From an uncultured Saprospiraceae bacterium (GTDB lineage Bacteria > Bacteroidota > Bacteroidia > Chitinophagales > Saprospiraceae), in NCBI GenBank assembly GCA_937959275.1, contig CALGLU010000033.1, positions 1 to 64,000 on the forward strand: a DNA stretch of 64,000 bases, given 5' to 3'. This document shows positions 1 to 64,000 of this stretch, piece by piece (the first letter of the stretch is position 1; each line of letters starts with the position of its first letter). The notes below the pieces were generated by a model that did no database searches, was not told the DNA's origin, and saw only the letters and a program-made list of their open reading frames with translations. The translations under genes were made by a program, and so were the position numbers.

Positions 1-349
1 AGTAGGCCCCCTTTTTTCTAATCGTTTATCGTTAAATCGATTAGTTACATGCTGTGTAGTCATAAGTATATGTTTTCAACTAAGATAAACATATTAAATT
101 TATATATCATATGTTTTGAGATGTGTCCTAACGTTAGACCAGAGGTTGGCAGGCAGCCAAATTAAGATCTGATATACATTTTTACCCCTAGATAGCTCAG
201 GGGCTACATTGGTGTTAAAACTACGGGTGGTTTTCATTCTTTTCAGAACACTATTATTATCCATAGAGTGCAATATGTTCAACACACTAATGAGACCTTA
301 CATATTGAGCTTACAAAAGAATTGTATACATTTATAAAAAATACGAAAC
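1..349. other. Window edge without a supported gene
   Basis: No convincing gene is visible here. The only open frame (61 codons, minus strand, 100-285) has no recognisable motif and no partner gene. A 7-bp inverted repeat (CTAATCG at 18-24, CGATTAG at 38-44) lies next to a T-run at 12-17. The run is on the wrong side for a plus-strand terminator, so I do not call one. Confidence 0.5.
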
Positions 350-841
350 ATGCTTTTTGATACGCTTCGCACTCTCCTTGACTCAATGTCAGACTACAAC
401 CTATCCAAAAAAGGAGATTTATTCTTACAACATGTTCTGCCAAACATAAAAGAAGCAATCAAGGAGACGTCTTTTAGAGAAGATCACTATAGCAGAGAGA
501 TCATTCACCAAATCCGTGATTTTGACGTCGTGCTAATCGGATGGATGCCAGGCCAAAAGAGTCCCATTCATAATCATCCTACAAATGGTTGCCTTATCTA
601 TCCAATCCAGGGTCATTTATTAGAAGAAAGATTTTGTGACCAGTTGAATCCAATCTCAGAATCAACTATCGGCGCAGGTGAATATAGCTACATTGATAAT
701 GGCATCTGTGTACATAGATTAGGCAATGCATCAACCAGTCAACCAGCTGTTTCTGTCCATATCTATTCCCCTTCTAATTTTACAGCTTCCGTTTTTGATC
801 GCGAAGAAAATATAATTCAAGATACTATTGCCTTACCCTAG
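350..841 (+). CDS. Cysteine dioxygenase-like cupin protein
   Basis: This is a 163-residue single-domain cupin of the cysteine dioxygenase (CDO) type I family. These are cytoplasmic mononuclear Fe(II) enzymes that oxidise a thiol such as cysteine to its sulfinate. The metal-site signature SPIHNHP (about residues 71-77) gives the HxH pair of cupin motif 1. The second half, ICVHRLGN followed by AVSVHIYSP, matches the CDO stretch around the third metal histidine and its conserved histidine-tyrosine pair. At 163 residues it is shorter than animal CDO (about 200) but normal for bacterial forms. It stands alone, 21 bp from the convergent FG-GAP gene. Whether the substrate is cysteine or another thiol cannot be told from sequence. 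Confidence 0.8.
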   Translation: MLFDTLRTLLDSMSDYNLSKKGDLFLQHVLPNIKEAIKETSFREDHYSREIIHQIRDFDVVLIGWMPGQKSPIHNHPTNGCLIYPIQGHLLEERFCDQLNPISESTIGAGEYSYIDNGICVHRLGNASTSQPAVSVHIYSPSNFTASVFDREENIIQDTIALP

Positions 842-862
842 CAAAGATCTAAGAACATAAAT

Positions 863-2359
863 TTATTTGACCCTTGGCTTATCTATGATATAAATCCCAT
901 TATAGTTACTGCCTTGGTAAGCACTCCATTTAAGCGGCTTATAAAGTGGTATTTGCGTCACCAAACGGTGCACTTTCATCCCATCGAAATTATACTTTGC
1001 CGCATATGGCTTTATGCTATGGCAATACACAAAATCTAAAAAGCCATCATCATCTAAATCGCCAACCCAAGGTGTAGTCGCAAGATTACTACCTAATTCT
1101 ATGGAGGCAAGGTACAGCACTTCTTTACTTTTAAATTCTATACCTATTAAAGAATTCTGGATGAAGTTCTGATCAAGACTGTCAGTGCCTAAAAAATTAA
1201 AACTCATCATCACTTCATCAATCCCATCACCTGTCAAGTCGACAGCAATCGGTGACGAGCTTTGATAATAACCTAGTTCATCAGTAAATTCAACTTCACC
1301 TGTTTTACCATTAATCATTTTCTGTACGCCCCATTCAATATTTGGCCAAATACCTTGTCCGAATGAAATAAATATATCTAAGTCATCATCGTCTGTAAAA
1401 TAGCCTAGGCAAGGCATACTATAAGCTTCTGTTGCTGGCACGGTCAGCTCCCAGACTATCTCAAAGCTAGACCCATCGATGAGGGCAAGTCTGCCATCTA
1501 CACTATTCACAACGATATCTAACATCCCGTCTCGATTAAAATCTGCACGAGCCACTGGGCTGATATAACCTTTTGATTCACTACTGTGCAAAACTTTCGC
1601 ACCTGATAAATCTCCTTTTAAAACATTAGATAGGTAATCCATATATAAGTTCCCTCCTATTGTCTCACCGCCAGTACCAAAGATGATTTCTAATTTGTCA
1701 TTCAACATATTCTCTGAGACCGTCACTGACATATATATTTCTTTGCCATCAGGCATAGGGGCATGTGCAATATACTTCCCCGTTTTACCACTGATCACCA
1801 TAAGACACCCAGCTGGCCTATTCGGATCATATGGTTTTACCATAACATCTCCACCATTAGAAACAATAAGGTCTTTTACTCCATCCGCATCTTGATCAGG
1901 AATCAACTGTGGATTATAAAAATTAAAAATCTTTGGCATGCCGTCTGCTTCAAGATCATTCGCATTATAATACCGCCAGATCTCTTCACCCGAACGCCCA
2001 TTCATAGCTATCAATTCTCCTGACCGTCCGCCAATTATAACATCGTCAACTGTATCTCCATCGATATCTATCAAGAGTGCTGAACCAAAAATCTGATCGA
2101 TAGAACTCCCCGTCCATAGGACATCCCCACTCAACCCATCAAAAGCCACAATCGAACTATCGCAGGCTTGAAACTCTTGCCTACCGGCACCAAACAAAAT
2201 ATCTTTAACGCCGTCGCCATTAAAATCCGACACTCTAGCTGAAGAGAAAGTGCCGATATTATCAAGTGTCTTTGACCAACTAGTCTGAGAATATAGACAA
2301 CTGACTTGAGCGACTAAGCACATAACTAAAATACAACACAGTTTTTGTCTTCGATTCAT
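863..2359 (-). CDS. Secreted FG-GAP/PQQ-type beta-propeller protein
   Basis: This 498-residue exported protein starts with a cleavable signal (basic RRQK, then a hydrophobic stretch ending around residue 25). The rest is a series of FG-GAP-like blades. Calcium-loop motifs of the form DxDGDxxxD recur: DFNGDGVKD, DIDGDTVDD, DQDADGVKD, DFNRDGMLD, DLTGDGIDE and DLDDDGFLD. Blade strands such as SGDVLWTG and SGEEIWRYY resemble PQQ-like propeller repeats. The fold is therefore very likely a seven-bladed propeller acting at the cell surface or in the periplasm, probably in binding or adhesion. There is no T9SS sorting domain at the C-terminus and no enzymatic motif. Its partner is unknown. Confidence 0.75.
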   Translation of the reverse strand: MNRRQKLCCILVMCLVAQVSCLYSQTSWSKTLDNIGTFSSARVSDFNGDGVKDILFGAGRQEFQACDSSIVAFDGLSGDVLWTGSSIDQIFGSALLIDIDGDTVDDVIIGGRSGELIAMNGRSGEEIWRYYNANDLEADGMPKIFNFYNPQLIPDQDADGVKDLIVSNGGDVMVKPYDPNRPAGCLMVISGKTGKYIAHAPMPDGKEIYMSVTVSENMLNDKLEIIFGTGGETIGGNLYMDYLSNVLKGDLSGAKVLHSSESKGYISPVARADFNRDGMLDIVVNSVDGRLALIDGSSFEIVWELTVPATEAYSMPCLGYFTDDDDLDIFISFGQGIWPNIEWGVQKMINGKTGEVEFTDELGYYQSSSPIAVDLTGDGIDEVMMSFNFLGTDSLDQNFIQNSLIGIEFKSKEVLYLASIELGSNLATTPWVGDLDDDGFLDFVYCHSIKPYAAKYNFDGMKVHRLVTQIPLYKPLKWSAYQGSNYNGIYIIDKPRVK

Positions 2360-2500
2360 TTCAGTTGGTTAAACAAAAAAAGCTCTTTGTTGTTCCTGTC
2401 TATCACTTATAAGCTTTGACTCTACTCTCGTCATTGATCTTGATATTTCTTTTCCTTTCAATTTTGCTTTTAGATTATGTTTAGATATTGAATTCAAAAA

Positions 2501-3004
2501 TCATTCTACCGCAAATACCCCTTCAGCCATTTGCTGACTACTATCAAATACCCGAATCGCTACAACCTCTGCTTCTGCAGTTTTTAATTCGCCTGAAAAG
2601 AAATCAACCTTAATCACCACTTTGCGACCCTTCGATTCAATGACTCTGGCCTCTAGTCTAACGGGATTACTATTTGACGTTGGTTTTAAATATTTGATAT
2701 TCATACTGCCTGTAGCATATCTATAAATGGGTTCTGAGTCAAGCGACCGACCTTCCTCCTTATACACGTATGCCATCGCTGTACACATCGAATGACAATC
2801 AATTAAGGTTGCCATAATCCCACCATTCATCACCTGTGGCCAGCCATGATGATGCTCTTTTGCTTGCCAATCACAAATTGCAAACTCTCCGCTACTATCC
2901 CAATAGCTTTGAAGCTGTAATCCTTTGTCATTAAACTTGCCACAACCATAGCAGACATTGTGTCCCATGTGGTCTTGAAAATATACTTTATCACTCATGT
3001 GCAT
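2501..3004 (-). CDS. PaaI/hotdog-fold thioesterase family protein
   Basis: This 167-residue protein resembles PaaI/YiiD-type hotdog acyl-CoA thioesterases. The N-terminal CYGCGKFNDKGLQL motif is typical of the subfamily that begins with a small CxxC segment. The catalytic helix is HHGWPQVMNGGIMATLIDCHS, where the family carries the HGG..(A/T)..D signature. The later segment GSMNIKYLKPT is the family's dimer-edge strand. The second methionine (2998) is an equally good start. It lies 82 bp downstream of a MarR gene on the same strand and is probably co-transcribed, which suggests a role in aromatic or fatty acyl-CoA disposal. The substrate is not predictable. Confidence 0.75.
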   Translation of the reverse strand: MHMSDKVYFQDHMGHNVCYGCGKFNDKGLQLQSYWDSSGEFAICDWQAKEHHHGWPQVMNGGIMATLIDCHSMCTAMAYVYKEEGRSLDSEPIYRYATGSMNIKYLKPTSNSNPVRLEARVIESKGRKVVIKVDFFSGELKTAEAEVVAIRVFDSSQQMAEGVFAVE

Positions 3005-3086
3005 AAATCAAAATGAATAATGTCAGTCAGAGGCTGATCAGCCTCTGGCTGAAAAAATTATAATTAAAAATAAGCAGTCCATAACA

Positions 3087-3527
3087 TCAAGGTGTATCAT
3101 AGTTATCAAATACTTGATTCATGATTCTGACGAATGTGTTATAATCCTCCTTGGATAAATTCTTCCATCCTTGTTTTCTGATGACTTCTGCTCGATCTGC
3201 AATTTTCTCAACAATTTTGCTACCTGTTGTAGTCAAGTGTACATGAATGAGTCGGCGATCTTTATCATCAGTGATCCGCTCAGTCCAGCCTTTCTTGCAG
3301 AGCACATCAATAATTCTGGATATAGTCGGTGCATTCTTAAAACTCTCAGAGGCGAGCTCTTTCTGCGACTGATCATTTTCGATATGCAGACGTTCTAGGA
3401 TCACCCATTGTTCAGGTGTAATATTGATATCCATTTCCTTAAACGCCTGATGAAATGCCAGTTTTACAACTCTGGCAGTTCTGACTAAAAAGTAGCCAAC
3501 TGGTTTTTCATCAGGAGATGTTGTCAT
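3087..3527 (-). CDS. MarR family transcriptional regulator
   Basis: This 146-residue winged-helix protein has the normal length for MarR. The recognition region reads SQKELASESFKNAPTISRII (about residues 54-73). It is followed by the wing GWTERITDDKDRRLIHVHLT, whose D-x-R core (DDKDRR) is diagnostic of MarR proteins. Members bind palindromic operators as dimers and usually release DNA on binding small phenolic or lipophilic ligands. It sits upstream of the thioesterase gene on the same strand and diverges from htpG across about 150 bp, so it may control either. I see no clear palindrome in that gap. Confidence 0.88.
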   Translation of the reverse strand: MTTSPDEKPVGYFLVRTARVVKLAFHQAFKEMDINITPEQWVILERLHIENDQSQKELASESFKNAPTISRIIDVLCKKGWTERITDDKDRRLIHVHLTTTGSKIVEKIADRAEVIRKQGWKNLSKEDYNTFVRIMNQVFDNYDTP

Positions 3528-3681
3528 ATTCTCAAATATAAAATAAATTAACTATGCCAATATGACAGACATTTAAGAATTTTGGGCAATGGCACAGCCT
3601 TTGACAATACTACACTGTGTCTAATAAACCAATAAGACAAAGAATTATTTATCACTAGAAACAAAAAACACTCAAAATATC

Positions 3682-5550
3682 ATGGAGAAAGGTCATATTT
3701 CGGTACAAACGGAAAATATATTTCCTATCATCAAGCAGTTTTTATATTCGGATCAAGAGATTTTCTTAAGAGAGATCGTATCGAATGCTGTTGATGCAAC
3801 TTCAAAATTAAAAACCCTCGTTTCGAAAGGCGAAATCAGCGTTGATGTTGATGATCTCATCATTGATATCATACTCGATGAAAAAGCTAAGACACTGACC
3901 ATCAGTGATCAAGGAATAGGTATGTCAGAAGCTGAAGTCAAAAAGTATTTGAATCAAGTTGCCTTTTCATCTGCGACTGATTTTCTGAAGAAGTACAAAG
4001 ATGAGGCGAATATCATTGGCCATTTTGGATTAGGCTTCTATTCTGCATTTATGGTTGCTGACAAAGTAGAGGTTATCACCAAGTCCCATAAAAAATCTGC
4101 TAAATCTGTCAAGTGGATTTGCAAAGGAGATCCAGCCTATGAGATTGGCAAGGGAGATCGCAAAGCGCGCGGAACAGATATCGTTCTTCACATCAGTGAT
4201 GACAGTAAAGAATTTTTAGATCGTGCCAGAATCCAAACACTTCTAGACAAATATTGTAAATTCTTGCCCGTACAAATTCGCTTTGGTACAAAAACTGAAA
4301 CAGAGTGGACAGGCGAAGGCGATGACAGAACATCAGTAGAAACGGAAGTTGATAACTTAATCAACAATACCAACCCTGCCTGGAAGAAAAAACCAGCAAA
4401 ACTTAAAGACGACGACTATAAAGATTTCTATAAAGAGATGTATCCGTATAGTCAGACTCCCCTATTCTGGATACACTTGAATATTGATTTCCCCTTTGAC
4501 CTGACAGGAATCCTATACTTCCCAAAGCTCAATAATTCAATGGAAGTACAGAAAAACAAAATTCAGCTGTATAGTAATCAAGTCTATGTCACTGACGATG
4601 TGAAGGAGATCGTACCAGAATTCTTAACGCTCTTACATGGTGTCATTGACTCTCCAGATATCCCATTGAACGTCTCTCGAAGTTATTTGCAATCAGATTC
4701 TAATGTCAAGAAAATCACCTCTTACATCACTAAGAAAGTGGCAGAAAAATTAGCCAAGCTCTTTAAGAAGGACAGAGAAGAATTTCAATCGAAATGGTCT
4801 GAGGTTGGTACTTTCGTCAAATACGGCATGCTCACAGAACAGAAATTTCACGACAAAGCTGTCAAATTTGCATTGCTTGAAAATCTAAATAAAGAGTTCT
4901 TCACAATTGAAGAATACAAGGAAAAAATAAAAGCGGCTCAAACTGATAAACACAGTAAAATTATCTGTTTGTATACGAATACACCGCTAGAACATCACAG
5001 TTATATCGAGTCTGCTAAATCCTACGGCTATGATGTCATTAAGTTTGACAATGTGATTGACAATCACTTCATGCAGCATCTAGAACAAAAAGAAGCTGAT
5101 ATTACTTTTGTCAGAGTGGATAGTGACACTGTCGATAACCTCGTACAAAAAGAAGAAACGCGTGAGTCTGCCCTGGGCGAAAAAGAACAGGAAAAGATAA
5201 AGGACTTATTCGAGACAGCTTTAGGTGATGGCACCTCTGGCCAACTCGACATGAAAGCCTTATCACCTGAAGATCATCCTGTCCTCATAACTAAACCAGA
5301 GTTTATGCGACGGATGAAAGAGATGCAAAGCATGCAGGGCATGGATATGAGCATGATGCCGGATAGTCACAATATTGTTGTGAATACAAATCATCCCTTG
5401 ATCGCTCAAAAGCTCTTGAAAATGAAAAGTGGAGAAAAGAAGGAGCGCTTTGCAACCTATCTCTATGATCTAGCTAGATTGAATCAGAATATGTTGAAGG
5501 GTGAGGATATGAGTAAGTTCATTGAGCGGAGTTTGGAGTTTGTGAAGTAA
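3682..5550 (+). CDS. htpG: Molecular chaperone HtpG (Hsp90)
   Basis: This 622-residue cytosolic ATP-dependent chaperone matches the usual HtpG length. The N-terminal GHKL ATPase domain (about 1-215) contains the hydrolysis glutamate in FLREIVSNAVDA, the nucleotide-binding SDQGIGMS and the lid region GHFGLGFYSAFMVA. The middle domain carries the client/catalytic-loop segment LNVSRSYLQ with its conserved Arg. The C-terminal dimerisation domain includes a methionine-rich amphipathic stretch (MRRMKEMQSMQGMDMSMM, about residues 543-560). There is no eukaryotic MEEVD tail, as expected. It is transcribed alone and is followed by an unusual tandem repeat tract rather than an obvious terminator. Confidence 0.97.
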   Translation: MEKGHISVQTENIFPIIKQFLYSDQEIFLREIVSNAVDATSKLKTLVSKGEISVDVDDLIIDIILDEKAKTLTISDQGIGMSEAEVKKYLNQVAFSSATDFLKKYKDEANIIGHFGLGFYSAFMVADKVEVITKSHKKSAKSVKWICKGDPAYEIGKGDRKARGTDIVLHISDDSKEFLDRARIQTLLDKYCKFLPVQIRFGTKTETEWTGEGDDRTSVETEVDNLINNTNPAWKKKPAKLKDDDYKDFYKEMYPYSQTPLFWIHLNIDFPFDLTGILYFPKLNNSMEVQKNKIQLYSNQVYVTDDVKEIVPEFLTLLHGVIDSPDIPLNVSRSYLQSDSNVKKITSYITKKVAEKLAKLFKKDREEFQSKWSEVGTFVKYGMLTEQKFHDKAVKFALLENLNKEFFTIEEYKEKIKAAQTDKHSKIICLYTNTPLEHHSYIESAKSYGYDVIKFDNVIDNHFMQHLEQKEADITFVRVDSDTVDNLVQKEETRESALGEKEQEKIKDLFETALGDGTSGQLDMKALSPEDHPVLITKPEFMRRMKEMQSMQGMDMSMMPDSHNIVVNTNHPLIAQKLLKMKSGEKKERFATYLYDLARLNQNMLKGEDMSKFIERSLEFVK

Positions 5551-5585
5551 GGGGGGAAGTTGGAAGGTTGGAGATGGAAGAATTG

Positions 5586-5730
<145 letters not shown>

Positions 5731-5850
5731 GAGCGAAGCGGCAATCCTCGCACTGAACATAGCGAGCGTCGGGATGGTAGTAAATAGTTAGAGCTGAGTG
5801 TGTTTGCCGCTGTTGGTCTCCGAACCAACAGCTTCAGCTTAGCCTTCAAT

Positions 5851-5907
5851 ATTAACATTGACATTGACATTGACATTGAAATTGACATTGACATTGTCAT
5901 TGTCATT
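5851..5907. repeat. Hexamer (ATTGAC)n tandem repeat
   Basis: Nine 6-bp units (ATTAAC, then mostly ATTGAC with ATTGAA and ATTGTC variants) end in ATT. The tract lies 28 bp before the likely ATG of the hydrolase gene, in the same frame, where it would encode alternating Ile-Asp. A shorter tract of the same hexamer occurs at 19810-19833. Confidence 0.85.
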
Positions 5908-5934
5908 TCTCGTCAAAGAAGTTTACTTTTAGTT

Positions 5935-6804
5935 ATGTCAAACCTAGTTAACCAACGAAAAATATCTACACCTAGAGGACTATTCAACATACGCACTTAT
6001 GGTAACACAGACAATCCAGCACTCATACTCCTACACGGCTGGCCTCAGACCAGCTACTGTTGGCATCATGTCACCCCTTATCTTAGCGAATTTCATGTCA
6101 TCTGTCCAGACCTGCGTGGCATGGGTGATAGCAACCGAGAGTTAGATATTGCCTTATATGAAAAAGACCAAATGGCAAGAGACATCTTCGCTATTGCAGA
6201 TGAGTTAGGTATTGAGCAATTTAATTTAGGCGGACATGACTGGGGTGGAGCCATTGTTCAAGAAATGACATTCTTATATCCTAATCGGATATTAAAATTA
6301 ATTATTCTGAATATGGTTATTATCAATAATGCGACAGGACAGTTGGCAGCATCAGAATTATTAGTTAAGCAATTATTTCGATCATCATGGTATCAGTTTT
6401 TTATGAGTATCAAGGAGTTGCCTGAAGCCTTGCTTGAAGGGAAGGAAGAGATTTGGATTCGATTTTTCAGTAGAGGAATTGCCAATCCGATACCAGAAGA
6501 TGCAATTCAAGAATATATCCGCTGTTATAAAATCCCAAAAACAATCTCAACTACATCTAACTTATACAGGACACTGCATAAAAATAGGCAAAGATGGAAA
6601 GAGACGTTTGAAGGCCAAGTCATAAATACACCAACACAAATCATCCACGGCGTATTGGATCCAGTGATTATTAAGGAATATATTATAGGTATTGAAAAAT
6701 GTTATTCTCAAGTAGAGATAGCACAGCTGCAAGGTGGCCACTTTATCGTAGATGAATTACCAAAAGAAGTCGGAACCGCAATTAGCTCATTCTTAAAGGA
6801 CTAA
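5935..6804 (+). CDS. Alpha/beta hydrolase, epoxide hydrolase/dehalogenase-like
   Basis: This alpha/beta-hydrolase of about 289 residues resembles epoxide hydrolases and haloalkane dehalogenases. Seen in order are the oxyanion motif LHGWPQT, PDLRGMGDSNR, the nucleophile elbow GGHDWGG (Asp nucleophile, as in epoxide hydrolases rather than the Ser of esterases), an HGVLDPV acid region and the histidine in LQGGHFIVDELP. The frame is open back to 5800, but those 45 extra codons run through a hexamer repeat and encode an Ile-Asp string, so I place the start at 5935 (ATGTCAAACC). Cytosolic and monocistronic. The substrate is unknown. Confidence 0.85.
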   Translation: MSNLVNQRKISTPRGLFNIRTYGNTDNPALILLHGWPQTSYCWHHVTPYLSEFHVICPDLRGMGDSNRELDIALYEKDQMARDIFAIADELGIEQFNLGGHDWGGAIVQEMTFLYPNRILKLIILNMVIINNATGQLAASELLVKQLFRSSWYQFFMSIKELPEALLEGKEEIWIRFFSRGIANPIPEDAIQEYIRCYKIPKTISTTSNLYRTLHKNRQRWKETFEGQVINTPTQIIHGVLDPVIIKEYIIGIEKCYSQVEIAQLQGGHFIVDELPKEVGTAISSFLKD

Positions 6805-6964
6805 AACCAAGGTTTTACTAATCTATACAGTAGCTCAAGTCCTTATTTATACACCTCACCTGTGATTTTATACAATTGAACAGAAAGCTCTTTACATAGC
6901 GCATAGTTCTATCTATCATTGAACAACAAATAAGCAAATGAGGCTTTTTACCAAAAATCTAAAC

Positions 6965-6985
6965 AATGTTTATTATATAAACGTT
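6965..6985. promoter_or_regulatory. Candidate TetR operator
   Basis: A 21-bp imperfect palindrome, AATGTTTAT-TAT-ATAAACGTT, has 8 of 9 base pairs matched across a 3-bp centre. It ends 18 bp before the TetR start codon. Position and symmetry fit an autoregulatory TetR operator for the efflux operon. This is inference from symmetry only. Confidence 0.5.
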
Positions 6986-7003
6986 ATTTACAAAATTTAG
7001 CAT

Positions 7004-7621
7004 ATGTCTGTTTCAACACGACGGTTACGTCATATTGAAGAAATGAAAGAAACCATATTAGATGCAGCAGGCACTCTCTTTTATAAAAATGGTTATGAGG
7101 AAACGACGCTTCGTAAAATAGCGACGCTAATCGATTACAACCCTGCAACGATTTATAATTACTATAAGAATAAAGAAGACATATTTTTTGCCTTACAAGA
7201 ACGTGCCTTTCAGTCGTTTTATGAAGAATTCGACTTTTATAGGACCACTAAAATGAAAGGCAAAAAGAGTTTACGTAAAATGGGCAAAGCCTATATACGA
7301 TATGGTATTGATCATAAAGAGGACTATGAGCTCATGTTTATTATGAGAGAACCAATGAATAGAGCTAAGGCAATAGATCCCAAATGGAAAATCGGAGCCA
7401 AAAATTATGAGCTTCTCAAATTGGTATTGGCTCAATGCATTGAGGAGAAAAGTGTTCGAATTACTGATGTTAATGTGGGCGCATTTATGATTTGGTCAGC
7501 TGTGCATGGCATGGTATCCCTATATATTATGGATAGAATGAAAATGATCAATGACACCAAGCATGATAAACTATTAGAACTTGCTTTCCAACAATTTGAC
7601 GAACTCCTAAATAGAATATGA
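7004..7621 (+). CDS. TetR/AcrR family regulator of RND efflux operon
   Basis: This 205-residue TetR-type repressor has its N-terminal HTH at about residues 14-60. It begins MKETILDAAGTLFYKNGYEETTLRKIA and continues into the recognition helix region YNPATIYNYYKNKEDIFF, both classic for the family. The C-terminal ligand-binding helices are divergent as usual, ending in a TetR_C-like segment (FMIWSAVHGMVSLY). Its stop overlaps the start of the TolC gene by 4 bp (ATGA), so it is the first gene of a four-gene efflux operon and probably represses it in response to a pump substrate. A near-perfect palindrome lies just upstream. Confidence 0.93.
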   Translation: MSVSTRRLRHIEEMKETILDAAGTLFYKNGYEETTLRKIATLIDYNPATIYNYYKNKEDIFFALQERAFQSFYEEFDFYRTTKMKGKKSLRKMGKAYIRYGIDHKEDYELMFIMREPMNRAKAIDPKWKIGAKNYELLKLVLAQCIEEKSVRITDVNVGAFMIWSAVHGMVSLYIMDRMKMINDTKHDKLLELAFQQFDELLNRI

Positions 7622-8994
7622 TGAGAATAAGTGGTACACTATTTTGTCTTTTATTTTGCTGTAGTATAGGCAAAGGTCAGTCAACTATTCTCGAAGGCTA
7701 TATTCAAGAAGCCATTGAAAACAATCTAGTTTTAGAATCAAGAGAATTGGCTGTTCTGAAGCAAGAATCTAGAATTGAGCAGGCGAAAAAATTGAAAGGT
7801 ATTCAAGCGGATATTAATGCATCCTATTTATTAGCTCGCGGTGGTCGAAACATTGATTTTCCTGTGGGAGATTTATTTAATCCAACTTACGCCACATTAA
7901 ACCAATTGACGAATTCAAACCAATTCCCTACAGATCTAGAAAATATTGAAACACAATTAATACCTAACAATTTTTTAGATGCACAATTTAATATTTCAAA
8001 GCCTTTAATCAATAGTAGTATAAAATACAACCAACTCATCCAAGAAGAACTACTCAAATTAAATAGTTTAGATATTGACATCGCAGAAGAAGATCTAGTT
8101 TTGCAAATCAAGACTGCATTTTATAATTATCATAAAAGTATGCATGCAGAAAACGTACTCAACGAAGCGAAGAGCCTATTGCTTGATGTCAATGACTTTA
8201 ATCGAAAATTAATTAAATACGATAAGGCGACTCCAGATATTTTATATGACATAGAATATCAAATTGAAAATATAGAATCACAACGCAGTTCAATCATAGA
8301 GCAGCAATCCACAGTTAAAGCGCTATTCAATTTGTTGCTAAATAGAGAGTTGGATGATGACATAGAAATAGACAATTCTTTACTAGAGAATCTACAATCT
8401 AACTTAGAAAGTGTCGTAGACCTAAATGAAAAAGCCCTGAATTCCAGGACTGAGTTTAAGCGTATAGAATTGGCGCAGTCCGTCAATGAACTAAATAAAA
8501 AGAGAATCGATAAAGAGAAGCTACCGACACTTGGCATTAATGCGGGAGTGGGCATGCAAGTAGAAGCGTTTGACTTTAATCAATATGGGCCCTTGTTTAC
8601 TGTCGGTTTAGGACTGAATATGAATATTCTAGATGGAGGCCTACGAAATAAAAAGATCGAGGAAATACAAATCGATCAGCAAATCTTAGAAAACAATAAA
8701 GACCAACTAAAGCAAAAGGTAGAAATAGAAATCATACAATATTATTATCAATTAAAATCACTACAAAGTCAAATGCGTTCGGAGGAAGCGGCAGTAAGGT
8801 ATGCGAACAAAAGCTATGAAGCCACTAAAAAGAGATACGAGAATGAAAGGGCAATTCAGATCGAACTGATCCAAGCTCAAAATAGAATTACGTCAAGCGA
8901 ATTAAATCAATTATTAACACAGTATGATTATTTGATAACATGCGCAGAGTTAGATCGGGCGATTTCTAAACGATCATCTACTTCACAATTTTAA
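7618..8994 (+). CDS. TolC family outer membrane efflux protein
   Basis: This 458-residue outer-membrane channel component of a tripartite pump has an N-terminal signal peptide (MRISGTLFCLLFCCSIGKG). It then has the two internally repeated long coiled-coil halves typical of OEP/TolC proteins; the second half shows NMNILDGGLRNKKIEE, matching the common 'xxxLFDGGxrxxxxxxA' turn. It begins inside the TetR stop codon overlap and is followed 12 bp later by the adaptor gene, so translation is probably coupled. It should form a trimeric channel with the pump encoded downstream. Confidence 0.92.
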   Translation: MMRISGTLFCLLFCCSIGKGQSTILEGYIQEAIENNLVLESRELAVLKQESRIEQAKKLKGIQADINASYLLARGGRNIDFPVGDLFNPTYATLNQLTNSNQFPTDLENIETQLIPNNFLDAQFNISKPLINSSIKYNQLIQEELLKLNSLDIDIAEEDLVLQIKTAFYNYHKSMHAENVLNEAKSLLLDVNDFNRKLIKYDKATPDILYDIEYQIENIESQRSSIIEQQSTVKALFNLLLNRELDDDIEIDNSLLENLQSNLESVVDLNEKALNSRTEFKRIELAQSVNELNKKRIDKEKLPTLGINAGVGMQVEAFDFNQYGPLFTVGLGLNMNILDGGLRNKKIEEIQIDQQILENNKDQLKQKVEIEIIQYYYQLKSLQSQMRSEEAAVRYANKSYEATKKRYENERAIQIELIQAQNRITSSELNQLLTQYDYLITCAELDRAISKRSSTSQF

Positions 8995-9006
8995 TTTAAA
9001 TCTATT

Positions 9007-10062
9007 ATGTCTAGAATATATTTCATAATCACATGTCTGAGTTTAGTGGCTGTCATGTCTTGCAAAGAACAATTGGAAGAAGTCGAGTCGACTACTGTCC
9101 AGAAAAAATATACACTTGTACAAACGCAAAAAGTAGAATTGTCCAATGAAGCGATTCCACTCTTTAGTATTGGTACTGTCGCCTCTGATAAAGACATCAA
9201 ATTAGCGTTTAAAATTGGCGGTGTCATTAAGGATATGTATGCAGATGAAGGCAAGTATGTCAAAAAAGGTGACTTGCTCGCAGTCCTGCGCACTACAGAA
9301 ATCGATGCACAAGTATTCAAAGCAAAAAGAGCGCTGACAAAAGCTGAGCGTGATCTCGAAAGAATACAAGCCATGTACAAAGACTCAGTGGCAACTTTAG
9401 AAAATGTAGAGGACTTAACAACCTTAGTAGAGGTCAGTCGATCAGATGTAGACATTACAGAGTTTAACCAAAAATATGCTAAAATCATTGCACCAGAATC
9501 TGGTCGATTAATCAAAAGACTTGCTGAACCTGGCGAATTAACATCTCCTGGAAATCCAATATTTATTCTATCATCCAACAAGGGAAAGACGATCGTCAAG
9601 GCAACATTCTCCGATAAGGATATATCAAGAATACAATATGGGAATAAAGCTGAAATTGAATTTGATGCATTTCCTGATGACATTATCACAGGCACCATTT
9701 CTCAATTGTCAGAATCTGCAGATCCTATGACTGGCACCTTTCTAGTCGATATTGCAATTAACCGTGGCAATAAACGGATGCGCAATGGCTATGTAGGTAG
9801 AGTCAGTGTTTTTCCCAAACAGCACCAGTCTTATTATAAAATACCGATAGATGCAATTGTCGAAGGTGAAAGTGATTACTTGAAAATATTCACGCCTCAT
9901 GAGTCTGATACAATCGCTCATCTATTATCTGTCAGACCCTTTAAAATAACGTCAGATTATGTCGCTGTATTTAGGGAAGGGCTGCCTGATTTAGATCGCG
10001 TCATTACAAAAGGTGCACCCTATTTAAAGGATTTAGACAAGATTAAAATAAAAGCCAATTAG
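9007..10062 (+). CDS. RND efflux periplasmic adaptor (MFP/HlyD family lipoprotein)
   Basis: This 351-residue membrane-fusion protein has a lipoprotein signal (hydrophobic stretch then VAVMSC, so Cys20 is the probable lipidated residue), which anchors it in the periplasm. The biotinyl-lipoyl-like halves are visible as VIKDMYADEGKYVKKGDLLA and IIAPESGRLIKRLAEPGELTSPG, flanking a short alpha-hairpin rich in Ala, Lys and Glu. A beta-barrel segment (ATFSDKDISRIQYGNKAEIEF) and a membrane-proximal domain follow. It lies between the TolC and pump genes with gaps of 12 and 5 bp and links them in the assembled complex. Confidence 0.94.
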   Translation: MSRIYFIITCLSLVAVMSCKEQLEEVESTTVQKKYTLVQTQKVELSNEAIPLFSIGTVASDKDIKLAFKIGGVIKDMYADEGKYVKKGDLLAVLRTTEIDAQVFKAKRALTKAERDLERIQAMYKDSVATLENVEDLTTLVEVSRSDVDITEFNQKYAKIIAPESGRLIKRLAEPGELTSPGNPIFILSSNKGKTIVKATFSDKDISRIQYGNKAEIEFDAFPDDIITGTISQLSESADPMTGTFLVDIAINRGNKRMRNGYVGRVSVFPKQHQSYYKIPIDAIVEGESDYLKIFTPHESDTIAHLLSVRPFKITSDYVAVFREGLPDLDRVITKGAPYLKDLDKIKIKAN

Positions 10063-10067
10063 TTAAT

Positions 10068-13000
10068 ATGAATTTGACCAGATTAGCTTTAAGAAACGCA
10101 CAGTTTGTCATCATCCTTTTATTAATTGGGATTGTGCTCAGTGTCCGATCGTTTATCAGCATGCCTCGTTCAGAGGACCCTCAAGTAAACTTCCCCATCT
10201 ATGTCAGCACCATTGTCTACCCAGGCACAAGCCCAGAAGACATGGAAACCTTAATCGTAGATCCCGTCGAGGAGGTATTAAATGAACTAAAGGACATTAC
10301 TACAATCGTCAGCGAGATCGGAGAAGGCGTCGCTATCATAAGTGTAGAAGCTGAATTTGATATCGACTCGGATGAAAAATATAATGAAATCGTTCGGCAA
10401 ATTAATGCAGTGAGGCCGGAGCTACCAGATGGCATTGTGCTATTCAGAACAGAGCAAATAAAACCTGCAGATCGCGTCAATTACAAGCTATTTGCATTAA
10501 GCTCAGATGTAGCGGGCTATGCTGATCTGTATAGCATAGCGACAAGACTTGAGGATCAAATGGAGCAAGTCTATGGTTTAAATGATGTGGTTATTGAAGC
10601 CATGCCAAATCTAGAAATTAGAATCTCTCTTGACTTTGAGCGAATGGCTGCACAAAATATCAGCCTGACTCAGGTCGCTGGCATATTACAGCAAAACAAT
10701 GTTAATCTTCCTGGTGGTGAGGTCAGCGCAGGTGCTAAGACATTTTCAATCCAGAGTTCTGGTTCGATAAAAGATTTGGAGTCGATCCGCAATACGATTA
10801 TCGCTGCAGGTAATGGTAGTGTTGTCTATTTGAGAGATATTGCAGAGATAGAAAAGACTCATGAAGATGTCAGATGGAAAGCTGAGATAAATAAAGAACG
10901 ATGTATTTATGTTGGCCTGAAGTTGAGCCCAGGATTTAATCTATTTGAAATCGATGAAAAAATAAATCGAATTACGAATGAGTTTATGCAGGACTTGCCT
11001 CCAAATGTACATTTGTCTGTTGCCTTTGAACAGGTATCTGGCGTTAAAACTAAGATCGATGAATTTTTTAAAAGTCTCATACAAGGGATTTTATTTGTCG
11101 GCATCGTCATAATGTTATTTCTTGGTTGGCGCTCAGCATTTATTATCATAACACTTGTGCCTATCTGTATCATCTTATCACTTGCTGTGTTAAATGGAGC
11201 TGGCTTCGGATTGCAGCAGATATCAATCGCTTCCCTAGTCCTGGCACTAGGCCTTCTGGTGGATAATGGAATAGTTGTGATCGAAAACATTAATCGCTTT
11301 GTGAAGTCCGGATATAGTAAAGCTGAAGCTGCAGAAGAGGGCGCAAATGAAGTTGCTTTGGCAGTCCTGAGTTCTACTGTGACGACCTTACTTTCATTTT
11401 TCCCACTGACTCAGCTAGGAGAAGGAGCTGGTTTATTTTTACGATCATTACCACTAACAGTCATATTCACTTTAATTATTTCACTGGTTCTGGCATTGAC
11501 GTTTTCACCAATTATGTCTAAGTGGCTAATTTCTAAGCACGCAGGCAAAGCGACTTTGGCCGATCGCTTTTTCAGTTGGTTTACGGACACCTTTTACACT
11601 CCTGTACTCAAGTTTGCCTTGAGGTGGTCTTGGCTTGTTATTATTTTGGCTATTGCTGTCACTGCTGGCAGTATTAGTTTATTTCCAAAAATTGGAACTA
11701 GTTTTTTCCCTACTGCAGACAAGCCTCTTTTACTAATTGATGTCGATACGCCCCAAGGGTCTAGTCTGCAAGAAACAGAAGAAGCCGTCAGATTTGTAGA
11801 GTCCTTGGTTGACACGTTGCCTATAGTGAAAGACTATTCCATTAATATTGGACATAGTAGTCCTCAGATTTATTATAATAGAATTCCAAAGCAATTTATT
11901 AAACAGCATGGACAGGTTTTACTAAATTTAAATTCATGGGATCAACGAGAATTTTATAAAACGATATCAACGCTGCGACAGCAATTTACAGATTATGTAG
12001 GTGCTCGTATTACCGTAGAAGAATTAAAAAATGGCGCTCCGGTAGCGGCACCCATAGAAATTCGACTACTCGGTGATGACTTAGATGAACTGACTGAGAT
12101 CGCTTCTGATGTCGAAGACATCCTAGCTTCCACAGAAGGTGTGATCAATATCATCAATCCACTCAGTCGAAAGCAAATCGTTTTAAAAATAAAATTAGAT
12201 CAAGAGAAGGCTGGTTTGCTCAATGTCTCCGCACTGGATTTTGATAGAACCGTGCGGGCGAGCTTAAATGGTCTTCAGATTGATGAAATCACCTTAGAAG
12301 ATCAAGAAGATTATAATGTAGTGATTCGGATGCCATTTACAGACAAACCGAATATTGAGGATTTAGATCGTATTTATGTTACAAATCGATTGGGCAGAAA
12401 CATTCCATTACGACACATTGCAGATGTTCAGTTTGAAGGTAGTCCACCTAGTTTTTCACATTATAATTTGAGACGTTATGTAGCAGTTCTGGCAAGTGTT
12501 GTCAATCTTGATAACACCTTGGCAACCACAGAAGTCATCATTGAAAAACTGGATGATCTGGATCTGCCCGTCGGCAATGACATTGTGATTGGTGGTGAAT
12601 ATGAAGAGCAGCAAGCGACATTTGGAGATTTAGGAATTATTTTAATTTTAGCACAGATTGCGATTTTTGCAGTATTGGTTCTTCAATTCAGAAGTGCATT
12701 ACAGCCAATCATAATTTTTGCAGCAATCCCACTTGCGATCAGTGGATCCTTTGTCGCCTTGTACGTCACTGGATGGCCATTTAGCTTTTTTGCTTTTGTT
12801 GGACTCATTAGTTTGATAGGAATAGTTGTCAATAATTCAATTATTATGGTGGACTATATTAATCAACTCAGAGGAAGAGGAGAAGACTTAGTGACAGCAA
12901 TCATACTGGGTAGTACGAGAAGATTTAAGCCGATATTATTGACAACAATAACGACAATATTAGGATTGTTGCCTCTGACTTTGCAAAGGACAAATCAATG

Positions 13001-13115
13001 GTCGCCGCTATGTTGGACGATAATTGGAGGCATGATATCATCTACTTTATTATCCTTGCTAGTTGTACCAATTTTGTATAAGTGGTTTAGCAAAAAAATG
13101 AAATTTAATGATTAA
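10068..13115 (+). CDS. RND efflux transporter permease (AcrB/MMPL superfamily)
   Basis: This 1015-residue inner-membrane proton-driven exporter has the two repeated halves and 12 expected helices of HAE/HME pumps. The N-terminal RND signature is PRSEDPQVNFPIYVSTIVYPG. The TM4 segment reads GLLVDNGIVVIENI, so the usual Asp-Asp proton relay pair is Asp-Asn, as in many Bacteroidota members of this family. The second half carries FVGLISLIGIVVNNSIIMVDYIN and the TTITTILGLLPL helix. It is the last gene of the TetR-TolC-adaptor-pump operon and stops 5 bp from the convergent MopE-repeat gene. Substrates cannot be assigned, but a hydrophobic-drug or detergent exporter is most likely. Confidence 0.95.
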   Translation: MNLTRLALRNAQFVIILLLIGIVLSVRSFISMPRSEDPQVNFPIYVSTIVYPGTSPEDMETLIVDPVEEVLNELKDITTIVSEIGEGVAIISVEAEFDIDSDEKYNEIVRQINAVRPELPDGIVLFRTEQIKPADRVNYKLFALSSDVAGYADLYSIATRLEDQMEQVYGLNDVVIEAMPNLEIRISLDFERMAAQNISLTQVAGILQQNNVNLPGGEVSAGAKTFSIQSSGSIKDLESIRNTIIAAGNGSVVYLRDIAEIEKTHEDVRWKAEINKERCIYVGLKLSPGFNLFEIDEKINRITNEFMQDLPPNVHLSVAFEQVSGVKTKIDEFFKSLIQGILFVGIVIMLFLGWRSAFIIITLVPICIILSLAVLNGAGFGLQQISIASLVLALGLLVDNGIVVIENINRFVKSGYSKAEAAEEGANEVALAVLSSTVTTLLSFFPLTQLGEGAGLFLRSLPLTVIFTLIISLVLALTFSPIMSKWLISKHAGKATLADRFFSWFTDTFYTPVLKFALRWSWLVIILAIAVTAGSISLFPKIGTSFFPTADKPLLLIDVDTPQGSSLQETEEAVRFVESLVDTLPIVKDYSINIGHSSPQIYYNRIPKQFIKQHGQVLLNLNSWDQREFYKTISTLRQQFTDYVGARITVEELKNGAPVAAPIEIRLLGDDLDELTEIASDVEDILASTEGVINIINPLSRKQIVLKIKLDQEKAGLLNVSALDFDRTVRASLNGLQIDEITLEDQEDYNVVIRMPFTDKPNIEDLDRIYVTNRLGRNIPLRHIADVQFEGSPPSFSHYNLRRYVAVLASVVNLDNTLATTEVIIEKLDDLDLPVGNDIVIGGEYEEQQATFGDLGIILILAQIAIFAVLVLQFRSALQPIIIFAAIPLAISGSFVALYVTGWPFSFFAFVGLISLIGIVVNNSIIMVDYINQLRGRGEDLVTAIILGSTRRFKPILLTTITTILGLLPLTLQRTNQWSPLCWTIIGGMISSTLLSLLVVPILYKWFSKKMKFND

Positions 13116-13120
13116 GTAAT

Positions 13121-15877
13121 CTAATTAATACCAGGATCCGCAGTCCCATTCACATCACCAACTTTATAGCCGTCTATACTAAACGAAGAGGTAGGTGCCT
13201 CAGTCAAATTAAGTTGAGCTGGCATAAAACCCCAAGTATCTCTATTTGGAAATTCAGTAATCAACCCTAAGACTGCATTTCTTAGCAATACCAGATCTGA
13301 TGCTGAGATACCACCATTGCTGTTGACATCACTAGCCAATATCTGGAGGCTTGACTCAAAAGGTATAATACCTAGTATATGGTTTGTGATATTGACAATA
13401 TCTGCTCCAGAAATACCATTTCCGATCATACCTGTTTTCGAAAAGCTGACAGACAAACTATCAAAATCACTAACAGATGAAAATTGGAATACACCTAAGG
13501 TATCAGTCATTGTTGTTTGTCCATCAGATAATGTTACTAATACCGCATTGATACCAGCACCATTAATATCCTTCACAATACCTTGCAAGGATGAGCCTCC
13601 AGTCACTGGATCAAAGCCATCACAATTCTCGTCAATATTATTACCTGGAATTTCCACTGCATTCGGATTGATCGTCGCATCGTTATCATTACAATCTTCT
13701 GACGAATTAAAACCATCTCCATCTACATCAACTACTTCTACTGTCCCATCACAATTTTCATCGACGTCGTTATTAATGATTTCTTCTGCATTCGGATTAA
13801 TGTTAGGGTCTGAGTCATCACAATCAACATCTGCAGCAAATCCATCATTGTCCATGTCGACAACCTGCATTAGGTCTTCTCCATCACAATCTTCATCAAT
13901 CCCATTATTGGGTATCTCTGTTGCGCCAGGATTAATTGTCTCATCATTATCATTACAATCGACAGCTGAACTAAAGCCATCCTCATCTTCATCAATTAAT
14001 TCTACAAGTCCATCGCAATTTTCATCAATTGCATTATTAGGAATTTCATCAGCGTCAGGATTGACATCTGGATTATTATCATCACAGTCTACATCAGATG
14101 TAAATCCATCATTATCATTATCAGAAATAGTGCTCTGTGCAATACCATCGCAATCTTCATCGATAGCATTATTAAAAATCTCGGTGGCACCCGGAAAAAT
14201 GGTAGCATTCATATCATCGCAATCAACATCTGAATTGAACCCGTCTTCATCGACATCAATTATATTGGCAACGCCATCACAATCTTCATCAACATCATTG
14301 TTGGGTATCTCTGTTGCATCTGGATTCACAGTCGAATCATTATCATTACAATCCACGTCTGATAGAAAGCCATCATTATCAAGATCCATTAAGGTCATTC
14401 CAAAGACACCGTCACAATTCTCATCAACGTCGTTATCTGGAATTTCTGTTGCATTCGGATTGACTGTAGCATCCATATCATCACAATCCACATCTGTGTT
14501 AAAGCCATCATTATCTTCATCAATCATGAGAGCCATACCGTTACAATTCTCATCGATGTCATTATTTGGGATCTCATCAGCACCTGGATTAATATCTGGA
14601 TTCATATCATTACAATCAACATCTGATAAAAAGCCATCATTATCTGCATCAACTAATACTGTCAAACTATCCATACCACTGCAATCCTCATCAATCCCAT
14701 TATCTGGGATATCTATAGCATCCGGATTAATCGCTTCATTCATATCATTACAATCAACATCTGACAAAAAGCCATCATTATCTGCATCAACTAATACAGT
14801 CAAGCTATCCATGCCACTGCAATCTTCATCAATCCCATTATCCGGGATATCAATAGCATCCGGATTAATCGCTTCATTCATATCATTACAATCAACATCT
14901 GATAAAAAGCCATCCATATCTGCATCAACTAATACTGTCATACTATCCATGCCGCTGCAATCTTCATCAATCCCATTATCCGGGATATCAATAGCACCAG
15001 GATTAATCGCATTATTCATATCATTACAATCAACATCTGATAAAAAGCCATCCATATCTGCATCAACTATAGTCAAACTATCCATACCGCTGCAATCTTC
15101 ATCAATCCCATTATCAGGGATGTCTATAGCATCTGGATTAATCGCATCATTCATATCATTACAATCATCATCGGAATTAAAACCATCTAAATCTTCGTCT
15201 ATCTGTAATATAACATCATCACAATTTTCATCAATATCATTATTTGGTATTTCTAAAGCGTCTGGATTGATGTCGGCATTCATGTCATCACAATCATTTT
15301 CTGTTGTAAAACCATCGCCATCTACATCTGGAAAGATGATGCCTGTCGTTGCTAAGCTATCCATAACAAATTTATCATTGTTATTGCTTCCGTCTCCATC
15401 TGCAAAGATTCCCGCTAAATAAAATGTAACATCTTTTTCACTAACATCAGACGGTGCTGTCCAATCCACTGTATATTTAAGTGTATCTCCTTCAAAATTT
15501 GCTGCTCCGCCATCATGTTCGACATAGACTCTTCCTCCTGCAGTTTCTGTGATTGTTGAAGATGTCCCAGCATTTGTAAATGTACCTGCCGCATTACCTT
15601 CTGAAAGTGCAGTCATCTGAAATCCACCTTTAACTGGAGAACCTGCAGTCGTAACCATACTAAATGTCAAAGTGTAAGTTAGGTCTGCGTCCAAGATTTC
15701 AGGTAAGCCACTCAATACTAGATTACCATCAATTGTTGCACTTTGATTACTATGACATCCTGATGATGCGCAAGTCGATTCACCAGGTGCACCTGTACTA
15801 GCATCCCGCGGATTGCTGCTAAATGAAATGATGATAAAAGCGGAGATTATCAGTATAAAAGGCGCTAACTGCTTCAT
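13121..15877 (-). CDS. Secreted MopE-repeat protein with choice-of-anchor V-like head and dockerin-like tail
   Basis: This exported protein is about 918 residues from the ATG at 15877 (signal KQLAPFILIISAFIIISF). The open frame extends 27 codons further upstream, but those lack signal-peptide character. The first ~190 residues resemble the choice-of-anchor V domain and contain GESTCASSGCHS, a CX4CH that looks like a stretched haem motif. Thirteen tandem ~44-residue MopE/thrombospondin-3-like calcium repeats follow, each DxDxDGF...DCNDxxxxINPxAxEIPxNxIDEDCDG. The C-terminus has a SpaA/CarboxypepD-like segment (LQGIVKDINGAGINAVLVTL) and a dockerin-like EF-hand pair (DVNSNGGISASDLVLLRNAVLG). Acts at the cell surface. 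No T9SS sorting domain is seen before the stop. Confidence 0.87.
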   Translation of the reverse strand: MKQLAPFILIISAFIIISFSSNPRDASTGAPGESTCASSGCHSNQSATIDGNLVLSGLPEILDADLTYTLTFSMVTTAGSPVKGGFQMTALSEGNAAGTFTNAGTSSTITETAGGRVYVEHDGGAANFEGDTLKYTVDWTAPSDVSEKDVTFYLAGIFADGDGSNNNDKFVMDSLATTGIIFPDVDGDGFTTENDCDDMNADINPDALEIPNNDIDENCDDVILQIDEDLDGFNSDDDCNDMNDAINPDAIDIPDNGIDEDCSGMDSLTIVDADMDGFLSDVDCNDMNNAINPGAIDIPDNGIDEDCSGMDSMTVLVDADMDGFLSDVDCNDMNEAINPDAIDIPDNGIDEDCSGMDSLTVLVDADNDGFLSDVDCNDMNEAINPDAIDIPDNGIDEDCSGMDSLTVLVDADNDGFLSDVDCNDMNPDINPGADEIPNNDIDENCNGMALMIDEDNDGFNTDVDCDDMDATVNPNATEIPDNDVDENCDGVFGMTLMDLDNDGFLSDVDCNDNDSTVNPDATEIPNNDVDEDCDGVANIIDVDEDGFNSDVDCDDMNATIFPGATEIFNNAIDEDCDGIAQSTISDNDNDGFTSDVDCDDNNPDVNPDADEIPNNAIDENCDGLVELIDEDEDGFSSAVDCNDNDETINPGATEIPNNGIDEDCDGEDLMQVVDMDNDGFAADVDCDDSDPNINPNAEEIINNDVDENCDGTVEVVDVDGDGFNSSEDCNDNDATINPNAVEIPGNNIDENCDGFDPVTGGSSLQGIVKDINGAGINAVLVTLSDGQTTMTDTLGVFQFSSVSDFDSLSVSFSKTGMIGNGISGADIVNITNHILGIIPFESSLQILASDVNSNGGISASDLVLLRNAVLGLITEFPNRDTWGFMPAQLNLTEAPTSSFSIDGYKVGDVNGTADPGIN
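13613..15328. repeat. Thirteen in-frame MopE repeats (about 132 bp each)
   Basis: The coding DNA of the surface protein is built from 13 head-to-tail units of roughly 129-138 bp. Units 3-6 from the protein N-terminus (approximately 14560-15090) are almost identical at the DNA level, while the others have diverged. Recent duplication or gene conversion within the array is the simplest reading, and repeat number is likely to vary among strains. Confidence 0.85.
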
Positions 15878-15921
15878 CCTACGTATTTTGAAAGCTAATG
15901 AAATAACTAAATGCACATGTC

Positions 15922-15929
15922 CAAAAGTA
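15922..15929 (-). promoter_or_regulatory. Possible Bacteroidota -7 promoter box of the MopE-repeat gene
   Basis: On the minus strand the octamer TACTTTTG matches the TAnnTTTG -7 consensus of Bacteroidota sigma-ABfr. It lies 44 bp upstream of the chosen ATG. No clear TTTG -33 element is present at the expected distance, so the call is weak. Confidence 0.3.
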
Positions 15930-16039
15930 GTATATAGACGGGTGGATTCGTATACCACCTATCCTAAACATGCAATACTACTGAAAACATATATATCATA
16001 TGCAGCTTTTATGCCAATTGATGTCTCAGAAGACGCATT

Positions 16040-17110
16040 TTAACTTCCTTTTACGATGAGTTCGAGTTGTTGGAGATAATTCCTCTTTTTCTTACCAGGA
16101 GCATGGACCCAAGTGTCAACAAAAAGAATCTTCCCTTTTTCTTCATTTATAAATAAGTAGCTGATATATGGACCTCCCATAAAATCATTCTCTAGTTCCC
16201 AAATCCCTCTAAATTCCTTGCCGTAGGAACCTTCTTTATCAAAGGGATATTCTAAAATGGGTAAATCTTCATCATTGACAACCATATAAGAATTAGGCTC
16301 AAGGGAATACGTACGATCTCGCCCATGTTTATTTTTTATTTCTTTTAAATAGGCTTTAGACAATTGATCAGTTGATGTATATGGATATTCACTGAAGGCA
16401 ATGATTAAGACATCGTCGTCATAATCTTTTCGCAGTTGGTAGTAATTATTCTCAGTATCATCAATCAAGACTTTAAAATCTCCTGGAATCTTAAACGAAT
16501 AACCGTACTTGGCCTTAAGTTCTTTGCTGAGTCCCAAGTTCTCTCCCTTGACATAGGTTAGAGAGGCGAGTTGATCTGTGTCATGAGCTTTGATCCGGAG
16601 GGCAATCGCGCTAAAATTCTCCCTGATCTCTTTCATGATTTCATCATGTGAGTTCCCAAATACATAAATGATTAATTGATTGGTTGCCCACTTATTTTTA
16701 CCAACAGAAGTAGTGTATTCAGGATCTGTTTTTGCTTGATTAAATTTAGCATCGCCCAGATCTCGTTTGAGCATTTTTGTTGTTGATGACTCTTCATCAT
16801 TTAGGTTGGCAACGACCAAGTAGACTCTTAATTCGCGTAAGATCTCTTCATATTCCATTTTTTCACCTGGAAAAAATCGTAAATCAAATAAAGGCTCTGG
16901 ACGAGGTGTGATTGGATATTCTCCACCAAAATAATACCTTATGCTATCGCCTACAGCTCCTTCCCACATAATCGGATCTGTTAATACTGTGATACTATTC
17001 AGTTTGCCTAAGGCTTTTGGCTTTGGTTTGCCAGGCGCAATCATAACATCATTACTACAAGCACTCATGATGGAGAACAGCCCTATAAATAACAAAAACC
17101 GCATGATCAT
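16040..17110 (-). CDS. DUF4837 family lipoprotein
   Basis: This protein is about 356 residues from the methionine at 17110. An upstream ATG at 17170 is possible, but the signal peptide IMRFLLFIGLFSIMSAC starts at the later one. The lipobox SIMSAC predicts lipidation. After it, GKLNSITVLTDPIMWEGAVGDSIRYYF and the acidic PEPLFDLRFFP motif match my memory of the Bacteroidota-restricted DUF4837 family, whose function is unknown. The gene is monocistronic, 87 bp downstream of the moxR gene on the same strand, so a shared transcript is possible. I recognise no enzymatic motif. Confidence 0.75.
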   Translation of the reverse strand: MIMRFLLFIGLFSIMSACSNDVMIAPGKPKPKALGKLNSITVLTDPIMWEGAVGDSIRYYFGGEYPITPRPEPLFDLRFFPGEKMEYEEILRELRVYLVVANLNDEESSTTKMLKRDLGDAKFNQAKTDPEYTTSVGKNKWATNQLIIYVFGNSHDEIMKEIRENFSAIALRIKAHDTDQLASLTYVKGENLGLSKELKAKYGYSFKIPGDFKVLIDDTENNYYQLRKDYDDDVLIIAFSEYPYTSTDQLSKAYLKEIKNKHGRDRTYSLEPNSYMVVNDEDLPILEYPFDKEGSYGKEFRGIWELENDFMGGPYISYLFINEEKGKILFVDTWVHAPGKKKRNYLQQLELIVKGS

Positions 17111-17257
17111 ATGACTCATAGTCTTGTTTGGAACATGTTTAAAGTTAGGAATTCTGTATAGCATTGTCATATTCTAATGAATAATACTCACGAAGTCATC
17201 ATTTGAATCACTTCTATACTATAGATGACAAAATTCATCTTAGTGGTGCAGGGTCGA

Positions 17258-18226
17258 CTATAATAGACCGTTGATAATATCATTTTCCGTGATTCCCTCG
17301 GCTTCAGCTTTATAGTTTCTTACGATTCTATGTCGCAACACATAATTCGAGACTGCACGAACATCTTCTATATCTGGAGAGTATTTGCCTGAGATGATGG
17401 CATGACACTTTGCACCTAACACGAGATATTGTGAGGCACGAGGACCTGCTCCCCAAGATATATAGTTTTTGACTTGATCTGTTGCACGATCAGTACCTGG
17501 TCGTGTTTTAGCTGCAAGGCTTACGGCATATTCTAATACATTATCAGCAATTGGAATTTTACGGACCAATTCCTGATATGCCATGATTTGTTCGCCAGTC
17601 AAAATGTTAGACAATTCTACACTTTGCGATGTTGTTGTTTTTTTAACGACTTCGACTTCTTCTTCGTAAGATGGATAATCTAAAGGGATATTAAACATGA
17701 ATCTATCCAACTGTGCTTCTGGCAAAGGGTATGTCCCTTCTTGTTCAATCGGGTTTTGTGTAGCCAACACAAAAAATGGTTTTGGCAAGACATGTCGCAC
17801 ACCACTTACTGTTACAGACCGTTCTTGCATCGCCTCTAGAAGCGCTGCCTGTGTCTTAGGCGGTGTCCTGTTAATCTCATCGGCTAAGACAATATTTGAA
17901 AATAATGGCCCATGATTAAACTTAAAATTTCGACTTTCATCAAGTATTTCAGAGCCGGTGATATCAGAAGGCATCAAATCCGGGGTAAACTGAATCCGTT
18001 TGAATTCTAAATCTAATACATCAGATATTGTACTGACCAATAGCGTCTTTGCCAAGCCTGGCACACCGACCAAAAGACTGTGTCCATTGCTAAATAAGGA
18101 GATAACAACAGCCTTAACGACTTCTTTTTGACCTACGATGACCTTTCCAATCTCATTTGTTAAATCTGTATATGCTTGTGCAAGAGAGTCTACTGCCTCA
18201 ACATCTGATTTCTGCTGGTTTTGCAT
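17258..18226 (-). CDS. MoxR family AAA+ ATPase
   Basis: This 322-residue AAA_3 protein is a chaperone-like ATPase that usually activates VWA-domain partner proteins. Seen are Walker A GVPGLAKTLL (the common MoxR variant), Walker B IVLADEINRTPPKTQAALLEAMQE, sensor-1 FFVLATQNPIEQEGTYPLPEAQLDRF and the C-terminal lid with sensor-2 GAGPRASQYL. The typical partners (DUF58, VWA or BatA/BatB proteins) are not on either side here; the neighbour is DUF4837. It is therefore an orphan MoxR, or its partners lie elsewhere. It starts at ATG 18226. Confidence 0.93.
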   Translation of the reverse strand: MQNQQKSDVEAVDSLAQAYTDLTNEIGKVIVGQKEVVKAVVISLFSNGHSLLVGVPGLAKTLLVSTISDVLDLEFKRIQFTPDLMPSDITGSEILDESRNFKFNHGPLFSNIVLADEINRTPPKTQAALLEAMQERSVTVSGVRHVLPKPFFVLATQNPIEQEGTYPLPEAQLDRFMFNIPLDYPSYEEEVEVVKKTTTSQSVELSNILTGEQIMAYQELVRKIPIADNVLEYAVSLAAKTRPGTDRATDQVKNYISWGAGPRASQYLVLGAKCHAIISGKYSPDIEDVRAVSNYVLRHRIVRNYKAEAEGITENDIINGLL

Positions 18227-18521
18227 TATTTATGTTTATTTTTTTTCTAATAGTGCGTAAAGATAGATAAACGTCATAAGAGAAGCTATCAGTATGTGAA
18301 AATGCTTTAAAACCTGTATGAAATTATGGGTTTACCGATTTTATAACATAACTCATAACTAAGATGAAAAGCCCTTGAAAAAAGGATGTTTTTTTTAAAA
18401 AATCCCTACCCCTTACAATCACTGATATGGTCGGCAGACAGGCAGATGGCACCCTAGCCGTCAGAGACCTAACAATACACCTACACCTGAAGTTATCATT
18501 GATGCCGATGGTGATTCGAAT
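18227..18521. other. Intergenic stretch upstream of moxR
   Basis: AT-rich DNA with poly-A and poly-T runs near 18377-18402. I see no gene. The part just beyond 18522 is the former 3' end of the HIT gene, separated from the rest of that gene by the MITE (see that entry). Confidence 0.5.
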
Positions 18522-18547
18522 TTAATGGTTGTCATCTTCCTCAACTA

Positions 18548-18710
18548 GTGCTCTGTCACGTATATATTGACTTGTTGAATTTGAGTGTAGTTTGTGCATG
18601 AACTAGGCGCAGGTTCGGTCTGATAGCCTAGCTATCAAGGCTGGTTCTGTAACGACGTACATGTGCAAAATACGCCAAATGCACTAGTCAGTTATATCTT
18701 GACAGAGCAC
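18548..18710. mobile_element. 163-bp MITE with TA target duplication
   Basis: A miniature inverted-repeat element. The ends are perfect 11-bp inverted repeats (GTGCTCTGTCA at 18548-18558 and its complement TGACAGAGCAC at 18700-18710), with imperfect pairing continuing to about 27 bp. TA dinucleotides flank both ends (18546-18547 and 18711-18712), as expected for IS630/Tc1-mariner-type transposition. The inside has no coding capacity but holds a 7-bp hairpin (TGATAGC-CTA-GCTATCA near 18619). Joining the flanks at a single TA restores a longer-ago reading frame of the HIT gene, which supports the insertion model strongly. No cognate transposase is in the window. Confidence 0.8.
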
Positions 18711-19028
18711 TAATCTTTTGCCATAGTGCACATACCAATGCAAATGTTTACTTGTTTGATAATTGCCTATGTTGGATGAAATTCGACAAGCTCCAAAGTT
18801 CGTTTCAAACATCTTGGTGACCACTCTGATAGCCTCAAAAAAATCTCTATTCAAGTCTGCATTATTTGGGTAGTTAGATAGTGAATCTATATGAGCTTTA
18901 GGAATAATGACAACATGATGCTCCCAATACGGTTGCGTGTGATGAAAAGCCATCACAAGATTGGTTTCGAATACAATGTCTACTTTTAATTTTCCAGGTA
19001 TGATTTGCTGACAATAAATGTCATTCAT
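18684..19028 (-). CDS. HIT family protein with transposon-derived C-terminus
   Basis: This histidine-triad nucleotide-binding/hydrolase protein is about 114 residues from ATG 19028 (MNDIYCQ). A further 19 in-frame codons upstream look unlike HIT proteins. The fold is visible from VDIVFETNLVMAFHHTQPYW and HHVVIIPKAHIDSL to the catalytic triad HLHWYVHYG (HxHxxxH variant), and ISSNIG precedes it. The last eight residues (VLCQDITD) and the stop are encoded by the terminal inverted repeat of a MITE. Without the element the frame would run YGKRL-VEEDDNH and stop at 18522-18524. The catalytic core is intact, so the protein is probably still functional. Confidence 0.8.
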   Translation of the reverse strand: MNDIYCQQIIPGKLKVDIVFETNLVMAFHHTQPYWEHHVVIIPKAHIDSLSNYPNNADLNRDFFEAIRVVTKMFETNFGACRISSNIGNYQTSKHLHWYVHYGKRLVLCQDITD

Positions 19029-19248
19029 GAAATTTAATTTTGGGTGACTTCTACTAATGATACGTCTTGGTAATATATACATCAAATGTATCCTCCAAAA
19101 TTCTATTGATTATTCAATTCTCGTATTCGCTAGGTTGTATCTATTATTCGTTTACGCGACTACTTGGCATTCACATCCGTCAAGTTTTGCTCAATTGCAA
19201 CCAGTTGATTCTAACAGGATGCTCAATTTCACCACCTCATGTCAACCC

Positions 19249-19752
19249 TTAAACAAAGGCACACAACACCCCACCCATCAATGCTCCGCAGATCAACCAA
19301 AAAACTAAATGAATCCACATATATTTCATCGGCCTTCCCTCAAAGAGCGTATTAATGCCAATCATTGCAAACCCCGTAAACAGGCTAAACTCAATCCCAT
19401 GGATCACTCCATGACCAAACGTCCTATGCCGATCACCATACTTTGACATAAAATCTGTGATCACTGTATTCACTTCCGTACCGGCCTCTGCCAAACCTGG
19501 GTCATGCAAAAACAATTGAAATATCGAACTCTGATGAATCGTAAAGAGTCCTAAAATATAGGCTAACAACAATGAAAATAAATAGGTCAACCCAAAGGTC
19601 ACTATTGGCTTACGACTCATCGCTTGCTCATTTGTAATGCCGGCTGCCTGCATCCACGCTCGACCCAATACTTTAGGATTGTAATACACTGACCCAATAA
19701 GGAGAGGGATTAAAGCAGCAAGAAATAAAATATAAAAATTAAATTGTGGCAT
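19249..19752 (-). CDS. DUF1761 family membrane protein
   Basis: This 167-residue integral membrane protein has four apparent helices: FYILFLAALIPLLIGSVYY, TFGLTYLFSLLLAYILGLF, a central helix around EFSLFTGFAMIGINTLF, and IHLVFWLICGALMGGVLCAF. The GSVYYNPKVLGRAWMQAAG opening and the glycine-rich C-terminal helix match DUF1761 proteins, which have no known function. It is separated by 83 bp, including a hexamer repeat, from the next gene on the same strand (the VanX-like peptidase). Confidence 0.78.
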   Translation of the reverse strand: MPQFNFYILFLAALIPLLIGSVYYNPKVLGRAWMQAAGITNEQAMSRKPIVTFGLTYLFSLLLAYILGLFTIHQSSIFQLFLHDPGLAEAGTEVNTVITDFMSKYGDRHRTFGHGVIHGIEFSLFTGFAMIGINTLFEGRPMKYMWIHLVFWLICGALMGGVLCAFV

Positions 19753-19809
19753 GTTGAAAGAGTTTTAATGAAGATATGAAATTATCCAATTGAAGTGTAA
19801 TGCTGTGTT

Positions 19810-19833
19810 ATTGTCATTGTCATTGCCATTGAT
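19810..19833. repeat. Short (ATTGTC)n hexamer tract
   Basis: Four hexamer units (ATTGTC, ATTGTC, ATTGCC, ATTGAT) lie just after the VanX-like gene stop. They belong to the same hexamer family as the tract at 5851-5907, so the two may derive from the same slippage-prone motif. Confidence 0.55.
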
Positions 19834-19835
19834 CA

Positions 19836-20588
19836 TTATTCACATCCCCATTCCCACTCAGACACCTCTAGAGATTGTAATTCTTTAATGGAAAAATGCC
19901 ACCACTCTGTGCGTATGGAAGCAAAACCATATTGTTCCATAACCGACTTCAATAGCATCCGATTTTGATTTACCCGAGCAGAATGACCTGTATAGGTGTA
20001 GTGCGCTTCTTCTCCAAAGTAATCAAAGCTCGTCCCCATATCAAGTTGATTGCCTGCCTCATCCACAATAGTCAAGTCCACAGCGACACCGCGGTTGTGC
20101 TGCGAGCCTTTCCATGGAGGCGTTACATAACTTGCGTTGGGGACTTTATCCCACAGCTTTTGTTGCACAGGCGCAGGTCGATAACAATCAAATAGCTTGA
20201 TGCCAAGATCATATCTACTTAACTCAGCCGCCACGAGAAATAAAGCATTTGCTGCCTGCTCTCGTAGAAAACATTTTCCACAATCATACATAACAGCCTT
20301 CACAAAATTATTGTCTGTCGCGTAGCGAATATCTGTAACAAAACCTGGTGTTTGATCTGTAAATTCGACCCAGCCATCAGGAGCTTTAAATCTTGATTCG
20401 ACAATTTGTTTATCAGGATCAGCTTCTGGTGTTAGAGGACCAGACAGTTGTTCCGTTTTAGTTGAGGGACCATCTTGATCTACTTTTGTTACGAGACTGT
20501 CTTGGTCTCTAGTGGCCTTCTCATTTTTACAGGAAATAAGGAAACTTAGTAGACAAGCAGCATATATAATAAAGGTGTATTTATTCAT
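19836..20588 (-). CDS. VanX-like D-alanyl-D-alanine dipeptidase (peptidase M15D) lipoprotein
   Basis: This 250-residue zinc peptidase of the M15D (VanX/DdpX) family hydrolyses D-Ala-D-Ala dipeptide. It has a lipoprotein signal (YAACLLSFLISC) and an acidic, Thr/Pro-rich linker of about 55 residues. Catalytic features visible are LFDCYRPAPVQQKLW (the conserved Arg), SQHNRGVAVDLTI (zinc His and Asp) and EWWHFSI (catalytic Glu and third zinc His). The MGTSFDYFGEEAHYT stretch is also typical. The gene is alone and has no van ligase or sensor neighbours, so a role in cell-wall recycling or nutrient use is more likely than vancomycin resistance. Confidence 0.9.
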   Translation of the reverse strand: MNKYTFIIYAACLLSFLISCKNEKATRDQDSLVTKVDQDGPSTKTEQLSGPLTPEADPDKQIVESRFKAPDGWVEFTDQTPGFVTDIRYATDNNFVKAVMYDCGKCFLREQAANALFLVAAELSRYDLGIKLFDCYRPAPVQQKLWDKVPNASYVTPPWKGSQHNRGVAVDLTIVDEAGNQLDMGTSFDYFGEEAHYTYTGHSARVNQNRMLLKSVMEQYGFASIRTEWWHFSIKELQSLEVSEWEWGCE

Positions 20589-20597
20589 CGAGGAGGT

Positions 20598-22709
20598 TTA
20601 TTTATCAGAAATCAGTTTTACGAATTCTTCTTCTGTTAATATGTCTACAGTCCCTAAGGCTTGGGCTTTTTTGAGTTTTGATCCTGCCTTTTCACCCACG
20701 ACTAAAATATCCAAATTACCACTCACCGCACTAATCGCCTTCGCTCCAGCAGTGGCGGCTAATTGTTGAGCTTCTTTCCTTCCCATTGTTTGCAGGCTAC
20801 CAGTAAATAAAATCGTCTTCCCACTAAAAATGCCATCAGTCGCCAACTCGACTGGCTTATCTTCTTCTTTTTGATACAAATTCACACCTCTTGCTTCTAA
20901 TCTCTCCAACAGATCAATATTCGCTTGATCAGCAAAATAGGCGATGACATTATCTGCCACGACTGGACCTATATCTTTAATATTTGTAAAATGCTCAGTC
21001 GTCCAATCCTTCAAGTCAAGGACATGTTGGATCTCACCTGCTATTAATTTTGAAGCCTTTTTTCCTAAGTGGTGAATGGTCAAACTATTTAATAATCGAC
21101 TAATCGGATTACTTTTCGCTTTATCGATGGCTTGCTTTAAATTAGTTGCAGATCGCTGACCAAATCCTTCTAATGAGGCTATTGAATCGTAATCAAGATT
21201 ATAGATATCACTCATGTCACGTAGCCAACCCAAGGCCTGAAATTGCTCCACATAGGACTTGCCAAATCCATCAATATCCATGGCTTCCTTAGATACATGA
21301 TAGATCATTCGCTGTAAAGCCTGAGCAGGACATTCGCTATTCACGCATCTCCAAGCGGCTTCGTTTTCGGATTTGATCAACTTGGTTTCGCAACTCGGAC
21401 AGTGTGTCGGAAAAACAACTTTTTTCTCAGATCCATCTCGGTATTCTTCAATCGTCTTTACAATGTATGGTATCACATCACCTGCGCGCTCGACTAGCAC
21501 TGTATCGCCTAACCTCAAATCTTTGGTCTGAATGAATTCTTCATTATGCAAAGACACAGAAGAAATCGTGACACCAGCCAATTGTACAGGCTCTAACTTA
21601 GCGACTGGGGTGATAGAGCCAATTTTACCAATTTGATATTCCACATCTAACAATTTAGTCGAAGCCTGCTTGGCTTTAAACTTATAAGCGATTGCCCATC
21701 GCGGATGATGCTGTGTAAAGCCACATTTATTTTGAAGCTCTTGACTATCAACTTTGACAACCATGCCGTCAATTTCATAGTCATAGCTATCTCGCTTTTC
21801 TTCCCAAGATTGAATAAACTCATTCACCTCAGCAATCCCCTCGCACTTTTTCTTTTGGCTAGTCGGGATTTTAAATCCGAGTTGACCTAGCAGATTAATT
21901 TGATCATAATGCGAGTCCATGTCTTTAAGGACATCATTGCCATCAAGGTCAACGGCATAACCCATTTGAAACAAAAAGACTTCAATTCCGCGTTGTCTTG
22001 TCTCATTTGGATTTTTCATACGCAATCCACCAGAAGCAGCATTCCTAGGATTAGCAAATACAGGTAGGCCAGCCTTCTCTCTTTCTTCATTTATTTTAGA
22101 AAATCGCTCCTTATGTATGACTGCTTCGCCTCTTAATTCTACCTGATGTATGCCGTGTTCTGAAAATGTTGCCCGCAAGGGGATCGTGGGTAAAGTCTTT
22201 GCATTAGCAGTCATCTCTTCGCCCATACTCCCGTTACCTCTTGTTGCTGCACGCTCTATCGCATCAGCTGTATAGACAAAGGCAACACTACCGCCATCAT
22301 ATTTAGGCTCTACACAATACGTAATCTTAACGTCGCTGTCGATACTTGTTAATTTTTTAATCGTTTCGTCAAAGGAATTCAAATCTGCTGGATTGTACGA
22401 ATTGTCCAAAGACAACATCGGAGAAAGATGTTTAACAGCATCCTTTGATTCTGTCAAATCATTAGCAACGCGCTGAGTTGGAGAATCTGGAGTGATAAGC
22501 AATGGGTTATCGGCTTCAAGCTTTCGTAATTGATTAAAGAGAAGATCAAAATCCATGTCCGATATCAATGATTCATTATTAATGTAATAGCTCCATTCAT
22601 GAAAACGAAGCACAATCTTCAAATCGTCAATATCACCAACGGATAATTGCCTTTTACAGAGCTCTTGGGTGAGCTTTAAAATTAGTTTCTGAGAGTCAAT
22701 TGAATACAT
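20598..22709 (-). CDS. ligA: NAD-dependent DNA ligase LigA
   Basis: This protein of about 703 residues (ATG at 22709; the frame opens with a TTG three codons earlier) seals nicks in replication and repair using NAD+. Domains in order are an N-terminal Ia/adenylation domain with the catalytic lysine in EPKYDGGSV, the OB-fold (PVAKLEPVQLAGVTI), a Cys4 zinc finger (CPSCETKL...WRCVNSECPAQ), tandem helix-hairpin-helix motifs (DGFGKSYVEQF, LEGFGQRSATNL, IKDIGPVVADNV) and a C-terminal BRCT (FSGKTILFTGSL). Length and order are standard. It lies 9 bp upstream of the VanX-like gene on the same strand. Confidence 0.97.
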   Translation of the reverse strand: MYSIDSQKLILKLTQELCKRQLSVGDIDDLKIVLRFHEWSYYINNESLISDMDFDLLFNQLRKLEADNPLLITPDSPTQRVANDLTESKDAVKHLSPMLSLDNSYNPADLNSFDETIKKLTSIDSDVKITYCVEPKYDGGSVAFVYTADAIERAATRGNGSMGEEMTANAKTLPTIPLRATFSEHGIHQVELRGEAVIHKERFSKINEEREKAGLPVFANPRNAASGGLRMKNPNETRQRGIEVFLFQMGYAVDLDGNDVLKDMDSHYDQINLLGQLGFKIPTSQKKKCEGIAEVNEFIQSWEEKRDSYDYEIDGMVVKVDSQELQNKCGFTQHHPRWAIAYKFKAKQASTKLLDVEYQIGKIGSITPVAKLEPVQLAGVTISSVSLHNEEFIQTKDLRLGDTVLVERAGDVIPYIVKTIEEYRDGSEKKVVFPTHCPSCETKLIKSENEAAWRCVNSECPAQALQRMIYHVSKEAMDIDGFGKSYVEQFQALGWLRDMSDIYNLDYDSIASLEGFGQRSATNLKQAIDKAKSNPISRLLNSLTIHHLGKKASKLIAGEIQHVLDLKDWTTEHFTNIKDIGPVVADNVIAYFADQANIDLLERLEARGVNLYQKEEDKPVELATDGIFSGKTILFTGSLQTMGRKEAQQLAATAGAKAISAVSGNLDILVVGEKAGSKLKKAQALGTVDILTEEEFVKLISDK

Positions 22710-22751
22710 GTGGAACAAGATAAGAAGGATTGTTCCTTTTAGAAAGTAATG

Positions 22752-23099
22752 TTATTTTTTCAGTACTTTTTTAGTCACTAGGCGATTGCCTTGTGCATCA
22801 AAAATGGAGACTAAATAGATGCCTTTGTTGTACTCTTCTATATTTAAAGTAGTGACTGCATTATCTAAAGTGCCCGCTAATAAGCGTTTGCCAATGATAT
22901 TTCTAAATTCATAAGAAGCACCAGCTTCAAGGTCTTGTACTTCAATATTGATCAGATCTGTGGTTGGATTCGGATAGAGCTTTAACTTAATAGAGATATC
23001 AATAGCAGCTATATCATGTAGTGGAGGTGATGCCTGTAGATAGCTCCCGTTGAAGGGCAAACTACAGAACAGACATAATATGACGATCACCTTATACAT
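22752..23099 (-). CDS. Minimal T9SS type A sorting-domain protein
   Basis: A 115-residue exported protein (ATG at 23099; upstream codons open only with a TTG). After the signal peptide (YKVIVILCLFCSLPFNGSYLQA) almost the whole mature chain is a type A C-terminal sorting domain: LKLYPNPTTDLINIEV, YEFRNIIGKRLLAG and the ending GIYLVSIFDAQGNRLVTKKVLKK. This is the signal by which T9SS cargo is recognised. There is only a short passenger of about 15 residues (SPPLHDIAAIDISIK), so the protein is a sorting domain with essentially no cargo. The LigA start lies 42 bp downstream on the same strand. Confidence 0.82.
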   Translation of the reverse strand: MYKVIVILCLFCSLPFNGSYLQASPPLHDIAAIDISIKLKLYPNPTTDLINIEVQDLEAGASYEFRNIIGKRLLAGTLDNAVTTLNIEEYNKGIYLVSIFDAQGNRLVTKKVLKK

Positions 23100-23193
23100 A
23101 CTACGAATATACAAGGACTTGAGGGACCAAGATGTTATAAAATCTTTAAACTTTGATTAATTATACTAAATTGAAGTTATAGTAGACAAACGA

Positions 23194-23745
23194 CTACGAA
23201 AAGCTTTTTTCTGGATGCTTCCCTTTATATCCTTTATAAATTTCTTCTACACGCCTAATTTCTGCGGCTGCATCACCGCTGAGATAAACGAGTTCTTTGA
23301 TGTGTAAGGTTTTATGTTCAAAATCAAAAATGATTGGCAAGATGGGAATATTGGCACGTTTGGCAATGTAGTAAAACCCAGTCTTGAATTTTGCTACTTT
23401 TTTTCGAGTCGCTTCAGGGGTTATACATATATATAAACTATCATATTTATCGTATTGATCTGCAACGGCATGCACAAAATTATTCGCCTGGCTTCGATCC
23501 ACAGCAATACCGCCTAGCCATTTGATATATGGACCAACGATTTTGTGGTTAGCTATTTCTGACTTTATGACAAAATTAATCTGAACTTCATACCAGTTTC
23601 GAAACATAATACCTATTGGCACGTCGTGGAATGAGGTGTGTGGAGCAACAGTAATTAAGAATTTTTTGACCTCTCTTGGGTAGTTGCCTTCAACCTTCCA
23701 TCCCCAAATTTTGGTAAAAAGAAACTTATAAAACGTCTTTTTCAT
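23194..23745 (-). CDS. 1-acyl-sn-glycerol-3-phosphate acyltransferase family protein
   Basis: A 183-residue PlsC-like acyltransferase. The HX4D catalytic motif is seen as APHTSFHD, followed by the partner block GGIAVDRSQ (substrate-binding Arg) and the third block ITPEATRKK, typical of the LPLAT family clade common in Bacteroidota. It has no long N-terminal membrane helix and is shorter than PlsC (about 240 residues). It probably acts at the membrane face in phospholipid or lipid synthesis. It is divergently transcribed from the ECF sigma factor gene, with about 120 bp between. Confidence 0.82.
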   Translation of the reverse strand: MKKTFYKFLFTKIWGWKVEGNYPREVKKFLITVAPHTSFHDVPIGIMFRNWYEVQINFVIKSEIANHKIVGPYIKWLGGIAVDRSQANNFVHAVADQYDKYDSLYICITPEATRKKVAKFKTGFYYIAKRANIPILPIIFDFEHKTLHIKELVYLSGDAAAEIRRVEEIYKGYKGKHPEKSFS

Positions 23746-23864
23746 AATTTAGCAACTACATTACTATCTACGAAAATAAAAGATTGTTACAAATCAAAGA
23801 CTAAATTTAAACCAATGCCGCTTTCAATCGTCTTAGTATCAACCCTTGCAAAACACTAAGGTCA

Positions 23865-24431
23865 ATGACAAAACCGTCAGATGCTTTAATTATTTCATAT
23901 CTCAAAAGTGAGAAGCAACAAGAAAAGGGTTATAGCATGCTGATGGAGCGTTTTGGTAAGTCTATATACAATCAGATATACAGATTTACAAATAGCCATC
24001 AAGATACTGATGATGTGTTTCAAAATACATTGGTCAAAGTATTCAAAGGCATCTCATCATTTGAAGAGAAATCGGCACTCTACTCATGGATTTATAGGAT
24101 AGCCTATAATGAAACCATGACTTTTTTAAAACAGAAGTCAAGGTATTCAGAAGTTCGATCAGAGTTTGGCCAACATAAAGACACGAGAGATATCAGTTAT
24201 GATTCTCCAAATCCGCAGTATATCATGGGAGTCTTACAAGATGCTGTTAAATCTTTGCCGGAGCGCCAGCGTCTTGTGTTTGAGTTGAGGTATTTCAACG
24301 AGATGAGTTATAATGACATATCAAACATGTTAGACACAACAGTCGGAGCATTGAAAGCGTCTTATCATATCGCTGTCAAAAAAATTGAAAAATATATCAC
24401 CAATTTGAAAATTGTGGATCATGAATATTAA
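23865..24431 (+). CDS. ECF RNA polymerase sigma factor
   Basis: This 188-residue group 4 sigma-70 factor shows region 2 (IYNQIYRFTNSHQDTDDVFQNTLVKVF, then SALYSWIYRIAYNETMTFLK for -10 recognition). Region 4 reads LPERQRLVFELRYFNEMSYNDISNMLDTTVGALKASYHIAVKKI. It overlaps its downstream gene by 11 bp, an arrangement typical of a sigma factor with its membrane anti-sigma protein. The third gene encodes a short periplasmic protein, giving a three-gene envelope-stress-like unit. Confidence 0.93.
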   Translation: MTKPSDALIISYLKSEKQQEKGYSMLMERFGKSIYNQIYRFTNSHQDTDDVFQNTLVKVFKGISSFEEKSALYSWIYRIAYNETMTFLKQKSRYSEVRSEFGQHKDTRDISYDSPNPQYIMGVLQDAVKSLPERQRLVFELRYFNEMSYNDISNMLDTTVGALKASYHIAVKKIEKYITNLKIVDHEY

Positions 24432-24849
24432 AGTACTACAAGAGCTTCAGGAATTAAGTCCTGAGTTAGCTGATCTGAAAAAACATCACAGTCCAGTTGA
24501 TATGCCTATTGGCTATCAAAAAGAATTATTTGAAAAAATAAAATCAGATTTACCTCAAAACCCAAAGTCAAAACGATTCAATCTACCAATACTTGGTGCG
24601 GTAGCAGCTGCATGTATAGTTATGATAGCCTATGTGAGCTTGCTCAAACCTGCTCCGCAAGTCGATGTTCAAAAAGAGGTATATGAAAGTTATGTTTTGG
24701 AAAACCTTGAGGAATATGAAGATATACTTGTCGACGATCAGGAAGTCGAATCTTGGTTAACCCGACAATTAGATGACATACCAGAATCGGAGCTCATATC
24801 CTATTTAGAAAACAACTTAGACCAATTAGATTTAAATTTTCAATACTAA
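24421..24849 (+). CDS. Probable membrane anti-sigma factor
   Basis: A 142-residue protein starting at ATG 24421, overlapping the sigma gene. It has a cytoplasmic N-terminal segment (about 55 residues), one transmembrane helix (LGAVAAACIVMIAYVSLL, about residues 57-74) and an acidic outer tail. Architecture and overlap with an ECF sigma gene suggest it sequesters that sigma factor at the membrane. No zinc ZAS motif (HxxxCxxC) is present. Assignment rests mainly on gene context. Confidence 0.6.
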   Translation: MNIKVLQELQELSPELADLKKHHSPVDMPIGYQKELFEKIKSDLPQNPKSKRFNLPILGAVAAACIVMIAYVSLLKPAPQVDVQKEVYESYVLENLEEYEDILVDDQEVESWLTRQLDDIPESELISYLENNLDQLDLNFQY

Positions 24850-24852
24850 GCC

Positions 24853-25281
24853 ATGAAATCAATATATCTTATTTCACTCTTCTGCATTCCAGCACTCGTT
24901 TTTAGCCAAACCTCAGGTGATCATAATGATCAGATAGAGTCCCTTTTTATAGGGCATATTACTAGTGAATTGGATTTGAGCCCAGAAGAATCAAGAGCAT
25001 TTTGGCCAATTTATAATGCCTATCGAAAAGCTTCTGACAAGGCTAGAAAAATGTCGCACAGCTACAGACATGATGCAATAGAAATTACCTCAGATGCGCA
25101 AGCATTGCAAATATTAAATGATCACTTAACAGGTGATCAAAAGCGATTAGATCTCAAACGACAGCTCTACAAAGATTTGGCAGATATCATTTCTTCACAG
25201 CGGATTCTGACTTTAAAATCTGCAGAACATCAATTTCGAAGACAAATGTTTGATCGGATAAAAGAAAAAAGTGGGATCTAA
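24853..25281 (+). CDS. Periplasmic Spy/CpxP-like helical protein
   Basis: A 142-residue exported protein with a signal peptide (IYLISLFCIPALVFSQ). The mature part is helical and charged. It contains an LSPEESRAFWPIYNAYR motif, which resembles the LTxxQ-type segments of CpxP/Spy-like periplasmic chaperone-sensors often found with ECF sigma/anti-sigma pairs in Bacteroidota. It is the third gene of the sigma operon, 3 bp after the anti-sigma gene. Probably an envelope stress sensor or chaperone; the similarity is weak. Confidence 0.55.
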   Translation: MKSIYLISLFCIPALVFSQTSGDHNDQIESLFIGHITSELDLSPEESRAFWPIYNAYRKASDKARKMSHSYRHDAIEITSDAQALQILNDHLTGDQKRLDLKRQLYKDLADIISSQRILTLKSAEHQFRRQMFDRIKEKSGI

Positions 25282-25646
25282 ACCAATAAGCTAGTAACAA
25301 TTTTTTTTCAAGCTCAATTCTCAATTCTTCCTTGAAATTGCTTTGATTTTTTGCAGAATCTCGATTTATTTTAAAAATAATACCATTTAAAAATTAAGAT
25401 TCGCATTCAAGATTAGAAATACAGCGCATATGTTTCTCTATGAGTGCTAAACTATTAGAGAAATTCAAAAAATAAATGTGTTAACTTCTAATTATATATT
25501 CAACTGGTTTTCAGCGATTTAAAATAAATTACAATTATTAGTAATGCCATTGAAATTGTGGAAAAAAAATAAAATCGTGATGGATTATTAGGTCAATTAT
25601 TACATATATTAGCCTTTGATTATCGTAATCCCTGACAGTATTGATA
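25282..25646. other. AT-rich intergenic region
   Basis: About 365 bp between the sigma operon and the TPR gene. It is very AT-rich with poly-T tracts (near 25305 and 25350). I see no convincing ORF, RNA gene or strong hairpin. It presumably contains the promoter of the TPR gene. Confidence 0.5.
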
Positions 25647-27047
25647 ATGACGAATCGAACAAAACAAAAAACTACCCTCCAAGATCTTGTTTTAGATTTT
25701 GAAACAATGAGGCTTGAAGGCAGTGTCCTTTTTCTTGAAGACAAATCATATCTTGATCTGATCGATCTATATCAGTCAGAAAATCAAATCGAAAATGCTT
25801 TAGAAGTTGTTGATTTTGCGCTTGTGCAATTTCAATTTCGCTCAGATTTTTATTTTATTAAATCTAAGCTACTTTTTGGTACGAGTCGATTAGAAGAGAG
25901 TTTGATGTGTATTCTGAAAGCAGAAAAAATTGCCCCTTTTGAATTTGATATTCAATTGTTTAAAATACAAGTTTATATTGAGTTAGGTCAAACGGAAGAA
26001 GCTGAAAAAGCTGTCAAAGAATTAGAGCAAACTTGTTCTAAGAGTGACCTTCCTGATCTATTCTTAACTGAGGCTTTGATCTATGAAAAAGATGGTGAAT
26101 TTGATCTGATGTTCCAATCTCTAAAAAAGACGCTTTTGCTTGACTCTTCTCATAAACAAGCAATGAAACTTATTTTAGAAAGTGTGGAGCTATCTAAGAA
26201 TTTTGAAGAAAGCATTTTCTTACACAAACATGTGATTGATGCCACTCCTTATAACGGTATGGCATGGTATAATCTCGGACATGCCTATTCGTGTGTTGGA
26301 GAATATGAATTTGCTATTGATGCTTTTGAATATTCATTCATTATCGATCCAATGTTTGAAGAAGGTTATATGGATTGTGCTGAGCTGTGTTTTCAGCTTC
26401 AAGATTATGAAAAAGCATTGTCAATATATGATGAGGCATATGAGCATTTCGGTTTTGATTCAGATATCATTCTGAATATCGCCCACTGCCAATTTAATTT
26501 GAATTATTTTGATCAGGCAGAACTGAGCTTGAAGAAAGCGATAAAGCTTGACCCCTATTATGATGAAGCTTATTATCTATTAGCTAATTGCTTTCTCCAA
26601 GAAGAAAAGTACAAGGAAGCGATTAAAGCGCTAAATAAAGCCATTTACTTGGATGACACAAGAGAAGAATATTACCACTCATTAGCCAGATGTTATGTAA
26701 GTATTGGAGAATTTAGAAAAGCAAAACGAAACTATCATAGTGCTGCTGTCAAAGGTTTAGAGCAGAATCTATACTGGGAAGAGTATACTTCCTTTTTGAT
26801 TAAATTAAATCTATATGAAGAAGCTTACTTAATCATTGATGAAGCTGAGCAGCATACATACAGTGATAAATTGCAATATTGTAAAGCTGCAACACTGATA
26901 AAACTTGGTCAAAAGAAAACGGCTCTTTTGGTATTAGAAGAAGCTATATCTGAAAATCCTGATAATTTGAAATTCTTTTTCGATCTTTTGCCAGAGCTTA
27001 AGAAAGATCACGAAATTCAAGCCGCTGTTAGGTACTTTTTAGGATAA
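25647..27047 (+). CDS. Tetratricopeptide repeat protein
   Basis: A 466-residue, soluble, all-helical protein (ATG at 25647, two codons inside an open TTG). At least nine TPR units are visible. The clearest are GMAWYNLGHAYSCVGEYEFAIDAFEYSFIIDP, DIILNIAHCQFNLNYFDQAELSLKKAIKLDP and DEAYYLLANCFLQEEKYKEAIKALNKAIYLD, each with the G/A-x3-F/Y-x3-A-P pattern. No signal peptide or enzymatic domain is seen, so it is probably a cytoplasmic scaffold. TPR proteins of this size adjacent to uvrC are common in Bacteroidota. It ends in a clear terminator. Confidence 0.85.
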   Translation: MTNRTKQKTTLQDLVLDFETMRLEGSVLFLEDKSYLDLIDLYQSENQIENALEVVDFALVQFQFRSDFYFIKSKLLFGTSRLEESLMCILKAEKIAPFEFDIQLFKIQVYIELGQTEEAEKAVKELEQTCSKSDLPDLFLTEALIYEKDGEFDLMFQSLKKTLLLDSSHKQAMKLILESVELSKNFEESIFLHKHVIDATPYNGMAWYNLGHAYSCVGEYEFAIDAFEYSFIIDPMFEEGYMDCAELCFQLQDYEKALSIYDEAYEHFGFDSDIILNIAHCQFNLNYFDQAELSLKKAIKLDPYYDEAYYLLANCFLQEEKYKEAIKALNKAIYLDDTREEYYHSLARCYVSIGEFRKAKRNYHSAAVKGLEQNLYWEEYTSFLIKLNLYEEAYLIIDEAEQHTYSDKLQYCKAATLIKLGQKKTALLVLEEAISENPDNLKFFFDLLPELKKDHEIQAAVRYFLG

Positions 27048-27086
27048 TAGCTGTTCCCTAAACTCAATAAATAACCAAAAACCCAA

Positions 27087-27119
27087 ACCGTCTAAAATTC
27101 CATTTTAGGCGGTTTTTTT
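27087..27119 (+). terminator. Terminator hairpin between the TPR gene and uvrC
   Basis: An 11-bp stem (ACCGTCTAAAA at 27087-27097 and TTTTAGGCGGT at 27102/27103-27112, one T-G pair, loop about TTCCA) is followed by TTTTTTT. It terminates the plus-strand TPR transcript. The uvrC stop codon lies inside the hairpin, and an A-rich stretch on the other side makes it plausibly bidirectional. Confidence 0.85.
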
Positions 27120-28916
27120 ATTTTTAAAATAGTCAACTATTCTCTTTGCATTAGATTGCCCAATCACAGCCTTCAAGTCATTCTCGGAGGCTATCTTAAT
27201 ATCTTTTACCGATCCAAAATGTTTTAATAATTTCTGAGAGGTCTTCTCTCCGATTCCATCAATGTCCAACAATTCAGATCTTGTGAATGATTTAGATCGT
27301 TGATCTCTATGAAAATTAATTGCAAATCGGTGAGATTCATTTCTAGCATGCTGTATAAGCTTGAGGGATTCTGATTTCTTATTGATATAAATTGGAATCG
27401 GATCATTCGGAAAATAGATTTCCTCTAAGCGTTTTGCGATTCCTATCAATTTCACTTTCTCTTCTATACCTAGCTCCTTAAATATTTTAAATGCCGAACT
27501 CAATTGGCCCTTCCCACCATCTATGATCACCAGCTGAGGCAAGGCATCATTTTCTTTTATTAATCTTGTATATCGTCTACGGACAACTTCTTCCATAGAT
27601 GCAAAATCATTCGGCCCTTCTACCGTTTTAATATTAAATTTTCTATAGTCTTTCTTTGATGGCTTTGCATTCTTAAACACCACACAGCTGGCGACGGGAT
27701 GTGTGCCTTGAATATTAGAATTATCAAAACACTCAAGATGATATGGAATCTCGTCCATCTGTAAGTCACTTTGTAAGGTTTTTAGTATTCGCTCAGCCGG
27801 TGTTTGCTTGTTTTGCTTATTCATCTCTTCTCTTCTTCTCTGCAAGGAGAAATAAACAAGGTTTTTTTGAGCCAATTCAAGCAATTTCTTTTTGTCGCCT
27901 CGTTGGGGAATCGTGATTGTGAGTGATTCGTCTAATAGCTTCAATGGCATTGGGCTAACTACCTCCGGCGCAATACTATTGAATTTATCTCTTAGAAGAT
28001 CTATTGCAAAAACCAGAATTTCGTTAAGATTATCATTTAGGTTCTTTTTTAATTCAACGGTATCAGAATTAATAAGCGCTCCATTAATCACTTTTAAATA
28101 ATTGACATAGACCCATTCTTCTTGATCCAATATTGAAAACACATCAACATCCTTTATGGTATGACTTACGACTGTTGATTTTGAATGGTAGTCTTCTAAA
28201 TACAATATGCGTTCTTTAGTCTGCTGGGCAGCCTCAAACTCTAAGTCTTCACCCTGCCTCTTCATCGCATCTTTAAGGTAATCTTTGACTGGCTTAACGT
28301 GTCCTCTTAGTATATTTTTAATCTGATCAATCTTAACATCATAATCTTCTACTGCCTCTAAGCCCTCACAGGCACCCTTACAATTCTTGATGTGGTATTC
28401 CAGACATACTTTAAATTTATTAGCTTCTATGTTTTGTTCGGATAAATTATAGGAGCATGTCCTGAGAGGAAAGAGTCTTCGGACAACGTCAAGGACTTGT
28501 TTTGCTCTAAACTTAGATGTATAGGGACCGAAGTAGGTAGACCCATCACGTATAACTCTACGTGTGAAGAAGACTCTAGGGAATCGTTCTTTTTTAATGC
28601 AGATATACGTATATGATTTGCCGTCCTTCAGCATGACGTTGTAGCGTGGCTGAATTTTCTTTATCAGAGAATTCTCCAGCAATAGGGCATCATGTTCGGT
28701 ATCCACAACCATATATTCAAAATGGTCAGCATTCTTAACCATTGTCTTAGTCTTATATGCTTGGTGCTTTTTTTCTCCAAAATAAGACGACAGCCTATTT
28801 TTGAGATTTTTGGCTTTACCCACATATATGACAGTATCGGTTTTATCAATAAACTTATAAACTCCAGGTTGTTTAGGAATCTCTGGGGCTAATTTTTGAT
28901 AATCTGCGGTTACCAT
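27105..28916 (-). CDS. uvrC: UvrABC system protein C (excinuclease subunit)
   Basis: This 603-residue nuclease makes both incisions in nucleotide excision repair. Domains in order are the N-terminal GIY-YIG endonuclease (PGVYKFIDKT..VIYVGKAKNLKNRLSSYF, about 17-60), a UVR region (near residues 210-245), an RNase H-like endonuclease domain (HLECFDNSNIQGTHPVAS, with DGGKGQL later) and a C-terminal double helix-hairpin-helix (LLDIDGIGEKTSQKLLKHFGS). Length is normal. Its stop lies within the shared terminator. The start abuts the mgsA stop, so the two are co-transcribed with mgsA first. Confidence 0.97.
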   Translation of the reverse strand: MVTADYQKLAPEIPKQPGVYKFIDKTDTVIYVGKAKNLKNRLSSYFGEKKHQAYKTKTMVKNADHFEYMVVDTEHDALLLENSLIKKIQPRYNVMLKDGKSYTYICIKKERFPRVFFTRRVIRDGSTYFGPYTSKFRAKQVLDVVRRLFPLRTCSYNLSEQNIEANKFKVCLEYHIKNCKGACEGLEAVEDYDVKIDQIKNILRGHVKPVKDYLKDAMKRQGEDLEFEAAQQTKERILYLEDYHSKSTVVSHTIKDVDVFSILDQEEWVYVNYLKVINGALINSDTVELKKNLNDNLNEILVFAIDLLRDKFNSIAPEVVSPMPLKLLDESLTITIPQRGDKKKLLELAQKNLVYFSLQRRREEMNKQNKQTPAERILKTLQSDLQMDEIPYHLECFDNSNIQGTHPVASCVVFKNAKPSKKDYRKFNIKTVEGPNDFASMEEVVRRRYTRLIKENDALPQLVIIDGGKGQLSSAFKIFKELGIEEKVKLIGIAKRLEEIYFPNDPIPIYINKKSESLKLIQHARNESHRFAINFHRDQRSKSFTRSELLDIDGIGEKTSQKLLKHFGSVKDIKIASENDLKAVIGQSNAKRIVDYFKNKKTA

Positions 28917-29288
28917 TTAATTAGATCTCATTAAAGACAGGATACATAATTGAGCAGTTGCTGGATTGGTTGCTAGAGCTACATTGTGCACATCACACAA
29001 TCTCATAAGCATTTGGACATCAGGCTCATGCGGATGCTTATCCAGAGGATCTCTAAAAAAGATTACTAAATCTATTTCTCCTACGGCTACCCTAGAAGCA
29101 ATCTGAGCGTCGCCACCAAGCGGCCCAGACAGAACTTTTTCTACAGAAAACCCACCGCCTTCCAAATGCTTACCTGTTGTGCCAGTAGCAATTAATTTTT
29201 CACTCATCAGGTATTCCTTATTCTGAAGAATAAATGAAACCAGATCAGCTTTCTTCCCATCATGGGCGATTAAAGCAATTGTATTCAT
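28917..29288 (-). CDS. mgsA: Methylglyoxal synthase
   Basis: A 123-residue cytosolic enzyme (ATG at 29288) converts dihydroxyacetone phosphate to methylglyoxal and phosphate, bypassing lower glycolysis. The family blocks IALIAHDGKKADL, IATGTTGKHL, SGPLGGDAQIASRVA (phosphate binding), DLVIFFRDPLDKHPHEPDV (catalytic Asp) and ATNPATAQL are all present and collinear with E. coli MgsA. It is shorter than the E. coli enzyme (152) but typical for the compact class. It is immediately upstream of uvrC with no gap, an arrangement suggesting joint transcription. Confidence 0.94.
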   Translation of the reverse strand: MNTIALIAHDGKKADLVSFILQNKEYLMSEKLIATGTTGKHLEGGGFSVEKVLSGPLGGDAQIASRVAVGEIDLVIFFRDPLDKHPHEPDVQMLMRLCDVHNVALATNPATAQLCILSLMRSN

Positions 29289-29486
29289 ACTCAACTTTGC
29301 TTAAAGGTAAGTGAACACTTGGAAAATATAAATTGTTGAAAACGTTCTTTCGAAATTAAATAATCAGGGAGCCTGATTGCAACATCTTATCTAAGATCTG
29401 ATAGATTGTGAAACCATCAAGACAAAACGCGTTAAATTAATTATCATACCTCACTTTTCTTTAAGAGATGTCAAACGAATGCATCC

Positions 29487-30170
29487 TTAAAGAGAAGACA
29501 TGTCTCTTATTAATATTTTATTTGGTTTTCTTGGGCTAAAGTGGATCACATTTGTGCGTTTAAGCTCGCTCAACACCCTAGCAACCGTTTGGCGAGATGT
29601 ATCAGTCAGCGATGCTATTTCCTTATGAGACATACCATGATTAATCAAACACTCGTCAATTCCAATTTTAATCCCTCTCTTTTCTCCAGTACGTTTGATG
29701 AAGAACATGATCCGTTCTTTCGCACTTTTAAAGACAAAATTTTTCAATCGTTCTTCCAGATCAAACAAACGGCTAACAATGACATCTAGAATATGAGAAG
29801 CAAATGCATCGTTTTCTTCAGTCAGTCGCTTGAAAGTTTCAGCTGGAATAACATAATACGAGGTATCTGAAAGCGCCTCAGCGAATTCAGTTCGTTTGCC
29901 ATCACCAGCAAAGATATTTTCGCCAAAAATAGAATGGTCGTGTAATATATCTTTAATTAAGGTCTTGCCTTCTCCTGTATGACTAGCTAACTTAACAGAC
30001 CCTGTAGCGATCAGGTAAACGTGCGATTTTGGATCATTCTCCTGGTAAATAATTTCGCCTTTCGTAATCGAATGAAAGACTACATTGTGCTTGAGTCGCG
30101 ATAATTGCAAGTCATTTAATGGCTTCAAGTGTTCGAAATGATCTAAAGTCTCAGCTACCGTTTGATTCAT
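29487..30170 (-). CDS. Crp/Fnr family transcriptional regulator
   Basis: A 227-residue regulator with an N-terminal cyclic nucleotide-binding fold (GEIIYQENDPKSHVYLIATGSVKLA, and FGENIFAG near the pocket). The C-terminal Crp winged helix carries SHKEIASLTDTSRQTVARVLSELKRTNVI. The SRQTV recognition helix is the one common in Bacteroidota Crp-like proteins. No cysteine cluster is seen, so it is not an oxygen-sensing FNR. A close paralogue is encoded at 42849-43535. It is monocistronic. Confidence 0.9.
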   Translation of the reverse strand: MNQTVAETLDHFEHLKPLNDLQLSRLKHNVVFHSITKGEIIYQENDPKSHVYLIATGSVKLASHTGEGKTLIKDILHDHSIFGENIFAGDGKRTEFAEALSDTSYYVIPAETFKRLTEENDAFASHILDVIVSRLFDLEERLKNFVFKSAKERIMFFIKRTGEKRGIKIGIDECLINHGMSHKEIASLTDTSRQTVARVLSELKRTNVIHFSPRKPNKILIRDMSSL

Positions 30171-30428
30171 AATTCTATTATGGGTCTATGTTATATAAGA
30201 CATATGAGATAGAAAATACCCCTAAAAATGTCTTCTAAATCATTAACTTTCTTTTTCTACAACAAAAATGGGTATAAATAACCTCTACTTAATAAGGGTA
30301 TTACCTAATATTTGTTAAAATATGTAGTGAAAATGTTAACTATAATGACTAAATTATAGATTAAAGCAATTTTTAAGTACATTTATACTTAGAACAAACT
30401 AAGAAGTATTAACACCCTTAGTATTTTA
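30171..30428. other. AT-rich intergenic region between two minus-strand genes
   Basis: No ORF of note. It is bounded on the right by a hairpin whose T-tract faces the plus strand, which leaves room for an unannotated plus-strand transcript (see findings). Confidence 0.4.
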
Positions 30429-30467
30429 TAAGTCCTCTTCAAATTGTTGATAGAGGGCTTATTTTTT
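30429..30467 (+). terminator. Hairpin with plus-strand T-tract between two minus-strand genes
   Basis: A 10-bp stem, TAAGTCCTCT (30429-30438) with AGAGGGCTTA (30452-30461), one T-G pair and a 13-nt loop, is followed by TTTTTT on the plus strand. Both flanking genes are on the minus strand. On the minus strand the hairpin follows the FecR stop by about 10 nt but is followed by a weak TTATAAAAT, so it may serve FecR as a bidirectional terminator. Confidence 0.6.
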
Positions 30468-30471
30468 AGGC

Positions 30472-31620
30472 TTATTTGTTGTCTTTTACTCTTATGGATT
30501 CGATGGTGTAACAACTATCGCATCGTCTTTCTTTATATTTAATTGTAACATGTTCTTCTAAGAGTTCTATTACTTTAAGAAAATCCTCGAATTCCTCGAA
30601 GTTTTCAGGAATATCAACTAGTTGACTTATTTCTGAAGATTTAACTGCATTGCCTTTAACATTAACCTTACCTGAAAAATTCTGTTCAAATAGATTTTTT
30701 AGCCCTTCTAGGCTGGTTTGAGTCATTTCTGCTTCTGGCGTTTCAACTTGACCACTTAATTGCTCCATAGCAGAGCCATCAAACTTATACTCTTCACCTG
30801 CACTGATCTGAACTTTCTGCTCAGGATCTGCAATCGCATAAAATTCTACAAGACCTTCAATTGTCCCAACTGTGGTCTCTATTCCTTCGCTCAATACTCT
30901 AAATGTAGTACCAAGAACAGAGACTTCTGAATTAGTCGTGGTCACAGAAAAAGGTTGAGACTCATTTTTAGTAACGGTAAATTCTGAATTGCCTCTTTTG
31001 ATTTTAATGTTCCTAGATGAAGCTCCTTTAAATGTTTCGGGAATTTTCATGATGGCAACATCTAAAATTTCAATTGTAGACCCATCTTCTAATTTTAAAA
31101 TTTCACCTATTTCGTATATTTCATATTCAGGTGCAGGCGCGTCTGGCATTGGAATATCAGCAACAACGAAGGGCTTATTTTCAATAATGATCTGTTCTGC
31201 CAAAGTAACCGTTTCTTTGGGTGTTAGCTTTTCCTGGGGTATGACTTTTTCCTTCGGTGTGACATATTCTACAATCTCAGGTTCAGTCACAGCAGGCTCT
31301 GTATCTGTAATTTGTACTTCAGGTATAACTTCTGCAGGAACTTGTTGTTCTGCTAAAATGGGATCTATATCTGTTTCCGGTTTTAAATTGAAAAAGTACA
31401 TACATCCTATCAAAAGAATGAGGCTGGCAGCAACAGAAAGACCCAATCTAGGCAGGCGCCTAACGGGAGCAGATTTAACATTATCTTCCACCCTATTGCC
31501 TTGTTGGGCAGGCTGAATCGTCTTTGCTTTATCCAAAAAGGAATTCCATTCTTGATCGACATCAAACTCTTTGAAATCTATCAAGTTAACTAACTCCTTA
31601 TGTATTTTTTCTTCTTTCAT
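30472..31620 (-). CDS. FecR-type anti-sigma protein
   Basis: A 382-residue single-pass membrane protein. The cytoplasmic N-terminal region (about 1-57) is followed by one transmembrane helix (LGLSVAASLILLIGCMYFF). Next is a Pro/Glu/Thr-rich periplasmic spacer with PKEKVIPQEKLTPKE repeats. The FecR domain follows: an NIKIKRGNSEFTVTKNESQPFSV block and TTNSEVSVLGTTFRVLSEGIETTVGTIEGLVEF. The C-terminus ends in a DUF4974-like/secretin-like tail with two Cys (RRCDSCYTIESIRV). It lies 73 bp after an ECF sigma gene, forming the usual sigma/FecR pair. No TonB-dependent receptor gene follows, which is unusual for FecR. Confidence 0.85.
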   Translation of the reverse strand: MKEEKIHKELVNLIDFKEFDVDQEWNSFLDKAKTIQPAQQGNRVEDNVKSAPVRRLPRLGLSVAASLILLIGCMYFFNLKPETDIDPILAEQQVPAEVIPEVQITDTEPAVTEPEIVEYVTPKEKVIPQEKLTPKETVTLAEQIIIENKPFVVADIPMPDAPAPEYEIYEIGEILKLEDGSTIEILDVAIMKIPETFKGASSRNIKIKRGNSEFTVTKNESQPFSVTTTNSEVSVLGTTFRVLSEGIETTVGTIEGLVEFYAIADPEQKVQISAGEEYKFDGSAMEQLSGQVETPEAEMTQTSLEGLKNLFEQNFSGKVNVKGNAVKSSEISQLVDIPENFEEFEDFLKVIELLEEHVTIKYKERRCDSCYTIESIRVKDNK

Positions 31621-31693
31621 TGTTATTTTACTGAAATCAGACGTGCAGCATTTCTACTATAGAGACTCAATTGCTTAGTTAAACCACATCTTT

Positions 31694-32218
31694 TCATTTA
31701 AATACTCCTTTATTTTCAGTTAAAATTTCTCTTAATGCTAATGTCGCTCGTTTGACATTATCTTCAACAGATCTAACCGAGATATCTAAAAATTCAGCTA
31801 TTTCATTGTGAGTTAGACCTTCAACTTTGTGCAATAGGAAGATTTCCTTATTCTTAGGTTTAAGTGTTTTTAGTGCTTTTTTTAGTTCTTGCCTTATGAT
31901 GTAAACATCGAGTCCTTCATCTTTTTCTTCTATCTCAGATGATCCAATCTTGATTTGTTCCTTAAGTGTCTGATTACGTTTTTTGATCCTTATAAAATCA
32001 ATCATGCCATTCTTGGTCGACTGATAGAGGTATGACTTCAATGAAGTATCAATATCTAATTTCTCTCTGACCTCCCAAATCTTAAGAAAAGTGTTTTGGA
32101 CAATTTCACGCGAATCTTCCCAATTATTGATTTTACTATTGACGTAATTGACCAAAGGATTAAAGAATTCTTTGAATACTTCCTCAAATGACTGATCTGA
32201 TTTAAAAACTTTGGCCAT
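31694..32218 (-). CDS. ECF RNA polymerase sigma-70 factor
   Basis: A 174-residue group 4 sigma factor. Region 2 reads FFNPLVNYVNSKINNWEDSREIVQNTFLKIWEV and SLKSYLYQSTKNGMIDFIR. Region 4 reads LKPKNKEIFLLHKVEGLTHNEIAEFLDISVRSVEDNVKRATLALRE. This RpoE-like form, paired with a FecR, is the common Bacteroidota nutrient-signalling arrangement. It precedes FecR on the minus strand. There is no receptor nearby, so its regulon is likely distant. Confidence 0.93.
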   Translation of the reverse strand: MAKVFKSDQSFEEVFKEFFNPLVNYVNSKINNWEDSREIVQNTFLKIWEVREKLDIDTSLKSYLYQSTKNGMIDFIRIKKRNQTLKEQIKIGSSEIEEKDEGLDVYIIRQELKKALKTLKPKNKEIFLLHKVEGLTHNEIAEFLDISVRSVEDNVKRATLALREILTENKGVFK

Positions 32219-32325
32219 ACCTATGTATGCATCAATTCACGAAATCGCTTACGGGGTCAATTTCAATGATGCTCATTTGTGATCAAATATAGGGGTTTAA
32301 AGTATCTTAACTAAATAGAATTCAA

Positions 32326-33621
32326 TCAGTTGTGATGTTTTCTTAGGTGATGTTTGTTGATAATAATACTTGTTATGACAGATAAAATAACATATGCAGT
32401 AAAGAATAATGCTCCTGGTCCTAACTTTGTATAGTTGAGCGTCTCTACAGCGTATCCTGTTTGATTTTTTCCAATCGATCCTAACTGGGAGGTCACGAGC
32501 CCATAAAAGCCTATATAGGCCATAAATAGTGCTATGACAAATACATCTGCCATACTCCATTTTCCTAAATAGAATAGAATATTTTGCACAAGCTTACTCT
32601 CTACAGCTTTATCCCAAAACAAATACAACGTTGATAAGATTAATTTCAAGAACGGGAAGGCTATACTAAAAAGAAAAATCAAGATTGCGACTACTTTTAA
32701 GTCTATGCCAGCACCGTCCCATAGCGTTTTCGTCACGCCCAATATTGACTTGCTTTCGAAATACAATACCTGCTCATCAAATTCAATCTTTTCTCCTACA
32801 ACAGAAATACTAAAATCATTAAGCCTCGCATCTAAATCAATCGTTGGTAATGTGACACCTAAGCAAAGTAAGACGATAGATACTGCTGTGAAGATTAAAA
32901 TAATGGATTTGAAGCCAATCAATACATACAAAATTGAAGCAAGTACAAGTGCCAATGCTAAACACCCAAGGATATAGTTAAGTAAAGTCTTATTCTCCAT
33001 ATCAAGTGTTGACATTGTCTCTTCTATTGACTCAATCGTAGCCTCTTGGTTATCGACTCCATATTTCTGATAAATGACATCTCTTCGCTCGACAATTTTT
33101 TCTTCATCACCTTCCATCACCAGCCCCATCAGTTCGTCTTGCATGATCTTCCGAATTTCCGGCTCACTTTTCCTAACTTCTTTTGATATCTGCTTCGTAA
33201 TTGCTGGTATCTGCTTAGACAAATCCAGATCCTTCATCGCTTCCTTCGCTTGTTCTGTAATACTACTAATGAATAATTTTGGAATCTTACTGTTCTCAGC
33301 AAAGCCAGCCGCTATCTCATCCACCAACTTGCCCGACAACAAATATTCATCAAACATATCCTTGACAAAGACACTTATCTGTTTATCCAACCCATCATAT
33401 GCCTTTGGCGATATTTTGAATTCGCTGATCTTTTTTGAGAATATATCTAGGAGTTGCTCTTTCCACAATTGCAAATTGAACAGACCATAATTGATTCTCT
33501 TTATCTCCGCAATATCATATTGGAGGACATTCTTCTGCTTATAATTCTGATGCAGCTGGATACTGAAATAGGATCCCACCACTATAGCGCAGCCACAAAG
33601 AAATAAAATGAGATATCTCAT
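32326..33621 (-). CDS. PqiA-like membrane protein with long N-terminal periplasmic domain
   Basis: A 431-residue membrane protein. One N-terminal helix (YLILFLCGCAIVVGSYFSI) is followed by about 180 charged, helical residues probably outside the membrane. Four C-terminal helices then follow: NYILGCLALALVLASILYVLIG and IILIFTAVSIVLLCLGVTL, then ILIFLFSIAFPFLKLILSTLYLF and SMADVFVIALFMAYIGFYGLVTSQLG. The last pair matches the PqiA family segment (FPxLKLILS...WSMxDVFVxALF). PqiA proteins belong to lipid-transport/envelope-stress machines, usually with MCE proteins, but none is present here. A LetA/PqiA function is a family inference. Confidence 0.72.
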   Translation of the reverse strand: MRYLILFLCGCAIVVGSYFSIQLHQNYKQKNVLQYDIAEIKRINYGLFNLQLWKEQLLDIFSKKISEFKISPKAYDGLDKQISVFVKDMFDEYLLSGKLVDEIAAGFAENSKIPKLFISSITEQAKEAMKDLDLSKQIPAITKQISKEVRKSEPEIRKIMQDELMGLVMEGDEEKIVERRDVIYQKYGVDNQEATIESIEETMSTLDMENKTLLNYILGCLALALVLASILYVLIGFKSIILIFTAVSIVLLCLGVTLPTIDLDARLNDFSISVVGEKIEFDEQVLYFESKSILGVTKTLWDGAGIDLKVVAILIFLFSIAFPFLKLILSTLYLFWDKAVESKLVQNILFYLGKWSMADVFVIALFMAYIGFYGLVTSQLGSIGKNQTGYAVETLNYTKLGPGALFFTAYVILSVITSIIINKHHLRKHHN

Positions 33622-33761
33622 GAATTAAAGTTAAACCTTTTCATATACACCTTATAGTATTTAGCATTGAAGTGTAAGCTTTCATCAATACATCTGACAC
33701 GTTTTAATTCACACTATTGTTACAATTCTCATCTTTTTTAACGGTCTGCAAGTGGAAGAGA

Positions 33762-35252
33762 TTACATATCCATGACTTCCGCAACATCAGCTTCTAAGAC
33801 ATCTGGTTTTGTCACAAACGAAATGGTAATGAATAAAAATAAAGCAACAAGCATCGATAAAGCACCTATGTCAATCCCATAAGGCACACTAAACTTTCCA
33901 ATTTTCACAATAAAATTAATCAGCAAACTTGCTATCACAGCAACATTTGCAGCAATGGCTGTCCCTCGCTTCCAATTAAACCCAAGGGTCACGACTGGCA
34001 CAATGGCGGCTGCAAAGGTACCCCAGCCAAAAGCGCCAAGCAAGGCAACAAGATCTCCATTGTTAGATGCCCATAAGGCAAAAAAGGCAGCAATGATGGT
34101 AATTAAGCCCGTTGTAATTCTCGCCCATTGAAGTTCATTTTTAATCTTCTTTCCAATTGCTTTTGGGATATCATGCATGATCGCTGCTGTTCCGATATTT
34201 AAAAATGCATCTGCTGTCGACATGATCGCAGCAAAGAGTCCCGCAAAGACAATACCCGCCAACACTGGATGTGCATAATGTTGTAAAAACTGTGATGCCG
34301 CTTCATCAGGGGCTGCGAGTTCAGGATGCTGACCGCTGACAACTAAAGCTCTCATCACAAGCCCAATGCCTATCCACAAAAGTCCTGAGAATAAATACCC
34401 CATGATCGAAACTGGCAAAATGTGCTTCGCATCGCTCACCTTTTTATTCATCATTAGCTTGGTAATCACATGCGGCTGACCTGAGCCGCCAAGGCCAAAC
34501 ATCAACAGCCACGACATACACCCTACCATACCCAAAGTACCCCAAGGACCAATCGCCGCTGGATCATCTGCTTGTATGACTTGATTCATCTCAGTGATGC
34601 CACCATCAAAGGTGTACATAACCGTTAAAAAGATCAATATTGCTGCAACAATCATGATGCCCCCTTGCACCAAATCTGTATAGACTGATGCGATTATGCC
34701 TCCTGTCACACTATAAAAAACAAGGATAGAACAGGATATGACCATGCTCATTTCAAGTGTCATGGAGCTAAACATTTCCGTCTCAGTCAAGATGTCTCTT
34801 AACACCACAGACATCGCTAATATCTGTGTCGCTAAATAACCAAATACACCAAGTATAATCGCTATCGCAATCAAGATCCGCGTGTTGTTATTGTTATATC
34901 TGAGGAAGACAACATCTGGCAACGACTTAGAATTTCCCAATTCTGAAAGAAGTCTCAATCGTTTACCATGAAGAAAATTAGTCAAACTAAAACCTAAGAC
35001 GGCGATAACCACCATCCAGATCGAACTCATCCCCATCCTGTACACGAGTCCTGGACCACCAACAAATCCAAAGCCACTAAGTGTGGTAGAGAAGACAGCA
35101 AACGCCGTAACAACAACGCCTAAATTTCGCCCTGCCATAAAGAAATCATGGCTGGACTTTGTTTTTCGATACGCCCAAATGCCGACGACTATACACAAAA
35201 ACATGTAAAGACCAACAGCCGATAAAATAATGGGATTCCTATATTCTTCCAT
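33762..35252 (-). CDS. Sodium:solute symporter (SSS family)
   Basis: A 496-residue Na+-coupled transporter with about 13 predicted helices, e.g. YMFLCIVVGIWAYRKTKSSHDFFMAGRNLG and VVVTAFAVFSTTLSGFGFVGGPGLVYRMG (the SSS N-terminal signature). The GLFAAIMSTADAFLNIGTAAIMHDIPK stretch is the family's conserved helix-9 region, where AIMSTADA aligns with the Na2-site helix of PutP/vSGLT. It begins 3 bp after the stop of the small membrane gene upstream (same strand) and is probably co-transcribed with it. The solute cannot be assigned. Confidence 0.92.
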   Translation of the reverse strand: MEEYRNPIILSAVGLYMFLCIVVGIWAYRKTKSSHDFFMAGRNLGVVVTAFAVFSTTLSGFGFVGGPGLVYRMGMSSIWMVVIAVLGFSLTNFLHGKRLRLLSELGNSKSLPDVVFLRYNNNNTRILIAIAIILGVFGYLATQILAMSVVLRDILTETEMFSSMTLEMSMVISCSILVFYSVTGGIIASVYTDLVQGGIMIVAAILIFLTVMYTFDGGITEMNQVIQADDPAAIGPWGTLGMVGCMSWLLMFGLGGSGQPHVITKLMMNKKVSDAKHILPVSIMGYLFSGLLWIGIGLVMRALVVSGQHPELAAPDEAASQFLQHYAHPVLAGIVFAGLFAAIMSTADAFLNIGTAAIMHDIPKAIGKKIKNELQWARITTGLITIIAAFFALWASNNGDLVALLGAFGWGTFAAAIVPVVTLGFNWKRGTAIAANVAVIASLLINFIVKIGKFSVPYGIDIGALSMLVALFLFITISFVTKPDVLEADVAEVMDM

Positions 35253-35255
35253 CGC

Positions 35256-35780
35256 TTAAGATTCTGCTGCTTTTCTTGCGTCTACTAATTCTTTAAATCG
35301 AGCTTCATCTTCTTCAGTGAGAATCCAATCCCTAAATTTGAATATATAAATCAACATAAATAAAATAGGCGTTGCCCACATGGCATAGATCATCCATGCT
35401 GTTGGAATCGGCCATCCCAAAAAGAATCGTGTATGTCCAGTTGACACATAGGATGCATCTGCAAAATACGTGAGGGAATAGACGATCAAATAAGCAACTG
35501 AAGCAAAAATTAACCATGGTCTAATCCCGTCTAATTTCCCCTTTCTGACTGCACCTACGATGATGAACAAACAAAGTGTTCCTGTAGCGCATAGTCCAAA
35601 TAGATAGGCTAGGATTTTAGTGGTCCCATTAAGGCTCATGCTTGTACCGCCATGTAGCATGGTTTTATAGACATCATGCAGTTGTCCCGTGACATCGGGC
35701 GGTGGAGCTGTCATGAATAATAGACCGATGATGCCCAAAAACAGGATGATCAGCATGTAGAGATAATGGATTGTTTTCAT
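35256..35780 (-). CDS. Small four-helix membrane protein upstream of the symporter
   Basis: A 174-residue protein (ATG at 35780; seven further codons are open upstream). It has four hydrophobic helices (LYMLIILFLGIIGLLFM, ILAYLFGLCATGTLCLFIIVGAV, PWLIFASVAYLIVYSLTYF, WMIYAMWATPILFMLIYIF) and a charged C-terminal tail. I do not recognise the family. Its stop is 3 bp before the symporter start, so the two are almost certainly translated from one message. A small accessory subunit, as known for some SSS carriers (analogy only), is plausible. Confidence 0.65.
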   Translation of the reverse strand: MKTIHYLYMLIILFLGIIGLLFMTAPPPDVTGQLHDVYKTMLHGGTSMSLNGTTKILAYLFGLCATGTLCLFIIVGAVRKGKLDGIRPWLIFASVAYLIVYSLTYFADASYVSTGHTRFFLGWPIPTAWMIYAMWATPILFMLIYIFKFRDWILTEEDEARFKELVDARKAAES

Positions 35781-36160
35781 GTATGGAGTGAAAATATACA
35801 TTCCAATTCAATGTGCTTATGTTTTGAAGGGGAAATGTAGTATTAATGTTTGATGATATTGATGATGGACTCCTTAAAAATCAAGTACTAATTTTGTCTT
35901 GATTCTCTCTCTGTCAGTGCAAGATGGACTTGATTTGGTGTTAGTAATATCATAAAGAAGGTTTTTCTGACTGATGTCTATTTTCAACATTCCCACATCC
36001 CACATTTCCCATCCCAGATAGAATTAGCCCCTTTTTTATGATTGTTTAATTTGAATTTAAACACGGACAAACTGTATGAATCGACAACAAGAAGAGAAAG
36101 CTGCTTGCTTTCAATTGGGATACTCAACAATTTCACTACTTTCAGTCATAATCTATACAC
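35781..36160. other. Intergenic region before the penicillin acylase gene
   Basis: About 380 bp with no supported gene, no clear hairpin and no recognisable regulatory palindrome. It must contain the divergent promoters of the symporter pair and the acylase. Confidence 0.5.
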
Positions 36161-38569
36161 ATGCGAACTCTCTATCTTATCCTTGTCGTAGCCATCCTAT
36201 CTTGCAAGACGAACCAATTACAACGGAATAGTCATCACCAAGGTCTAAGTCAAGATGTCGAAGTCATCGTAGACAAATACGGCATCCCACACATCTATGC
36301 CCAAAACCAAAACGATCTATTCTTTGCGCAAGGTTACCATGCGGCAAAAGACAGATTGTTTCAATTTGAAGTGTGGCGCAGACAGGCCACAGGGACAGTC
36401 GCTGAGATACTTGGTAAACGAGAATTAAAAAGAGATATCGGCACCCGTTTATTTAAATTCAGAAAGGACATTCGTAAAGAAATGAATCACTATCATGAAG
36501 ATGGTGAAGAGATTATAAGCTCGTATGTCGATGGTGTGAATGCGTACATCACAGAAATGCGTAATAAGCCTGACCAGCTCCCCATAGAGTTTAAATTACT
36601 TAAAATCCTACCCGAAGTCTGGACGCCTGATGTTGTTATTTCAAGACATCAAGGATTGTTAGGGAATATTAATCAAGAACTCTCTACAGCGAGAGCAGTC
36701 GCTGCCATTGGTGCAGAAAAAGTAAAAGAATTAATCTGGTTTCATCCTAAAGATCCAGATTTAACAATTGATTCGACGATAGATCTCAGCCATCTGGATT
36801 TTGACATTTTGGGCTTATATAATGCCTATCGTCAACCGCTTAAATTCCAACCAGAAGACATTGATATTGCCTCACGCAACGAGTCCAATCCTGCAAAAGA
36901 TATTGGCTTTCATCAAAATAACCTAGTAGGAGATGATTATAGTATTGGGAGTAATAATTGGGTGGTAAAAGGTGATCGCACAACATCAGGCTATCCCATC
37001 ATGGCCAACGATCCGCACAGATCTTTAGCAGTGCCTTCACTCCGCTACATGGCCCATCTTGTGGCGCCCGGATGGAATGTGATCGGTGGTGGCGAGCCAG
37101 AGATACCAGGTATTTCTATAGGTCATAACGAATATGGTGCTTGGGGCTTAACGGTCTTTAGAACAGATGCCGAGGACTTGTATATCTATAAGACCAACCC
37201 AGAAAACCTAAACCAATATTGGCATAAGGGAGAATGGCTTGATTTTACCATTATTAAAGAATTGATTGAAGTGAAAGACATGGAGGCAGTAGACATTGAT
37301 ATGAAGTATTCTATCCATGGCCCAGTGTGTTTTGAAGACAGTCGAGAGCAGGTCGCCTTTGCTGTGAAGTGTGGATGGTTGGAGTATGGCGGCTCGCCAT
37401 ATTTAGCAAGTTTGCGGATGGACCAAGCTAAAGATTTTGATGAATTTAGAGATGCTTGTCGATATAGCAATATCCCTGGTGAAAATATGGTGTGGGCTGA
37501 TCGAGAAGGTAATATTGGCTGGCAAGTCGTTGGCATCAATCCGTATCGACGTACACATAGTGGGATGGTGCCTGTACCAGGAGATGGCCGATATGAATGG
37601 GATGGGTACATAGACATGCTCAAAAGACCTAATGATAACAATCCGGAAGATGGCTTTATCATTACAGCCAATGCATCCGTAACACCACTGGATTATACTG
37701 AGTGGGATGCGATTGCGTACAACTGGTCAGATCCTTATAGAGGTGAGCGCGTGAAAGAAGTTATAGAATCAAAACAGACACACTCAGTCCAAGAGATGTC
37801 ACGACTCCAAACAGATTATCTGTCTTTGCCTGCCAGAGAGTTGATTCCCCTTTTACAGAATCTTGAAATGAATTCGACAGATGCAGAGTGGGCAAAGTCT
37901 GAATTGGAAAATTGGGATTATGTACTATCAGCTCATTCAAGAGCTGCTGCAGTTTATGTCACATGGGAGAATTTGCTGAAGAAGGAATTATGGCAGCTCG
38001 CGGTCCCAGAAGAAGCAAAAAAATACATCACTTCTATACAGCTTAAGCGAGTCATCGATTGGTTGACAAAGCCCGATATGATTTTTGATCGAGAGCCTAA
38101 AAAACAGCGAGATGACATATTAAAAAACATGCTAGCCGCATCAGTTGTCCAACTTAATCAGCGTTTTGGAAACAATAAAGCTGAATGGATATATGGCAGT
38201 CCAAAATTCAAGCATGTCACCATGAAACATCCTATGAGTCATGCCGTATCCGCTGATATCAAACAAAAATTAGAGGTCGGTCCAAACCCTCGTGGTGGGA
38301 ATAGCTATACTGTTGGCTCAACTGGTGGCGCAGATAATCAGCCCTCTGGTGGCACGTTCAGAGTCATTATTGACACAGGCGATTGGGATGCTTCAATCGC
38401 GAATAATTCGCCTGGTCAATCTGGGGACCCAGACCATCCTCACTATCAGAACTTATTTAATGATTGGTCAAAGGATTCCTATTTTCCATTGTACTATACT
38501 AAAGACAAGGTGGAATCTATTGCAGATTATCGGTATATCATGAAGGCATCAAATAAGCTAAGCAAGTGA
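36161..38569 (+). CDS. Penicillin acylase family amidohydrolase (Ntn hydrolase)
   Basis: An 802-residue lipoprotein (LILVVAILSC at the N-terminus) of the penicillin amidase/acyl-homoserine-lactone acylase family. The precursor is expected to be cut autocatalytically before Ser in YSIGSNNWVV (the GSN(N/A)W signature; Ser becomes the N-terminal nucleophile). The alpha chain lies before that point with GIPHIYAQNQNDLFFAQGYHAAKDRLFQ. The beta chain has the oxyanion Asn in NDPHRSLAVPSLRYMAHLVAPG and PGISIGHNEYGAWGLTV. Likely periplasmic or surface. The substrate (penicillin, AHL, or cyclic or D-amino amides) cannot be assigned. Confidence 0.93.
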   Translation: MRTLYLILVVAILSCKTNQLQRNSHHQGLSQDVEVIVDKYGIPHIYAQNQNDLFFAQGYHAAKDRLFQFEVWRRQATGTVAEILGKRELKRDIGTRLFKFRKDIRKEMNHYHEDGEEIISSYVDGVNAYITEMRNKPDQLPIEFKLLKILPEVWTPDVVISRHQGLLGNINQELSTARAVAAIGAEKVKELIWFHPKDPDLTIDSTIDLSHLDFDILGLYNAYRQPLKFQPEDIDIASRNESNPAKDIGFHQNNLVGDDYSIGSNNWVVKGDRTTSGYPIMANDPHRSLAVPSLRYMAHLVAPGWNVIGGGEPEIPGISIGHNEYGAWGLTVFRTDAEDLYIYKTNPENLNQYWHKGEWLDFTIIKELIEVKDMEAVDIDMKYSIHGPVCFEDSREQVAFAVKCGWLEYGGSPYLASLRMDQAKDFDEFRDACRYSNIPGENMVWADREGNIGWQVVGINPYRRTHSGMVPVPGDGRYEWDGYIDMLKRPNDNNPEDGFIITANASVTPLDYTEWDAIAYNWSDPYRGERVKEVIESKQTHSVQEMSRLQTDYLSLPARELIPLLQNLEMNSTDAEWAKSELENWDYVLSAHSRAAAVYVTWENLLKKELWQLAVPEEAKKYITSIQLKRVIDWLTKPDMIFDREPKKQRDDILKNMLAASVVQLNQRFGNNKAEWIYGSPKFKHVTMKHPMSHAVSADIKQKLEVGPNPRGGNSYTVGSTGGADNQPSGGTFRVIIDTGDWDASIANNSPGQSGDPDHPHYQNLFNDWSKDSYFPLYYTKDKVESIADYRYIMKASNKLSK

Positions 38570-38705
38570 GCTGTCAAACACTAAAACACTGAAGGGTAAG
38601 CTATTTATTTTGGGCGAATCAGGAGCCATATTTTAATCAGCATGTTATCCCATGCTATACCAAACATTAACTAAAAGAGCTGAGCAATAGCATACGATAG
38701 AAATC

Positions 38706-39599
38706 TTATTTGATCGGGATCGTTGCTGAAACAAAAGGTAATGCCAAAACCGGACCAGTGTCTTCTGTTGGTCGCCACAGCCCAGCATTAAAGGCAGATC
38801 CATTTTTGGCAAAGTGAATCCTCACTGCAGCTGATAGTAATCCAAAGCCTCCATCAAAATCAGTGAACACAAAATTATCTGTGACAAAACTGATCTTCTT
38901 AGATAATCGCCACATACCCGAAAAATAAAAAGGCAACAAGCCTTCTGCAAGACCATCGTTAAAAGAAAAGCCTATTCCTGTACCAAATGTGAAATTATTG
39001 TTGCGACTCCCGATAGTCAGAGCTGCTTGAACAACACCAACTGAAAAAACATCATCATCATCAAAAGCTGCCAACACAGTACTACCAACACTAAATGCTC
39101 CAGCTTTTTCACCAAAATTAAAACTCAATTTTGGAGAGATGTACAATGAAGGTACTCGTTGCAAAAACAGAGGCGAAATTAATTCCAGCCCACCAGAAAG
39201 GGTGAAATTATTTGTGATACCAACCGAATAGGAATTAAAAAAAACACCAATATTTTCATAATAGCTCTGGCCCTTTTGTAGTGCATATCCCGAAGGGTTA
39301 ACCAAGTAATGAGTGGAGTTATGATAATCGATAGGATAGCCCTTGTCATCTAGTTCTTGTTCGCTATCCCGATAAACTACCTTGTTCACTGTTGCTCTAT
39401 CAAGGGTTATCTCACCCAAGGAACTGGTTTTTAGTACAATCTCAGTTTCAGTCATACTTAATATTTCACCCACATACGTATTCCCATCACTTGTCCTTAA
39501 TTCTACTTGTTGTCCAATACTTGTGTCGGTTTGGCTCCAGATCAAAGAAGACCAACAACATAAAAGGCAGAATAATAAAGTTGTAAATAAATATTTCAT
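38706..39599 (-). CDS. Outer-membrane beta-barrel protein with Lsm-like N-terminal segment
   Basis: A 297-residue exported protein with a signal peptide (YLFTTLLFCLLCCWSSLIWSQ). Residues about 28-75 (QQVELRTSDGNTYVGEILSMTETEIVLKT) have the sequence pattern of an Sm-like beta barrel. The remainder consists of alternating amphipathic beta strands with many Phe and Gly, ending in ATIPIK, consistent with a small outer-membrane barrel of unknown function. It is monocistronic, flanked by the penicillin acylase (convergent) and the tocopherol-cyclase-like gene. Confidence 0.6.
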   Translation of the reverse strand: MKYLFTTLLFCLLCCWSSLIWSQTDTSIGQQVELRTSDGNTYVGEILSMTETEIVLKTSSLGEITLDRATVNKVVYRDSEQELDDKGYPIDYHNSTHYLVNPSGYALQKGQSYYENIGVFFNSYSVGITNNFTLSGGLELISPLFLQRVPSLYISPKLSFNFGEKAGAFSVGSTVLAAFDDDDVFSVGVVQAALTIGSRNNNFTFGTGIGFSFNDGLAEGLLPFYFSGMWRLSKKISFVTDNFVFTDFDGGFGLLSAAVRIHFAKNGSAFNAGLWRPTEDTGPVLALPFVSATIPIK

Positions 39600-39713
39600 A
39601 GTAAAATTTATATCCGAAAAGTAGTTTCTTATTTATACATAATCAATAGTCTCTTCTCAATAAAAGAGTTGCACTTCGTTTCATGAAGTGAATATAAGCT
39701 TCATCATATCAAC

Positions 39714-40691
39714 TTAAGCCAATAATTCTTCATAGGGACCTGCGACTTCCAAACCACTTGATGTGCCTAATCCTTCATATACTATATGTCCAGCTTTTTC
39801 GAATCGAATTTCAATCTCACTTTGAAGGCTCTCTTCTAACTTACCGGTCATGCTACCTTCAATTGGTGAAATCAATTCTGCTCCTTTCTTCTTATGGGCA
39901 TGGACATGTAGGATCATGTCTTGTCTCTTAAAGACTAAATAGATATCATTACCCTCAACCTTAGCTTCATATGTCGTGCGATTATATGTGGTGAAAATTT
40001 GTAATTCGCCATCAATATAAAGGCCACATAAAAAACCTATAAAATGTGTGCCCAGCCATGGGATATGGGCGATAGAAGCCATAAAATAGTCTGGAGCCTG
40101 CTCTCCTGCAAAGTGATTACTCTGCATCCAAATCCACGTTTTCGGAAAAGAGGTCCCCCAGTCTTTTTCAATGTAGCCTATCCCACCAGTAAAATCAACG
40201 TCTTCTCCTTTTATTGTCAAAACACCCTTCAAGTCGTGATGAGTACTGACAACACCATGATAACACTGCATAAAAGGCATAAAGGAATACCATCCCATAA
40301 TGCCAGGAGCGATCCACCGTGTTGGCCAAGGATGGGTATTTTCAAATGAAATCACACCAGCAAAACCATCAAGTGCCAATTCCATACCATCAGAATGAAA
40401 TCTGTTAGAGCCCAGGTATGTATCAAATCCCGTCCTGCTTGGCTTAAACTCCTCAGCCGGAAAGGTAATATACTGGCTTGATGCCTCCACACCATTCATA
40501 ATCTGAATAAAGGAGTGCGAATTGGATGTTGACTCCTTTGATATCCCAGGTATAAAAGCAAAAGCATGCTTCTGATCTCGACTAACAATCTTGAAATACC
40601 AACCTTCGAAATAGTTGTTATGTTTGTTCCAACCATGATACATATCATGATTCCATAGAGATTTCCAGCGCGTAGATAGATTGCTTAACAT
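39714..40691 (-). CDS. Tocopherol cyclase-like family protein
   Basis: A 325-residue protein (ATG at 40691; upstream opens only with TTG). The family's hallmarks are visible: NNYFEGWYFKIVS near the N-terminus, the FAFIPGIS strand, HPWPTRWIAPGIMGWYSF, and GYIEKDWGTSFPKTWIWMQSNHF with the trailing beta repeats. Bacterial members of the tocopherol cyclase family have no established substrate; in plants the enzyme closes the chromanol ring of vitamin E. There is no signal peptide and no prenylquinone gene neighbour, so the function here is unknown. Confidence 0.82.
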   Translation of the reverse strand: MLSNLSTRWKSLWNHDMYHGWNKHNNYFEGWYFKIVSRDQKHAFAFIPGISKESTSNSHSFIQIMNGVEASSQYITFPAEEFKPSRTGFDTYLGSNRFHSDGMELALDGFAGVISFENTHPWPTRWIAPGIMGWYSFMPFMQCYHGVVSTHHDLKGVLTIKGEDVDFTGGIGYIEKDWGTSFPKTWIWMQSNHFAGEQAPDYFMASIAHIPWLGTHFIGFLCGLYIDGELQIFTTYNRTTYEAKVEGNDIYLVFKRQDMILHVHAHKKKGAELISPIEGSMTGKLEESLQSEIEIRFEKAGHIVYEGLGTSSGLEVAGPYEELLA

Positions 40692-40895
40692 CTTTGACAA
40701 AGATAGTAAGACTTAATCCTTATTGGTTTTAAAAATGGATAAGCTTTGACAAGAGTCGTTTCATAACACATGTCGGCTTGTGTAGCTGGATGTGCACAGC
40801 ATCAATGCTTAGCTTTCTTCAGTTTTATCGTCTCTTTTAAGACTTACTACCCTTCAATTATCAAATAAACTTAATATATCCTATCTTGGCCCTTG

Positions 40896-42707
40896 ATGAG
40901 TTTCGTCGTATCAGCAAGAAAATATAGACCCAAATCATTTGATGAAGTACTTGGACAGAGCCATGTCACTGATACGCTCAAAAGTGCTATACTTGCTGAC
41001 AAGTTAGCACATGCATTTCTATTTACAGGTCCCCGAGGTGTTGGGAAAACGACCTGTGCTCGAATCCTGGCCAAAGTCATCAATTCGCCAGATCCTAAAA
41101 AAGCGATTACAGATCATGATTTTGGTGAAGTCGATTTAGACGTTTCTTTAAATATTTTTGAATTAGATGCCGCCTCGAATAATTCGGTCGAGCATGTCAG
41201 AAATCTAATCGAGCAGGTCAGATTTCAGCCTCAGCAAGGACAATACAAAGTCTTTATTATAGATGAGGTCCATATGTTGTCCCAGTCTGCATTTAATGCC
41301 TTTTTGAAAACATTAGAAGAGCCACCACCCTATGCCATTTTTATTTTGGCAACGACCGAAAAGCATAAAATTCTTCCTACCATATTATCGCGCTGTCAGA
41401 TTTTTGATTTCAAACGAATTCAAATTTCAGAAGTGATCACTCAATTGGAGACGATTGCAGCGCAAGAATCGATTACAATAGATGACGATTCGAAGTATGT
41501 CATTGCAGAAATGGCAGATGGTGCCATGCGTGATGCGTTGTCCATTTTTGATCGAATAGCCAGTTCGTCAAATGGCAATATCGTTTACGATGACCTTGTA
41601 CAAAAGCTTAATCTACTCGATCAGGACTATTATTTCAAAATGACCGAAGCACTTTTAGCGCAAGACAAAACCACTGTCATGACGCTGTTTCATGAAGTGT
41701 TGATGAATGGCTTTGAAGGCGATCATTTTATCATGGGTCTTGCAGATCATTTTAGAGATTTATTACTTTGCCAAGATCAAAGATCAGTGCGCCTCATAGA
41801 TGCGAGCGAAGCTGTCAAACAACGATTTTTAGCTCAATCTAAATTGACAACAGGTTCTTTTCTAATGACAGCTCTCCACATTTGCAATGAAAATGATATT
41901 AATTATCCAAAAGCAAAAAACAAACGATTGCATGTTGAAATCGCTTTGCTGAAGATTTGTTATATCAACCAGTTAATTGAAAATAAAACATCAACGACAG
42001 CCGCCGCTCCTAACGCTGAAAAAAAAACTCCTGACCCGACCTTAACACCGCAAGAACAAACAAAACCTATCGTTAAAGTCTCTCCTCTTCAAGAAAAAGA
42101 AGTCATTGACCTGTCTGATGAGCTAGAAACTGAAGCAGAACAACCAATTGAAAAAACTCAGCCCAAGACTCAGCCCGATCCTCAGCCAGCAATAAAGCCT
42201 ATCAACGAGGTCCTAATCAAACCCACAAGTGAAGCAACATTGCAAAACACACCCTCTATTTCAAATATTGATTCGCTCCTAACCATCGTCAAGAAAGATA
42301 GAGCGATTGAGGAACAGCGAACTGTAAAGAATATTACAATCGATGACGTCCAACAAATATGGGATGCCTATAAAGAAAAAACAACAACACCATCAACGCG
42401 GGGCGTGCTTGAAAAATCTCATTTAGAATTAGAAAATAATACAATTGAGATCATAGTTGCCTCAGTGATTGGCAAAGAGATCATTCAACAAGAGATTGGA
42501 TTGATGCAAGAGATTCGTTCGTCACTCAATAACAACGAACTAGATATCACCATAACAATCGATAAGACAAGATTTCCAGTAACCGAAGTGGAATTGCCTA
42601 AAAAGTACTTGAGTTTTAGAGAAAAGTATGATCTGATGGTAGAAAAAAACCCAGAGTTGGAGAATCTTATCAAAAAACTAAATCTGAAAAAAGATAATAA
42701 TGCTTGA
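40896..42707 (+). CDS. dnaX: DNA polymerase III subunit gamma/tau
   Basis: The clamp-loader ATPase (603 residues, ATG at 40896 after an in-frame TTG). Seen are Walker A GPRGVGKTTCARIL, Walker B VFIIDEVHMLS, sensor 1 FILATTEKHKILPTILSRCQIFDF and the lid KYVIAEMADGAMRDALSIFD. The stretch that normally carries the four zinc-binding cysteines between Walker A and the ELDAASNNS block contains none (INSPDPKKAITDHDFGEVDLDVS). The C-terminal tau region is Pro/Thr/Glu-rich and ends in a conserved-like domain. No frameshift slip site was evaluated. Monocistronic. Confidence 0.94.
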   Translation: MSFVVSARKYRPKSFDEVLGQSHVTDTLKSAILADKLAHAFLFTGPRGVGKTTCARILAKVINSPDPKKAITDHDFGEVDLDVSLNIFELDAASNNSVEHVRNLIEQVRFQPQQGQYKVFIIDEVHMLSQSAFNAFLKTLEEPPPYAIFILATTEKHKILPTILSRCQIFDFKRIQISEVITQLETIAAQESITIDDDSKYVIAEMADGAMRDALSIFDRIASSSNGNIVYDDLVQKLNLLDQDYYFKMTEALLAQDKTTVMTLFHEVLMNGFEGDHFIMGLADHFRDLLLCQDQRSVRLIDASEAVKQRFLAQSKLTTGSFLMTALHICNENDINYPKAKNKRLHVEIALLKICYINQLIENKTSTTAAAPNAEKKTPDPTLTPQEQTKPIVKVSPLQEKEVIDLSDELETEAEQPIEKTQPKTQPDPQPAIKPINEVLIKPTSEATLQNTPSISNIDSLLTIVKKDRAIEEQRTVKNITIDDVQQIWDAYKEKTTTPSTRGVLEKSHLELENNTIEIIVASVIGKEIIQQEIGLMQEIRSSLNNNELDITITIDKTRFPVTEVELPKKYLSFREKYDLMVEKNPELENLIKKLNLKKDNNA

Positions 42708-42848
42708 TACTAAGTGTAATTAATAAAACACTTTTAGATTTTCTTTGTCAAATGCATACCAATTTACCGCATAAAGGTGTTTAAAATGAATGATGACCTC
42801 AACTAAGTTGTTTAAAAAACGTTATACCACAAACCCAGTCAAATTGAA

Positions 42849-43535
42849 ATGAAGGATCAGTCCATTTGGTTTTTAGAAAATATCGATGTCTCGGGAATCT
42901 TTTGTGAGAAAAAAATGGGTAATGCTATTGACTCTCACACACATAAAGAATACCCAAAAGGCGAATACATTTATTTACCCGATCAAGCCGCAGATAAACT
43001 TTATTTTATCATAGAAGGCCGCGTCAAAGTTGGATCTCTCAATGACCAAAATAAAGAAATCATAAAAGCGATTTTGTCTAGAGGTGAACTGTTTGGTGAG
43101 CTATCTTTAATTGGTGAAGACAAACGTAGAGACTTTGCGATTGCTATCGAAAAGACCACTTGCTGCATAATGACAGTGGATGAGATGAAACTAATGATTA
43201 AGGATCATAATGCTCTGAGTTTATTTTTCATGAAAATTATGGGTTCGAGAGTCTTGGATATGGAGCAGCGATTAGAGTCCATGGTGTTCAAGGATTCACG
43301 AAGCCGGATTGTAGAATACCTTGTCGAATCAGTGAGAAAGAAAGGACAACGTGTTGGGTATGAATGGGTCGTGAGAAAATTTAATACGCATCAAGAAATA
43401 GCAAATTTGACAGCAACCTCACGACAGACCGTGACGACAGTGCTGAATGACTTGAGGAATAAAAATTTATTGACTTTTAATCGAAAAAGATTATTAGTTA
43501 GAGACCTAGATAAATTGGGAGAAGAGATAATTTAG
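42849..43535 (+). CDS. Crp/Fnr family transcriptional regulator
   Basis: A 228-residue paralogue of the regulator at 29487-30170. The cyclic nucleotide-binding fold is seen in EYIYLPDQAADKLYFIIEGRVKVG and RGELFGELSLIG. The Crp-type HTH reads THQEIANLTATSRQTVTTVLNDLRNKNLLTF. No N-terminal FNR cysteine cluster. Its stop is 5 bp before pyrD, so transcription may be shared. Ligand and targets unknown. Confidence 0.9.
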   Translation: MKDQSIWFLENIDVSGIFCEKKMGNAIDSHTHKEYPKGEYIYLPDQAADKLYFIIEGRVKVGSLNDQNKEIIKAILSRGELFGELSLIGEDKRRDFAIAIEKTTCCIMTVDEMKLMIKDHNALSLFFMKIMGSRVLDMEQRLESMVFKDSRSRIVEYLVESVRKKGQRVGYEWVVRKFNTHQEIANLTATSRQTVTTVLNDLRNKNLLTFNRKRLLVRDLDKLGEEII

Positions 43536-43540
43536 CGGTC

Positions 43541-44560
43541 ATGTACCACCTGCTAAAACAATTCTTATTTTTATTCTCTCCGGAAAAAGCACACAAATTA
43601 GCCTTACAATTATTCGGATTAGGACTAGCCATTCCCGGTATTTCTCATCTATTAAGCTATATCTACAAGCCTGATACCCATAAACCCGTCAAATTTTGTG
43701 GTCTAACATTTAAGAATCCAGTCGGATTAGCAGCTGGATTTGATAAAAATGGTGAGTATATACAGGCAATGGCGGCATTAGGTTTTGGCTTTATCGAAGT
43801 CGGGACTGTTACGCCTGTCCCTCAAATCGGCAATCCACAACCCAGACTGTTTAGACTACCAAAAGACGAAGCGCTCATTAATAGAATGGGCTTTAATAAT
43901 AAAGGTGTTGATTACTTAGTAGAGCAACTTAAATCACTACCAAAATTAGATGTCATTATTGGTGGCAATATTGGCAAGAATAAAATCACGCCCAATGACG
44001 AGGCTATCAACGATTACAAAATTTGTTTTAAGAAGCTTCATCCCCATGTTGACTATTTTGTTGTCAATGTGAGTTCGCCGAATACACCAAACCTTAGAGA
44101 TCTCCAAGAAAAAGAACCATTGAAGGCATTGTTACAAAGTGTCAAACAGGAAAATGAGACGTTTGAGACCCAAAAGCCTATCTTATTAAAAATAGCTCCA
44201 GATCTAACACAGGGGCAAATTGATGATGTCATAGAGATCGTTACTCAGGTCGGCATAGATGGGATCATTGCGACCAATACGACTATAGACCGATCAAATT
44301 TGAAAACCACCGACACTGCAATCGAACAAATTGGTAATGGCGGCTTGAGTGGAAAACCCGTACAGGTCAGATCAACAGAGGTAATTAATTATATCAATCA
44401 AAAATCCAATGGCAGCATCCCCATTATCGGTGTAGGAGGCATCAATAGCCCTGCCTCTGCACAAGAAAAACTAACCGCCGGTGCCAGTTTGGTCCAGCTT
44501 TACACAGGATTTATCTATCAAGGACCAGGCATTGTAAAACGCCTCGTTAAGCATTTGTAA
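43541..44560 (+). CDS. pyrD: Dihydroorotate dehydrogenase (quinone), class 2
   Basis: A 339-residue membrane-associated flavoprotein that oxidises dihydroorotate to orotate with quinone (pyrimidine synthesis). The N-terminal helical pair (LKQFLFLFSPEKAHKLALQL, LGLAIPGISHLL) marks class 2. The FMN/substrate segments GLTFKNPVGLAAGFDKNGEYI, VGTVTPVPQIGNPQPRLFRL, NRMGFNNKG, NVSSPNTPNLRDLQ (catalytic Ser) and IIGVGGINSPASAQEKL follow in order. Length and start fit. It is 5 bp downstream of the Crp/Fnr gene. Confidence 0.96.
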   Translation: MYHLLKQFLFLFSPEKAHKLALQLFGLGLAIPGISHLLSYIYKPDTHKPVKFCGLTFKNPVGLAAGFDKNGEYIQAMAALGFGFIEVGTVTPVPQIGNPQPRLFRLPKDEALINRMGFNNKGVDYLVEQLKSLPKLDVIIGGNIGKNKITPNDEAINDYKICFKKLHPHVDYFVVNVSSPNTPNLRDLQEKEPLKALLQSVKQENETFETQKPILLKIAPDLTQGQIDDVIEIVTQVGIDGIIATNTTIDRSNLKTTDTAIEQIGNGGLSGKPVQVRSTEVINYINQKSNGSIPIIGVGGINSPASAQEKLTAGASLVQLYTGFIYQGPGIVKRLVKHL

Positions 44561-44987
44561 AACAATCCACTTCACAATCACCGGTAAAACAGTGAAATTC
44601 AAAATTCTCACTTACTAAAGATTTAGGGTATTTTTTAATATTAAGAAATTCATGAATTGGTCGAATAAATAATATGTCACATATATTAAAAGATTGATTA
44701 ATAGCGAGTTAGACATCTACTTAATCGTCATTCTAAATAAGAGTATTTGAGCCTACACTAATCAAAGTACCTTACACATTATAGATTATTGCTATGGTAT
44801 CGTATTTGACTTATAGAAGGTGTAGCGATGACCGATGACCTGATGATTTCAATAAACCAATGATAAATCTATTCTAGACCATTGCCACGTTCTAGTAATT
44901 ATAACAAGACGAAGGATGTCGGAGATCGATGTCCGCTAATGTAAACTTCAGATCTAAAATCTGATTGTCATTTTATACAATACTCAT
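44561..44987. other. Intergenic region upstream of a small membrane gene
   Basis: About 430 bp with no supported large gene or RNA. It presumably holds the promoter of the 35-codon gene that follows. I saw no convincing TAnnTTTG/-33 pair. Confidence 0.45.
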
Positions 44988-45095
44988 ATGTTATCAAATA
45001 ACGACGAATCAGTGTTTAGAGATGCTCGCTTTTGGCTAGCATTGCTGTTCTTCGGAGCACTAATCAGCTTTTTAATTTTAACCTATCCTGTATAG
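44988..45095 (+). CDS. 35-residue single-span membrane micro-protein
   Basis: A 35-codon frame from ATG 44988 to TAG. The translation begins MLSNNDESVFRDARFW and continues into one hydrophobic helix (LALLFFGALISFLILTYPV). An acidic, hydrophilic N-terminus plus one helix is typical of real membrane micro-proteins. A strong Rho-independent terminator starts 22 bp downstream of its stop, giving a compact transcription unit. I know no family name for it. It could be a chance frame, but structure and terminator argue otherwise. Confidence 0.6.
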   Translation: MLSNNDESVFRDARFWLALLFFGALISFLILTYPV

Positions 45096-45117
45096 ACAGA
45101 ATAGTTTGTTATCTACC

Positions 45118-45158
45118 AAGAGAAGAACTTTTATGGTTTTAAAGTTCTTCTCTTTTTT
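45118..45158 (+). terminator. Bidirectional terminator between micro-protein and nadC
   Basis: A 14-bp perfect stem (AAGAGAAGAACTTT at 45118-45131, AAAGTTCTTCTCTT at 45141-45154, 9-nt loop) is followed by TTTT on the plus strand. The nadC stop codon at 45157 on the minus strand sits directly beside it, and the A-rich left arm gives the minus strand a U-rich tail. Confidence 0.85.
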
Positions 45159-46029
45159 ATTTCTGCACTTTTAAACTTAAATCTAAACTCCCAGCAGAGT
45201 GTGTCAGTGCGCCAACAGATATAAAATTAACTCCTGTCTTAGCAATTTCCCTGACCGTAAATAAATCGACCCCACCAGATGCTTCGCTCTCGAATGTTGA
45301 CCCAATAATTTGTACTGCCTCTCTAAGCAATGGTAACTCAAAGTTATCGAGCATGATGCGATTCACTTGTCCACAATCTAGTACTTCTGTTAGCTCTACG
45401 AGATTACGGACCTCTACTGTTGTTTCTAATTCGAGATTGTTTTCGGTCAAATAAAGCTTCACTCTTTCAATTGCCTTAGTGATTGATCCACAGGCATCTA
45501 TGTGATTATCTTTAATCATGATGCGGTCATATAAGCCATCTCTATAATTAGTGCATCCGCCGATTCGCACCGCATACTTTTCCAAAAATCGAAGTAGTGG
45601 CGTTGTTTTTCGGGTATCTAAGATCGTCACTTGAGTCCCTTCAATTTCCGCAACAAATCGATCACTCATGGTCGCAATACCACTTAAACGCTGCATCAAA
45701 TTTAAGGCAAGTCGCTCGCCCTTTAATAAGGCTTGAGAATTACATGTTAATTCAAAGACAACATCCTTATAGTGTACAGCTGTGCCATCCGGAATTTTGA
45801 CATTGATTGTCGCATCAGGATCTAAATGCTTAAATATCCGTTCTGCTATTGGAATACCAGCCACCACGCCTTCATCCTTAGAATATAAAAATGCAGTATC
45901 TCTTAACGTCGGGTCAATACAAGCCAACGAAGTATGGTCTCCATTACGCACATCCTCTTCGAGTCCTTTGACAATAAATTCTTGTAATTGTGCCTCTGAG
46001 ATGCCTTCTAAAGTAGTTTCGTAATTCAT
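45157..46029 (-). CDS. nadC: Nicotinate-nucleotide pyrophosphorylase (carboxylating)
   Basis: Quinolinate phosphoribosyltransferase of NAD synthesis, 290 residues from ATG 46029 (MNYETTLEG). An upstream ATG at 46065 is possible but less likely. Seen are the GERLALNLMQRLSGIAT helix, the phosphate-binding ILDTRKTTPLLRFLEKYAVRIGG, MIKDNHI, and the barrel strands TVEVRNLVELTEVLDCG and EASGGVDLFTVREIAKTGVNFISVGALTHS. Domains (small N-terminal, alpha/beta barrel) and length fit. It is divergent from the PdeM gene. Confidence 0.95.
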   Translation of the reverse strand: MNYETTLEGISEAQLQEFIVKGLEEDVRNGDHTSLACIDPTLRDTAFLYSKDEGVVAGIPIAERIFKHLDPDATINVKIPDGTAVHYKDVVFELTCNSQALLKGERLALNLMQRLSGIATMSDRFVAEIEGTQVTILDTRKTTPLLRFLEKYAVRIGGCTNYRDGLYDRIMIKDNHIDACGSITKAIERVKLYLTENNLELETTVEVRNLVELTEVLDCGQVNRIMLDNFELPLLREAVQIIGSTFESEASGGVDLFTVREIAKTGVNFISVGALTHSAGSLDLSLKVQK

Positions 46030-46178
46030 GATTGCAAGATTAGAAAATTTTGATAGGCTTTCCAAAGTTATCCTTTATGAGAATGTCTTTCTTTACAGTC
46101 AAATTAAGCCCCTGTGCTTAGATTGTATTCACAAAAAACACAATAAATACTATAGAATTCGCTTACTATTAGTTGACT

Positions 46179-46838
46179 ATGATGGAAATGAGTAGAAATA
46201 GCATAAGCTATGAGCTGAGTGAGCAAGATCTAGAGCTCTTACCAGAAAAAGCAGTGTATTGGCATAATCGATCCACGCTTATTCTGGCAGATTTGCATTT
46301 GGGGAAGATTAGCCATTTTCGAAAAGCAGGTATTGCTGTTCCGATGGAGGCTGCAGAGGATGGATTAATAAGATTGGAATCACTGTTAAACTCATTTGAT
46401 GTCAAGCAGGTCTTGATTTTAGGCGATTTATTCCATAGTGAGATGAATCGGGAGTGGGAAGACTTTGTTGATCTATTGTATCGAAATAGTGAGATAGAAT
46501 TTCATCTGGTGATAGGAAATCATGACATATTAGGCCTACATAATTACGAGCGCATTCCATTAGTGACACATGAAGAGATCTTGGAGATCGGTCCTTTTGT
46601 ATTTAGTCACGATGCCTTGTCAGAACATGCATTATACAACATTCATGGGCACATTCATCCTGCGATCAGGCTTCAAGGGAAAGCCCGCCAGTCATTGAGA
46701 TTATCGTGCTATTTCTTCTCAAAAAGGCATGCCATTTTACCTGCTTTTGGTACTTTTACGGGTAAACATACACTTCCGTATAAAGTCTCTGATCATGTAT
46801 TCATAATCGCTGGGGATAAAGTCATCAAAATTGATTGA
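46179..46838 (+). CDS. PdeM-like ligase-associated metallophosphoesterase
   Basis: A 219-residue calcineurin-like phosphoesterase (ATG at 46179; nearby ATGs at 46182 and 46188). The metal motifs are LILADLHLGKISHFRKAG (D-x-H), LILGDLFHSEMNREWEDF (GD), LVIGNHDI (GNHD), VFSHDAL and NIHGHIHPAI (GHxH). These and the length match the 'ligase-associated DNA damage response endonuclease PdeM' group. The usual helicase and exonuclease partners are absent here. It begins about 150 bp from nadC (divergent), and the next gene on the same strand is an ECF sigma factor 12 bp downstream. Confidence 0.85.
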   Translation: MMEMSRNSISYELSEQDLELLPEKAVYWHNRSTLILADLHLGKISHFRKAGIAVPMEAAEDGLIRLESLLNSFDVKQVLILGDLFHSEMNREWEDFVDLLYRNSEIEFHLVIGNHDILGLHNYERIPLVTHEEILEIGPFVFSHDALSEHALYNIHGHIHPAIRLQGKARQSLRLSCYFFSKRHAILPAFGTFTGKHTLPYKVSDHVFIIAGDKVIKID

Positions 46839-46850
46839 AAGTAAAATCGT

Positions 46851-47468
46851 ATGTTTGATAAAATTTGTTACGTGAGCCGGCCAGCTAAAACTAAAAACGA
46901 CGAAGTTTTTGAGACAGAATTATTGCCTCACATCGATGCATTGAAGACTTTTGCCTTCCACCTTTCCTATGACGAAGATGATGCTAATGATTTGGTCCAA
47001 GAGACCTACATGAAGGCACATCGTTTTATAGATAAGTACGAACAGGGAACTAATGCGAAGGCATGGTTGTTTAAGATTCTGAAGAACGCCTATATAAACG
47101 AGTATCGGAAGAAAAGCAAACGACCGACTCGTGTTGATTTTGAAGATATCGTGAGTTACCACGACAGCGACGACAGTCGCGTTCCTGGTTATCTAGATTT
47201 GAGGGAGGAGATATTTAAAAATATGATGGGAGATGAGGTGACAATTGCCATTAATTCTCTCCCGATTGATTTTAGAACTGTTGTATTATTATGTGATGTC
47301 GAAGGATTCACATACGAAGAAATTTCGAAGATTATTGATGTTCCTATCGGAACGGTAAGATCTAGATTGTTCAGAGCCCGAAATATGCTCAAAGACAAGT
47401 TGAAAAAATACGCTGGGAATCTAGGGTATAAAGATATGAGGAGTAAAAAGTCTGATGAGCAAGAATAA
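46851..47468 (+). CDS. ECF RNA polymerase sigma factor
   Basis: A 205-residue group 4 sigma factor. Region 2 shows LSYDEDDANDLVQETYMKAHRFIDKYEQGTNAKAWLFKILKNAYINEYRK. Region 4 shows LPIDFRTVVLLCDVEGFTYEEISKIIDVPIGTVRSRLFRARNMLKDKL. This form resembles the Bacteroidota stress sigma factors with an RpoE-like (SigH/SigR-type) region 4. A 77-residue gene 59 bp downstream looks like its anti-sigma partner, forming the third sigma unit in the window. Confidence 0.93.
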   Translation: MFDKICYVSRPAKTKNDEVFETELLPHIDALKTFAFHLSYDEDDANDLVQETYMKAHRFIDKYEQGTNAKAWLFKILKNAYINEYRKKSKRPTRVDFEDIVSYHDSDDSRVPGYLDLREEIFKNMMGDEVTIAINSLPIDFRTVVLLCDVEGFTYEEISKIIDVPIGTVRSRLFRARNMLKDKLKKYAGNLGYKDMRSKKSDEQE

Positions 47469-47527
47469 ATACTGTACATTGTAAAACGCATACACATCCA
47501 TTTATAGATACCTTTAAAACGTTAAAC

Positions 47528-47761
47528 ATGGCACACAGATTTGATGATCAGGAAATGAGAAATCGAGTTAGCCTTTTTTTTGACAAGGCTCTTAGTAAAG
47601 AAGATGAACAGTCTTTTATGACAGATGTCAATCAAGATCCTCACTTCATTAAATTGTATAATCAAGAAAAAACTGCGCGGGAGTTTATCCGAAACAATGT
47701 AAGACGCCCATCAGTTTCACCTGATTTAATACAAAATATACGGAATACGTATAGGCACTAA
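47528..47761 (+). CDS. Small anti-sigma-like protein lacking zinc cysteines
   Basis: A 77-residue soluble helical protein immediately after an ECF sigma gene. Its organisation (short N-terminal helix, FFDKALSKEDEQSFMTDVNQDPHF, then a basic tail) parallels the compact ZAS anti-sigma proteins that follow RpoE/SigH-like factors. There is no HxxxCxxC zinc motif (no Cys at all), which sets it apart from redox-sensing RsrA-type factors. Function inferred from position and size. Confidence 0.55.
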   Translation: MAHRFDDQEMRNRVSLFFDKALSKEDEQSFMTDVNQDPHFIKLYNQEKTAREFIRNNVRRPSVSPDLIQNIRNTYRH

Positions 47762-47772
47762 TCTCACTTCTC

Positions 47773-48465
47773 GTGATTAAAATTCTATCCTGGAACATAC
47801 GCCAGGGCGGAGGGTCTAGACTACTACAAATTGTAAAAGCAATTGAAGCGCAAGCTCCTGCGGTGCTTGCTCTTAGCGAATTTCGAAATAATCAATCTGG
47901 GATACAGTTAAGGACGGCGTTACTTAAGCACGACTATCGATACCAAGTAGTTACCGCAGCTAAATCTAATGACAACTCTGTATTAATCGCTAGCCGATAT
48001 CCATTCAATAGTTCCGTATTTCCAAAAGCTGATGACGAATTTCCTCACAATGTGGTGATGGCAGAATTTAGTGCATTCTATGTTTTAGCTGTCTATCTAC
48101 CTCACAAGAAAAAACACAAGCTTTTTGACTTCCTTATCGAGCAAGTAAAAGCACATACAAAACCTTGTATCATCGTTGGTGACTATAACACAGGCAAAAA
48201 CTACATCGATCAAAAAGGTAATTCATTCTGGTATACAGATGATCTAGAAGCACTAGAAAAAACAGGTATGGTCGACGCATTCAGACATCTACACGGAGAC
48301 ATGTCAGACTATTCTTGGTACAGCCACCAAGGAAATGGATTCAGGTATGATCACAGCTACGTAGAAGAGGCCTTATTGCCCTTAGTCCAATCGTGTTATT
48401 ACCTGCATCAATATAGAGAGGCGAAAGTATCTGATCATTCGCCTATGATGCTTGAGATTGGTTAA
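47773..48465 (+). CDS. Endonuclease/exonuclease/phosphatase family protein
   Basis: A 230-residue EEP-fold hydrolase; the start is GTG at 47773. Family motifs are ILSWNIRQGG (Asn), LALSEFRNN (metal-binding Glu), VAVYLPHK, VGDYNTGKN (catalytic Asp/Asn) and KVSDHSPMMLEIG (D-H pair). No signal peptide. It lies 11 bp after the anti-sigma gene and is probably in the same operon. The substrate (DNA, phosphodiester or phosphoinositide-like) cannot be predicted. Confidence 0.85.
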   Translation: MIKILSWNIRQGGGSRLLQIVKAIEAQAPAVLALSEFRNNQSGIQLRTALLKHDYRYQVVTAAKSNDNSVLIASRYPFNSSVFPKADDEFPHNVVMAEFSAFYVLAVYLPHKKKHKLFDFLIEQVKAHTKPCIIVGDYNTGKNYIDQKGNSFWYTDDLEALEKTGMVDAFRHLHGDMSDYSWYSHQGNGFRYDHSYVEEALLPLVQSCYYLHQYREAKVSDHSPMMLEIG

Positions 48466-48505
48466 ATTTCGAAAAATACTTGTTAATGACATAAACGGAT
48501 GTAAA

Positions 48506-50236
48506 ATGAAGCCAACCAAACGATTAGAAGTTCTTCTTTTAATAACGATACTGTCTTTTTTAATAAGTAGCTGCCACAGTAACGGTGATGAACATGGTGA
48601 TAAACACTCCGCCGATGTGATTATTTATGGAGGCAGCTCTGCAGGAATAACTGCTGCAATTCAAACCGCCAGACTTGGAAAGTCTATCATACTCATAGAA
48701 CCAACTACGCGTTTGGGTGGACTCACGACAGGCGGTCTTGGGCAGACTGATATTGGCAATAAGCAAGTGATTGGTGGCATTGCTCGTGAGTTTTATAGAC
48801 ACATTAAGAGACATTATGAAGATCCTGCAAATTGGAATTGGCAACTCAGATCAGACTATAAAGATGGAGGGCAAACACGTTCTGGTATTCAAGAAGATGC
48901 GATGTGGACTTTCGAGCCATCGGTTGCATTGACCGTTTATCACGAGATGATCAAACATGTGAACATCACTATAGATTATAATCAGAGACTCAACAGATCA
49001 ACAGGGATCACAAAACTTGATAATCAAATTAAGTCCATTACCATGGAATCGGGTCAAACATATTATGGGGAGGTGTTTATTGACGCCACATACGAAGGCG
49101 ATCTGATGGCTGCAGCTGATATCTCCTATACATCGGGACGAGAATCTAATGCTCAGTATGGAGAATCATTAAATGGAGTTCAAGCCAATGATACTGCCAG
49201 GACTTTACTCGGGGGAATTTCACATAATGGAGTCCATCATAATTTTATTGATCGCGTTGATCCTTATAGAGTAAAAGGCGATCCTACAAGTGGCCTTCTG
49301 CCATTTATTACACCAGGCGGATCAGGAACCAATGGCGAAGCTGACAATGCGATACAAGCTTACTGTTTCCGCATGACGCTGACAGACCATCCAGATAATA
49401 AAATAGCATTTAAAAAACCTGCCAATTATAACGAGTTGGATTATGAACTCCTTTTCCGCAATTATGAAGCGGCTGCAGGACCACTAGAAGACATGTATTC
49501 TTATGGAGACCCACTCATTCCCTGGATCAATTCAGCTATGCCCAATCGCAAAACAGATACGAACAACCAAAAAGGATTTTCTACTGATTTCATCGGACAA
49601 AACTGGGACTACCCAGAAGCTTCCTATGAAGATCGCGAAAAAATTGTCGAACGTCATCGACGATATCAGCAGGGATTAATGTGGACCCTGGCTTATCATC
49701 CACGAATTCCTGAAAAAGTCCGAGATATTGTCTCGCAATGGGGAACATGTAAGGATGAATATGAACGAGACGATGGCTGGCAGCAGCAACTTTATATTAG
49801 AGAAGCCCGGCGCATGATCAGCGACTATGTGATGACCCAAAAAAACTGCGAAAGAATTGAAACCATCGAAGACCCAATCGGCATGGCGGCCTACGGTATG
49901 GATTCTCATCATGTAAAGCGTTATGTCAATGCCAAAGGATATGTATCAAATGAAGGTAATGTTGAAGCCCATGTTAATGCTCCTTTTCCAATAAGCTACC
50001 GTTCTATTGTACCAAAAAAATCAGAATGCTCTAATTTGATTGTTCCCGTATGCCTGAGCGCCTCTCACATCACATTTGGCTCTATTCGTATGGAACCTGT
50101 ATTCATGATACTTGGGCAAAGTGCAGGTCTAATAGCGTCTTTAGCAATTGATGAGAATATTGCTGTTCAAGATTTAGAATATGAAAATTTAGAAAAAGAG
50201 TTGATCAAACAAGAGCAAATATTGAATAACAAATAG
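48506..50236 (+). CDS. FAD-dependent oxidoreductase lipoprotein
   Basis: About 576 residues from ATG 48506 (an earlier ATG at 48452 overlaps the upstream gene and would displace the signal peptide). The signal reads LEVLLLITILSFLISSC (lipobox). The FAD Rossmann motif is ADVIIYGGSSAGITAAIQTARLGKSIILIEP, with GGLTTGGLGQTDIG following. The FAD_oxidored family (PF12831-like) marker EVFIDATYEGDLMAAADISYT is also present, with a C-terminal Rossmann half (FGSIRMEPVFMILGQSAGLIASLAI). Likely periplasmic. Family members are often found in polysaccharide loci; the neighbour at 50390 would fit this. Confidence 0.88.
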   Translation: MKPTKRLEVLLLITILSFLISSCHSNGDEHGDKHSADVIIYGGSSAGITAAIQTARLGKSIILIEPTTRLGGLTTGGLGQTDIGNKQVIGGIAREFYRHIKRHYEDPANWNWQLRSDYKDGGQTRSGIQEDAMWTFEPSVALTVYHEMIKHVNITIDYNQRLNRSTGITKLDNQIKSITMESGQTYYGEVFIDATYEGDLMAAADISYTSGRESNAQYGESLNGVQANDTARTLLGGISHNGVHHNFIDRVDPYRVKGDPTSGLLPFITPGGSGTNGEADNAIQAYCFRMTLTDHPDNKIAFKKPANYNELDYELLFRNYEAAAGPLEDMYSYGDPLIPWINSAMPNRKTDTNNQKGFSTDFIGQNWDYPEASYEDREKIVERHRRYQQGLMWTLAYHPRIPEKVRDIVSQWGTCKDEYERDDGWQQQLYIREARRMISDYVMTQKNCERIETIEDPIGMAAYGMDSHHVKRYVNAKGYVSNEGNVEAHVNAPFPISYRSIVPKKSECSNLIVPVCLSASHITFGSIRMEPVFMILGQSAGLIASLAIDENIAVQDLEYENLEKELIKQEQILNNK

Positions 50237-50389
50237 ATAAATTTAATGAAAAATATTGCTGTATTTATCTACCTCTTCTTCCTCCAGTCTTGCCATGACT
50301 AGGGTTCTGATATCATCTAAAGAGTGCAATTTGTGTTACACACAGGATTTAATATAATTGGATAAGATACCTGTGCTCCATCATACTCC

Positions 50390-52075
50390 TCAAGAAATAG
50401 ATAGATCAAATTCAAACGGCGTATAACCCGTCAAATAAACACCCATCCCCTTCAACTTAGGTAACGCCCCTCTCAGCTGTGTCCAAGAATGACTAGCAGC
50501 TACAGGACTAAAGTGTATTGTATCCTTTCCCATAGTATATGTACCAGGACTCGTTAGCAGGTAACTGCCCTCTCCTAGATCCTTAACCCCAGTCAACTTG
50601 CCGCCTTCCCTAAAATTAAGCTCGATCGCTAATGGAACTCTGGGTGTCCCTGCAATGTCAAAGTGGATCTTGAAAGCTCCTCCTTGTTCGGTAATTGTGA
50701 TAACTGATCTTAAGCGCTGCACTTCACTTTGCACCCGACCACTTCTTGGCATTTTATTCCAGTCTCCATCAGGAGCAATATTCTCAGGTAGATGTGGCTG
50801 GTAATAAGGTCCCTCTAGTTCCTGTGTGAGAATGTATTTACCATTGTCAACGACAAGTTCTTCACTAACAAATTGCCCTTTGCCAAAAAATGCAGAAGCT
50901 AACCGAACTGCTTGCAGAGCAGCCTCTCCTTTAAAGAACGTAAAGAAGGAATAATTTTCTCCAAGGATAGAGGCATCGAGATTACCCCTTCTTATTCTCA
51001 CCAACTTAGAATGAGAGAAATTTTTCTCATAGTTTGTAGGCAGCTCATACTGTCTTGGAAGCACTGCTGATAAAGATGAAAGCTCCAAAAAATGAGAAAG
51101 AGTAAAACTCAGTTTTTCTAATCCAACATTCTCTTCGATAAACGTTGCCATGCCAGAAAACTGCTCATCATCATCCAGTTGAGCCATATACCGATACGCA
51201 AAATAAAATCTACTCAAGTCCTCTCTCTTGTATTGATCCTGACGAGTAGAAACCTCGGTTACAACTTCACCATTTGCATGAACGAAATACTTTATCATAT
51301 CTAGATTCTTCCGTACGGGATCATACAGCTGAGGTCTATCTAACAATCTCGCTATTGTAATAAAACAATCATCCACAAGAGGAGAATAGTGTATGCTCTT
51401 CTCCGTATACTGCCCATCAGGATCTATATCTATTCCTTCAGCTAACCATTGGTCAATCCTAGCAATATATTTTGAGTTGGGAAACAGAAAATTAATTCTC
51501 GCTAGTGCTCTGCAGACAACCCATCGGTGATTCGGTGTGTGTATCCCGCCTATCGTAAGCCCATCACCTGCCTTGAGTAAAAACTGCTTTGCTTTACGTT
51601 GAAAACCGACTAGCAGATCACTGGCTATTTTTCTATTTAATGTTAAAGCTACACTCACAGGCTCTACTGCAAAAGCGGTGTCGGGAGGCGAATTAAAATT
51701 AGTCGTCAATAGATCAATATTCCCTTGTTGATTTTGAACAGATAACAAGTAATCCATTGCTAAAGAAAGTACTACAGCAACACGTTCCGATTTAAAATAT
51801 ATTGAAGCTTTTGAAATATAAGATATGACCAATGACTTAGCATATCCAGCAGGGCTACTGTGATGGTAGATGTCATATTGATCTGGGAATCCACCATAGA
51901 AAGGGTGGTCTGTGTGGCTTTGTTGTCTCGACAGGATACGCTCTACAGCTTCATCATTCTGTTTAATAAATAATTGTAACTTTTCTTGTGCATGCTGATC
52001 ATCCTTACAGTTGATCAGTAAAGATGTTACCACTGGTGTACATACAAAGGAGTGTAAGAATTTGCGTCTACGCAT
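50390..52075 (-). CDS. Tat/lipoprotein-type exported protein, alpha/alpha-barrel (polysaccharide lyase-like)
   Basis: A 561-residue exported protein, not confidently assigned. It begins RRRKFLHSF (Tat-like RR) with a hydrophobic stretch and a lipobox (LLINC). The N-terminal ~340 residues are helical with hairpin-like repeats (DYLLSVQNQQGNID, NHRWVVCRALARINFLFP, DGQYTEKSIHYSPLVDD). The C-terminal part is beta-rich, an arrangement seen in heparinase II/III-like polysaccharide lyases and six-hairpin glycosidases. The Tyr-His pair SIHYSP is suggestive of a catalytic site. It faces the FAD oxidoreductase gene (convergent, ~150 bp). Low sequence recognition; the function is inferred from fold pattern. 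Confidence 0.5.
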   Translation of the reverse strand: MRRRKFLHSFVCTPVVTSLLINCKDDQHAQEKLQLFIKQNDEAVERILSRQQSHTDHPFYGGFPDQYDIYHHSSPAGYAKSLVISYISKASIYFKSERVAVVLSLAMDYLLSVQNQQGNIDLLTTNFNSPPDTAFAVEPVSVALTLNRKIASDLLVGFQRKAKQFLLKAGDGLTIGGIHTPNHRWVVCRALARINFLFPNSKYIARIDQWLAEGIDIDPDGQYTEKSIHYSPLVDDCFITIARLLDRPQLYDPVRKNLDMIKYFVHANGEVVTEVSTRQDQYKREDLSRFYFAYRYMAQLDDDEQFSGMATFIEENVGLEKLSFTLSHFLELSSLSAVLPRQYELPTNYEKNFSHSKLVRIRRGNLDASILGENYSFFTFFKGEAALQAVRLASAFFGKGQFVSEELVVDNGKYILTQELEGPYYQPHLPENIAPDGDWNKMPRSGRVQSEVQRLRSVITITEQGGAFKIHFDIAGTPRVPLAIELNFREGGKLTGVKDLGEGSYLLTSPGTYTMGKDTIHFSPVAASHSWTQLRGALPKLKGMGVYLTGYTPFEFDLSIS

Positions 52076-52376
52076 CTACTTAAAAATAGCAATAAAATTT
52101 GCGAAATCTTTATTTCGGATTTGTTTTATGTACTCATTGGTTTCCAAACAGGATTTAGGTCCAAATTAGAGAGCGTAACTGAATGTGATAAACAGGAACG
52201 CATATGCCTGTACAGAACTTGTCAATTTTCTTTTTATGATGAATGGCTTGAGTAAAGCTTTACATATTGCTGATTTCAGAATTTGATACAACACATTTAA
52301 AATAATCGAAAAAATTAGGGCACAGTCTTTCAAAAAGAAATGTAATAGTGTAGTTTTGCGGTTGAATTTAGATTCA
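52076..52376. other. Intergenic region before a tRNA gene
   Basis: About 300 bp. It contains the tRNA promoter (next entry) and otherwise nothing recognisable. Confidence 0.5.
52327..52358 (+). promoter_or_regulatory. Bacteroidota promoter of the tRNA gene
   Basis: A -7 box TAGTTTTG (52351-52358; consensus TAnnTTTG) is preceded after 19 nt by a TTTC -33-like element (52328-52331; consensus TTTG). The tRNA begins 18 nt after the -7 box, a distance typical for mature-tRNA promoters. Confidence 0.65.
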
Positions 52377-52450
52377 GGGCCTATAGCTCAGTTGGTTAGA
52401 GCATCTGACTCATAATCAGAGGGTCTGGGGTTCAAGTCCCTGTGGGCCCA
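52377..52450 (+). tRNA. tRNA with CAT anticodon (Met or Ile2)
   Basis: A 74-nt cloverleaf. Acceptor GGGCCTA pairs with TGGGCCC, the D arm is AGCTCAGTTGGTTAGAGC, and the anticodon stem-loop is TCTGA-CTCATAA-TCAGA with anticodon CAT at 52411-52413. The T arm is CTGGGGTTCAAGTCCCTG. CCA is not encoded. A CAT elongator could be tRNA-Met or the lysidine-modified tRNA-Ile2; the acceptor resembles tRNA-Ile but I cannot decide. It has its own promoter and terminator. Confidence 0.93.
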
Positions 52451-52455
52451 CTATA

Positions 52456-52497
52456 ACTGCCTCGTTATCAATAATTTATGGTAATGAGGCGGTTTTA
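52456..52497 (+). terminator. tRNA terminator
   Basis: A 14-bp stem with three wobble pairs (52456-52469 with 52480-52493; CTGCCTCGTTATC against GGTAATGAGGCGG), a 10-nt loop and a following TTTTA run. It begins 6 nt after the tRNA. Confidence 0.75.
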
Positions 52498-52582
52498 TTA
52501 TATCCTCAATTATTTATTTGATACACTTTTTGATACACCAAGAGAGAATTAAAGGCATGGGTATCACATAGTAAGCTTGGAG

Positions 52583-52598
52583 AATGATTTAAATCATT
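52583..52598. promoter_or_regulatory. FNR-type palindrome upstream of small membrane gene
   Basis: A perfect 16-bp palindrome, AATGAT-TTAA-ATCATT. The core TGAT-N4-ATCA equals the FNR/Crp-type half-site pair. It lies about 75 bp upstream of the ATG of the small membrane gene, the first gene of the stress island after the tRNA. It is the first of three such boxes in 3.5 kb. Confidence 0.5.
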
Positions 52599-52672
52599 AA
52601 TCACGCTAACACAGATCATTTATTTAATTGTTTCTTCCACTGATCTTTATAACATCAATAAAAAAAATAGTT

Positions 52673-52903
52673 ATGAACATCAAATTATTCAACGCCCGCT
52701 TCGATAAAATAATCATAAGATATTATCTAATGATGATAGTGATCATTGGAAGCTTTTACTTAGGAGCTCCTATTCTTGGTCTAATCGGTTTACCAATTTT
52801 CCTCTCCGCTATTTTGGGAATGGAATTTAAAAGCAAGAATAGAAAAGCCAAAGTACATTATCCCAATTTGGAGAAAAGCGATTTAGGAAGAATTGCGGCT
52901 TAG
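52673..52903 (+). CDS. Small membrane protein of the stress island
   Basis: A 76-residue protein (ATG at 52673) with two hydrophobic helices (YYLMMIVIIGSFYLGAPILG and LIGLPIFLSAILGM) and a basic, soluble tail. I do not recognise a family. It is on the plus strand, convergent with the regulator gene, which ends 1 bp away (52905). A perfect FNR-type palindrome lies upstream, so it probably belongs to the regulon. Confidence 0.6.
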   Translation: MNIKLFNARFDKIIIRYYLMMIVIIGSFYLGAPILGLIGLPIFLSAILGMEFKSKNRKAKVHYPNLEKSDLGRIAA

Positions 52904-52904
52904 A

Positions 52905-53969
52905 TCAACCAATAAGATTTTGAAGCTGATTTAAATTTTGAATCACCAAAGATTTGCCTTCAATTTTTATTAATCCTTCAGATTTAAAATCAGATAAAGT
53001 TCTTATCAATGTTTCTTTAGCTGTTCCAGCCATTGTAGCTAAATCATCTCTAGAAACATTTATTTCATAGTGGTCTTTGTTTTCATCCGAATTGTTACTA
53101 GTGGCGAACGTGCAAAGAGCGTTTGCCACTTTTTTACGTACTGAGCTGTAGGCGACGTCAATTAATTTCAATTCGATTTCTTCAGCTCTGTTTGCGATCA
53201 TCTTAATAAACTTTGCGGCGAAGTCTCTGTTATTATATAGCAATAAGAAAAAATCATCTTTAGGTATTAGTCTCAAAGTTGTATCATTGGTACATGCGGT
53301 ATTGTTTCCATAAGCAGTTTCCTTGATCAATGGGAAATAACCAAAAAATTCTCCTTGATTTATTAACTGTGTCGTTAACTCCTTTCCATATTCATTAATT
53401 TGATACTCCTTGACTTGACCTTCCACAACGTAATACAGCCACCTAGCCGTTTGGCCTTCTTCGTATATAATATCTTTTTGCGAAAATTGTCGAATCTCTT
53501 TATCTAAAGACAATTTTTCCAATTCTTTTTGAGCTCGAGCATCAGAAAAGAAGCGTTGTAAATTCTGATCTGAAGATTCTTCAAAAGAACTATTGATTCT
53601 CTCGGCTTTCTTTAGGCGCATTTCTATAGCCTCTAATAACTCAACATCATCAAATGGTTTTGAGATATAATCTTGAGCACCTAATCCCATTCCCTTTCTA
53701 AAATCACTCTTTTCGGCTTTAGCAGTTAAAAAGATAAAGGGTATATGATTCAGCTTGGCGGTCTTGTTCAATATTTTCAAAACTCCGAAACCATCTAATT
53801 CCGGCATCATCACATCGCATAATATAAGATCTGGTAAAACTTCATCGGCCTTTTTCAAACCAAGCTTTCCATTTTCTGCTGAGCTTACTTCATAACCAGA
53901 CAGTTCAAGAATTTCGCAAAGGTTTTCTCGAACTTCGAGATTATCTTCAATTACTAAGATTTTTTTCAT
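52905..53969 (-). CDS. Response regulator with REC, cNMP-binding and Crp HTH domains
   Basis: A 354-residue fusion. The REC domain (about 1-120) has the acidic pair Glu8-Asp9, phosphoacceptor Asp52 in LILCDVMMP, Thr82 and Lys104 in YISKPFD. A helical linker is followed by a cyclic nucleotide-binding fold (DIIYEEGQTARWLYYVVEGQVKEY, GEFFGYFPLI) and a Crp-type winged helix (VSRDDLATMAGTAKETLIRTLSDFKSEGLIKI). A phosphorylation signal is thus placed onto a Crp/FNR DNA-binding frame. Its start overlaps the histidine kinase stop by 23 bp, so it is the cognate pair. It probably recognises TGAT-N4-ATCA boxes nearby (inference). Confidence 0.93.
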   Translation of the reverse strand: MKKILVIEDNLEVRENLCEILELSGYEVSSAENGKLGLKKADEVLPDLILCDVMMPELDGFGVLKILNKTAKLNHIPFIFLTAKAEKSDFRKGMGLGAQDYISKPFDDVELLEAIEMRLKKAERINSSFEESSDQNLQRFFSDARAQKELEKLSLDKEIRQFSQKDIIYEEGQTARWLYYVVEGQVKEYQINEYGKELTTQLINQGEFFGYFPLIKETAYGNNTACTNDTTLRLIPKDDFFLLLYNNRDFAAKFIKMIANRAEEIELKLIDVAYSSVRKKVANALCTFATSNNSDENKDHYEINVSRDDLATMAGTAKETLIRTLSDFKSEGLIKIEGKSLVIQNLNQLQNLIG

Positions 53970-55602
53970 TTTTTCTGGGTATCGTTAATTTAAATGTAGT
54001 TCCCTTTGATTCTTCACTTTCGAATATTATTTCTCCCCCAATTAGCTCAACATATCGCTTTACAATATTTAATCCTAATCCGGTGCCTTGAATATTTTCA
54101 ACATTAGAAGCTCTAAAGAATCGACTGAATATGTGTTTCTGTTCTTCAGAAGGAATACCAATTCCAGCATCTTTAATTGCAATGGTCAATTGGTCATTGT
54201 CCAAAATAACATGACAATAAATAAGGCTATTTTCTGGGCTATATTTTATTGCATTAGAAATTAAATTGAATAGAACGTTTTTTAATATTCGCTTATCACT
54301 TTCAATAAAAATTTCGCCATCAGACATTTCATGAATCAAATTTTGACCATTTTTAAATAGCCCTTTCGTTTCATCATGAATTTCTTGACATAATACTTTA
54401 ATATCTATTTCTTCGAATTCTAATTTTTCTTTTCCTTCTTCAATTTTACTTAGTGATAAAAAGTCATTTAATATGCCTGTTAGATTGTTAACCGAAGACT
54501 TTATTCGATCTATGTGTTTTTGTCTTTTTTCATTTTGCTCAGCCTCAACATATCTGGAAATGAGAGAGGCTGAAGATAGTATTGTACTTAAAGGAGTTCT
54601 AAATTCATGTGAGGCCATCGAAACAAATCTTGATTTCAATTCATTCAGTTCAATTTCTTTGCTTAATGCTTCTTTTAATTGCAATTCACTTTGCTCCAAT
54701 TTAGTATTGGTAGATAACATGCGATTTACCGTTTCTTCCAGTTCGGAAGTTCTTTCTTCAACCTTTATTTCGAGCGCTTCATTTAATTGTGTTAGCTCAA
54801 CTTCGACTTGTTGAATTTTGGATATTTTTTCATTTAAATCTATTTCAGCAAGTTTAAGTTTGGTTACATCTTGAATTACGCCAACAAGGCTAATCACGTT
54901 TCCTTCCGTGTCGGTACGGACTTCTCTTTTCCCATGAATGTATTTTAGTTTATTGTTTTCAGTAATAATTCTAAAATTTATTTCTGCACCTTTTTGATTA
55001 TTCACAATCTGGTTGGTATCATCTATAACCATTTGTCGGTCATCTGGGTGTACATACTTTATTATGTCATCCAAATGAAGCTGACTTTTATCTTCTTCTA
55101 ATTCGAAAATTCGAAACATTTCTGAAGACCAACTGGCCTTACTTGATTTCCAATCAATTTCAAAATTACCTAGGTGAGCCATTTCCTGGGCTTCATCAAG
55201 TTTGGTTTTACTTTCACTTAATGCATTAAACATTCTTTTTTGATTGGTATCATCCGTGACATACCCCAATGCAAATAATTCATTATCAATTGTACTATAA
55301 CTTAAGCTAATAGCGACGGGAAATTTTGACCCATCCTTTTTGAGTCCATATAAATCTTGGTGAGCTCCCATTGCCCTGGGTCGAGGATTTTCTAAATAGT
55401 TATCTCTATGATGAACGTGTTGCTTTTTATATTTTTTTGGTAGGAGGTCTTCTATAAATAACTCAGCTAGTTCTTTTTCAGAGTATCCGAATAAGCTTGC
55501 CAAATATGGATTATGATGAACAATTTTCCCACTTCGATTTACGACAATGATGCCAACGTTGGCTTCATTAAAAATAGCACTAAGCATTTGATTGTAATCC
55601 AT
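53947..55602 (-). CDS. PAS-PAS sensor histidine kinase
   Basis: A 551-residue cytoplasmic kinase with no membrane helix. PAS 1 (about 8-120) reads FNEANVGIIVVNRSGKIVHHNPYLASLFGYSEKEL with a following GLKKDGSKFPVAISLS block. PAS 2 is at about 135-250. A coiled coil spans about 255-320 (LNEALEIKVEERTSELEE), then HisKA with phospho-His332 in SMASHEFRTPLS. The HATPase ends with NLISNAIKYSP, DAGIGIPSEEQ and GTGLGLNIVKRYV. The soluble architecture implies internal signals (redox, oxygen or energy). It is transcribed with the REC-Crp fusion at 52905, which it overlaps. Confidence 0.95.
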   Translation of the reverse strand: MDYNQMLSAIFNEANVGIIVVNRSGKIVHHNPYLASLFGYSEKELAELFIEDLLPKKYKKQHVHHRDNYLENPRPRAMGAHQDLYGLKKDGSKFPVAISLSYSTIDNELFALGYVTDDTNQKRMFNALSESKTKLDEAQEMAHLGNFEIDWKSSKASWSSEMFRIFELEEDKSQLHLDDIIKYVHPDDRQMVIDDTNQIVNNQKGAEINFRIITENNKLKYIHGKREVRTDTEGNVISLVGVIQDVTKLKLAEIDLNEKISKIQQVEVELTQLNEALEIKVEERTSELEETVNRMLSTNTKLEQSELQLKEALSKEIELNELKSRFVSMASHEFRTPLSTILSSASLISRYVEAEQNEKRQKHIDRIKSSVNNLTGILNDFLSLSKIEEGKEKLEFEEIDIKVLCQEIHDETKGLFKNGQNLIHEMSDGEIFIESDKRILKNVLFNLISNAIKYSPENSLIYCHVILDNDQLTIAIKDAGIGIPSEEQKHIFSRFFRASNVENIQGTGLGLNIVKRYVELIGGEIIFESEESKGTTFKLTIPRKNEKNLSN

Positions 55603-55656
55603 AAAGTTGAGCCTATCTGTAAGTACTAATATAAGACTTTCGTTTTCTAATAATTG

Positions 55657-55672
55657 GCTGATAACAATCAGC
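55657..55672. promoter_or_regulatory. FNR-type palindrome in the divergent promoter of the island
   Basis: Perfect 6-bp arms around a 4-bp spacer, GCTGAT-AACA-ATCAGC, core TGAT-N4-ATCA. It lies between the divergent kinase (minus, start 55602) and the small membrane gene (plus, 55753), so it could control both units, including autoregulation of the kinase/regulator pair. Confidence 0.5.
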
Positions 55673-55752
55673 TTTTGAAATAATGAAGATCATTTTAATC
55701 TCATTGCTAGTCCATGATCTTTGAACCAACAATCAATATAAAAATCATACAA

Positions 55753-56049
55753 ATGAAAATAACTGATTTAAAAAAATGGAACGCTGCAATTAATCTTGAA
55801 ACTAAGCTTTTCATGGCATTAGCTATTGGTATGATTCTATTCTACAATATTGCTTTTTCTTATGATGGTAACTTAGTAATCATTTCATTAGGGAGTCTTC
55901 TAGCCATCACTTTTTTGTTCAACATGTATTTATTTGCTCAAAAGAAATCATGGATAGTTATCCTACTTCAGTTTGCCATGATTTTTCTTTGTTGCTTTTC
56001 AATTCTACTTGGACTCGTTGAATTGGTCTTTTATTACTTGAGGCAATGA
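55753..56049 (+). CDS. Three-helix membrane protein of the stress island
   Basis: A 98-residue protein (ATG at 55753; an in-frame ATG at 55714 gives 13 more residues). It has three hydrophobic helices (FMALAIGMILFYNIAFSY, NLVIISLGSLLAITFLFNMYLF and WIVILLQFAMIFLCCFSILLGLVELVFYYL). No recognised family. It is divergent from the kinase gene and follows an FNR-type box. 75 bp separate it from the CBS gene. Confidence 0.6.
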   Translation: MKITDLKKWNAAINLETKLFMALAIGMILFYNIAFSYDGNLVIISLGSLLAITFLFNMYLFAQKKSWIVILLQFAMIFLCCFSILLGLVELVFYYLRQ

Positions 56050-56064
56050 ATGTCATAATGCTCA

Positions 56065-56078
56065 TTGATCTAAATCAT
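56065..56078. promoter_or_regulatory. FNR-type box upstream of the CBS/UspA operon
   Basis: TTGAT-CTAA-ATCAT is one base from the E. coli FNR consensus TTGAT-N4-ATCAA. It lies 46 bp upstream of the CBS-protein ATG. This is the third TGAT-N4-ATCA site in the island. Confidence 0.55.
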
Positions 56079-56124
56079 TTTATCGAAGCATCCTACCTCA
56101 TAAATTGCGACTAAATAACATAAT

Positions 56125-56559
56125 ATGAATCTATTATCACCAATAAGTAAAATAATGACTCCCAAAGTCATAACGGCTAAGCCGGAAGATTCACTACTTA
56201 ATGTGAATGCAATATTTAAAAAATATGGATTTCATCATTTACCAGTTATTGATGAAGGTGAAATTGTGGGAATGGTCAGTAAATCTGATTTACTCTTTTT
56301 TCAAAGAGGGTTTAATAATGGCGAAGACAAATTTGATGCCTATAGATTAAAGACATATAAAGTCAAGCAAATAATGACCAGAAAATTAGCAAAGCTAGAT
56401 CCAACGGATAAGATAAATGTAGCACTGGAAGTTTTCAAGAAAAATTTATTTCATGCACTTCCAATAGTTCAGAATAACAAACTCATTGGAATTGTCACCA
56501 CATACGATATTATTTCACACCTGGCCAACGATAAGGGAGCCACAAATAAATACGAATAA
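56125..56559 (+). CDS. Tandem CBS-domain protein
   Basis: A 144-residue soluble protein made of one CBS pair. CBS 1 reads ISKIMTPKVITAKPEDSLLNVNAIFKKYGFHHLPVIDEGEIVGMVSKSDLL and CBS 2 reads VKQIMTRKLAKLDPTDKINVALEVFKKNLFHALPIVQNNKLIGIVTTYDII. Bateman modules bind adenine nucleotides and sense energy state. It heads an operon with two UspA genes (gaps of 2 and 1 bp) and an AhpD-like gene, under a likely FNR-type box. Confidence 0.9.
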   Translation: MNLLSPISKIMTPKVITAKPEDSLLNVNAIFKKYGFHHLPVIDEGEIVGMVSKSDLLFFQRGFNNGEDKFDAYRLKTYKVKQIMTRKLAKLDPTDKINVALEVFKKNLFHALPIVQNNKLIGIVTTYDIISHLANDKGATNKYE

Positions 56560-56561
56560 AA

Positions 56562-57644
56562 ATGAAAACAATTAATATTTACGGCAAGCCTTCATACCCT
56601 TATGATTTCATTAAAAGTACTTTGAAGTCTTTAATCAAAGAAGCGAATTTACACCTTCGGTTAAATGAAATTCATGACATGGATCTTTTCATAAAAGATC
56701 AAATTGAGCATATTCCTGCAGTAAGGTATAATGGGGTAACAAAAATTTATAACGATTCAAATCTAAATCAATTTTCTACATCACTTAAGAAGTGGATACT
56801 TCAAAATGAAAACTTTGGGACGTTGGAAAACATTATGGTTCCAATTGATTATTCTTTATCATCGGAAAATGCTTTAGCGTATGCTAAAAGCTTGAGTGAA
56901 GAGAAAAAATATGTTGTTAATATATTCCACACATTTTTTCCATCACCATTAATGTTGAATAATCAAGTTTACATTGATGAAGGACAAGAATTGAGAGAAA
57001 GGGAGAAGTTTACAAAATATGTAGACTTTTTAAATAGTGAATGGATCGGGGAAAAAAGTAATGGAGGGATTCCATTTAAATCTCAATTTTCTGTGGGTTT
57101 TGCAAGTGATGAAATAATTTCTTTTTCAGAAGATTTGGAGGATGGATTTATTGTGATGGGAAGTAAGGGCGAATCAAACATTCAAAAAAGAATCTTTGGT
57201 TCCGTTTCCATCGACACGGCAAAAAAAGCAAAATGTCCAGTTCTAATTGTACCCGAAAAGGCAAGATATGCGGGCTTTAAAAATGTAATGTATTGTGGGA
57301 ATGATATAAGCTTAGACGGCAATAGTGTGCCAACATTAATGAACTTTTTCAAAGGACATGATACTAATATTCATTTAACTCATTTTGGCATTGACGATTA
57401 TGATCACGAATCACTACTTACGACGTGGAATGCATTTTATGATGAAAATAAAGTAAGCTATACGGCCAATCAAAATAAAATAACTAAGGATCGGATCAAA
57501 GACTTTTGCAAGAAGAACTCAATAGATTTAATTGTGCTTGCAAGACCGAAAAGAGGCGCTTTTGAAAGTTTTCTTCACAAGAGCTTTACTAAAGAAATGG
57601 CAATTTTTTCTGAGACACCATTATTAATATTAAACCAGCAATAA
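56562..57644 (+). CDS. Tandem universal stress protein with thioredoxin-like N-terminus
   Basis: 360 residues. Residues about 1-83 have a thioredoxin/glutaredoxin-like pattern (strand KTINIYGKPSYPYDF, helix, and HIPAVRYNG at the cis-Pro position) but no CxxC. Two UspA domains follow. The first (about 92-230) carries IMVPIDYS and the ATP-type motif MGSKGESNIQKRIFGSVS. The second (about 235-358) starts KNVMYCGNDIS and ends with the degenerate ARPKRGAFESFLHKSFTKEM. Acts in the cytosol in stress or dormancy (family inference). It sits 2 bp after the CBS gene and 1 bp before the next UspA gene. Confidence 0.82.
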   Translation: MKTINIYGKPSYPYDFIKSTLKSLIKEANLHLRLNEIHDMDLFIKDQIEHIPAVRYNGVTKIYNDSNLNQFSTSLKKWILQNENFGTLENIMVPIDYSLSSENALAYAKSLSEEKKYVVNIFHTFFPSPLMLNNQVYIDEGQELREREKFTKYVDFLNSEWIGEKSNGGIPFKSQFSVGFASDEIISFSEDLEDGFIVMGSKGESNIQKRIFGSVSIDTAKKAKCPVLIVPEKARYAGFKNVMYCGNDISLDGNSVPTLMNFFKGHDTNIHLTHFGIDDYDHESLLTTWNAFYDENKVSYTANQNKITKDRIKDFCKKNSIDLIVLARPKRGAFESFLHKSFTKEMAIFSETPLLILNQQ

Positions 57645-57645
57645 G

Positions 57646-58470
57646 ATGAAAAACATTCTGATTCCAATGGACTTCACAGAAGTCGCCAAAAATGCTTTAT
57701 CCTTCGGATTGCAATTATTTGAAGACGAAAGAATATTTATCCTTCATACATGCCATGGATCCTACTATAGTGATTCTATGTTTGATGAACCAAGACTCGA
57801 TAAGAAGAAAATTCTACAGCAAGAATTAACTAATGATGTTCTCAGGGTTTTAAATAAAAAAGTTCTGCCGGATAATATATCTATTGAAGTACTAAATGGT
57901 GATCCTGCCCCTGTAATTCAACAATATTGTAAAGACAAAAACATTCATAATATTGTTATGGGGACAAGAGATAAGTATTCGCAATTGGATAAATGGATTG
58001 GTACAATTTCTCTTTCTGTAATTAAAACAATAAATGTTCCCGTTTACTTAATACCGCCTTTCGCAAAGTACAAAAGCATAAAAAGTACGTTGGTAGCGAG
58101 TGATTATCATATTGGCAATAAAAAGCTAGTGCAATGGATTAAGGAATGGAATTTACCTCATCAATCTTTCATTCGATTCTTACATATTAGGAATACGAAA
58201 AAGCCAAATTTTGAAACTGAAAAGAAGAAAATTATTGATAGTTTTTTTGAAGATGATGACCCTACATTTGGTTTTGAAATTATTTCCAAAAACAACGAAG
58301 ATATTTCACAGTCCTTATTGGCATCAGCTTATAATTATGGTTCAGATTTAATAATAGCTATTCCGGAAAATCAAACGTTTATAAAATCTCTTCTTTTTAA
58401 AAGTGTATCGAAGGAATTGATAATGAAATCAGAAATCCCTCTGCTATTTATTAATAGTGAAACGGCCTAG
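57646..58470 (+). CDS. Tandem universal stress protein (UspA family)
   Basis: A 274-residue protein of two UspA domains. Domain 1 (about 1-140) begins KNILIPMDFTEVAKNALSFG and has a partly degenerate nucleotide loop (MGTRDKYSQLDKWIGTISLSV). Domain 2 (about 146-274) is divergent (STLVASDYHIG, IAIPENQTFIKSLLFKSVSKEL). It follows the preceding UspA gene by 1 bp and precedes the AhpD-like gene by 36 bp. Confidence 0.87.
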   Translation: MKNILIPMDFTEVAKNALSFGLQLFEDERIFILHTCHGSYYSDSMFDEPRLDKKKILQQELTNDVLRVLNKKVLPDNISIEVLNGDPAPVIQQYCKDKNIHNIVMGTRDKYSQLDKWIGTISLSVIKTINVPVYLIPPFAKYKSIKSTLVASDYHIGNKKLVQWIKEWNLPHQSFIRFLHIRNTKKPNFETEKKKIIDSFFEDDDPTFGFEIISKNNEDISQSLLASAYNYGSDLIIAIPENQTFIKSLLFKSVSKELIMKSEIPLLFINSETA

Positions 58471-58506
58471 TATTGAGAGAATTCATTAATTAACTAAAAA
58501 GACAAA

Positions 58507-58854
58507 ATGAAAGATTACCCTAATAAGTATAAAGAATGTGTTTCATTGATGGAACAATTGGGAGCAGAAATTCCAGAAACAATGCAGGCTTTTGGACAAC
58601 TACATATGGCTAGTATCACGGATCGTGCATTGAGCAAAAAAACGAAAGAATTAATTGCTTTAGGCATTGCCATTACTGTTCGATGCGACGGATGCATTGT
58701 GTATCATGTCCATGATGCCTTAGAGGCTGGTGCGGAGAAGAAGGAAATCGTTGAAACCATTGGAGTGGCCATAATGATGGGAGGAGGACCATCATTAGTT
58801 TATGGTTGTGAAGCTCTTGAAGCTCTTAAGCAATTTTCGATAATCCAAGATTAA
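58507..58854 (+). CDS. AhpD-like carboxymuconolactone decarboxylase family protein
   Basis: A 115-residue helical protein. The core motif CDGCIVYHVHDALEAG holds the CxxC pair and following histidine that characterise the AhpD-like (peroxidase-adaptor) branch rather than the true decarboxylases. KTKELIALGIAITVR precedes and GGGPSLVYGCEALEAL ends the conserved block. It probably acts as a thiol-disulfide or hydroperoxide-handling enzyme. It is last in the CBS-UspA-UspA operon and is followed by a strong terminator. Confidence 0.88.
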   Translation: MKDYPNKYKECVSLMEQLGAEIPETMQAFGQLHMASITDRALSKKTKELIALGIAITVRCDGCIVYHVHDALEAGAEKKEIVETIGVAIMMGGGPSLVYGCEALEALKQFSIIQD

Positions 58855-58925
58855 AATTTAATTCTGTTGGTTGTTTCCAGTTAGATATTTCAATTAGTGA
58901 TCAGTTGAAATCACCCTTATGGTTT

Positions 58926-58959
58926 ATGCCTAATTCACCAGTTGAGTTAGGCATTTTTT
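58926..58959 (+). terminator. Terminator of the stress operon
   Basis: A 12-bp stem with one wobble pair (ATGCCTAATTCA at 58926-58937, TGAGTTAGGCAT at 58943-58954), a 5-nt loop (CCAGT) and TTTTT. It ends the plus-strand operon 71 bp after its last stop. Confidence 0.9.
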
Positions 58960-59008
58960 CATAGATGGATTTTATGACAAACATCATGTCGATGCTTGAT
59001 TGGATATT

Positions 59009-59129
59009 CCGGTCAAAGTTGCCACCTAAACCGGTTCAAAGTTGCCACCTAAACCGGTTCAAAGTTTACCAGCAAAACCGGAACAAAGTTTACCACTCAA
59101 AACGGTTTAAAGTTTACCACTAAAAATGG
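59009..59129 (+). repeat. Left subterminal repeats of the IS21 element
   Basis: Five direct copies of a ~22-27 bp unit, CCGG(T/A)TCAAAGTT(G/T)(C/A)CCA.., at about 59009, 59031, 59054, 59078 and 59103. The two outermost have GTTGCCACC and the three inner have GTTTACCA. They are probable transposase (IstA) binding sites. Confidence 0.8.
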
Positions 59130-59220
59130 ATAAAATTGAGTCCTAAAAGTAGGACTAAATAAAAGAGTATAAAAAGCGTATTTCAAGTTTAAAAAATGTG
59201 GTCTTTTCGTGAAAAAGATC

Positions 59221-60765
59221 ATGTCAAATAAACCCATAGAAATGCGAAAAATAAAGAGGATATATAAGCTTGATATAGCGGGTGTGTCACACAGAAAAAT
59301 CAGTATTCAGTTAGGCGTATCGAGGCCTACAATTAAGAAATATCTAGAACAAATAAAGAAGTATGAATTAACGCTTGAAGAAGTAGAACTGATGAGTATC
59401 GAAGAATTAAGTCAGTTATTTGGACAAGCTAAAAAAGAGGATAGTAGAAAACTAAAAGTGCTAAAAAAGTACTTTCCTCACTTTGACAAAGAATTAAAAA
59501 AGACAGGAGTAACTAGAAAGTTATTGTGGGAAGAATATATCTCAAAACATCCTGATGGTCTGAAGCTATCCCAGTTTAGTTATTGGTATAATCAATGGTG
59601 TTTAGCCGTATCACCCGTCATGCATTTTAACCATAAAGCAGGTGATAAATTATTTATCGATTACACAGGTAAAAAATTACAAGTCATAGATCCGAGCACT
59701 GGAGAAGTAAAACAAGCAGTAGTAATATTATGTGTTTTAGGCTCTTCGCAAATGACTTATGTAGAAGCAACCTATACCCAGCGTAAAGAAGATTTTATAA
59801 AAAGTATAGAGAACGCTTTATGGTTTTTTAAAGGAGTGCCTAGAGCTTTAGTCACAGATAATTTAAAAGCAGCCGTAAAGAAATCAAGTAAATACGAACC
59901 CGTATTAAACGAGACTTTCTCTGATTTTGCAGACTATTATCAAACCACGGTATTACCCACTCGTGCCTATAAACCCAGAGATAAAGCCATCGTAGAAAAT
60001 GCCGTGAAAATTATATATACAAGAGTATTTGCAAAACTTAGAACACAAACTTTCCACACCTTAAAATCACTAAACAAAGCGATTCTAGAACATCTAGAAA
60101 AGCATAATAATATGTCCTTTAGAGGAAGGTCGTACTCTAGAAAAGACATCTATGAACAAACAGAACTAGAGAGCCTAAATTCACTACCACTAGAACGATA
60201 TGAAATAAAACATATCCAGATGGGAACGGTACATAAAAACAGTTATATCTATTTAAAAAGAGATAAACATTATTACAGTGTTCCATACCGATATATCTCT
60301 CAGAAGGCCCGTATTATCAGCTCCTCCACCGTGGTGCAGATCTATATAAAGCAAGAATATGTAGCCTCTCATATCAGAAATGAGCAAGCCTATGGTTACA
60401 GCACAAAGAGTGATCATATGCCCTCTCAACATCAATTTGTAAGCGAATGGAGTAGCAAAAAATTTATCGAATGGGCAGTGAGTATCGGCCCTTTTTGTAA
60501 AGAATATATAGAGAAAGTTCTAGACAATAAGCAGCATCCCGAGCAATCCTATAAGTCTTGTGCGGGTATCTTACATATGACTAAAAAAGTAGGCAAAGAT
60601 CGATTAGAATAAGCCTGCAAAAGAGCCTTAGAATATGACGCCTATAGCTATAGCATTTTAAGACGAATACTTGAAAAAGGATGGGAAGATCAAAACGATT
60701 CACCCCAACAAAACAATGAAATACCCCAACATCAAAACATAAGAGGAAATGATTATTATAAATAA
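59221..60765 (+). pseudogene. istA: istA, IS21 transposase, interrupted by an in-frame stop
   Basis: IS21-type DDE transposase with one in-frame TAA. An HTH (RKISIQLGVSRPTIKKYLEQI, about 30-50) is followed by the catalytic Asp in KLFIDYTGKKL, the second Asp in RALVTDNLKAAV and Glu in KPRDKAIVENAVKIIY. The frame stops with TAA at 60610-60612 (after ..KDRLE) but continues in the same frame with the normal IstA ending (ACKRALEYDAYSYSILRRILEKGWE) to TAA 60763. Fusing the two parts gives about 514 residues, the usual length. ATG 59221 is chosen; a GTG at 59209 is possible. A nonsense mutation or sequencing error are the two readings. Confidence 0.85.
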
Positions 60766-60777
60766 ATATCTAAACAA

Positions 60778-61509
60778 ATGAATACAGAAATCTTAAACCA
60801 AATGAAGCTCCTAAGACTACATGGAATGCATAGAGCCTTTACTCAGAGTCTAGAACCCGACAGTCAAAAGTATACCCCAGACGAACTCATAGAGTTCCTC
60901 ATACAGAGCGAATCTGACGATAGGCACAATAGAAGAATAGATCGACTTACGTCCAATGCAAAATTTAGATACACCGCATCTATAGAAGATATTCAATATG
61001 ATCAGACCAGAAATATTGATAAAAATATGATCTACAGATTAGCAGAATGTCAGTTTATAAAAGATGCAAAAAACATAATTATTACTGGATCAACAGGAGT
61101 AGGTAAATCCTATTTAGCCTCTGCCATAGGTTATCAAGCCTGTTCACTTGGTCATAAAGTAATGTACTATAATACCTATAAATTGTTCACAAAATTAAAG
61201 ATGTCTAAAGCAGATGGCACCTACTTAAAAGAAGTTAATAAAATTGCAAAACAAGACCTATTGATCCTTGATGACTTTGGATTAAAGACTTTAGATAACA
61301 ATGACAGACAGTATCTGATGGAAATAATAGAAGATCGTCATGGTAAAAAATCTACCATGATTGCCTCACAATTACCTATTGATAATTGGCATGAAATAAT
61401 CGCAGAAAACACCATCGCAGATGCTATTTTAGATCGCATCGTACACCATGCTTTTAGACTAAATTTACAAGGAGATTCCATGAGAAAAAAACGTAGAAAA
61501 AAATCTTAA
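60778..61509 (+). CDS. istB: istB, IS21 helper ATPase
   Basis: A 243-residue AAA+ ATPase that helps IS21 transposase select targets. Walker A ITGSTGVGKSYLASAI, Walker B LLILDDFGLK, the arginine-containing sensor ATMIASQLPIDNWHEII and the N-terminal LLRLHGMHRAF motif are typical of the IstB/DnaC-like family. It begins 12 bp after the end of the istA frame and appears intact. Confidence 0.95.
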   Translation: MNTEILNQMKLLRLHGMHRAFTQSLEPDSQKYTPDELIEFLIQSESDDRHNRRIDRLTSNAKFRYTASIEDIQYDQTRNIDKNMIYRLAECQFIKDAKNIIITGSTGVGKSYLASAIGYQACSLGHKVMYYNTYKLFTKLKMSKADGTYLKEVNKIAKQDLLILDDFGLKTLDNNDRQYLMEIIEDRHGKKSTMIASQLPIDNWHEIIAENTIADAILDRIVHHAFRLNLQGDSMRKKRRKKS

Positions 61510-61540
61510 ATTTAACCCATGAAAACAACGCTTTTTATAC

Positions 61541-61614
61541 CCATCCAAAGTGGTAAACTTTAAACCGGAATGACTGGTAAACTTTAAACCGTTTTCACTG
61601 GTAAACTTTGTCCG
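61541..61614 (-). repeat. Right subterminal repeats of the IS21 element
   Basis: Three inverted copies of the same unit (TGGTAAACTTTAAACCGG, CTGGTAAACTTTAAACCG, CTGGTAAACTTTGTCCG), complementary to the inner left copies, which lie in direct orientation. Fewer copies than at the left end. Confidence 0.8.
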
Positions 61615-61814
61615 TTTTTTCCAATTTGGCTATACCTTATTGCAAGATGGTTATAAGCTTTCTATTGATAAATAAGCAAAGGTCATATTCAAAGTATTCC
61701 TGTTTTAAATTAAAAAAATCGAGTGTTGTATACCATTATTTTTATCGGTCCTAAAAATCAGGATTAGTTCTTTTTACTTTTAATATTTTTAACCTACATA
61801 CTTGTAATAGAAAT

Positions 61815-62909
61815 ATGGATTCTTCTAGTAAAAATCAAAATACAAACAGGCTATCTATTTTAAAAAAGAGTGAGCGGTTAATGGGAGATAAACAGGTTTC
61901 TTTGTTTAGTCTATCTAACGATAATGGGATGATAGTGGAGATAACTAACTACGGAGGTATCATCACTAAAATTAAAGTCCCTAATAAAGACGGTAACATA
62001 GAAAATGTTGTTTTTGGTTATGATGACATCGATTCTTATTTAGAAAACAAAGCATATTTGGGGGCATTTATAGGCAGATATGCAAACCGTATCGCGTTTG
62101 GGAAATTTAAAATAGACGATAAACAATATACTCTAGAAAAAAATAATGGTCCACATGCTTTGCATGGAGGAACTTTTGGTTTTGATAAAAAAATATGGGA
62201 TGCTTCGACTTTTTCATTTACTGATTAAGTAGGTTTAATACTAGAAGCAATAAGCCCAGATGGAGAACAAGGATATCCCGGAAATTTAGAAGTAACAGTA
62301 AAGTATACACTTAGTAATAAGAACGAATTACTGATACAGTATTTTGCAAAGACAGATCGATCGACAATAGTAAACTTTACTAATCATTCTTATTTTAATT
62401 TAAAAGGGGCAGGTAAAGGCAGTATTTCAGATCATCACTTACAAATTAACGCGAGCCATTTTACACCTGTAAATGACTCTTTAATTCCAACGGGAGAGAT
62501 CAGATCAGTAGCGGATACTCCTTTTGATTTCAAAAAAAACCGATCGATCGGGAAACAGCTAAAGTATCTCTCTGATTTCAAAATGAAAAGCGTAAATGGT
62601 TATGATCATAATTTTGTATTAGATAGAGTAGGAGATGGCTTAGAGATCGCTGCAGTAGTGCATGAACCATCTACCGGTATACAATTAGAAGTATCGACGA
62701 CAGAGCCATCTATGCAACTGTATACTGCTAGTAATCCTAAGCTGAAAAATAAGGATAAAGAGGATTTAGTTCAAGATTCGATAGATGCTTTTTGTTTAGA
62801 GACTCAGCAGTTTCCAGATGCTCCTAATCATGCGCATTTTCCCAGTCCAATATTATTGCCAGGTGAGCAATTTAGATCAGAGACCTTATATAGGTTTTCT
62901 GTAAGGTAG
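61815..62909 (+). pseudogene. Aldose 1-epimerase (galactose mutarotase) interrupted by one stop
   Basis: A galactose mutarotase (GalM) family gene, which would interconvert alpha and beta anomers of hexoses. First part (to TAA 62226-62228, 137 residues): ITNYGGIITKIKVPNKDGNIENVVFGYD, then YANRIAFGKF and GPHALHGGTFGFDKKIW. The frame continues without shift from 62229: ISPDGEQGYPGNLEVTVKYTL, VNFTNHSYFNLKG, and the C-terminal NGYDHNFVLDRV..LCLETQQFPDAPN, all conserved family blocks. One nonsense codon in an otherwise complete ~364-residue gene. It lies 191 bp after the IS21 end. The stop may be a true lesion or a sequencing error. Confidence 0.9.
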
Positions 62910-62949
62910 AAGCATCATAAATTCTTGTAACCGCAATAAAAGATGGAAT

Positions 62950-63600
62950 TTACATCACTAAGGTCATTCGATGTACACCTGGTGTATACTCCTTAGTAAG
63001 TAGTGTTTGAACTTCTAGAAATACTCTATCATCTTCCATAAAATCTAGTTCGCCGAGGTCCAGGATGAGCACTGGAAAAGAGAGTATATTACGGAAATAC
63101 TCAAAATAAGAATTTTGAATTTTCGTCAGATATTCTGGTTTGATATCTTCTTCAAATTTACGACCGCGATCCTGGATGTTTTTCATCAGAACATCTACAG
63201 ATCGATGAAAGTAAACTAACAGATCTGGAGAAGGGAAAGACTGGTTTAAAACAGAAAATAATTTTTGGAACAATCCGTACTCTTCCTCTTCCAGATTTTT
63301 TCTGGCAAAAAGAACGGTCTTCATAAACATGTAATCAGAGATAGTAAAGTCATGGAAGAGATCCTGAGAAACCAGATTGTGCTGTAATTGTTTATGTCGT
63401 TCTGTCATGAAAAACAGCTCTACCGTAAAGGCATAACGAGCTGGATCCTTATAAAACATCGGTAAAAATGGATTATCATTAAAGGTCTCTAAAACAAGCT
63501 TGCAATTATGATACTGTTGCATCTTTCGGCAAAAAGAAGTTTTACCGGTTCCGATATTTCCCTCTATACTGATATAATTATATGGTATTTTTTTATCCAT
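62950..63600 (-). CDS. Deoxynucleoside kinase
   Basis: A 216-residue dNK/dGK-type kinase that phosphorylates deoxynucleosides. The P-loop is SIEGNIGTGKTSF, followed by LVLETFNDNPFLPMFYKDPARYAF (substrate pocket), and the DRxRxxE region reads IQDRGRKFEEDIKPEYL. Length is typical. It starts 3 bp after folK on the same strand, an arrangement commonly found in Bacteroidota. It is probably co-transcribed with folK. The start is ATG 63600. Confidence 0.9.
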   Translation of the reverse strand: MDKKIPYNYISIEGNIGTGKTSFCRKMQQYHNCKLVLETFNDNPFLPMFYKDPARYAFTVELFFMTERHKQLQHNLVSQDLFHDFTISDYMFMKTVLFARKNLEEEEYGLFQKLFSVLNQSFPSPDLLVYFHRSVDVLMKNIQDRGRKFEEDIKPEYLTKIQNSYFEYFRNILSFPVLILDLGELDFMEDDRVFLEVQTLLTKEYTPGVHRMTLVM

Positions 63601-63603
63601 AGG

Positions 63604-64000
63604 TTAGAGCAAAATCACTTCGCAAGTATCAGGTGAGGAGAGGTATAATTCTTCGATAGTTTTATTTAAAACGGGATGTATGTAATCTGCAGCTATATCC
63701 ATCATCGGGATCAGTACAAAGTTACGTTGCTCCATATGTGGATGGGGGAGTATCAGTGTAGAGGTATTTATAATCTCATTATTGAGGAAAATGATATCTA
63801 TATCTATTATACGAGAGGACCATTTTTCTTTAGATACTCTGCCCATTTGGGTTTCTATAAGCTGAGTTCTTTTGAGAATTGAAGAGGCGTCATGCTCTGT
63901 AGAAACAGTGATCGCCATATTAATAAAATCATTTTGATCTTTGTTTCCCCAGGCTTCTGTTTTGTAAAAAGGGGAGTATGCGGTAATATGACCGATCTGT
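63604..64000 (-). CDS. folK: folK, HPPK (partial, cut by the window edge)
   Basis: The C-terminal part of 6-hydroxymethyl-7,8-dihydropterin pyrophosphokinase, the folate enzyme that transfers pyrophosphate to the pterin. The open frame runs off the window end, reading ..HITAYSPFYKTEAWGNKDQNDFINMAITV.., which continues upstream beyond ATG 63918, so that ATG is internal. Family motifs are TEAWGNKDQ and WSSRIIDIDIIFLNNEII, then LILPHPHMEQRNFVLIPM. The next gene on the same strand is the deoxynucleoside kinase, 3 bp away. Confidence 0.92.
   Translation of the reverse strand, partial: QIGHITAYSPFYKTEAWGNKDQNDFINMAITVSTEHDASSILKRTQLIETQMGRVSKEKWSSRIIDIDIIFLNNEIINTSTLILPHPHMEQRNFVLIPMMDIAADYIHPVLNKTIEELYLSSPDTCEVILL

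Follow-up and report, generated by a model that had tools for sequence, protein, structure and literature searches.

The stress-gene island in the window, that is, the whole stretch of 64,000 nucleotides of DNA from an uncultured Saprospiraceae bacterium that we analysed, is probably one regulon unit of a FixL-like switch, in which a haem-PAS sensor would feed a fused FixJ/FixK-like activator; we give this reading, made by sequence comparison, a probability of roughly 0.7. The first-pass annotation had proposed that the island forms a single signal-to-response module for low oxygen or energy, and this proposal gains support, given that the island promoters carry a candidate operator that tracks the REC-Crp regulator across genomes. 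The features of the island are as follows:

52377-52451, tRNA-Met
52585..52618, plus strand, predicted tandem operator before small membrane gene A, TGATTTAAATCA + TAACACAGATCA with a start-to-start distance of 22 bp (second in the window by matrix score, 27.8)
52642-52649, plus strand, -7-like box GATCTTTA of gene A (4 of the 6 letters of TAnnTTTG)
52673..52903, plus strand, small membrane protein A, 76 aa (two hydrophobic segments)
52905..53969, minus strand, REC-cNMP-HTH_Crp response regulator, proposed activator (Pfam)
53947..55602, minus strand, soluble PAS-PAS-HisKA-HATPase histidine kinase (Pfam, hydropathy scan)
55659..55692, plus strand, predicted tandem operator between the kinase and gene B, TGATAACAATCA + TAATGAAGATCA (matrix score 29.3, best of the window)
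55716-55723, plus strand, -7-like box GATCTTTG towards gene B (5 of 6 letters)
55753..56049, plus strand, small membrane protein B, 98 aa (three hydrophobic segments)
56044..56077, plus strand, predicted tandem operator of the CBS operon, CAATGAATGTCA (weak) + TGATCTAAATCA (matrix score 20.7, third best)
56101-56108, plus strand, -7-like box TAAATTGC of the CBS operon (4 of 6 letters)
56125..56559, plus strand, protein with two CBS domains (Pfam)
56562..57644, plus strand, N-terminal thioredoxin-fold domain (residues 1-83, without CxxC) plus tandem Usp (Pfam Usp, model, structure matches)
57646..58470, plus strand, second Usp protein (Pfam Usp)
58507..58854, plus strand, AhpD-like CMD protein, CxxC = CDGC (Pfam CMD PF02627 and TIGR00778, both above cut-off)
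58926..58960, plus strand, intrinsic terminator, hairpin plus T-run (folding energy)

The gene content, overlap, gaps and terminator that had been described from the letters were all reproduced in the window. The kinase, described as soluble with two PAS domains, shows PAS, PAS_3, HisKA and HATPase_c by Pfam, the REC-cNMP-Crp regulator shows Response_reg, cNMP_binding and HTH_Crp_2, the hydropathy scan found no membrane segment in either protein, and their genes indeed overlap by 23 bp. The two small proteins appear as membrane proteins in a simple hydropathy scan and matched no Pfam family; their better start codons, ATG 52673 for A and ATG 55753 for B, both lie downstream of the predicted -7 boxes. 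The domains of the CBS-UspA-UspA-AhpD operon were also found by Pfam, with gaps of 2, 1 and 36 bp between the genes, and the operon does end in a strong terminator, with a hairpin at about 58926-58954 followed by the T-run, and a folding energy of -19.4 kcal/mol (z -4.2). Both Usp genes score above the cut-off of Pfam Usp and are therefore classed as universal stress proteins. Absent from the first-pass annotation was the extra N-terminal thioredoxin-fold domain of the first Usp protein, which has no Cys at the place of the CxxC active site. In the predicted structure of this protein, modelled on 6 sequences with a mean pLDDT of 74.4, the Usp part matched 3loq (Z 21.7), UspE (Z 20.2) and Rv2623 (Z 20.2), and the fold matches of the N-domain were tied among fold-switched KaiB (Z 10.8), the SasA N-domain (10.6) and thioredoxins (10.4 and 10.3).

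The candidate operator is a tandem design found in relatives, consisting of two TGA-N6-TCA palindromes at a nearly constant distance. In the loci of 29 relatives there are 41 such pairs at 22 bp and 4 at 23 bp, with at most 2 pairs at every other distance up to 100 bp and a mean of 0.05 over 20 shuffles, and in 80 other loci there are 42 pairs at 22 bp and 9 at 23 bp, with at most 2 at other distances up to 60 bp; the 22/23-bp pair is present in 29 of the 80 named loci. Genome-wide, the exact operator occurs at 114 places in 24 of 40 genomes (control 0), 5 of the 114 being centred inside an open reading frame of more than 100 aa, and a free-gap control gave 1 match in 4 of 6 genomes. The exact operator of the window's own genome (C17) lies inside a 1470-aa open reading frame and was rejected as a true site, being probably due to chance.

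Bacteroidota promoters use elements other than the sigma-70 ones, and -41.5 is the usual position of a class II activator. In relatives, the Bacteroidota -7 box stands at a fixed +57 relative to the pair, as counted over the targets lying 40-130 bp from the pair centre (96 of 158). Since this box occupies -12 to -5 in the available part of PMC9723704, its fixed distance places the two palindromes near -63.5 and -41.5. The pair is thus locked to the -7 box in relatives. From the class II position of the palindrome at -41.5, the regulator would replace the -33 element and recruit RNA polymerase, and activation by the regulator is suggested on this ground.

Several genes under these operators in relatives belong to the response to oxygen limitation or to stress. 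For the Pfam tally, 150 of 158 targets were kept after removing duplicates and targets shorter than 60 aa, and both neighbours were counted where an operator lies between divergent genes. Usp was found among the first genes in 19 of the 150, against 0.24 expected at one gene per kb, and NiFe hydrogenase, FixO and COX1 were found twice each; 30 chosen targets scanned singly gave FixS (3), Hsp20 (2) and globin (1), with 3 of the 30 having no Pfam family at E 1e-5. The operators in relatives also precede cbb3 oxidase and maturation genes and a HemN-like gene, and some precede genes that have no evident connection with oxygen (AsnA, FTHFS, and kelch or sorting-domain proteins, among others). The ncbifam tally of the targets returned mostly generic kinase models and carries little information.

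As for the gene neighbourhood, the expectation that the island genes keep company in other genomes was borne out for some of them. Usp lies together with the kinase/REC-Crp pair in 17 of 28 loci (up to 20 kb) and in 37 of 77 loci of a second, shorter set, and CBS in 11/28 and 10/77, respectively, but AhpD rarely does so (2/28 and 0/77), and no clear relative of small protein B was seen among the fetched loci; AhpD and small membrane gene B are not core to the module. Relatives carry members of the small protein A family close to the regulator or downstream of the operator, and a further member lies at a second place in this genome. A third Usp match of the same genome has no operator in its fetched flank.

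The regulator scores above the cut-offs of PF00027 (cNMP-binding fold) and PF13545 (HTH_Crp), which makes it a Crp/Fnr-type protein by its domains; its output is cNMP-HTH_Crp by Pfam, and no LuxR/GerE-type HTH of the FixJ kind was found in it. D52 is invariant in the alignment of 28 regulators. The N-terminal cysteine cluster of the FNR type is absent, the N-terminus being the REC domain, and the only invariant Cys of the 28 sequences is C51, beside D52. Where CRP has its cAMP-contacting residues, the consensus of these 28 is GxFFGY and YxxSA and lacks a conserved Arg. The first PAS domain of the kinase (PAS1, residues ~14-119) is of the FixL/DOS type, its best PDB matches are haem PAS domains both by sequence and by fold, with the FixL haem PAS as the top fold match, and His62 aligns in sequence comparison with the FixL/DOS column of the haem ligand. 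This histidine is present in 26 of 26 compared kinases and in 56 of the 59 kinases with a detectable PAS in a second set, where 8 of 67 have no FixL/DOS-type PAS and His and Arg occur together in 31 of 59. The kinase is therefore a putative FixL-like haem sensor, probably of low oxygen.

Would a mere chance cluster of stress genes without common control look like this island? Usp genes are common, and bare pairs with up to 2 mismatches are not enriched in the window (9 vs 7.3 expected by chance), so this count was dropped as evidence, and the case for the window rests on the combined geometry together with training on relatives. A 66-bp scoring matrix trained exclusively on relatives and other genomes nevertheless ranked the three island promoters first over the 127,870 positions of the window, the next unrelated score being 10.0, when 100 shuffles gave a best score of at most 20.0 and a third best of at most 14.1; the three operators deviate from the TGA/TCA letters at 1, 1 and 2 positions, and the one at 55659-55692 is weak when read towards the kinase (14.9 on the other strand), the reading on which a putative autoregulation in this genome would depend. 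This matrix test largely refutes the chance cluster, Usp and CBS also recur near the kinase/REC-Crp pair, and we regard such an origin as scarcely credible. A different protein of the Crp/Fnr family, FNR- or CRP-like and without REC, might instead own the palindromes, with the REC-Crp gene merely lying near some of them, given that the TGA half-site is common to this family, that 15 of 43 genomes with a full-length REC-Crp have no exact operator, and that 10 of 253 genomes without one do have it. Over these 296 Bacteroidota genomes, however, the exact operator is found in 28 of the 43 regulator genomes (control 0; odds 45), which hold 78 of the 93 operator copies, and the comparison limited to its own family to class gives 28/43 vs 4/30 (odds 12). 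The 43 regulator genomes come from 44 matches, the omitted one (G313) spanning model positions 1-144 (REC) alone. Operators also stand before the kinase or regulator in 15 of 28 loci of the first set and 16 of 77 of the second, and the rigid 22-bp pairing may point to a protein that makes additional contacts, for instance through REC, so that ownership by another family member seems improbable to us.

The nature of the signal is a separate matter, because NO, CO, a non-haem ligand or the redox state of the haem could be what the kinase senses, in which case the island could serve a general redox or starvation response. The distal Arg of FixL contacts bound O2, and the window kinase has Gln in its place, with Arg in 20 of the 26 compared kinases; its second PAS (PAS_3) could carry a signal of its own, the AhpD and CBS genes point to redox or energy stress, and no match to CcoO (PF02433) or CcoS (PF03597) was found in the own genome. 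Against this, His62 is invariant among 41 related PAS domains, though these were picked with a FixL/DOS-seeded profile, the haem-binding PAS of the solved structure 10jx (FG214) has a similar H..HR..Y..PR.R.MG pattern without the FixL Arg, and several targets in relatives are oxygen-limitation genes. Both the FixL/DOS-type PAS and the genes that the operator precedes in relatives thus favour the low-oxygen part of the first-pass annotation, and we hold a signal other than oxygen to be rather unlikely.

Under the FixL-like reading, the soluble kinase would bind haem via His62 of PAS1 and be active when its gas ligand, most likely O2, is scarce, and it would phosphorylate the REC domain of the regulator, whose gene overlaps the kinase gene, as the domains and synteny suggest. 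Two phosphorylated regulator dimers would then sit side by side on the TGA-N6-TCA palindromes, whose centres are 22 bp, or about two helical turns, apart; the pairing, the spacing and the co-occurrence with the regulator are observed features of these palindromes, and they make regulator binding, as two dimers per pair, a plausible arrangement. In this genome, the switch would induce the genes of small membrane proteins A and B together with the CBS-Usp-Usp-AhpD operon, whose Usp and CBS proteins, judging from their families, would act as adenine-nucleotide-responsive survival proteins. More broadly, we lean slightly towards the view that a family of REC-Crp fusions, acting as activators downstream of FixL-type haem kinases, is a main switch for oxygen in much of Bacteroidota. 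They would read a composite promoter in which the palindromes, spaced by exactly 22 bp (or 23 bp as well in some genomes), sit at -63.5/-41.5 together with the -7 box, and two dimers touching via REC would bind it.

In Flavobacterium psychrophilum, cbb3 oxidase reportedly rises when oxygen becomes limiting, according to the consulted part of PMC9723704. The search of the freely accessible literature brought up neither a named regulator of the response to low oxygen in these Bacteroidota nor a study of a REC-Crp/FixL system of this kind, and no description of a composite promoter of two palindromes and a -7 box. The analysis offers a candidate regulator, a precise predicted operator and a target list in named genera (e.g., Spirosoma, Hymenobacter, Dyadobacter and Pontibacter), by which the question of the low-oxygen regulator becomes testable. 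It also provides a simple genome-search rule for the regulon, and a possible case of a receiver domain that makes Crp-type dimers bind in pairs at a set distance.

Among known systems, DosR of mycobacteria is of the REC-LuxR type and DosS uses GAF haem domains, in contrast to the PAS-type kinase and Crp-type output of the island. The likeness lies in the regulon content, since the DosR/DosS hypoxia regulon includes Usp and alpha-crystallin genes, as given in the portion of PMC6127331 at hand. The same portion of that paper describes a low-oxygen-activated locus of Burkholderia cenocepacia with six Usp genes, for which a Crp-family protein like Anr/FixK was suggested as regulator; unlike in the island, the Crp-family regulator of this proteobacterium stands alone, and FixLJ is a separate pair there. 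The NmpRSTU system of Myxococcus xanthus has a kinase that depends on haem, and cbb3 oxidase and HemN belong to its regulon; universal stress proteins are also named in the paper, and the system differs in having a multi-step relay, a protoglobin sensor and an NtrC-like regulator (PMC11841059, in part). In the consulted part of PMC8510549, a Saprospiraceae Crp/Fnr homologue is treated as MalR-like, and the word "receiver" is absent from the main text of that paper.

The DosR likeness drawn by the first-pass annotation therefore stands for gene content, but the machinery is closer to FixL plus FixK. In the FixL-FixJ-FixK system of rhizobia, FixJ, which is of the REC-LuxR type, drives a separate FixK. 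The island shares with it a kinase that is FixL-type in its haem PAS by sequence, a REC domain, a Crp/Fnr-type DNA-binding output and, in relatives, targets such as cbb3 oxidase and maturation genes. Unlike FixL, the window kinase is without the distal Arg, and unlike in the rhizobial system, REC and the Crp-type output are fused here in one protein, the operator is a rigid tandem pair, and the local output is Usp and CBS.

The genes of the island between 52383 and 58960, namely a soluble PAS-PAS histidine kinase, a REC-cNMP-HTH_Crp (REC-Crp) regulator, two small membrane proteins (A and B) and a CBS-Usp-Usp-AhpD operon, were all found by gene calls, tRNA and Pfam where the first-pass annotation had placed them, together with the 23-bp overlap of kinase and regulator, the compactness of the operon (intergenic gaps of 2, 1 and 36 bp) and the strong terminator at its end, confirmed as a hairpin by folding. 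The nearest named records of the regulator are Saprospiraceae MAGs, which probably places the host in or close to that family. Full-length relatives (best E < 1e-60) are encoded by 26 of the 40 related genomes. In a first set of 28 REC-Crp loci (5.8 to 19.9 kb, gene content by BLAST to the window proteins), a PAS kinase adjoins the regulator in 25, with Usp in 17, CBS in 11, small protein A in 5 and AhpD in 2; in a second set, retrieved by name (77 of 80 loci, none above 13 kb), the kinase is adjacent in 67, with Usp in 37, CBS in 10, small protein A in 1 and AhpD in 0. Therefore, kinase, regulator and Usp make up the recurring core, which CBS joins less often, and the conserved neighbourhood expected from the first-pass annotation was borne out for these genes and hardly for AhpD, which is an occasional member of the module. 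Small protein A belongs to a small conserved family, and small protein B, compared with the fetched loci, gave no match other than itself and a short stretch with E 0.026.

Residues 1-83 of the first Usp gene (window 56562-56813) have a thioredoxin-type/KaiB-like fold with no CxxC, matching the structures of fold-switched KaiB (Z 10.8, 78 residues), the SasA N-domain (10.6) and thioredoxins (10.4 and 10.3). The rest resembles the tandem Usp proteins UspE and Rv2623, and proteins similar over the N-terminal part recur in relatives near the regulator. Directly after the island, at 59009-61620, lies an IS21-like element (an integrase-core protein plus an IstB-like ATPase) flanked by inverted arrays of 24-bp repeats, and at 61815-62909 one ORF matches the beginning and another the end of the aldose 1-epimerase family, so the gene has probably been disrupted or misassembled. 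A 561-aa protein at 50390-52075, starting MRRRKFLHSF, had no Pfam match at E 0.01.

When the relatives' loci were scanned for TGA-N6-TCA, the sites came in pairs: over 488,539 bp, start-to-start spacings of 22 bp occurred 41 times and of 23 bp 4 times, any other distance up to 100 bp at most 2 times, and 20 shuffles gave a mean of 0.05 pairs at 22/23 bp. The same was seen in 80 other, phylum-wide loci (920,804 bp), with 42 spacings of 22 bp, 9 of 23 bp and at most 2 of any other distance up to 60 bp, 29 of the 80 loci carrying such a pair. A stricter operator pattern, TGAY-N4-RTCA-N10-TGAY-N4-RTCA, searched across whole genomes independently of the regulator, was found at 114 places in 24 of the 40 genomes, and its backward-read control at 0 in all genomes. 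With the gap left free from 4 to 30 in genomes G018, G026, G012, G016, G003 and G022, the 22-bp share of pairs was 17/19, 14/19, 13/18, 8/13, 12/23 and 12/25, with control counts of 1, 1, 0, 0, 1 and 1, respectively; among the pairs listed, G003 and G022 also use the 23-bp spacing. The fetched loci contain 114 unique pairs, of which 5 are centred within an ORF > 100 aa; the start codon lies a median of 79.5 bp from the pair centre. A palindrome triplet in 22-bp steps (2791, 2813, 2835) at L049:2791-2846, a relative's locus, is a possible triple operator, and genome G046 has a similar row. The genome of this locus, G018 (also loci L027 and L136), has 17 exact copies of the tandem operator, and 11 of these lie on contig C5 (157 to 280 kb); C5 holds two REC-Crp copies, one with an internal stop, and C31 a further copy.

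In 38 single-target sites oriented towards the gene, conserved letters stand at +57 and +58 from the pair (T 0.87, A 0.82) and at +61 to +64 (T 0.92, T 0.97, T 0.68, G 0.53); these are the Bacteroidota -7 box TAnnTTTG, seen again at this fixed distance in the second locus set (n=21). According to PMC9723704, the box lies at -12 to -5 in Flavobacterium psychrophilum, which, with the fixed +57 distance, would therefore put the palindrome centres at -63.5 and -41.5. The aligned promoter profile contains no -33 element. Class II Crp/Fnr activators classically sit at -41.5.

Among 296 Bacteroidota, 28 of the 43 genomes that encode a full-length REC-Crp have the exact operator, versus 10 of the 253 that do not (Fisher odds 45); for the first 40 genomes, the counts are 21 of 26 versus 3 of 14. 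Because operator and regulator are both concentrated near the window's lineage, the test was repeated within its own family to class only, giving 28/43 versus 4/30 (odds 12, p 1.1e-5), the p-values of this association being weakened by shared ancestry. On such comparative evidence, we consider that the module is real.

The window's own operators are imperfect (1, 1 and 2 mismatches) and unexceptional by bare pattern, and their -7 boxes agree with the consensus at 4, 5 and 4 of 6 letters. A 66-bp matrix, trained on 94 sites from relatives with the window's genome excluded, was run over 127,870 positions on both strands, with these top ranks:

55659, score 29.3, rank 1: promoter of small protein B (55753-56049, + strand)
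52585, score 27.8, rank 2: promoter of small protein A (52673-52903, + strand)
56044, score 20.7, rank 3: promoter of the CBS operon (CBS gene 56125-56559, + strand)

Ranks 4 and 5 are two of these operators read backwards, and the best unrelated position scores 10.0; across 100 shuffled windows, the top score was at most 20.0 and the third best at most 14.1. In the whole genome, the composite pattern (up to 3 mismatches) occurs at 14 places versus 3 in the control, three within the island and a further one before a paralogue of small protein A. Neither CcoO nor CcoS had a match in this 6.79-Mb genome (97.6% complete), so here the switch has apparently been reduced to the island plus a few other genes. 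The genome has three Usp matches, of which two belong to the island and the third has no operator in the fetched flank.

As for the genes under the operator in relatives, the 150 first genes beside the 114 operators include 19 Usp versus 0.24 expected (306 Usp matches in ~189 Mb, one gene per kb), 9 HisKA, 5 CBS, 4 E1-E2 ATPases (with 3 proteins matching the metal-binding domain of cation-transport ATPases) and 3 radical SAM proteins, besides 2 COX1 matches, 2 FixO and 2 NiFe hydrogenase small subunits. Thirty selected targets scanned one by one include three FixS/CcoS proteins (each < 60 aa, hence outside the 150), a bacterial globin, both hydrogenase small subunits, a nos_propeller protein, two Hsp20, a POR-type oxidoreductase, two molybdopterin oxidoreductases and an FtsH-like protease, and also AsnA, formate-THF ligase and secreted proteins. 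The radical SAM protein at L047:1639-3057 in a relative's locus is presumably HemN-like. Together, these matches suggest a regulon for oxygen limitation with further genes added.

The first PAS of the kinase (PAS1) has as its best sequence matches among solved structures FG214 (10jx, a haem-binding PAS by its title), FixL and EcDOS, and its predicted model (pLDDT 95.4) best matches the FixL haem PAS, with LOV domains lower in the list. The FixL/DOS proximal His is found in a PAS of all 26 kinases, the window's included, and the distal Arg in 20 of 26, the window kinase having Gln. In the second set, a FixL/DOS-type PAS was not detected in 8 of 67 kinases; of the other 59, 56 have the His and 31 both His and Arg. 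Seven residues, His62 among them, are invariant across 41 related PAS domains, a set picked with a FixL/DOS-seeded profile. Sequence, His conservation and model match thus make haem binding by PAS1 likely, and O2 is the likely ligand of the kinases in relatives and a possible one of the window's kinase.

No description of a fused REC-Crp/FixL-type module was found in an open-access paper library. As far as its sequences indicate, the module would work like the rhizobial-type FixL plus FixK; however, because its regulator fuses REC with a Crp-type output in one protein, it fits neither FixJ nor FixK as defined.
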